Positions 1 through 22,590 of a stretch of 22,590 nt of DNA are shown in pieces. Made by a program: the position numbers and the translations under genes. The stretch lies in the IMG/VR virus record IMGVR_UViG_3300029827_000004, positions 23,951 to 46,540 of that record, one strand, 5' to 3'. Position 1 is the stretch's first letter. Each line of letters opens with the position of its first letter. The notes under the pieces were generated by a model that saw nothing but the letters and a program-made list of their open reading frames with translations, did no database searches and was not told the origin of the DNA. Source of the stretch: a virus.

Positions 1-2
1 CT

Positions 3-503
3 ATCAGTAATAATAACATGATACCATTGATAACTGATGGTAAAAGTGTTCCTATAAATGTTGTTAAATACTATGATGAAACAGTTACATCAAGTACAAC
101 TTTACAAAATGATAATGAATTAATTATTAAATTACCTTCTAATAGTTTGTTTGAAGTTGAATTAGTTTTAATATATAGTTCTGGAAGTGCTACTCCTGAT
201 TTAAAAGTCGCCTGGTCTGTTAGTGGGGATTATGAAGTATTCAGTGACGGAAGGGTTACAATATCAGCAGCTACAGGTACTACAGTTTATACAGATTGTG
301 CATTACAAATGAATAATTATGCTCTTGCTACATCCGTTTTAATGGGTACGGTAGCGACTGGTGAAATGCCACACTATGAAAAGATTTTAATTAAAACTGG
401 TGATGGTGGATGTACTTTACAAATGCAATGGGCACAGAATACAAGTGATGCTACTGCCATGCAAGTTGATAAAGGATCATATATCAAGGCAATCAAATTG
501 TAA
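3..503 (+). CDS. C-terminal part of a phage tail-fibre or other virion surface protein (5' partial)
   Basis: The reading frame is open to the left edge, and no ribosome site precedes the first ATG at 18, so this is probably the 3' end of a longer gene. The protein has a DETVTSSTTLQNDNEL block near its start and a LQMQWAQNTSDATAM block near its end. From memory this pair marks a C-terminal beta-rich module found at the ends of many phage tail, baseplate and head-fibre proteins. There is no membrane segment and no catalytic motif. It is followed at once by a strong terminator, consistent with the last gene of a late structural operon, with the lysis genes next. Which fibre it belongs to cannot be told from this fragment. 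Confidence 0.7.
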   Translation: MSNNNMIPLITDGKSVPINVVKYYDETVTSSTTLQNDNELIIKLPSNSLFEVELVLIYSSGSATPDLKVAWSVSGDYEVFSDGRVTISAATGTTVYTDCALQMNNYALATSVLMGTVATGEMPHYEKILIKTGDGGCTLQMQWAQNTSDATAMQVDKGSYIKAIKL

Positions 504-509
504 AAATAT

Positions 510-540
510 CTCTTGTATCTATTGATACAAGAGTTTTTTT
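510..540 (+). terminator. Intrinsic terminator of the structural operon
   Basis: A perfect 10-bp stem (510-519 with 524-533), a 4-nt loop, and a run of seven T at 534-540. It lies 7 nt after the stop of the tail gene. Confidence 0.9.
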
Positions 541-605
541 ATGTATGTTACATAAACGCTGATAAATACATTATTTAAATATTATTTTTTAATACTGTAT
601 TTATT

Positions 606-634
606 TTAAAAACATATTGTTTTAATGGTATAAT
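606..634 (+). promoter_or_regulatory. Probable promoter of the lysin gene (extended -10)
   Basis: TATAAT at 629-634 is preceded by TGG, giving a TGn extended -10. The -35 region around 606-611 is weak. A TTACATAA motif at 548-555 resembles half of the operator seen at other promoters in the window. The lysin ribosome site (GGAAGTGA) lies at 673-680. Confidence 0.5.
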
Positions 635-686
635 TAGTATAATAGGTATTATAGGGATTTTATTTTAAGAAAGGAAGTGATGCTAT

Positions 687-1462
687 ATGTCATTATTACC
701 AAAAGATATTTTAATCATAGGTAATGATGGTCATCGGATGGTTTAGAGACTGCAGGAAAAAAGACACCTAAATTTGAAGATGGTTCTGTAATTTGTGAGA
801 ATGAATTTAATACTCCAACTAAGACAATTTTCTTACAAGCTTGTAAAGAGTTTGGATTTGTTACATATGATGTTAGTCCTGAGAGAACAGATACAGTGTT
901 AAAAACCAGGACAGATAGGGCGAATGTACAATATGATTTAGGAAAATATAAAAAATATATTTATATATCTTATCATTTTAATTCGATGGGTGATAAATGG
1001 GATGATAATATAGGTGGTATTGAAACATATTATCATGATGGGAGTATAGAAGGTAAAAAATTAGCTACTGCAATACACAAACAATTATTACAAGGTACTA
1101 ATTTAAAGGATAGGGGAGTAAAAAAAGATACCGTTATTTATAAATCAGGATTCCACGAATTGAGGGAAACTAAAATGACAGCGGTACTTTTAGAGTGTGG
1201 CTTCATGAGCAATCATGTTGAAGCCAATTTAATGAGGAATTTATCATATCAACAAGAATGTGCAATTGAAGTATTAAAAGGTATTTGTGATTATTTTGGT
1301 ATCAATTATAAAGAAGAAAAAAATAATGTAAGTAAATTAGAAGAATATGCTAAAATAATCTCACCTGAGTATTGGCAAGTATGGATGAAGCATTTTAGAG
1401 CATCATCAAAGTTACCATGGGAAGAATTTTTATTTAATGCATTGAATAAAAAAATACCTTGA
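687..1462 (+). pseudogene. N-acetylmuramoyl-L-alanine amidase endolysin, broken by a frameshift
   Basis: An amidase_3-type (zinc-dependent) lysin that would cleave the peptidoglycan stem-peptide amide bond. ATG 687 follows a good ribosome site and reads MSLLPKDILIIGNDGH, then hits a stop at 744-746. The rest of the enzyme continues in the -1 frame from about 734 (SDGLETAGKKTPKFEDG) to 1462. The first zinc ligand (H of DGH) is in the short first piece. Later family features are in the second: YISYHFNS with the second His, an ETKMTAVLLECGF segment with the catalytic Glu, and a C-terminal tail of about 45 residues. A GTG at 896 could start a fragment lacking the first metal ligand. Homologues as I recall them read DGHGSDG here, so a 4-nt deletion is the simplest cause. 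Sequencing error is possible. Confidence 0.8.
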
Positions 1463-1487
1463 TTTAATGTAAAAAGTGTTATATAAT
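1459..1487 (+). promoter_or_regulatory. Promoter for the tRNA-Thr / structured RNA unit
   Basis: TTGATT (1459-1464), 17-nt spacer, TATAAT (1482-1487). The spacer begins TAATGTAAAAAGTGTTA, almost the same as the spacer of the promoter at 4780, so both probably answer to the same regulator. Transcription would start near 1494. Confidence 0.7.
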
Positions 1488-1520
1488 GTTTATATTACTA
1501 ATTGGTAATATAAACTTTTT
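1488..1520 (+). terminator. Hairpin with T-run after the lysin gene
   Basis: A perfect 11-bp stem (1488-1498 with 1505-1515) followed by five T. It probably ends lysin transcription. It starts immediately after the -10 of the promoter at 1459-1487, so the start site of the next unit falls inside it. Confidence 0.7.
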
Positions 1521-1597
1521 AGTAGGTTATCCCAAAACTATTATCTGGGTGAACTTCTTATTAAAAAAAGGACAGTAACCCAGATAAATTATAAATT

Positions 1598-1670
1598 GCT
1601 GGTATGGCTCAATAGGTAGGGCAACTGATTTGTAATCAGTAGGTTGTTGGTTCAATTCCAACTACTAGCT
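1598..1670 (+). tRNA. tRNA-Thr (anticodon UGU)
   Basis: A full cloverleaf. Acceptor GCTGGTA pairs with TACTAGC (one G-U), D-stem GCTC/GGGC, anticodon stem ACTGA/TCAGT around loop TTTGTAA (anticodon TGT), and T-stem GTTGG/CCAAC around TTCAATT. The discriminator is T and no CCA is encoded. It reads ACA, a codon common in this AT-rich genome. Confidence 0.93.
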
Positions 1671-1793
1671 TCGAACCAACATAGTTTTAAAACAGGTTAC
1701 AGGAAATCAATGACTATGAGATCAAGATTCCTGGCTTAGTGTATGAGTCTATAGGGTTTGTGGGAAATCCAATAATACACAATCCCACAAGTT
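1670..1793 (+). repeat. 124-bp direct repeat, copy 1
   Basis: Begins at the last base of tRNA-Thr and matches 1904-2027 at 122 of 124 positions. The differences are A1701/G1935 and C1723/T1957. It holds a CAGGAA/TTCCTG hairpin and a TTGTGGGA/TCCCACAA hairpin. A1701 lies in the first stem and its change to G keeps pairing as G-U. Confidence 0.9.
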
Positions 1794-1903
1794 GGAGGTA
1801 AAACTCGTAGACATAATTTGGTAGTTGTCTATTCCGCTTGGGGACATTAATTACCAAGACGCACCGTGTATGACGGTATTTATATTCATACTACTACCTA
1901 AAA

Positions 1904-2027
1904 TTCGAACCAACATAGTTTTAAAACAGGTTACGGGAAATCAATGACTATGAGATTAAGATTCCTGGCTTAGTGTATGAGTCTATAGGGTTTGTGGGAA
2001 ATCCAATAATACACAATCCCACAAGTT
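1904..2027 (+). repeat. 124-bp direct repeat, copy 2
   Basis: Second copy of 1670-1793, 110 bp downstream of it. Both sit inside the structured RNA unit, and both hairpins are preserved. Confidence 0.9.
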
Positions 2028-2036
2028 AAAAAAAAA

Positions 2037-2110
2037 CCAGGTTTTGTCCTTCCAAAAAAAGGACACTGTAAAATCAGATTTTGTTCTTCCAAAAAAAAGA
2101 ACATTGTCTG
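2037..2110 (+). repeat. Twin hairpins with covarying stems
   Basis: Hairpin 1: TGTCC (2045-2049) with GGACA (2061-2065), loop TTCC plus seven A, flanked by CAG/CTG. Hairpin 2: TGTTC (2082-2086) with GAACA (2099-2103), loop TTCC plus eight A, flanked by CAGA/TCTG. A stem pair changes from C-G to T-A between copies while the loop is kept, which supports a selected RNA structure. Confidence 0.65.
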
Positions 2111-2130
2111 GACCAATATAATTTTTAAAA

Positions 2131-2162
2131 GGGAAATCCGATAATACACAATCCCACAAGTT
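2131..2162 (+). repeat. Partial third copy of the repeat end
   Basis: Matches the last 32 nt of the 124-bp repeat with one change. It lacks the upstream TTGTGGGA arm, so it keeps only the GGGA/TCCC core of the hairpin. Confidence 0.8.
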
Positions 2163-2197
2163 GACTCAATTACCATGTGTAGAAGGAGACTCTAATT

Positions 2198-2219
2198 ACG
2201 TCAATTGAAGACGTTTTTT
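2198..2219 (+). terminator. Terminator of the structured RNA unit
   Basis: Stem ACGTC/GACGT (2198-2202 with 2210-2214), 7-nt loop, then a T-run to 2219. Confidence 0.65.
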
Positions 2220-2282
2220 GCAAAAATAAAATATATTCATATTAAATACTGGTGTGGTAGCCAATATTTAAATTATCAATAT

Positions 2283-2430
2283 TCAATACATGTTATATCC
2301 TAAAAAAAAATATATGTATTGAGTACATAAAAGGTATAATTGAGAGTTTTTCTCTCAATAGATTAATAATTGTTTAATGTTCCATGTTTCATGTCCCCGA
2401 TTACGGTTGATATTAATCAGATTCGGGGAC
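2283..2430 (+). promoter_or_regulatory. Holin promoter region with leader hairpins
   Basis: An inverted repeat TCAATACAT/ATGTATTGA (2283-2291 with 2314-2322) lies upstream of a -10 TATAAT (2335-2340). The matching -35 is poor. The leader starts with a hairpin ATTGAGAG/CTCTCAAT (2339-2346 with 2352-2359) and ends with a stronger one, GTCCCCGA/TCGGGGAC (2393-2400 with 2423-2430), with an inner TGAT/ATCA stem, 23 nt before the holin start. Only three T follow the last hairpin. It may tune holin expression, but it is not a clear terminator. Confidence 0.5.
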
Positions 2431-2453
2431 TTTATCAAAAGGGTGGTGAAATT

Positions 2454-2651
2454 ATGACACAAAACAGACTAAAAAGTAAGGTTTTATGGATTGGACTAAC
2501 TAGTGCATTATTATTACTTCTTGGTGAATGGGGACTATATGAAATGATAGGAATAAAACAAGAAGTTATACAACACACAATAGACTTTATTCTTTTATGT
2601 TTAACTGGGTTTGGCGTAATTAATAGCCCAGATAACAAAGGGACTTTATAG
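2454..2651 (+). CDS. Phage holin, phi-LC3-like
   Basis: A 65-residue protein with a charged N-terminus (MTQNRLKSK), a hydrophobic segment at about residues 10-30 and a second at about 42-58, ending in GVINSPDNKGTL. That ending resembles the NxPxxKG tail of phi-LC3-type holins, which form membrane lesions that release the endolysin at lysis. ATG 2454 is chosen because GGGTGG lies 8 nt upstream; the longer frame from 2370 would begin inside a leader hairpin. It follows the broken amidase gene after the RNA unit, a normal lysis-cassette neighbourhood. Confidence 0.8.
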   Translation: MTQNRLKSKVLWIGLTSALLLLLGEWGLYEMIGIKQEVIQHTIDFILLCLTGFGVINSPDNKGTL

Positions 2652-2707
2652 AAAGGTATGGTTTTGTTTATTATGAATAATGAAAGTGAAAGGAGGTGAA
2701 ATTGTAA

Positions 2708-2953
2708 ATGGATACAAACAAATATAACTTAGACCAGATGGCAGTTGATGCAAATTCAATGTCAAGAGAGGCTTTTAAAGCAAAATATATGGGAAAATTT
2801 GATAACTGTTTTAAAGCTGGTGAAGATTATTCTAACTTAATGAAAGTAGCAAGCAAATTAGGAATAAAAGACCAACAGTCAATAGCGAATAAACCAAGCG
2901 AAGAAGATATAGCAAACTGGAACTCAGCTATTAATGAATTTTATAATAAGTAA
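2708..2953 (+). CDS. Small helical protein of unknown function
   Basis: 81 residues, strong ribosome site (AGGAGGTG). I do not recognise the family. It is polar and probably helical, with no membrane segment, no Cys and no zinc site. It lies 56 nt after the holin and ends at a clear terminator, so it probably shares the holin transcript and could be a late or lysis-linked accessory. That role is only inferred from position. Confidence 0.7.
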   Translation: MDTNKYNLDQMAVDANSMSREAFKAKYMGKFDNCFKAGEDYSNLMKVASKLGIKDQQSIANKPSEEDIANWNSAINEFYNK

Positions 2954-2976
2954 GTTAAGATAATGTACTGTTTATA

Positions 2977-3005
2977 GAGAGCCGTTGATACTGGCTCTCT
3001 TTTTG
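2977..3005 (+). terminator. Intrinsic terminator after the holin unit
   Basis: Perfect 7-bp stem GAGAGCC/GGCTCTC, 9-nt loop, six T. Confidence 0.9.
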
Positions 3006-3117
3006 GAATATTAATATAAACTATAATAATATGGTTTAATTTATCCTATATGTATTATATAATAAATTGTAAATTTTAAATACTTCAAAGTTTTTTTTAA
3101 TTTAAATAAGTTGCATA

Positions 3118-3146
3118 AATACTGGAAAGTCGAACCAGTATTTTTT
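3118..3146 (+). terminator. Second intrinsic terminator before the tRNA operon promoter
   Basis: Stem AATACTGG/CCAGTATT with a 9-nt loop, followed by T. Between 3006 and 3117 there is only AT-rich sequence in which I see no gene. Confidence 0.75.
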
Positions 3147-3147
3147 A

Positions 3148-3176
3148 TTGACATGATGTAATACATGTGTTATGAT
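3148..3176 (+). promoter_or_regulatory. Promoter of the 3280 gene and the tRNA cluster
   Basis: TTGACA (3148-3153), 17-nt spacer, TATGAT (3171-3176). The spacer holds TGATGTAATACATGTG, a variant of the dyad shared by other promoters here, with ACATG/CATGT arms. Confidence 0.8.
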
Positions 3177-3180
3177 GTAG

Positions 3181-3252
3181 ATAATTAGTTTGTACTAATT
3201 ATATTATAGCATATAAAATATTTTTCTAAAAACCCTGAGTTTTCAGGGTTTT
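3181..3252 (+). promoter_or_regulatory. Leader with two hairpins, possible attenuator
   Basis: First hairpin ATAATTAGT/ACTAATTAT (3181-3189 with 3194-3202). Second hairpin AAAACCCTGA/TCAGGGTTTT (3229-3238 with 3243-3252), whose 3' arm ends in TTTT followed by AAATT. The second has terminator form and lies between the promoter and the gene at 3280, so part of the transcription could stop here. Confidence 0.5.
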
Positions 3253-3279
3253 AAATTATAGAAAGGAGATTTACTAACA

Positions 3280-4017
3280 ATGTCTAAAGCTTATAAATTG
3301 AATCAAGTTATTGCAATTGAAAAAGAAGTAAAAGCAAGGAATCAGCAGACTATTACTAATATTTATAAAACTTTTCAAAAACCAGATTTATTTAATGGAT
3401 TCACAAAGAAATATAGACCATTAGATGATGAAGGTGAAAAGTTTGCAGATGAAAATAAAAAAGTAGTCGCTAATGTTGAATCTTTATTTAATTTAATTAT
3501 AGAGTCAATGACTGAATCTTTTGATTATATATTGACTAAAGATTATGGTAATACGACAGCATTTTCAGATATAGTTGTTGATGATGTTACTATTGTTGAA
3601 CATGTACCAGCTACATTCATCATATTTTTAGAAAAACAGTTAATAGATATAAGAACAATAATTAATTCTATTCCTACATTGGACATTAATGAGGATTGGA
3701 AACCTGATGTAAATAGTAATCTATATAAGACTGAACCTATTGAAACACATAGAACTAAAAAAGTACCTAAAGTTTTAATTAGGTATGAAGCAACAGATAA
3801 GCATCCAGCACAGACAGAAGTATATAATGAAGATGTTATTATAGGTTACTGGAATACTGAAAAATTATCAGGTGCTATACCGATTCCAGATAAAGAAAAA
3901 TTGTTAAAAAAAGTTGAAAAACTTATAAAAGCTGTCAAGATGGCACGTGAAACAGCTAATAGTATTGAAGTAGAAAAAAAACATATAAATTCAATATTTA
4001 AATATTTGTTTGAATAA
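3280..4017 (+). CDS. Conserved protein of unknown function upstream of the permuted tRNAs
   Basis: 245 residues, start set by GGAGAT 10 nt upstream. The sequence is soluble, with segments such as LFNGFTKKYRPLDDEGE, VPATFIIFLEKQL, TEPIETHRTKKVPKVLIRYE, HPAQTEVYNEDVIIGYW and a helical C-terminus. From memory it resembles a conserved family of about 230-245 residues common in Actinobacteria (I believe listed as DUF7873), of unknown function; this needs a profile search. The stop is only 10 nt before the first tRNA, and one promoter and one terminator seem to bracket gene and tRNAs, so the two are made together. This makes it a candidate tRNA-processing or tRNA-binding factor. No known nuclease or ligase motif is visible. 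Confidence 0.85.
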   Translation: MSKAYKLNQVIAIEKEVKARNQQTITNIYKTFQKPDLFNGFTKKYRPLDDEGEKFADENKKVVANVESLFNLIIESMTESFDYILTKDYGNTTAFSDIVVDDVTIVEHVPATFIIFLEKQLIDIRTIINSIPTLDINEDWKPDVNSNLYKTEPIETHRTKKVPKVLIRYEATDKHPAQTEVYNEDVIIGYWNTEKLSGAIPIPDKEKLLKKVEKLIKAVKMARETANSIEVEKKHINSIFKYLFE

Positions 4018-4027
4018 ACTTTAATAT

Positions 4028-4101
4028 GGGATGGTAGCTCAATCGGTAGAGCTTAGGATTAAAAAATCCTAGAGTTAATGGTTCAATTCCATTCGATCCC
4101 A
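4028..4101 (+). tRNA. tRNA with an 8-nt anticodon loop (Phe-like, AAA?)
   Basis: Acceptor GGGATGG/CGATCCC (six pairs, one G-G mismatch), D-stem GCTC/GAGC with GG in the loop, anticodon stem TAGGA/TCCTA, variable region GAGTT, T-stem AATGG/CCATT around TTCAATT, discriminator A. The anticodon loop (4059-4066) is TTAAAAAA, eight nucleotides instead of seven. Alternatively the stem gains a T-A pair and the loop is six. The usual register gives anticodon AAA (UUU, Phe), which is itself unusual because Phe tRNAs normally carry GAA. It could be a frameshift-suppressor-type tRNA, or decayed. Organisation is conventional, unlike its two neighbours. Confidence 0.75.
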
Positions 4102-4132
4102 TTTGAGATAAGCTAAGACTCAAGTTAAATAA

Positions 4133-4224
4133 AGCTATTTTTGGAGGTTCGAATCCTTTCCACGACTTTAATTCTACTATTTGAAATGTCGTGGTGATGC
4201 AATGGCAGACATTAGCTATTAAAA
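4133..4224 (+). tRNA. Circularly permuted tRNA, Leu-like (UAA)
   Basis: The 3' half comes first: anticodon 3' strand AGCTA (4133-4137), TTTTT, T-stem GGAGG/CCTTT around TTCGAAT (4143-4159), acceptor CCACGAC (4160-4166) and T. After a 20-nt linker comes the 5' half: acceptor GTCGTGG (4188-4194), TG, D-arm ATG/CAT with loop CAATGGCAGA, anticodon 5' strand TAGCT (4213-4217) and loop ATTAAAA (4218-4224). The halves join to 72 nt with a perfect 7-bp acceptor, a 5-bp anticodon stem and a 7-nt loop reading UAA. The TGGCAGACA D-arm resembles tRNA-Leu, but the variable region is only 5 nt, unlike normal Leu. Flanks 4102-4130 and 4224-4247 pair (TTTGAGA with TCTCAAA, plus further pairs), extending the helix beyond the anticodon loop. 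The amino acid is tentative; the permuted order is read directly. Confidence 0.82.
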
Positions 4225-4295
4225 TTTAAATTTAAGTTATTCTCAAAAAGTTTAATATAGTATATTTGTTTAAATCGAGGTGTATTGGTAATATT

Positions 4296-4448
4296 GGTTT
4301 CACATTGGTTCAAATCCAATTTCTTGCTTGGCAAGTAAATAATTGTGGCAAGTATAGTGTATATATTTAATATGTTCCTTTCACTAGGGGATTAATAATC
4401 CCCTATATATGCAAGAATAGCATAGTGGTTATGCAAAAACCTTTTTAA
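4296..4448 (+). tRNA. Circularly permuted tRNA, Lys-like (UUU)
   Basis: 3' half: GGTTT (4296-4300), CAC, T-stem ATTGG/CCAAT around TTCAAAT (4304-4320), acceptor TTCTTGC (4321-4327) and T. After an 82-nt linker with a TAGGGGATT/AATCCCCTA hairpin comes the 5' half: acceptor GCAAGAA (4411-4417), TA, D-stem GCAT/ATGC around AGTGGTT (4420-4434), AA, anticodon strand AAACC (4437-4441) and loop TTTTTAA (4442-4448). Joined length is 71 nt. The acceptor is perfect over 7 bp, as are the anticodon and D-stems. The variable region is short (3 nt) and there is an extra A before the anticodon stem. Flanks TGTATTGGT (4281-4289) and ACCAATACA (4455-4463) pair over 9 bp, as in the neighbouring permuted tRNA. 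The UUU reading assumes the loop break falls just after it. Confidence 0.8.
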
Positions 4449-4523
4449 AATTAAACCAATACATTAAACGCCGTTAAACATTGAAGATATATACATTTTA
4501 AAATGATTTGGCAAAAATCAGAT

Positions 4524-4557
4524 AACAAGGCATCATGGATAGGATGCCTTGTTTTAA
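4524..4557 (+). terminator. Terminator of the tRNA operon
   Basis: Perfect 11-bp stem AACAAGGCATC/GATGCCTTGTT, 8-nt loop, TTTT at 4552-4555. It ends the unit that starts at 3148. Confidence 0.85.
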
Positions 4558-4722
4558 TATCAAAAAAGCCAAAAAGTATGATAAAACTCTCAAATCGGAA
4601 GTATGAGGGTTTTGTAACAAGAATAGCATTGTTATAATTAAGATTTTTCTATATAATAAAATTGTTAGTAAATCTCTTTGTTACAGACTGTTTTTATAGA
4701 CCTGTTCGCTAAACAGGTCTAT
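4558..4722 (+). other. Structured gene-free spacer
   Basis: No gene is visible. It holds three secondary structures: AAAACTCTCA/TGAGGGTTTT (4583-4592 with 4604-4613, one wobble); an outer GTAACAA/TTGTTAC pair (4614-4620 with 4678-4684) with an inner AGATTT/AAATCT pair (4641-4646 with 4670-4675); and TAGACCTGTT/AACAGGTCTA (4697-4706 with 4712-4721). The start of the second, CAAGAATAGCAT, repeats the first part of the permuted Lys-like 5' half at 4412-4423. It could be a small RNA or a decayed tRNA segment. Confidence 0.4.
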
Positions 4723-4779
4723 TGTTATGTAAAATTTGACATATTATGTTTATTTTTTTTCCATTATATTGTATATTAC

Positions 4780-4808
4780 TTGACATAATGTAAAAAGTGT
4801 TATAATAT
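4780..4808 (+). promoter_or_regulatory. Promoter of the three-repeat HTH gene with shared operator motif
   Basis: TTGACA (4780-4785) followed by TAATGTAAAAAGTGT and a TATAAT/TAATAT -10 (4801-4808; 15 or 17 nt spacing). The ACATAATGTAA dyad overlaps the -35. A second TTGACATATTATG lies 44 bp upstream at 4736, so the regulator may bind two sites here. Confidence 0.75.
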
Positions 4809-4842
4809 TATAAATAAAAATAAAAAAATAGGAGGTGTAATA

Positions 4843-5766
4843 GTGATTTATAGAAAATATAATTTTAATACGCATTATATTAACAAATTAATAAAGACTA
4901 ATGAATTTACAAATAGGAAAAAAATATGCGAAAGATTAGAAATAAGCGAAAACGCGTTAAATCTTAAAATAAGCCGTCGTACTCTAATTTATATAAATGA
5001 AGCAATTTTATTATCAGATGAATTACATATTAATGTAATTGATGTATTTTGCCCGACAGAACAAATGATGTTTGAAGTGTATTATAATGATTATAATATA
5101 GAAAAATATTATAATAAAAATTCTTATAATGATTTCAATTTAAATCAAAAGTATTTAAAGCGTTTATTGAATGAAAAAGGAATACATATCAATGAATTAT
5201 GTAATTTATGGGGTTTAAAAATTGTATCTATTTACGATAAATTAAGGGGTGACACAAAGATAACAGTAAAAGAAGGTATTTTATTAAGTAGTTATATGGA
5301 ATTACCTATTGAACGGATATTTTGTCCAACAGATAATGAATTAATTCAGGTGATATCGAAAGAATTTAATAAATCTTTAAAAAAAAGTAATGAATCAGAT
5401 AAATTAATAATTAATAAATCTTTAATTGAAGGTTTTAACATGAATAACATAAATGTAGACAAACAATATATATCGAACTTATTGTATATGGAAAACAAAA
5501 AACCGAAAGATTTATCACAAATATTAAATTTATCTTTATCACATGTATATAATAAATTAAATAAGAAAATAGATTTTGAATTTGATGAAGTTTGGAAAAT
5601 ATCAGCATTTCTAAATTTACCAATGAAAACAGTATTCAATCCGACATCTAAAGATATTGCGGACCAGATAATGAAAGTAACAAATGCAAAAAAAGAAAGA
5701 CAGCAAAAAATGGCTAAAGATGCTGCCGATAGAAGAAATAAAATAAAACAAAAAAAATTAAAATAA
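4843..5766 (+). CDS. Protein with three tandem HTH-like repeats
   Basis: 307 residues starting at GTG 4843, set by GGAGGTG 6 nt upstream. Three related units of about 70 residues follow one another (about 10-75, 100-165 and 205-275). Each has a basic helical start (HYINKLI, KYLKRLL, QYISNLL), a helix-turn-helix-like middle with a YxKL or NLKI motif, and an ending of the form V/I-F-C/N-P-T. This resembles Cro/C1-type domains, the last with a VYNKLNKK recognition-helix-like segment. The C-terminus is a highly basic helix (about 285-307). Most likely a DNA-binding regulator able to contact several operator copies. Its own promoter carries two copies of the shared operator motif, so autoregulation is plausible. 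Function is inferred from fold resemblance only. Confidence 0.75.
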   Translation: MIYRKYNFNTHYINKLIKTNEFTNRKKICERLEISENALNLKISRRTLIYINEAILLSDELHINVIDVFCPTEQMMFEVYYNDYNIEKYYNKNSYNDFNLNQKYLKRLLNEKGIHINELCNLWGLKIVSIYDKLRGDTKITVKEGILLSSYMELPIERIFCPTDNELIQVISKEFNKSLKKSNESDKLIINKSLIEGFNMNNINVDKQYISNLLYMENKKPKDLSQILNLSLSHVYNKLNKKIDFEFDEVWKISAFLNLPMKTVFNPTSKDIADQIMKVTNAKKERQQKMAKDAADRRNKIKQKKLK

Positions 5767-5800
5767 TTAACTTTGGACCTTGATTGCAAATATTTATACA

Positions 5801-5835
5801 TAAAAGAACCCATTGAAAATTGATGGGTTCTTTTA
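5801..5835 (+). terminator. Intrinsic terminator, probably two-way
   Basis: Perfect 13-bp stem TAAAAGAACCCAT/ATGGGTTCTTTTA with a 9-nt loop and T/A-rich ends. Confidence 0.85.
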
Positions 5836-5861
5836 TTACATTAGAAAGGAGATTCGTTACA

Positions 5862-6470
5862 ATGTTAAATAATTTATCAAGATTAGGAGACTTTAGAAAA
5901 ATATATCAAAAAATAGATGATTTAGATAATAAGATAACTAAATTAATAAGAAACACCAATGTCCATTTATATAAAATTAACAATAGATGGGGTGTACATA
6001 ATACAAATAAAGATATAGCATTTGAAGACCTTGAAAAATATAAAGACAAAATTATTTCTTATCCTACACCTGAGCAAATGCACAAATATATAAAAGATAA
6101 TACATCTTTTAAATATGGTTACTGGCAACATGGTGTATCAATAGAAAAAACTATAACTACTCATGAATTATCTAGTATCATAGATAAACATAATTCTATT
6201 ATTGTTAAATTTATAGATGAAAATATAGATAAATTTAAATTACTAGATGAAATAGTTACAGGTAACATCACTGGTAAACAATGCAATAATTTTAAACTTC
6301 TTAAATTTTATTTTCTAACAGAAAAACAATTATTTTTCTTTTTATTTGCATTTCCTTGCATATTTCGTGAAGAAAATAAAACTGAGAAATTATTAGAAAT
6401 TAAATTTTTTATTACGGTAAACTATAAAAAAGATATAAATTTACTAGAACTCATTAGAAATTATTCTTAA
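5862..6470 (+). CDS. Protein of unknown function
   Basis: 202 residues from ATG 5862, which has AAAGGAGAT 9 nt upstream; the longer frame from 5820 would begin in a terminator stem. I do not recognise it. The N-terminal 40 residues are likely coiled coil (FRKIYQKIDDLDNKITKLI), the middle is polar, and residues about 145-180 are hydrophobic and Phe-rich (FYFLTEKQLFFFLFAF), possibly a buried core or a membrane-associated helix. It stands alone between a terminator and the iteron-rich region. No promoter is obvious between the terminator and its start, so read-through from the HTH gene upstream is possible. Confidence 0.65.
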   Translation: MLNNLSRLGDFRKIYQKIDDLDNKITKLIRNTNVHLYKINNRWGVHNTNKDIAFEDLEKYKDKIISYPTPEQMHKYIKDNTSFKYGYWQHGVSIEKTITTHELSSIIDKHNSIIVKFIDENIDKFKLLDEIVTGNITGKQCNNFKLLKFYFLTEKQLFFFLFAFPCIFREENKTEKLLEIKFFITVNYKKDINLLELIRNYS

Positions 6471-6485
6471 ATTCTAATTTTTATA

Positions 6486-6840
6486 AAAGCGTGTAAAGCG
6501 TGTAAAAAACACGCTTTTTACACGCTTTTTTAATTGTCTGAATCGCTTTATATTATTGGTCTTGAAATACTTTTTACACGCTTTACACTCTTTTTTTTCC
6601 ATATAGAAAAATAAAAAAATAAATAAAAATAATATAATAGAAAAAAAGAGTAGAGGTAATGAGGAAATATTATTTATTATTATTTTGGAATCTGGTGTCT
6701 GATATGAAAATAGGGTAAAAAACAGTGTAAAAAGTGTAGATAAAAATAAGAATCTAGTAATACCAATAGCTTCAAGATTTTTTCATTTTTTTGATTACAC
6801 TCTTTTTTATAAAAAAAACGTGTAAAAAAAATTTAAAAAA
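6486..6840 (+). repeat. GTGTAAA repeat cluster, candidate replication origin
   Basis: A gene-free, extremely AT-rich stretch with about nine copies of GTGTAA(A) in both orientations. It includes a long inverted repeat at 6486-6531 made of two head-to-tail AAGCGTGTAAA units facing two reversed ones, and further copies near 6572, 6582, 6725, 6734, 6795 and 6830. Iteron clusters with A/T tracts next to a replication gene are typical of origins. A P4-type primase-helicase lies 560 bp downstream. The hairpin at 6486-6531 could also terminate the gene before it. Confidence 0.5.
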
Positions 6841-6917
6841 AATACATATAATTTTTGGTTGCATTATTTAATATAAAGTGATACTATATAAATACTTAAA
6901 AAAAAGGAGTTGTAAAG

Positions 6918-7124
6918 ATGGATAAATTGAAAAATAAATTAAAAATAGATACACAATGTATGAAAAAAATATCATTATATTTATCTGTAGATATAATTGA
7001 TGAATTAAAAGAATTATCTAAATTTAATGAGATTAGTATCAATAAAGTAGCTGCTCATTTAATACATACTGCATATGATCAATCAAAAGAAGAAAAAAAA
7101 TCAGGTGAGGAAAAAGCATCTTAA
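6918..7124 (+). CDS. Small ribbon-helix-helix-like DNA-binding protein
   Basis: 68 residues, ribosome site AAGGAG 9 nt before ATG. Residues about 14-55 (KKISLYLSVDIIDELKELSK then ISINKVAAHLIHTAYDQ) fit a CopG/Arc ribbon-helix-helix: one beta strand, two helices with a turn at NEIS. The tail is charged. It sits between the iteron cluster and the replication gene, as small copy-control or replication repressors often do. Role inferred. Confidence 0.7.
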   Translation: MDKLKNKLKIDTQCMKKISLYLSVDIIDELKELSKFNEISINKVAAHLIHTAYDQSKEEKKSGEEKAS

Positions 7125-7144
7125 ACGCTTTTTTATTATCTTAA

Positions 7145-7160
7145 TAAAGAACGTTCTTTA
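7145..7160. promoter_or_regulatory. 16-bp perfect palindrome, likely operator
   Basis: TAAAGAACGTTCTTTA lies between the RHH gene and the AbrB-like gene, 20 nt before the latter start. Too short a loop for a terminator and no T-run; more like a dimer binding site. Confidence 0.45.
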
Positions 7161-7179
7161 ACATTAAGGAGGAAACAAA

Positions 7180-7401
7180 ATGCTAACTAGATTAAGATTA
7201 ACAAGTTCATTTTTTAGAGGTGTAAAGGGAACAGGAACTAAAGGGAATACTAAAGAATATAAGGTTAAAAGGACACTAAGGCAAGATGGCAATAGTCATA
7301 CAGTAGCTATTCCACCAACTACAGTAGAAGATTTAAATCTATATGATGGAGTATGGTTAGAGAGAAAAGGCGATAAGATAATAATTACAAAAGGGGGGTA
7401 A
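7180..7401 (+). CDS. AbrB/MazE-like swapped-hairpin protein
   Basis: 73 residues, AAGGAGG 9 nt upstream. Residues about 30-72 have the SpoVT/AbrB pattern: VKRTLRQDGNSHTVAIPP, then VEDLNLYDGVWLERKGDKIII. The dimeric beta fold binds DNA in AbrB-type regulators and in antitoxins such as MazE. There is no toxin partner: the next gene, 2 nt away, is the primase-helicase, so a transcriptional or copy-control role is more likely than an antitoxin role. The N-terminal 28 residues are basic and lie outside the domain. Confidence 0.8.
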   Translation: MLTRLRLTSSFFRGVKGTGTKGNTKEYKVKRTLRQDGNSHTVAIPPTTVEDLNLYDGVWLERKGDKIIITKGG

Positions 7402-7403
7402 GT

Positions 7404-9812
7404 ATGAAAGCAAATAAAGATATTGTGTATTCATTTATTTATAATAATTTAGTCAATAAGAAAACTGGGTGGATTAATAAGGAAGACACCTGGGAAAACA
7501 TCGAAATAATGTTATCAAAGTGTAAAAAGCAAGACTATACATCCAAACAGTATCTTGAAAATAAAAAAGAATTAGCATGTAAAAAAGATATAGGATGTAT
7601 TATATTTGGACAATTAGAAGGTGATATAAGGAAAGAAGAAAACATTAAGTATAGGAACATAATAGCATTAGATATTGATGATTGTGATAAATCCATATGG
7701 GATAAGATAAATAAAATACCATATGAACATTTCTGGCATACAACACATAGTCATACCGAAGAAAACCCTCGAATTCGAGTGTTTTTACCATTAAAAGAAG
7801 TCATAACTAATAAAGAAGATTATAGGATAATTGTCCAGGAATTGTCCAGAAAATTAGGATTCAAGCAATTGGATTCTAGTAGATGGGAAGAAATTGACAG
7901 AGCATCATTTAAATATAATCAGGTAATGTTTTTACCTTCTTCACCAAGTGATATAGATTTCAAAAGTAAACATGTTGAAGGAAAACTTGTGAATCCTGCT
8001 GATTTTTTATTGACTCTTGAACAGGATAAAAGGAAAATAAAATATGCGACTAAGAAGACTATAGATGAGATAAATAAGACTGATAAGATAGATTTGAATA
8101 AAAAACTAGGTGGTATTAAAAGTCCTCATGATATGCCTGAAAATGAAGTTATACATAAATTCTGTAAAAAATATAATATTCATGAAATAATAGAAAATTT
8201 TTTAGATGATGTTTATAAAAAAGGGACTCAGAAAGAATGTTATACATATTGTGAAGGTTCAACGGAAAATGGATTAAAAGTATATCCAGATAAAAAAGGT
8301 AATTATGCTACATATGCATATAGTTTCCATAACACAGACCCTTTAAATGATGATCATTGTCACAATGGATTTAATATGCTAAAGATACATAGATTTAAAG
8401 GTGATGTAGCTAAGACAATTAAATATGTTAAAGAAAATTTAGGATATAAAAATGTTAAGGCAGCATTTGAAGTAGAAGCAGGTCATGAAGCAAATTATCA
8501 TTATTATGATGAAGAAGGGAAATTAAAATTAAATTATAAACAAATTGTAGAACATTTAGCAAATAACCCAGAACATAAGACTTTTAATACTGAGAATGGA
8601 TTTTATATTTATAAGGATGGTGTTTATAAATTAACTACCCACAATAGGGTAAAAAAATTCATAGCAAAACATTTACATGAAAAATATCAAGGTACATCAC
8701 CAGTTAATGAGGTATTCAATAGATTATTGAGGGAAGAAGAAAAAATAGATATACTAAATAAAAAAGATAATTTAATAGTGTTTAATAATTGCGTTTTAGA
8801 ATTTAGTAAAAAAGGAATTTATGAAATTAAAGAGCATAGCTTAGAATATATGAATACACATAAATTTTATTATGACTTTAATCCTGATATTCATTGTAGT
8901 GTTTGGGAAAAATTTTTAAATGAAGTATTACCTAAAGACCAACAAAAATTACTACAAGAAATCATAGGTTATATGATGCTACCTAGTAATAAAATAAAAA
9001 AATTCTATGGTTTATATGGTGTTGGAGATTCTGGAAAATCACTAATATTAAACACTCTAATAAAGATATTAGGAAAAGAATTAATAACAGCCGTAACCCT
9101 TCAAAAACTTGCAAATCCTAATCTTCGATTTGCTTCTGCTCCATTATATGGAAAATTAGCAAATGTAGTAGGTGACTTATCATCAGCACCATTAATGGAT
9201 ACTAGTCTAATTAAAATGCTTACAGGTGAAGATTTAATCCCAGGTGAACGGAAAGGATTAGATCCATTTGAGTTTTATAATAAAGCTAGATTAATATGCA
9301 GTATGAATAATTTGCCACCAACATATGATAAGAATAATGAATTTTTTAATAGATTCATTATCATTCCTTTTGAAACTGCTATACCTAAAGAAGATCAGGA
9401 TGAACATTTAATTGATAAATTTGATATGATTGGAGTAATAAACTGGGCTATCAAAGGTCTTCAAAGACTATTATCAAATAAATTAAAATTCTCAACAAAT
9501 GAAAAAAATGATAGACTTATATTACAATATAAAAAAGATAATAATAATGTACTCCAATTTATAGATGATGCACTAATAGAAGAAGAAAATAATAATGTCA
9601 AATCTATAGAAATGTATAATTGGTATAAACTATTTTGTAAAGAAAATGGATATTCTCCATTAGGTAGGAATAAATTTATAAATGAAGCAAAATTATGTAA
9701 TGTAGAATACTCAGAAAATTGTCTTGATAAAGATGGTAAAAAATTCAGAGGATTTAAAAATATAAAATTAAAGGACCAGGCTAAAGAAGATTATATAAGA
9801 ATTATTATCTAA
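7404..9812 (+). CDS. P4-type primase-helicase (AEP primase plus SF3 helicase)
   Basis: 802 residues. The N-terminal part has an archaeo-eukaryotic-primase-like core: ALDIDD near residues 88-93 as the metal-binding acidic motif, and TTHSHTEENPRIRVFLPL near 113-130. The middle links to a D5_N-like region. The C-terminal SF3 helicase has Walker A GVGDSGKS (about 539-546), Walker B region NVVGDLSSAP (about 586-595) and motif C CSMNNLPP (about 631-638), followed by an Arg-finger-type segment (FFNRFIIIPF). Such proteins unwind and prime the origin of phages and plasmids. It starts 2 nt after the AbrB-like gene, so the two are co-transcribed, and ends at a terminator. Confidence 0.92.
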   Translation: MKANKDIVYSFIYNNLVNKKTGWINKEDTWENIEIMLSKCKKQDYTSKQYLENKKELACKKDIGCIIFGQLEGDIRKEENIKYRNIIALDIDDCDKSIWDKINKIPYEHFWHTTHSHTEENPRIRVFLPLKEVITNKEDYRIIVQELSRKLGFKQLDSSRWEEIDRASFKYNQVMFLPSSPSDIDFKSKHVEGKLVNPADFLLTLEQDKRKIKYATKKTIDEINKTDKIDLNKKLGGIKSPHDMPENEVIHKFCKKYNIHEIIENFLDDVYKKGTQKECYTYCEGSTENGLKVYPDKKGNYATYAYSFHNTDPLNDDHCHNGFNMLKIHRFKGDVAKTIKYVKENLGYKNVKAAFEVEAGHEANYHYYDEEGKLKLNYKQIVEHLANNPEHKTFNTENGFYIYKDGVYKLTTHNRVKKFIAKHLHEKYQGTSPVNEVFNRLLREEEKIDILNKKDNLIVFNNCVLEFSKKGIYEIKEHSLEYMNTHKFYYDFNPDIHCSVWEKFLNEVLPKDQQKLLQEIIGYMMLPSNKIKKFYGLYGVGDSGKSLILNTLIKILGKELITAVTLQKLANPNLRFASAPLYGKLANVVGDLSSAPLMDTSLIKMLTGEDLIPGERKGLDPFEFYNKARLICSMNNLPPTYDKNNEFFNRFIIIPFETAIPKEDQDEHLIDKFDMIGVINWAIKGLQRLLSNKLKFSTNEKNDRLILQYKKDNNNVLQFIDDALIEEENNNVKSIEMYNWYKLFCKENGYSPLGRNKFINEAKLCNVEYSENCLDKDGKKFRGFKNIKLKDQAKEDYIRIII

Positions 9813-9851
9813 GACTGGCCAAAAATTTAATTACAGGAAGTTTATTGTTGT

Positions 9852-9884
9852 AAAAGGTTACTATTGGCAGCTAGTAGCCTTTTT
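9852..9884 (+). terminator. Terminator of the replication unit
   Basis: Stem AAAAGGTTACTA/TAGTAGCCTTTT (one wobble) with an 8-nt loop and a T-rich 3' end. Confidence 0.8.
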
Positions 9885-9971
9885 AATGCGATTTTACAAT
9901 TATTTCATTATCTCATCAATTAACATCATTATACCTTATATACTTTCTAAAATCAATGTATTTAAAAATAA

Positions 9972-10000
9972 TTGACATAATGAAAACTATTTAATATAAT
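9972..10000 (+). promoter_or_regulatory. Promoter of the small-gene unit from 10034
   Basis: TTGACA (9972-9977), 17-nt spacer, TATAAT (9995-10000). The ACATAATGAAA overlap with the -35 matches one arm of the shared operator. Confidence 0.85.
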
Positions 10001-10033
10001 GTAACAAGTGATTTTTTTGAAAGGATGGAACAA

Positions 10034-10366
10034 ATGGAACAAGATTATAAATTAACTATAAATACAGATAATGGAGAATCAATCTATATTTGGAAGACTA
10101 ATAAAGAAGATATAGGTAAGATTATCTATGAAATTATGATGCAAGAAGATTTTATAGTATTAAGTAATAAAACTGTAATATGTAGTCATATTACATCTTT
10201 TGAAATAAGCGATGTTAGATATTTAGATGAAATGTATGATAATAGAATACATTCTATAGAATTAGAATATAAAGATGCTGCATTAATTACTATGATTAAA
10301 GATTGTATAAAAGAATATACTAAAATAAAAGAAGAAAAGGATGGTATAGATGAAGTACAGGAATAA
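10034..10366 (+). CDS. Small protein of unknown function
   Basis: 110 residues from ATG 10034; AAAGGA at 10020-10025 is better spaced for this start than for the ATG at 10025. Not recognised. It begins with a likely beta hairpin (DYKLTINTDNGESIYIWKTN) and ends in a charged helix. First gene after a strong promoter, overlapping the next gene by 17 nt. Confidence 0.7.
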   Translation: MEQDYKLTINTDNGESIYIWKTNKEDIGKIIYEIMMQEDFIVLSNKTVICSHITSFEISDVRYLDEMYDNRIHSIELEYKDAALITMIKDCIKEYTKIKEEKDGIDEVQE

Positions 10367-10634
10367 AGAAGTAATACAGGCATTTCAAGTTGGATTTGAT
10401 ATAATACCTGAATGGTTTAAAAAAAAGCATATGGGAAAAGTACCTAAAACAATAGAAAAATTAATGATGGTAGATAAAGAAGGTACTTTTAAAACAATAT
10501 ATAAAGGTGATTATATATGTAATGATGAAAATAATAAATCTTTTGTTCTAACTGAACAGGAGTTTAATAATAAATATGAATTAATAAAGGAGAATGAAAA
10601 TGAAAATGATAATAGAATTAATTCCAGAGTTTAA
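10350..10634 (+). CDS. Small phage protein, PGDYG-like
   Basis: 94 residues, starting inside the preceding gene with AAAGG upstream. It has the pattern of a small phage family: YRNKEVIQAFQVG, IPEWF, an EGTF strand, then KGDYICNDENN and a LTEQEFNNKYE ending, matching the usual AxRW/F..PGDY.V....F...Y layout. No activity is known to me. A diverged second copy lies at 10867-11118. Confidence 0.75.
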   Translation: MKYRNKEVIQAFQVGFDIIPEWFKKKHMGKVPKTIEKLMMVDKEGTFKTIYKGDYICNDENNKSFVLTEQEFNNKYELIKENENENDNRINSRV

Positions 10635-10658
10635 ATAAATATGAAGGAGTGATTAAAA

Positions 10659-10838
10659 TTGTATTTAAATGATCAAAAAAATTGTCCTATATGTGGCAAA
10701 AAATGTTATGTAAGTGAAAAAACTCAAGATTATGATTATGCTTGCTCTGACCCCAATTGTGAGTTTTGTATAGGTTATAATGCTTACATGGAAAAAAATT
10801 GTTTTCAAATAAAGACAAAACATCTAAAGAATTTTTAA
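10659..10838 (+). CDS. Zinc-ribbon small protein
   Basis: 59 residues from a TTG start with GGAG 10 nt upstream. Cysteines form CPICGKKC near residues 9-16 and CSDPNCEFC near 29-37, enough for one zinc site. The rest is polar. It is in line with the flanking phage genes. Could bind nucleic acid or another protein. Confidence 0.7.
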   Translation: MYLNDQKNCPICGKKCYVSEKTQDYDYACSDPNCEFCIGYNAYMEKNCFQIKTKHLKNF

Positions 10839-10866
10839 ATTGAAAAAGATAGGAGGATTAAAAAAA

Positions 10867-11118
10867 ATGAAATATAAATGTAAACCTTATGAAATAGACG
10901 CTTTTAGATTTGGATATGAGAATCCACCAGATTGGTTTTTGGATATGGTAGAAAAAAATAATATAAATTATACAAATGATGAAAATATATGTTACTTAAA
11001 AACTACTGAGGGTATACAAATAGCCAATAAAGGGGGTTATATCTGTACATCTGACGATAACCCTTTATTTCAAATGACTAATAATGAGTTCCATACTTAT
11101 TTTGAAAAGCAGGAGTAA
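10867..11118 (+). CDS. PGDYG-like small phage protein, second copy
   Basis: 83 residues from ATG 10867 with AGGAGG 10 nt upstream; the in-frame TTG at 10840 lies before that site. MKYKCKPYEIDAFRFGYENPPDWF, the TTEGIQIA strand, GGYICTSDDN and NNEFHTYFE align with the protein at 10350. Here GDY is replaced by GGY. The two look like old duplicates flanking the zinc-ribbon gene. Confidence 0.75.
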   Translation: MKYKCKPYEIDAFRFGYENPPDWFLDMVEKNNINYTNDENICYLKTTEGIQIANKGGYICTSDDNPLFQMTNNEFHTYFEKQE

Positions 11119-11269
11119 TCACAAGCACTAATGAATCATTCGTATTCGTTAGGTACGGTAGTGATATTAATTCTAAAACAACAAGACCAGGTGATTTAGA
11201 ATTTGAAGTATGATATAATATTATAAAGGTTCATTTATAATTAATGATGTGATGATATAATAATTAAGT
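11119..11269 (+). other. Intergenic stretch with a start-less protein-like frame and a -10 element
   Basis: A frame open from 11106 to 11213 encodes TNESFVFVRYGSDINSKT followed by TRPGDLEFEV and a stop, which reads like a real protein end but has no ATG, GTG or TTG. An extended -10, TGATATAAT, lies at 11211-11219 and another TATAAT near 11254. It may be a gene remnant or a gene with a rare start. Confidence 0.35.
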
Positions 11270-11301
11270 AAAGAACACCTGTATATACAGGTGTTCTTTT
11301 T
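11270..11301 (+). terminator. Terminator of the 10034-11118 unit
   Basis: Near-perfect 14-bp dyad AAGAACACCTGTA/TACAGGTGTTCTT with a T-rich end. Confidence 0.85.
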
Positions 11302-11310
11302 GTATCGCAA

Positions 11311-11351
11311 AATAACTAAGACTCTTAGGAGTCTTTTTTTTATTAGTTATT
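11311..11351 (+). terminator. Second terminator nested in a longer dyad over the Rha -35
   Basis: Inner stem AAGACTC/GAGTCTT (11318-11324 with 11329-11335) followed by a T-run. Outer arms AATAACTAA and TTAGTTATT (11311-11319 with 11343-11351) reach into the -35 of the next promoter, so the DNA dyad could also be a protein site. Confidence 0.65.
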
Positions 11352-11378
11352 GACATTGAAAGTATTTACTTATATAAT
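11350..11378 (+). promoter_or_regulatory. Promoter of the Rha-type gene
   Basis: TTGACA (11350-11355), 17-nt spacer, TATAAT (11373-11378), 20 nt before the ATG. Its spacer lacks the ACATAATGTAA dyad of the other promoters, so it may escape that control. Confidence 0.85.
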
Positions 11379-11398
11379 CTTCAACTAGAGGTGATTAT

Positions 11399-12169
11399 AT
11401 GACTTTAGTAAAAATGATAGATAATACTATAGTTACTACAAGTAAAATTGTATCTAATGGTGTTGAGATACAACATAAAAATGTTATCGCATTGATAGAA
11501 AGACATCATGTAAGAATTGCAAATTTAAGAAAAGGAGTTCTTCCGTTTGAAACGGATAAACCAAAAAAAGGAAGTAAAGGAGGTAGACCTGAAAAATATT
11601 ATATATTAAATGAGATTCAGACAACTTTTTTAATCTCATTAATGAAAAATACAGAAATAGTTTTAAATTTTAAAGAAAATTTAGTTAAAGAATTTTTTAG
11701 AATGAGAAAAGCATTATTAGAATCAAAATTAAATAAACAAAATGAACAATGGTTAGAAGCACGAAAAGAAAGTAAAAATATAAGAAAAAATACGACAGGA
11801 GTTTATAAAGAGTATTTAGAATATGCTATTCAACAAGGTTCTAAAAATTATAAAAAAAGACCTGACAATGTATATATTAATTTTACAAAGATGATTAATA
11901 AAGCATTATTTGATTTTGAATTTAAAATACCAAAAGGAGAATCAGCAAGAGATTATATGACTACAAATCAACTTACAATCACAAGTACTGCAGAATTAGC
12001 AGCACAAAGATTAATACACAAAGAAATAGATAAAGGTACTCATTATAAAGAAATTTATACAATAGTAAAAAAAGAAATGGAACAATATTCTAATTTCATA
12101 GGTAAATCCACAATTATTGATTTATTGACCAGTAATGAGAAAGAAAATGAATTTTTACTACTAAAATAA
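11399..12169 (+). CDS. Rha-type phage regulatory protein
   Basis: 256 residues, AGAGGTG upstream. The N-terminal 100 residues have the Rha layout: TTSKIVSNGVEIQHKNVIALIERH, then GGRPEKYYILNEIQTTFLISLMKNT, a winged-helix-like DNA-binding domain, ending in VKEFFRMRKAL. The rest (about 105-256) is a helical C-terminal domain with KEYLEYAIQQGSKNYKKRP, as in phage antirepressor-type proteins. Rha proteins influence lysogeny or lytic growth in other phages; the target here is unknown. It is a one-gene unit between two terminators with its own promoter. Confidence 0.85.
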   Translation: MTLVKMIDNTIVTTSKIVSNGVEIQHKNVIALIERHHVRIANLRKGVLPFETDKPKKGSKGGRPEKYYILNEIQTTFLISLMKNTEIVLNFKENLVKEFFRMRKALLESKLNKQNEQWLEARKESKNIRKNTTGVYKEYLEYAIQQGSKNYKKRPDNVYINFTKMINKALFDFEFKIPKGESARDYMTTNQLTITSTAELAAQRLIHKEIDKGTHYKEIYTIVKKEMEQYSNFIGKSTIIDLLTSNEKENEFLLLK

Positions 12170-12220
12170 TACCATAACTAAGGTTTTTTAAAAATAATTA
12201 AATTAACTATAACTAAGCGA

Positions 12221-12250
12221 AGGACACCTGAAATATTTAGGTGTTCTTTT
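12221..12250 (+). terminator. Terminator of the Rha-type gene
   Basis: Stem AGGACACCT/AGGTGTTCT (one G-U) with a T-run. It closely resembles the terminator at 11270, which lies just before this gene, so near-copies flank it. Confidence 0.8.
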
Positions 12251-12265
12251 GTATGTGACTATCAT

Positions 12266-12294
12266 TTGACATACTGTAAACACTGTTATATAAT
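12266..12294 (+). promoter_or_regulatory. Promoter of the 12322-16523 operon
   Basis: TTGACA (12266-12271), 17-nt spacer TACTGTAAACACTGTTA, TATAAT (12289-12294). ACATACTGTAAAC is the shared operator motif. It probably drives the whole overlapping gene series up to the RNA ligase. Confidence 0.9.
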
Positions 12295-12321
12295 GTAATA
12301 TAAATTAATTAAGGAGGGAAT

Positions 12322-12732
12322 ATGACTAGTATAGAATTTTATAATAATTTATATAAATTAATCAATGCCGAAAAAGAACAAATATTATTACAATATAAGA
12401 CAAGAAAAATACGAAAAATAGATGAAATGTATACTATGTTTGAATTACAAAATAGACTAATGCATACACAAAAAAGGACCAGGACTAAAAGATATAGAAT
12501 TGGCAAAGATATTTATAATGAGTGGGAAATTTTAAATACAGATTATACATGGTCTAATTTAACAATTGAAAATGTAGACTTATATTCGATTATAAACCAT
12601 AAAGATTCTACAGTATGCCATAAGATATTAAAAGTATTTGCCAGTGGGGAATTGCATATAAGTGTTTATTATGTTGATAGAAAAGAATTCGATAATGTAA
12701 CTAATTTAATTAAGGAGGTAAAGATAGTATGA
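12322..12732 (+). CDS. Protein of unknown function, first gene of the long operon
   Basis: 136 residues with a strong AAGGAGGG site. Not recognised. The N-terminal half is helical and basic (EKEQILLQYKTRKIRKIDEMY, then a KKRTRTKRYR-type patch), which suggests nucleic acid contact. The second half is a likely beta region ending ISVYYVDRKEF. The stop overlaps the next start (ATGA). Confidence 0.7.
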   Translation: MTSIEFYNNLYKLINAEKEQILLQYKTRKIRKIDEMYTMFELQNRLMHTQKRTRTKRYRIGKDIYNEWEILNTDYTWSNLTIENVDLYSIINHKDSTVCHKILKVFASGELHISVYYVDRKEFDNVTNLIKEVKIV

Positions 12733-13097
12733 ATAAACCTAAGAAAATAGTAGTTATGGATTTTGATGGAGTAATTCATAGTTATACATCTGGATGGAAA
12801 GGTGTTACTGAAATACCAGATCCACCAGTAAAAGGGGTTAAAAAGTTTATTGAGGAACTAAGAGAAAATTATAATGTTGTGATTGTATCAAGTAGAAGTG
12901 CTACTCCTGAGGGAAGGTATGCCATAAGAGACTGGCTTTTCTTAAATGACATAAAAGTTGATGATATAGTAAATATAAAACCACCTGCATTTGTGACGAT
13001 AGATGATAGGGCAATTTGTTTTAATGGTTCTTTTGAAGGTCTAAAAGAGCAAATTGATACATTTGAACCCTGGACCAGAAAGAGAAAATTATTATGA
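12729..13097 (+). CDS. HAD-family phosphatase-like protein
   Basis: 122 residues. Motif I is MDFDGVIHSY with nucleophile Asp11 and Asp13; motif II is the Ser-containing VIVSSRSAT (about 52-60); a Lys in INIKPPAFV region and the acidic FVTIDDRAI (about 89-97) give motifs III and IV. The compact size fits a capless phage HAD. Related folds include the 3'-phosphatase half of T4 Pnkp, which repairs cleaved tRNA ends. That is relevant because an RNA ligase lies in the same operon, but this subgroup has no proven substrate. Overlaps both neighbours by 4 nt (ATGA). Confidence 0.8.
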   Translation: MNKPKKIVVMDFDGVIHSYTSGWKGVTEIPDPPVKGVKKFIEELRENYNVVIVSSRSATPEGRYAIRDWLFLNDIKVDDIVNIKPPAFVTIDDRAICFNGSFEGLKEQIDTFEPWTRKRKLL

Positions 13098-13519
13098 ATG
13101 AAAAATCATTAGTTAAGTCATTTAAGTCACTTAATGAAGTATTTAAACCAGGTGAAATTTCAAGAATATTGATAGAGGTAAATAAACTATTGGCAGAAGA
13201 AAAATTAGATTTTAGAATAGACTATTTAACAGATGAATATAAGACACATGAAATGAAACAATTCTTGATATTTGAAAAATACAAAGATAAATATAAAGAT
13301 TTAAGAGTAAACCATATTGATATACAATGTTGTAAACCTATGAAAAATATAGCTTTAAAGAGTTTTGATGCTGAAAAAATAACACCAGAAGATACATATA
13401 CTATAGAAACGTATTTTATAAGATTGAAACATATTGCAAAAGCGTATCATATATTAGGTCATGCAGAACTAGATGAAACAGGTAAACAATTTATATATAA
13501 GTTAGGTGATAAAAAATGA
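13094..13519 (+). CDS. Protein of unknown function in the long operon
   Basis: 141 residues, start and stop coupled to its neighbours by ATGA overlaps. Not recognised. Mixed alpha/beta and charged, no membrane segment. Cys-Cys occurs once (IDIQCCKPM). A helical end (FIRLKHIAKAYHILGHAEL) precedes the stop. Confidence 0.65.
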   Translation: MNEKSLVKSFKSLNEVFKPGEISRILIEVNKLLAEEKLDFRIDYLTDEYKTHEMKQFLIFEKYKDKYKDLRVNHIDIQCCKPMKNIALKSFDAEKITPEDTYTIETYFIRLKHIAKAYHILGHAELDETGKQFIYKLGDKK

Positions 13520-13743
13520 TTAAAAAAGATTATAATATTAAACTTAATGATTTTAATTTATTTATAAGAGATAGTAACGCTGATACACTACATTTGAATG
13601 TTTATAAAAATATATATAATAGCATCTCAATGAAATTAAATATCAATTTCAATCACTTATTATTAAGTGAAGCTGATATTAAGACAATTGAAAAAGGATT
13701 TTTATTTTTATTAAATAATAGTAAGGTAGGTGAAAAATTTTGA
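13516..13743 (+). CDS. Small protein of unknown function in the long operon
   Basis: 75 residues in an ATGA overlap with the gene before. The sequence is Asn-rich (many AAT codons), with a likely helical C-terminus. Nothing recognised. Confidence 0.6.
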   Translation: MIKKDYNIKLNDFNLFIRDSNADTLHLNVYKNIYNSISMKLNINFNHLLLSEADIKTIEKGFLFLLNNSKVGEKF

Positions 13744-13949
13744 AATTAACTCCTGAGAATGTGTTTAGATTAAAAAATATACATGATAATGAATTATTAG
13801 GTATTTTGTCACTGGTGGCTTATGGTGAATATGACGATTTACCAGAACTAAGTAAGAATAGGATTCGAATTAAGTTACAAGATTTAAAAATATCTCTAAA
13901 TTATATAATAATTCAATATTTGGAGGAATCAAAAAAAAATGAGTATTGA
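13740..13949 (+). CDS. Small helical protein of unknown function
   Basis: 69 residues from a TTG start overlapping the previous stop, with GGTAGGTG upstream. Likely helical throughout (VFRLKNIHDNELLGILSLVA, then IRIKLQDLKISLNYIIIQYL). It overlaps the next gene by 11 nt. Confidence 0.6.
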   Translation: MKLTPENVFRLKNIHDNELLGILSLVAYGEYDDLPELSKNRIRIKLQDLKISLNYIIIQYLEESKKNEY

Positions 13950-14232
13950 GAAAATGTCTTTTTCTATAGGTGGTAAAGATATTACAGGAATAGAAGCAAA
14001 AAAGAGTATGAAAAAAAGAAAAGAAAAATGTAATTTCTGTAGTAATGAATTATATCTTCATGACGAAGCATATTTTTTTGAATTAGAATATAAAGATATT
14101 TGTACTATTAAATTTTGCCAAGAATGTTTTATAACTTTTTTTAGTAGTATTTATAAGCAAATTAAAGGTTTAAAAATTAAAACAATAATAGATTTAGAAA
14201 ATGAGGAGGTGTCGGAAGATGAAACAATATAA
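13939..14232 (+). CDS. Small protein with a zinc-binding cysteine pair set
   Basis: 97 residues, GGAGG 12 nt upstream. CNFC at about 31-34 and CQEC at about 61-64, separated by about 27 residues, form a typical four-Cys zinc ribbon. The N-terminus is basic (KKSMKKRKEK). Could be a nucleic-acid-binding or bridging protein. Overlaps the next gene. Confidence 0.7.
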   Translation: MSIEKMSFSIGGKDITGIEAKKSMKKRKEKCNFCSNELYLHDEAYFFELEYKDICTIKFCQECFITFFSSIYKQIKGLKIKTIIDLENEEVSEDETI

Positions 14233-14545
14233 CTATATATTCTATTTACATTTAATAGATTTAAAAAAAATGATGAAAGTAAGTGAATTTGTTCCATTTC
14301 CATATAGGACTAAAGAACCTATAAATACTACAGAAAAATATTTCAACATTTGTGAAGAGGTAATGAAATTATCTGTAGAAGAATTGAAAAACCCTAAATT
14401 AAAATTATTCAAGAATATAAAACAAGGACTACTATCAATAGGTTTAATAGGTACAAGTAATATTGCTGTAGTGATAGTAAACATGTTATCTTTAGGAGAG
14501 GTAAATATAAATGATTTTAAAGAATGTGATGGTGAAGAAGGATGA
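14219..14545 (+). CDS. Protein of unknown function in the long operon
   Basis: 108 residues. ATG 14219 is chosen because GAGGAGGTG (14203-14211) precedes it; the ATG at 14201 would lie before that site. Not recognised. The N-terminal segment YNYIFYLHLIDLKKMMK suggests an amphipathic helix or strand pair. Residues about 70-95 are fairly hydrophobic (LLSIGLIGTSNIAVVIVNML), possibly one membrane helix. Confidence 0.65.
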   Translation: MKQYNYIFYLHLIDLKKMMKVSEFVPFPYRTKEPINTTEKYFNICEEVMKLSVEELKNPKLKLFKNIKQGLLSIGLIGTSNIAVVIVNMLSLGEVNINDFKECDGEEG

Positions 14546-14853
14546 CAGATGTAATAAAAGAAATAGAGAAAGATGAAATATATTCACTTTGTATTAGTTT
14601 TGTATCACATACAGGTTTAATAGACGGAAGTAATAAATTTGTATTAAATAAATGGGGAGAAAATTTTTCAAATTCTAAATTTCCAGATGATTTCCTAGAA
14701 GAATTTTATCAATTACTCAAAAAGTATTATGCAGGTTATTATATGTCAGGATATAATCTGGAAACTTTAATTCCAACAGATAAAGAAATTCAAAAGAGAC
14801 AGGAAGAACAAGAAGTTCAAACAATAGAAAAGTTAAAAAAGCTAACTATATGA
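14542..14853 (+). CDS. Protein of unknown function in the long operon
   Basis: 103 residues, ATGA overlap with the gene before and GAAGG upstream. Not recognised. Acidic N-terminal helix, FPDDFLEEFYQLLKKYYAGYY in the middle, Gln/Glu-rich charged helix at the end. Confidence 0.6.
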   Translation: MTDVIKEIEKDEIYSLCISFVSHTGLIDGSNKFVLNKWGENFSNSKFPDDFLEEFYQLLKKYYAGYYMSGYNLETLIPTDKEIQKRQEEQEVQTIEKLKKLTI

Positions 14854-14910
14854 TTAATATTACTAAGATAGAAGGATTTTTTAAAATCAATAGATTAAAG
14901 GAGATTCGCA

Positions 14911-15186
14911 ATGAATAAACAAGAATTATTAAATAAATTAGAAGATAAAGTATTTGAAATAACTAAAGATCAAGGGTTTTTTACTTATTTATACAAAGAT
15001 GTTAAATATACTTATGGTGTTTCGGTATTTGCTGAAAAAATTATATTCAACATATTTGAAGTTAAAAAGAAATTATTTGGTAAACAAGACTATAAACCAA
15101 TAAAATTATATGAATTAACTCAAAAAGAATTTGAAATATTGATGCATAATACATTTCAAGATTTCATTGAGAAAAATAAGATATAA
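14911..15186 (+). CDS. Protein of unknown function in the long operon
   Basis: 91 residues with AAAGGAGAT upstream. Not recognised. Helix, central beta strands (FFTYLYKDVKYTYGVSVF), then a second helical region. The preceding 57 nt hold no gene and no clear terminator. Confidence 0.65.
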   Translation: MNKQELLNKLEDKVFEITKDQGFFTYLYKDVKYTYGVSVFAEKIIFNIFEVKKKLFGKQDYKPIKLYELTQKEFEILMHNTFQDFIEKNKI

Positions 15187-15197
15187 GGAGATTTACG

Positions 15198-15602
15198 ATG
15201 AATAAATTTAAACATGTTGAAGCATATTGTTTTATGGAATATACGTGTGAAAAAAACCATAAACATATTGAAATATTATGGAATTCCAGAGATGGTGTAA
15301 CACCATTTATAATACAATGCAATCAATGTGATGGTATGATGCAACATAGTAATTGGCATTATGATACAAGATATGTTTCAAATACTTTAAACCATTTGAA
15401 AGATGGTCAAAGATATTTTGTTGATATAGATGAAAAATTATATATTGAAAATATTAAAAAATTAATTGAAGAATATAAATCAGATGAAGAATATATAAAA
15501 TATTTAAAAAATAATATATATAAAGCATTAAATGGTAGATTTAGAGAAGTTGTAAATCTGGGTGAACCAGGGATAAAAACATATAAGAAAGAGGTAATAT
15601 AA
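15198..15602 (+). CDS. Phage protein with a Cys-pair zinc site
   Basis: 134 residues, AAGGAGAT upstream. The N-terminal half has the pattern NSRDGVTPFIIQCNQCDGMMQH followed by WHYDTRYV. This is familiar from small phage proteins that carry a CxxC and a GxMxH segment after a DGVTPF motif. Function not known to me. The C-terminal half is a charged helix. Stop and next start overlap (TAATG). Confidence 0.7.
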   Translation: MNKFKHVEAYCFMEYTCEKNHKHIEILWNSRDGVTPFIIQCNQCDGMMQHSNWHYDTRYVSNTLNHLKDGQRYFVDIDEKLYIENIKKLIEEYKSDEEYIKYLKNNIYKALNGRFREVVNLGEPGIKTYKKEVI

Positions 15603-15871
15603 TGAACATTTTTGACAAAAATTTATATAAACCTATATCAATTAAAGAATTCAGTACACAATTATATCCTGATATAAAATATATAAATATAGAAATAAAT
15701 AAAAATTCAACATTAAAAACTGATATAACATCCTTTGTAAATGATGAAACTCTAAAACCAGGTGATACTATAAAAGTATGGAACAACGGATATATGATGG
15801 AAGTTTTAATAGGTGAAATGGCTATTATATATAAACATGAAACATTAATAATTTATCCAAAAAAGATATGA
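15602..15871 (+). CDS. Small protein of unknown function
   Basis: 89 residues, overlapping the gene before by 1 nt with GAGGT upstream. Beta-rich sequence: NDETLKPGDTIKVWNNGYMM, then VLIGEMAIIYKHETLIIYP. Its last codons and the following leader are tandemly duplicated (15850-15911). Confidence 0.65.
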   Translation: MNIFDKNLYKPISIKEFSTQLYPDIKYINIEINKNSTLKTDITSFVNDETLKPGDTIKVWNNGYMMEVLIGEMAIIYKHETLIIYPKKI

Positions 15872-15911
15872 AAAAGAGGTAATTTATCCAAAAAAATATA
15901 TGAAAAGAGGT
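15850..15911 (+). repeat. 31-bp tandem duplication before the RNA ligase gene
   Basis: Two adjacent copies of a unit starting AATTTATCCAAAAAA and ending AAGAGGT (15850-15880 and 15881-15911) with a few changes. The second copy supplies the ligase ribosome site. Confidence 0.75.
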
Positions 15912-15917
15912 AATAAC

Positions 15918-16523
15918 ATGAGAAAAATACCAACATTATTTAAACGTGATTCAGAAACAAGATTAGTTACCCAGGAAATAACACCAGGATGTGAATGGGT
16001 TTTTGAAGATTTTAAGAATAATATTATAGGTACTAGAAAATATGACGGTACCGCATGTCTTATTAAAAATAATAGAATTTATAAAAGATATGATTGTAAG
16101 AAAGGTAAAAAACCACCAGCAGGTTTTATCCCTTCCCAAGAACCAGATGAAATAACTGGTCATTATCCAGGATGGTTAGAGTGCAATCCTAACAATCCAG
16201 AGGATAAATATCATTTTGAAGGATTATTGAATTTATATGAAACTGAAGCTAAATATAATCCTTTTTATACATTTTACAATGGTACTTATGAATTAATTGG
16301 CGAAAAAATACAAGGCAACCTAGAAAAGATAGATGGTCATATTTTAATCGCACACGGTAATGAAAGAATACCGGTTGGAAAAATTTCTTATGAAACTATA
16401 AAAGAATACCTTTTTAATAATGATATAGAAGGTATAGTATTTTATCATTTCAATGTGGATACATTACATTCTACAATGTGTAAAATTAAAAAGAAAGATT
16501 TTGGATTCAAGAGAGGTAATTAA
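15918..16523 (+). CDS. RNA ligase of the RLIG1 (C12orf29)-like family
   Basis: 201 residues; ATG 15918 follows AAGAGG by 7 nt. Nucleotidyltransferase motif I is GTRKYDGTACL with the predicted adenylated Lys41. Then come KRYDCKKGKKPP (51-67, Arg/Asp of motif Ia type), GHYPGWLE (81-88), YELIGEKIQGN (124-134, acidic motif III), HILIAHG (141-147), IEGIVFY (170-176, motif IV) and CKIKKKDFGF (188-197, Lys pair of motif V). Order and wording match vertebrate RLIG1 (EKVDGT, GHIPGW, LELIGTNINGN, LLIPHG, IEGIVW) as I recall it, an enzyme joining 5'-phosphate and 3'-hydroxyl RNA ends. As last gene of a phage operon it could seal tRNA halves: the permuted tRNAs at 4102-4465 need a join in the anticodon loop. 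That link is inference. Confidence 0.85.
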   Translation: MRKIPTLFKRDSETRLVTQEITPGCEWVFEDFKNNIIGTRKYDGTACLIKNNRIYKRYDCKKGKKPPAGFIPSQEPDEITGHYPGWLECNPNNPEDKYHFEGLLNLYETEAKYNPFYTFYNGTYELIGEKIQGNLEKIDGHILIAHGNERIPVGKISYETIKEYLFNNDIEGIVFYHFNVDTLHSTMCKIKKKDFGFKRGN

Positions 16524-16554
16524 AAAAAGTTTAATAATAATATCCATTTTGGTG

Positions 16555-16583
16555 TTGACATATCCATTATGGTATCATATAAT
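16555..16583 (+). promoter_or_regulatory. Promoter with direct-repeat operator
   Basis: TTGACA (16555-16560), 17-nt spacer, TATAAT (16578-16583). ATATCCATTTTGGTG and ATATCCATTATGGTA, about 20 bp apart, flank the -35, and the second includes the palindrome CCATTATGG. This operator differs from the ACATAATGTAA type. Confidence 0.85.
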
Positions 16584-16636
16584 AATATCAGATGTTAGAG
16601 TTAACATCTGATTACACTAGAAAGGAGATATAACAG

Positions 16637-16813
16637 ATGGGTTTTTTTAAAATACAATGCAATATTACGAGTTGTCAACATCATGTACCGTCTAAAGATG
16701 GTGGATATTGTAACAAAGGATTTTTTGATAGTTGCCCAATGACTACAACATCAGGTAACGACAAAGTCAAAGACTACCACAATCAAAGACGTAATAAGTA
16801 TAAAAATAAGTAA
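16637..16813 (+). CDS. Small cysteine-containing protein
   Basis: 58 residues with a strong AAAGGAGAT site. QCNITSCQHH near the N-terminus and YCNKGFFDSCP in the middle form a likely zinc-binding set (Cys8, Cys13, Cys25, Cys33, plus His). The C-terminus is basic (YHNQRRNKYKNK). Own promoter and own terminator, so a single-gene unit. The family is not known to me, though this type of Cys-rich small protein is common in Clostridium phages. Confidence 0.8.
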   Translation: MGFFKIQCNITSCQHHVPSKDGGYCNKGFFDSCPMTTTSGNDKVKDYHNQRRNKYKNK

Positions 16814-16815
16814 CT

Positions 16816-16841
16816 GGTGGGATACAAACCCACCTGTTTTT
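16816..16841 (+). terminator. Intrinsic terminator
   Basis: Stem GGTGGG/CCCACC (16816-16821 with 16829-16834), 7-nt loop, TG then a T-run. Confidence 0.75.
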
Positions 16842-16861
16842 AATAAAGGGGGTGATTTTCA

Positions 16862-17323
16862 TTGAATAATAAATTTATTTTAGATGTATGTTGTGGAAGT
16901 AAAATGTTTTATTACGATAAAAACAACAAAAATACTGTGTATATGGATAATAGAGAATATGAAGATATTCTTTGTGATGGCCGAAAATTAGAAGTAAATC
17001 CTGATATTATAGGCGATTTTAGGAAAATACCATTTGAAGATAGCACTTTTAAATTAGTTATATTTGATCCGCCACATTTAATAAAAGTTGGCGAAAAAAG
17101 TTGGTTAGCGAAAAAATATGGAAGATTAAATGAAAATTGGAAAGAAGATATAAAAACTGGGTTTTCTGAATGCTTTAGAGTTTTAGAAAACCATGGTATT
17201 CTAATTTTTAAATGGAATGAAGAACAAATTAAGTTAAATGAAATACTAAATTTGACTAAATATAAACCACTGTTTGGAAATAAACGAAATAAAACTCATT
17301 GGATAGTATTTATAAAAATATAG
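16862..17323 (+). CDS. SAM-dependent methyltransferase
   Basis: 153 residues from TTG 16862 with a GGGGGTG site. Motif I is ILDVCCGSKMF (residues about 6-16), an acidic end of strand 2 at YMDNREY, and the catalytic-type motif IV is FDPPHL near 72-77, as in amino-methyltransferases (DPPY/H class). The end is KTHWIVFIK. From the motif it should methylate an exocyclic amine, adenine N6 or cytosine N4 in DNA, or a base in RNA. The protein is short, with no target-recognition domain. It heads a run of genes that ends with a cytosine-C5-type enzyme, so host-restriction evasion is plausible. Confidence 0.8.
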   Translation: MNNKFILDVCCGSKMFYYDKNNKNTVYMDNREYEDILCDGRKLEVNPDIIGDFRKIPFEDSTFKLVIFDPPHLIKVGEKSWLAKKYGRLNENWKEDIKTGFSECFRVLENHGILIFKWNEEQIKLNEILNLTKYKPLFGNKRNKTHWIVFIKI

Positions 17324-17333
17324 GGGTGATTTT

Positions 17334-17549
17334 GTGTATAAGATAAAATCAGATGAATTAAGATTATTTATTAAAAATAAAGGTCTTACAATAAAGGCAA
17401 TTTCAAAAGATATGGGTTTACAACCTGCTTCTTTAAGTCGTAAAATAGCCAATGATAGAAAATTTACGATTAATGATCTAATAATGATCTGTGAGATCGT
17501 CGATGTTGATATCAAATGTTTTATAAAAAATTATTTAATTAAAATTTAA
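17334..17549 (+). CDS. Small XRE-type HTH regulator
   Basis: 71 residues from GTG 17334 with GGGGTG 8 nt upstream. RLFIKNKGLTIKAISKDMGLQPASLSRKI is a standard helix-turn-helix, followed by NDLIMICEIVDVDIKCF. One domain only, so probably a dimeric Cro-like DNA-binding protein. It is translationally close to the methyltransferase before it. Confidence 0.85.
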   Translation: MYKIKSDELRLFIKNKGLTIKAISKDMGLQPASLSRKIANDRKFTINDLIMICEIVDVDIKCFIKNYLIKI

Positions 17550-17586
17550 AGGAATAAATAAATTATATAAAAGGAGATAATCAAAA

Positions 17587-17763
17587 ATGGCGTATTGTGA
17601 TAGATGTGATGGTGATTTAATATACATTGGTGCTGATGATACATGGTTATATTACAAATGTAACGACTGTGATAATAATATGAAATTCAGTAAAAAAAAA
17701 ATAGAAGAAAGAAAAGAAGAAGAATATGAAAGATTAAAAGAAGAAAGAAGAAAATATAGATAA
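17587..17763 (+). CDS. Small zinc-finger protein with charged tail
   Basis: 58 residues, AAGGAGAT upstream. YCDRCDGD at the start and YKCNDCDNN near residues 24-31 give two CxxC pairs for one zinc. The remainder (about 34-58) is a very charged Lys/Glu/Arg helix, likely coiled coil. The stop overlaps the next start (TAATG). Confidence 0.8.
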   Translation: MAYCDRCDGDLIYIGADDTWLYYKCNDCDNNMKFSKKKIEERKEEEYERLKEERRKYR

Positions 17764-18437
17764 TGGAAAATAAAATAATATTAGATTTGTGCGGGGGTAC
17801 AGGTATGTGGTCGCTACCATATAAAGAGAATAGATATAATGTAAAAGTATTAACCCTGCCAGATTATGACATTACAAAATGGAAAGAATGGGAATGGCTA
17901 TTAAAACTTATTGAAAATAATGAAATATATGGGATTCTGTGTGCTCCACCATGCACAATGTTTAGTATTGCAAGAAATGATAAAACGGCAAAAGAGCCAA
18001 GAGATTTAAGAGCAGGTATGAAAATTGTCCAAACATGCTTAGATATTATCCATGAATGTTTGTATCATTCTTATAAAAAAAGTTCTAAAGGTTTAAAGTT
18101 TTGGGCGTTAGAAAATCCATACTCAGGGTATCTTAAAAGATTTTTAGGTGAGCCTTATTTAGTATTCCAACCTTACGAATACGGCGATCCATACACAAAG
18201 AAGACTGCCCTATGGGGACAATTTAATAAACCTAAAAAAAATCCGGTTAAAAAAAGAAATTTTGAACACCCAACTACAAAAGGTGCAAGTGATTTTGTAA
18301 GTTGTGTCGAACATTTTACAGATCTGAAAAATATACCAGATGGTTACCGAGAAAAAACTGGCTATTCAAAAAGGTCTATATTGAGAAGTATGACACCTTT
18401 AGGTTTTGCAAACCAATTTTACAAAGCTAATAAATAA
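17763..18437 (+). CDS. Cytosine-C5 DNA methyltransferase-like protein
   Basis: 224 residues, 1-nt overlap with the zinc-finger gene. Motif I ILDLCGGTGMWS at the N-terminus, catalytic motif IV CAPPCTMFS (Pro-Cys near 62-63), and the ENV-type motif VI ALENPYSG near 119-126. These are hallmarks of C5-cytosine methyltransferases. The protein is shorter than full enzymes (usually above 300) and little space remains for a target-recognition region, although KKTALWGQF resembles the segment after motif VIII in small phage forms. Likely acts on phage DNA to block host restriction; reduced activity cannot be excluded. Confidence 0.8.
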   Translation: MENKIILDLCGGTGMWSLPYKENRYNVKVLTLPDYDITKWKEWEWLLKLIENNEIYGILCAPPCTMFSIARNDKTAKEPRDLRAGMKIVQTCLDIIHECLYHSYKKSSKGLKFWALENPYSGYLKRFLGEPYLVFQPYEYGDPYTKKTALWGQFNKPKKNPVKKRNFEHPTTKGASDFVSCVEHFTDLKNIPDGYREKTGYSKRSILRSMTPLGFANQFYKANK

Positions 18438-18508
18438 CAATCGCTGGTTACAAACGTGGTTGGTGGACACACCAAAAGCACTTAATTAATGAAAGTGAGG
18501 TAATGTAA

Positions 18509-18790
18509 ATGTCAAATGAATTAAAAAAGAAGTTTAAAGCTGGCGACAAAGTAAAAATTAAAAAATGCGATGAAGATTTATTCTTTATTTGCGGAATACA
18601 TAATCATATGACAGAAGAAAGTATAAAAATATGTTTTGGTATTGCTTTTATCGGCTTTAATACTTGTTGGAAAGATGAATTAATCGGTGAAATTTATTTG
18701 GTAGGAAAATATAATCATTATATTATTAGAAGCGAAAACGATTATTATATATTTTGTAATGATTACGAAGAAATGGAGTCGATGATATAA
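18509..18790 (+). CDS. Small SH3/KOW-like protein of unknown function
   Basis: 93 residues with GAGG upstream. LKKKFKAGDKVKIKKCDEDL at the start is the usual first strand-loop of an SH3-like beta barrel; the rest is beta-rich (KYNHYIIRSENDYYIFCNDY). Function not known. It is 71 nt after the cytosine methyltransferase; the gap holds a TTGGTG/CACCAA dyad. Confidence 0.65.
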   Translation: MSNELKKKFKAGDKVKIKKCDEDLFFICGIHNHMTEESIKICFGIAFIGFNTCWKDELIGEIYLVGKYNHYIIRSENDYYIFCNDYEEMESMI

Positions 18791-18843
18791 ATGCGAATAT
18801 TTAGATAAATATATTTGTTGTGATTGTTGCAATTTAAAAGAAA

Positions 18844-18878
18844 AAAAACCTAGTTTTTAATTATCTAGGTTTTTTTTT
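18844..18878. terminator. Two-way terminator between convergent genes
   Basis: Stem AAAAACCTAG/CTAGGTTTTT (18844-18853 with 18865-18874), 11-nt loop, T-run on the plus strand and matching A-run for the minus strand. The stop of the minus-strand membrane protein overlaps it. Confidence 0.85.
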
Positions 18879-20400
18879 ATTTCGCAACTTTTTCATTTGT
18901 TTTATTATTTGTTCTTCTAGTTGTAGTATTTTCTGTAAATGCTAGACCGTCGTTCACTAAATTTTTTCTGACTTTTTTCCAATCATTATCTTTAGTAATT
19001 AAATATTTGAAAGTTTTTTTTGATATGACTTCATTTTCTTTTAAAGCTTTTACCTGATTTTTAATAATTGCATATTTGTCCCAAAATGTTAATTCCTCAG
19101 ATTCTAAGCTATCCTTAAAAATTTTTGTCTTATCCTTAAAATTTTTAGGATTATCCTTAAAATTTTCTGGGTTATCCTTAAAATTTTCTAGGTTATCCTT
19201 AAAAAATTTTGTCTTATCCTTAAAATTTTTAGGATTATCCTTAAAATTTTCTGGGTTATCCTTAAAATTTTTTGGGTTATCCTTAAAATTAATTGAATGT
19301 TTTAAGTTATCCTTAAAATTTTCTGGGTTATCCTTAAAATTTTTAAGGTTGTCTTTATCTTGACTAGAAATTCCTAGTATACCTTTGGTATCACTTGTTT
19401 CTAGCTGTTTTTTATCTTTAAAATTCTCAAGCTTGCTTAAGCTGTTCATATTATTATCCTTAAAATTTTTAGGATTGTCTTTAAAATCATTTAAAATTTC
19501 TAAGCTATACTCAGATGTTTTTAGGTCATCCTTAAAATTTTCTGAGTTATCCTTAAAAAGTTTTAGGTTATCCTTAAAATTTTTAGGATTATCCTTAAAA
19601 TTTTCTGAGTTATCCTTAAAAAGTTTTAAGTTATCCTTAAAATTTTTAGGATTATCTTTAAAAATTTTTAAGTTATCTTTAAAATTTTTTCTTGTCTCAA
19701 AATATGGTTTCATTAATTTTATTCTTAGCCGATCAAAAAAAATTGTTTTCAACATATGCAAGATCGATATTTTATCCTGCATTTCATTTTCGATAGGTGT
19801 AGTAAAATTTTTATATTTCTTATCGTGTTTTAAAGTGTTTATTGTTATAATACTAATATCAAGCATAATACATATTAAAATAGTAACTATTTGACCTATT
19901 AAAGGTGTATCTAATCTTATTACTTTAATTAAGGTGTTATAATTTCCAATGATACTAATGGGAACTAGTATCATTGTTATCATATTTATAACACCATAAC
20001 TTTTATTAAAATATAAATATACCTGAGTCTTAATAGCAGCTACATAAAAAGTAAGTATTTGAATAATCGTTAAAACTACTATTAAGGCGATGGATAGAAA
20101 ACTAACATAAAACAATCCATATCCCATAGGTGTTAATATAATAGAAGACAGCATCAATAAAAATAATAAAACTGTCATAAATTTAGTATTAGCTATACTT
20201 TCAAGATAATTTAATTTGCTTTCAACCCTATCGTGATCCATTCTTATTTTAAAAGCATCTATTTCTTTTTGTTTTAATTCAGTTTCTAGCATTAGATTTT
20301 CTACTCTATTTTTAACATTAGTCTTTCTTATATCTTTTTTAAATTTATTACAAAAATCAATTAAATTTACTACTACATTTTTATTTTCTTTATTACTCAT
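18877..20400 (-). CDS. Membrane protein with a long FKDN heptad-repeat domain
   Basis: 507 residues from the ATG at 20400, chosen because AGAAGGTGA lies just before it and it overlaps the upstream stop by 8 nt; an ATG at 20418 has no ribosome site. Order: a polar helical N-terminus (1-72), four hydrophobic segments (about 74-90, 95-120, 135-155, 168-190), a short linker, then about 210 residues (about 235-445) built from heptads of the form NFKDNPK or NFKDNLE with 22 copies of FKD, then a basic C-terminus (DKYAIIKNQVKAL, then KTFKYLITKDNDWKKVRKNL) that could be a small winged-helix-like domain. Last gene of a minus-strand operon under a separate promoter. I do not know the family. A lysogenic-conversion or exclusion role is conceivable, unproven. 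Confidence 0.75.
   Translation of the reverse strand: MSNKENKNVVVNLIDFCNKFKKDIRKTNVKNRVENLMLETELKQKEIDAFKIRMDHDRVESKLNYLESIANTKFMTVLLFLLMLSSIILTPMGYGLFYVSFLSIALIVVLTIIQILTFYVAAIKTQVYLYFNKSYGVINMITMILVPISIIGNYNTLIKVIRLDTPLIGQIVTILICIMLDISIITINTLKHDKKYKNFTTPIENEMQDKISILHMLKTIFFDRLRIKLMKPYFETRKNFKDNLKIFKDNPKNFKDNLKLFKDNSENFKDNPKNFKDNLKLFKDNSENFKDDLKTSEYSLEILNDFKDNPKNFKDNNMNSLSKLENFKDKKQLETSDTKGILGISSQDKDNLKNFKDNPENFKDNLKHSINFKDNPKNFKDNPENFKDNPKNFKDKTKFFKDNLENFKDNPENFKDNPKNFKDKTKIFKDSLESEELTFWDKYAIIKNQVKALKENEVISKKTFKYLITKDNDWKKVRKNLVNDGLAFTENTTTRRTNNKTNEKVAK
19109..19690 (-). repeat. 21-bp coding repeat array
   Basis: Plus-strand units of the type TTATCCTTAAAATTTTTAGGA recur at 21-bp steps (one heptad each), with a few interrupted units around 19330-19430 and 19490-19520. 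All lie in frame in the membrane protein, so slippage would change length by whole heptads. Confidence 0.9.
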
Positions 20401-20581
20401 TAATTTCACCTTCTTCATTATAATTTATATATCTTTCATTATATTTATACTTCCTTATATTTTTTATTTCTTTACCTTTAGTTTTATAAAGTTTTTCAAT
20501 AGCTTTATCATTTGTACTATCAATAAAAAATATCTTATTACCAGTGACAAAAGCGTATAAAGCTTTTATTGTTTTTTTCAT
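20393..20581 (-). CDS. Small protein of unknown function in the minus-strand operon
   Basis: 62 residues. The start overlaps the stop of the RHH gene (ATGA). AAGGAATG gives the ribosome site. N-terminal half beta-like (IKALYAFVTGNKIFFIDST), C-terminal half basic and helical, ending in an acidic tail. Not recognised. Coupled to both neighbours by overlaps, so the three products probably act together. Confidence 0.7.
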   Translation of the reverse strand: MKKTIKALYAFVTGNKIFFIDSTNDKAIEKLYKTKGKEIKNIRKYKYNERYINYNEEGEINE

Positions 20582-20724
20582 TCCTTAACACCTTCCTTGC
20601 TTAAACTACTTAATAAATGTCTATAAGCTTCTGCCTTAGTAGTTAAATTATTTTTCTTTTGATATTCAATAATATTATCTTGTTGATCTTTAGTAATTCT
20701 TATCAACTCTTTTATAAGTTTCAT
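20578..20724 (-). CDS. Ribbon-helix-helix regulator of the minus-strand operon
   Basis: 48 residues; the ATG at 20724 has GGGGAG 10 nt upstream. MKLIKELIRITKDQQDNIIE starts with the beta strand (LIRITKDQ) and helix A, then LTTKAEAYRHLLSSL gives helix B, as in CopG/Arc-type repressors. The promoter just upstream carries direct repeats, the usual layout for an autorepressor. Confidence 0.75.
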   Translation of the reverse strand: MKLIKELIRITKDQQDNIIEYQKKNNLTTKAEAYRHLLSSLSKEGVKE

Positions 20725-20818
20725 AACCAATACACTCCCCTTCTTCATAATAATTATTAACTTTTTATATATCCTGTCTTAGCTTCCTTCTTTTCTTTAA
20801 CTTTATAGTATAACTAAT

Positions 20819-20869
20819 GTATATCTAAAATATATCTAAAATATATCATATATATAGGTCCTATGTCAA
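20819..20869 (-). promoter_or_regulatory. Minus-strand promoter with direct-repeat operator
   Basis: On the minus strand: TTGACA (20869-20864), 18-nt spacer, TATATT (20845-20840). Downstream, the plus-strand sequence TATATCTAAAA is repeated two to three times at 10-bp spacing (about 20819-20848), overlapping the -10. This is a likely site for the RHH protein. Confidence 0.75.
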
Positions 20870-20880
20870 CTTAAAAACAA

Positions 20881-20976
20881 TTGCTAGGTTTAAAAATCCT
20901 TGCTAGAATATTGAAATTGCATCTAGCAAAGCTTTTTATTCTTTGCTAGGTTTAATATTGCAATGAAATCTAGCAA
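20881..20976. repeat. TTGCTAG repeat cluster
   Basis: Five copies of TTGCTAG or its complement: 20881, 20900, 20923 (inverted), 20943, 20970 (inverted). They make two similar units of about 30 bp, each with TTGCTAG, ATATTG, ATCTAGCAA. The cluster lies between the minus-strand promoter and the HNH promoter. Regulatory, partition or origin function is possible; nothing decides it. Confidence 0.6.
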
Positions 20977-21008
20977 AAACATCAATTTACATTATTTTTA
21001 CAAAATAC

Positions 21009-21037
21009 TTGACATACTGTAATTATTGTAATAATAT
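21009..21037 (+). promoter_or_regulatory. Promoter of the HNH gene with shared operator motif
   Basis: TTGACA (21009-21014), 17-nt spacer starting TACTGTAATTATTG, TAATAT (21032-21037). ACATACTGTAA is the shared motif. Confidence 0.75.
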
Positions 21038-21072
21038 TATATTACTAACAATACAAAGGAGAGAATAAAAAG

Positions 21073-21618
21073 ATGAAAGAGACAATTAAATTTTATTATC
21101 AATTTATACCACCATGTAATTGGTATAATAATTGCAGAATGATATTAAAAGATAACTCATGGAATGAAATTAGAAAAAAAGTAATACAAGAACATGATAA
21201 TAAATGTTATTGGTGTAATGAAAAAATGAAAGGATTACACTGTCATGAAGTATTTGTATTTGAAAATAATATACAAGTATTAAAAGAATTTATACCATTA
21301 TGTCCTACATGTCATGAGGCTACACATATACGGCACACAGTTTTTAAATATACAGATATACCAGATTATATTGAAAAGCATATAAGAAAGATTACAAATA
21401 AATCATGTAAAAGAGATATTAAAAATTTTATAAAAGATGTAAGAAAAGATTTTAAAAAGTATATGTTAGATTTATCTTATGTAGTTAAATATGCTAAAGA
21501 AAAAAATATACCTTTAGAATCTAATTTTAAAAAATTAGATGAATATAATATAAAAGACTATATAAAATTAAAACCATATAAAAATATGAAACTATTTAAT
21601 TTTAGTAATTCTTATTAA
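21073..21618 (+). CDS. HNH-type endonuclease-like protein
   Basis: 181 residues, AAAGGAGAG upstream. The N-terminal half has the zinc-HNH layout: CYWC (Cys45, Cys48), the core LHCHEVF (His56, His58) and PLCPTCHEATH (Cys77, Cys80, His81, His85). The two CxxC pairs should bind the structural zinc and the His residues the catalytic metal. The C-terminal half is helical and basic. Such proteins are homing or packaging-linked nucleases, or restriction-like. The same leader (AAAGGAGAGAATAAAAAG) precedes the gene at 22280, suggesting a copied control region. Whether it cuts DNA or RNA is unknown. Confidence 0.75.
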   Translation: MKETIKFYYQFIPPCNWYNNCRMILKDNSWNEIRKKVIQEHDNKCYWCNEKMKGLHCHEVFVFENNIQVLKEFIPLCPTCHEATHIRHTVFKYTDIPDYIEKHIRKITNKSCKRDIKNFIKDVRKDFKKYMLDLSYVVKYAKEKNIPLESNFKKLDEYNIKDYIKLKPYKNMKLFNFSNSY

Positions 21619-21660
21619 AATAAAGAAAAGAATAATGAAAAACAATAAAGGAGTGATAGT

Positions 21661-21897
21661 ATGGCATATAGAGAAATGACATTACAAGAAAAAATAGAAG
21701 AGTTAAATGAAAGTTTTACAAATAAATCTCCTGATGAAGATCAGATTCAAAAGATTGAAAATATCAGGAAAAGTTATAAAAAAACTGGTGAAGCTATTTT
21801 AAAAAATTGCCCAGCTTCACGCAATTTATCTATTGCTATAACAGCTTTAGAAGAAAGTCTTCATAGGGCAATAAAAAGTATAACATTAAAAAAATAG
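21661..21897 (+). CDS. Acb2/Tad1-hairpin-like protein, candidate cyclic-nucleotide sponge
   Basis: 78 residues with AAGGAGTG upstream. Two helices dominate: DEDQIQKIENIRKSYKKTGEAI, then CPASRNLSIAITALEESLHRAI. The pattern QIxKxExIRxxxKxxxxxIxxNCPxSRxxSxAxTxLEExxxxAxxxI matches, from memory, small phage proteins grouped with the Acb2/Tad1 hairpin domain. Characterised members bind cyclic oligonucleotide signals and so blunt CBASS or Thoeris defence. Only the general pattern is visible here, so ligand and activity are unproven. Confidence 0.65.
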   Translation: MAYREMTLQEKIEELNESFTNKSPDEDQIQKIENIRKSYKKTGEAILKNCPASRNLSIAITALEESLHRAIKSITLKK

Positions 21898-21908
21898 AAA
21901 GGAAAAAT

Positions 21909-22106
21909 ATTATAGGTTGGTGTGCAATTGATTTTTGTAATGATGTGTGGAGTTTATTTAAAAAGTATGCACTTAAAAATCAACAAGAAACAATAGCTAA
22001 AAAGCTAATTGAACTATTTCAAGAATATGATATGGACGATATGTGTGGAGATTCAGAAGTAGAAATTGATGCAAGTATTAAATATGATGATGATGAAGAT
22101 GAATAA
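21909..22106 (+). CDS. Small phage protein with a non-standard start codon
   Basis: 65 residues if started at ATT 21909, or 64 from ATA 21912; AAAGGA lies 5-8 nt upstream. No ATG, GTG or TTG is available at the N-terminus. Sequence GWCAIDFCNDVWSLFKKY then AKKLIELFQEYDMDDMCGDS with a very acidic tail. It resembles small phage proteins that start M-GWD..DFC..VW and continue ..ARKLIELFE..D.D, which supports the frame. Function unknown. Follows the Acb2-like gene at once. Confidence 0.6.
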   Translation: MIGWCAIDFCNDVWSLFKKYALKNQQETIAKKLIELFQEYDMDDMCGDSEVEIDASIKYDDDEDE

Positions 22107-22230
22107 TATAACTAAAGAAACAATATTAACTTTTGTAATTGTTGCATTATCTGCAACAATTACTTTTATATCTCCATATAAAACTTATATTCCTTTTTAC
22201 ATAATTATTTACATAATGAACATTATGTAA
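22099..22230 (+). CDS. Possible one-helix membrane peptide
   Basis: 43 residues from an ATG that overlaps the previous stop by 8 nt. The sequence is hydrophobic (ILTFVIVALSATITFISPYK, then FYIIIYIM). No clear ribosome site, and its coding sequence holds a perfect terminator-like hairpin and ends in the next operator, so it may not be real. Confidence 0.3.
   Translation: MNNITKETILTFVIVALSATITFISPYKTYIPFYIIIYIMNIM
22135..22167 (+). terminator. Terminator-like hairpin
   Basis: Perfect 12-bp stem GTAATTGTTGCA/TGCAACAATTAC (22135-22146 with 22152-22163), 5-nt loop, TTTT. Confidence 0.6.
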
Positions 22231-22240
22231 ATGGTATAAT
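22209..22240 (+). promoter_or_regulatory. Palindromic operator and extended -10 promoter
   Basis: TTACATAATG-AA-CATTATGTAA (22209-22230) is the most perfect copy of the window-wide dyad. It sits 2-4 nt upstream of TGG-TATAAT (22232-22240), an extended -10 that may need no good -35. Confidence 0.75.
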
Positions 22241-22279
22241 ACGATTACCTTATTAAAATATAAAGGAGAGAATAAAAAG

Positions 22280-22590
22280 ATGAATGAGACAATGAAGAAG
22301 ATAATGAAATCATTGGAAAAAATGACACTTGAGCAACAAAGGGATGAGTTGTTCAGGTTAGAACATAAGAATAAAGTAAATTGTGTAATATGCTTAGAAG
22401 TATTGAATAATGGAAAAATAAAAACATATGAGATAGCAGAACAACCTTGGGTTGAATATGATATGTGGAACGATATAAATGATGAAGTTAAGAAATTAAA
22501 AAAATCAGGAATTGATATAACTAATAGCAAGGTAATATTATTATATTCATGTTCAGTGACTGAGGATTTTGATTATTACTTAGATTTAAT
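22280..22590 (+). CDS. Protein of unknown function (3' partial)
   Basis: ATG 22280 follows AAAGGAGAG; the frame stays open to the right edge (103 codons seen). Not recognised. Helical N-terminus (MKKIMKSLEKMTLEQQRDEL), one CVIC pair, and beta-like segments (KVILLYSCSV). Shares its leader and first residues (MNETMKK against MKETIKF) with the HNH gene. Confidence 0.7.
   Translation, partial: MNETMKKIMKSLEKMTLEQQRDELFRLEHKNKVNCVICLEVLNNGKIKTYEIAEQPWVEYDMWNDINDEVKKLKKSGIDITNSKVILLYSCSVTEDFDYYLDL

What the first reader, a model, noticed from the sequence alone, without database searches (positions are those of the whole stretch)
15918..16523. RLIG1-type RNA ligase as the likely sealing enzyme for the permuted tRNAs
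The motifs KYDGT, ELIGE, EGIV and the final CKIKKK fit an RNA ligase that joins 5'-phosphate and 3'-hydroxyl ends. The permuted tRNAs need exactly one join, in the anticodon loop. T4 uses a ligase to reseal tRNA-Lys cut in the anticodon loop by PrrC. Here a Lys-like (UUU) tRNA is itself assembled by joining that loop, so ligase plus permuted tRNA may form a tRNA supply that tolerates host anticodon nucleases. The joining role and the defence idea are inference.
Basis: partly seen in the sequence, partly recalled or inferred. Interest (0 to 1): 0.82.

Follow-up and report, generated by a model that had tools for sequence, protein, structure and literature searches.

The report
Phage tRNA-repair ligase near tRNA-mimic RNAs
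A small phage carries a genuine RNA-sealing enzyme of a type known to mend cut tRNAs, but the two inside-out tRNA-like genes it was thought to assemble look more like tRNA mimics that need no joining.

Summary
Window 15918-16523 (+) encodes a 201-residue RLIG1-type 5'-phosphate/3'-OH RNA ligase: the profile matches Yasminevirus RLIG1 (9c6l) at E 1e-22, and the AlphaFold2 model (pLDDT 92) has 9c6l as its best Foldseek hit. Lys41 and the other motif residues are invariant in 32 aligned relatives. A paper reports that bacterial and phage RLIG1 homologs reseal tRNA halves cut in the anticodon loop.

The "permuted tRNAs" also exist. Two elements (4133-4217, 4296-4441) have the 3' tRNA half before the 5' half, are absent from shuffled sequence, and are conserved in three other contigs with compensatory changes.

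The proposed link is not supported. The same inside-out architecture is known from bacterial Y RNAs (YrlA), which work without joining. It recurs beside Ro60 genes in five complete phages that all lack this ligase; two of the five lack every RNA-ligase family tested. Nearly all of 50 whole ligase-bearing records have no such module. In the window family the "anticodon" of element 2 differs in all three relatives.

Best reading: the ligase repairs cleaved tRNAs, and the RNAs are Y-RNA-like tRNA mimics. They lack a Ro60 gene and the usual leader motif, so spliced permuted pre-tRNAs are unlikely but not excluded.

The parts
15918..16523 (+). RLIG1-type RNA ligase, 201 aa, active-site Lys41 in KYDG
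12729..13097 (+). HAD-family phosphatase, possible 3'-end healing partner (weak: below the Pfam cut-off)
   Evidence: HAD_SAK_2 E 0.0057, 17.5 bits vs cut-off 27.5; phrog_415 polynucleotide kinase E 2e-5, phrog_1238 'phosphoheptose isomerase' E 6e-14
4028..4101 (+). conventional-order tRNA-like gene with an 8-nt anticodon loop (TTAAAAAA)
4103..4246 (+). element 1: permuted tRNA-like RNA with its basal stem (4103-4108 and 4111-4114 with 4235-4238 and 4241-4246)
4133..4166 (+). element 1, 3' half: AC3' strand, T-arm, acceptor 3' strand CCACGAC
4188..4217 (+). element 1, 5' half: acceptor GTCGTGG, D-arm, AC5' strand TAGCT
4268..4479 (+). element 2: permuted tRNA-like RNA with basal stem (4268-4273 and 4281-4289 with 4455-4463 and 4474-4479)
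4296..4327 (+). element 2, 3' half: GGTTT, T-arm, acceptor TTCTTGC
4411..4441 (+). element 2, 5' half: acceptor GCAAGAA, D-arm, AAACC
4524..4557 (+). terminator-like hairpin AACAAGGCATC...GATGCCTTGTTTT that would end the tRNA / element 1 / element 2 transcript (read by eye)
   Evidence: sequence; no scan was run
1598..1670 (+). conventional tRNA-Thr(TGT)

Best explanation
The gene encodes an RLIG1-type ATP-dependent RNA ligase. Lys41 is adenylylated, AMP passes to a 5'-phosphate, and a 3'-OH attacks to seal the strand. Its most likely job is resealing tRNAs cut in the anticodon loop by host anticodon nucleases, perhaps after 3'-end clean-up by the HAD phosphatase in the same genome. The two permuted elements are most likely Y-RNA-like tRNA mimics: one unspliced transcript folds into a long basal stem topped by acceptor, T and D arms. 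They may occupy tRNA-binding enzymes or nucleases and need no ligation. Shown here: ligase homology, fold and motif conservation; the permuted architecture and its conservation. From the literature: RLIG1 chemistry on tRNA halves; YrlA architecture. Inferred: the repair role in this phage, the HAD partnership, and the mimic or decoy role of the RNAs.
For: Ligase. Activity of relatives: PMC11494293 (abstract and passages) reports that bacterial and viral homologs ligate tRNA-Lys halves cut at positions 32/33 and predicts an anti-immunity role for viral RLIG1. The ligase is widespread, mostly without permuted modules (genome and viral scans). Y-RNA reading: L146 units match RF02553 YrlA (E 1e-5 and 1e-4, though under the gathering score). 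Model R1 finds permuted modules beside Ro60/TROVE genes in Chryseobacterium islands and viral contigs L136/L139 and in 5 named phages. PMC8394870 (passages) describes YrlA as a long 5'/3' basal stem plus D, T and acceptor arms. In the window family the basal stem, acceptor, T and D arms are kept (97.8% and 94.4% of pair cells) while the anticodon loop of element 2 drifts.
Against: The phage record has no Ro60/TROVE gene and no YrlA model match. The leader motif TACTTC/TTCTTCG, present in 12 of 16 other modules, is absent from 8 of 8 window-family elements (motif chosen after seeing the sequences). Linkers are long and variable (21-89 nt), as expected if a linker is cut out. The loop side nearest the 5' half carries 6-7 extra nt, about an anticodon loop (my reading). 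No healing kinase was identified in the window proteins searched. No experiment exists for this protein.
Confidence: 0.62

Rival explanations
1. One reading: elements 1 and 2 are permuted pre-tRNAs. A nuclease cuts at the anticodon loop, this ligase joins the halves into a circle, and RNase P and RNase Z remove the linker, giving functional tRNAs resistant to host anticodon nucleases.
For: Correct permuted order with intact acceptor, T and D arms. The leader/trailer stem extends the anticodon stem and covaries. RLIG1 enzymes prefer anticodon-loop joins with 5'-phosphate/3'-OH ends (PMC11494293 passages). The elements sit in a tRNA cluster and lack the Ro60 leader motif. U33 can be read in every loop.
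Against: The anticodon of element 2 changes in each of three relatives. Element 1 reads UAA but has no long variable arm, and both elements have U after the acceptor strand; neither fits tRNA-Leu or tRNA-Lys (identity rules recalled). Splicing is not required for the same architecture in Y RNAs. Permuted modules exist without this ligase in 5 of 5 module-bearing Ro60 phages tested.
Confidence: 0.12
2. The elements are true Ro60-binding Y RNAs that use a host Ro60 protein; the ligase belongs to the same RNA-repair theme, as in viral contig L136 (ligase, Y RNA, Ro60 gene in order).
For: Ligase, permuted module and TROVE are adjacent in L136 and L139. TROVE lies in 5 of the 6 Chryseobacterium/Weeksellaceae loci that carry ligase and modules. 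Bacterial rsr-yrl-rtc operons are known (PMC7790460 passages).
Against: No TROVE gene in the record, no leader motif, no YrlA match. Host unknown.
Confidence: 0.18
3. The ligase serves a function unrelated to tRNA, such as mRNA or rRNA repair or tail-fibre assembly as for T4 Rnl1 (recalled); the RNAs are unrelated passengers.
For: The ligase gene lies about 11.5 kb from the RNAs, in a run of unknown small genes. Most relatives have no tRNA-like partner.
Against: RLIG1 homologs bind and ligate tRNA (PMC11494293). Ligase islands in Chryseobacterium hold tRNA arrays, an Rnl2-type ligase and Ro60.
Confidence: 0.1

Closest known systems
RLIG1 / C12orf29 RNA ligases (Pfam PF17720, PHROG 14301, PDB 9c6l)
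   Same: Motifs, fold and active-site lysine; profile match E 1e-22; fold match
   Different: Shorter (201 aa against 277 aa for the solved chain) and about 20% identical to the solved structure; the window protein alone scores under the Pfam cut-off
RLIG1-type ligases of Cellulophaga phage phi10:1 and Mycobacterium phages such as Gengar
   Same: 51% and 40-41% identity over 98-99% of the query; some records already annotated 'RNA ligase'
   Different: In those two whole records the only R1 hits overlap normal tRNA genes
T4 Rnl1/Pnkp repair of PrrC-cut tRNA-Lys
   Same: Likely same use of the chemistry (PMC11494293 discussion passage)
   Different: Different ligase family; no Pnkp-like kinase identified in the window proteins searched
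YrlA bacterial Y RNAs (RF02553)
   Same: Permuted tRNA-like module on a basal stem
   Different: Window elements lack Ro60, the leader motif and a YrlA score; longer linkers
Permuted tRNA genes of red/green algae and archaea (recalled)
   Same: 3' half before 5' half, paired leader and trailer
   Different: No bulge-helix-bulge motif conserved across the relatives (my reading); splicing endonucleases of that kind are not known in bacteria (recalled); anticodon not conserved

Membership tests
RLIG1 RNA ligase | KxDG active-site lysine and motifs I, III, IV, V | tested here: met
   K41, D43, G44, R57, E125, E171, G172, K189 invariant in 32 relatives
RLIG1 RNA ligase | Sequence-profile relationship | tested here: met
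   9-row profile to 9c6l E 1e-22; single protein vs Pfam RLIG1 E 2e-4, under cut-off; 9 of 9 members match
RLIG1 RNA ligase | Fold | tested here: met
   Foldseek top hits 1-12 all 9c6l/9c6m
RLIG1 RNA ligase | Seals 5'-phosphate/3'-OH RNA | not testable with these tools
   Inferred from homologs (PMC11494293)
YrlA Y RNA | tRNA-like module in permuted order on a 5'/3' basal stem | tested here: met
YrlA Y RNA | Ro60/Rsr gene nearby | tested here: not met
   PF05731 absent from G000 at E<=10
YrlA Y RNA | RF02553 covariance match | tested here: not met
   (E<=10)
YrlA Y RNA | Leader motif shared by Ro60-linked modules | tested here: not met
   0 of 8 window-family elements against 12 of 16 other modules (post hoc motif)
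Permuted tRNA gene | 3' half upstream of 5' half with all arms | tested here: met
Permuted tRNA gene | Conserved anticodon | tested here: not met
   Element 2: three relatives, three loops; element 1 keeps UAA
Permuted tRNA gene | Joined, charged tRNA product | not testable with these tools
   Needs RNA from infected cells
T4-like tRNA repair system | Ligase plus end-healing phosphatase and kinase | tested here: inconclusive
   HAD weak match; no kinase among the window proteins given to those two calls (10 each, partly the same)

The most novel reading that the evidence does not exclude
A bacterial virus expresses circularly permuted pre-tRNAs that are cut at the anticodon loop and joined by its own RLIG1-type ligase, giving the first permuted tRNAs matured in a bacterial cell and a tRNA supply coupled to anticodon-loop repair.
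Probability: 0.1. Interest if true: 0.92.

Novelty: new member of a known kind. Interest (0 to 1): 0.48.

Why it matters
The ligase extends RLIG1-type tRNA-repair enzymes to a small, probably Firmicutes-infecting phage. The RNAs in the same genome show that 'permuted tRNA' calls in phages should first be checked against Y RNAs. They also define a Ro60-less group of permuted tRNA-like RNAs whose fate (spliced tRNA or mimic) one RNA-seq experiment could settle. Repeated neighbourhoods of ligase, Y RNA and Ro60 suggest that tRNA mimics and anticodon-loop repair may belong to one counter-defence theme.

Tried and rejected
Rejected: group I permuted intron-exon origin (flanks of about 30-60 nt are too short; recalled size rule). 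Rejected: chance (0 in 200 shuffles). Rejected as positives: high R1 scores in records W05, G036, W02, W01 and G012, which overlap normal tRNA genes, as do L022 2467-2568 and the L146 minus-strand hits near 3500-3700 (ARAGORN tRNAs); all were dropped from my module counts. R1 scores of window, L014, L016, L022 15843, L028 18494 and L146 18885 are by construction, because those elements trained it. The 11 other training rows were normal tRNAs rearranged by script (12 made, one left out when typed).

The control set of 80 loci gave 0 modules of 30 bits or more, but R1 found few tRNA-like matches of any kind in it (6 in all), so those phages probably carry few tRNAs and the control is loose. No homologue of the protein upstream of the tRNA cluster was found in 391 Clostridia genomes (no positive control). 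Patterns for both D-arms over viral contigs found only the known relatives plus one normal suppressor tRNA. Folding elements 1 and 2 alone gave z -1.5 and -2.5, and the minimum-energy fold of element 1 does not show the full cloverleaf. Covariation for element 1 is weak (1 double change, 177 of 500 shuffles reach it). The aligner misplaced the anticodon stem of element 2, so its pair counts there are low quality.

Literature: searches 'permuted tRNA'+phage (6 papers held the terms, 5 listed), 'permuted tRNA'+bacteria from 2015 (26, 25 listed), RLIG1 (13, 12 listed), Y RNA+YrlA (5), Ro60+Y RNA+bacterial+tRNA-like (4), phage+Ro60+Y RNA (15) and phage+tRNA+decoy+anticodon nuclease (6). The titles and abstract starts listed showed no report of phage-encoded permuted tRNAs. 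Primary Y-RNA papers are not held and are cited only through PMC8394870.

Full report
What is there. The ORF at 15918-16523 (+) gives a 201-residue protein. Pfam RLIG1 is a sub-threshold hit for the single protein (E 2e-4), but PHROG 14301 'RNA ligase' is strong (E 1.4e-59). A nine-row profile finds Yasminevirus RLIG1, 9c6l/9c6m, at E 1e-22/2e-21. The AlphaFold2 model from 32 sequences has mean pLDDT 91.9 and pTM 0.85, and its twelve Foldseek PDB hits with E under 0.001 are all 9c6l/9c6m chains. Lys41 and the other motif residues are invariant in the 32 rows. So 'RLIG1-type RNA ligase' is right.

How such ligases act. PMC11494293 (abstract, outline and passages) reports that RLIG1 joins 5'-phosphate to 3'-OH, that several bacterial and viral homologs efficiently ligated tRNA-Lys halves cut in the anticodon loop, and it lists one bacterial and one 'C. 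phage' protein among its constructs. It predicts a viral role against host immunity. Which phage 'C. phage' is, the passages do not say.

Distribution. tblastn finds relatives in 20 of 50,697 phage records. A profile-guided scan finds 75 loci in bacterial genome contigs and 320 in viral contigs, of which 80 were kept. All 163 ligase loci held were re-confirmed by a ligase HMM; none of the 80 control loci has one.

The permuted elements. Two elements follow a conventional-order tRNA-like gene at 4028-4101. Element 1 has its 3' half at 4133-4166 and 5' half at 4188-4217 (linker 21 nt); element 2 has 4296-4327 and 4411-4441 (linker 83 nt). The relaxed detector gave 0 hits in 200 shuffles of the window. 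The elements recur in L013, L014 and L016/L017, with acceptor TTCTTGC/GCAAGAA changing to TTCCTGC/GCAGGAA. In element 2, 3 of 36 pairs change on both sides and 97.8% of cells pair, against 32-44% when the partners are slid. Element 1 gives 94.4% with one double change, not above shuffles. All these relatives' contigs end before the ligase position (L014 reaches window 14090), so linkage inside this phage family is untested.

What the elements resemble. The detector also hit ligase-bearing loci L022, L028 and L146 (0 hits in one shuffle of all 171 loci). L146 units match Rfam YrlA, the bacterial Y RNA, at E 1e-5 and 1e-4 (below the gathering score). L022 carries a TROVE/Ro60 protein (E 2e-31), and TROVE lies in 7 of the ligase loci: L022, L025, L028, L029, L034, L136 and L139. 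In L136 the order is ligase, Y-RNA array, TROVE. PMC8394870 (passages) describes YrlA as a long stem of the two ends plus D, T and acceptor arms: the permuted order, without any joining. PMC7790460 (passages) states that the YrlA tRNA-like domain is not a substrate of the anticodon nuclease and may inhibit it.

Does module go with ligase? I built a covariance model, R1, of the permuted module. On ligase loci, hits of 34 bits or more outside normal tRNA genes lie in L020, L022, L025, L028, L029, L034, L136, L139 and L146, that is 9 of 163 (L136 and L139 are near-copies). On 80 control loci the best score is 23.2 bits. Over 50 whole ligase-bearing records (50 of the 68 first asked for), 37 have no R1 hit at E 1e-4 or better and 13 have one. 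Nine of those 13 were inspected: seven (W01, W02, W04, W05, W06, G012, G036, G044 among the loci viewed) show hits on normal tRNA genes, while G032 (L146) and G026 (L136) show modules outside them; the remaining low-scoring records G015, G020 and G043 (20.9-23.3 bits) were not inspected. TROVE occurs in 1 of 50. Conversely, TROVE occurs in 93 of 50,697 phage records. I fetched 8, and modules of 44-60 bits lie near TROVE in 5: Olaya, CcrColossus, Rhizobium TM30, Gurke and Atuin. In Olaya and Gurke one module overlaps a single ARAGORN tRNA call, which I read as a misannotation. None of the 8 has the RLIG1-type ligase, while both positive controls do. Of the 5, Olaya and TM30 also lack PF09414, RtcB and PF09511; CcrColossus has PF09414 and RtcB, Gurke RtcB, and Atuin PF09511. 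So permuted modules neither need nor imply this ligase.

Are the window elements Y RNAs? They fail three tests: no TROVE in the 46.5-kb record, no YrlA match, and no TACTTC/TTCTTCG leader motif in 8 of 8 window-family elements against 12 of 16 other modules (I chose the motif after seeing the sequences). The four motif-less others are L020, L025 and two hits in L022. The window elements are therefore Y-RNA-like in architecture, not members by these tests.

Are they spliced tRNAs? Against: the loop of element 2 reads TTTTTAA, ATAAAAT and ATTAACT in three relatives, and stem boundaries are ambiguous. Element 1 reads UAA with a 5-nt variable region, and U follows the acceptor strand in every element; by recalled identity rules neither fits tRNA-Leu or tRNA-Lys. 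Neighbouring conventional-order tRNAs also have odd loops: 8 nt in the window and 6 nt in L016. For: linkers are long and variable, the basal stem covaries, and the 5'-half side has 6-7 extra loop nucleotides. I put the spliced reading near 0.1.

Conclusion. The ligase is real and belongs to a known tRNA-sealing family. Its best-supported role is repair of cleaved tRNAs, and the proposed joining of permuted tRNAs is not supported. The weak HAD phosphatase match at 12729-13097 could be a healing partner; PMC7824862 (passages) notes such pairs, and TROVE proteins, in jumbo phages. The terminase of this phage is closest to those of Weizmannia and Bacillus phages (38.5% and 35.8% identity), which is the basis for calling the host probably Firmicutes.

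Noticed in passing
L136 10560-11060 (copy in L139): Viral contig with the RLIG1-type ligase, an array of Y-RNA-like units sharing GTAGTG...TACTTC leaders, and a TROVE/Ro60 gene in direct succession.
   Followed up: partly
L022, L025, L028, L029, L034 (Chryseobacterium), L020 (Weeksellaceae): RNA-repair islands: in L022 a tRNA array, RNase H-like protein, two ATP-grasp proteins, an Rnl2-type ligase, the RLIG1-type ligase, a beta-lactamase-fold protein, SPFH protein, TROVE, and permuted RNA modules.
   Followed up: partly
L025 15651-15800, L022 15843-15995, L020 5700-5769: A tandem of two permuted tRNA-like modules without the Ro60 leader motif; in L025 the second carries a complete anticodon arm with loop CTTTTAA (UUU), while L022 has CAATAAC there.
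   Followed up: partly
L264 2291-2361, L268 2272-2346, L265 1634-1701: tRNA calls beside TROVE genes (ARAGORN tRNA-Asn in Olaya; annotated tRNA-Ser in Gurke and tRNA-Gln in CcrColossus) overlap permuted-module hits and may be misannotated Y RNAs.
   Followed up: partly
window 4028-4101; L016 9544-9616: Conventional-order tRNA genes with 8-nt and 6-nt anticodon loops, possibly decoys or nuclease-resistant variants.
   Followed up: no
window 18877-20418 (-): 513-aa protein with many near-identical NFKDNLKx-type repeats between a membrane-like N-terminal part and the C-terminus; only a weak YtxH match.
   Followed up: no
window 1672-2165: Repeated GTTTTAAAACAGGTTAC...AATCCCACAAG blocks after the tRNA-Thr gene.
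   Followed up: no
window 15851-15918: Short direct duplication of the sequence before the ligase start codon (ATTTATCCAAAAAA..ATATGAAAA.GAGGTAAT).
   Followed up: no
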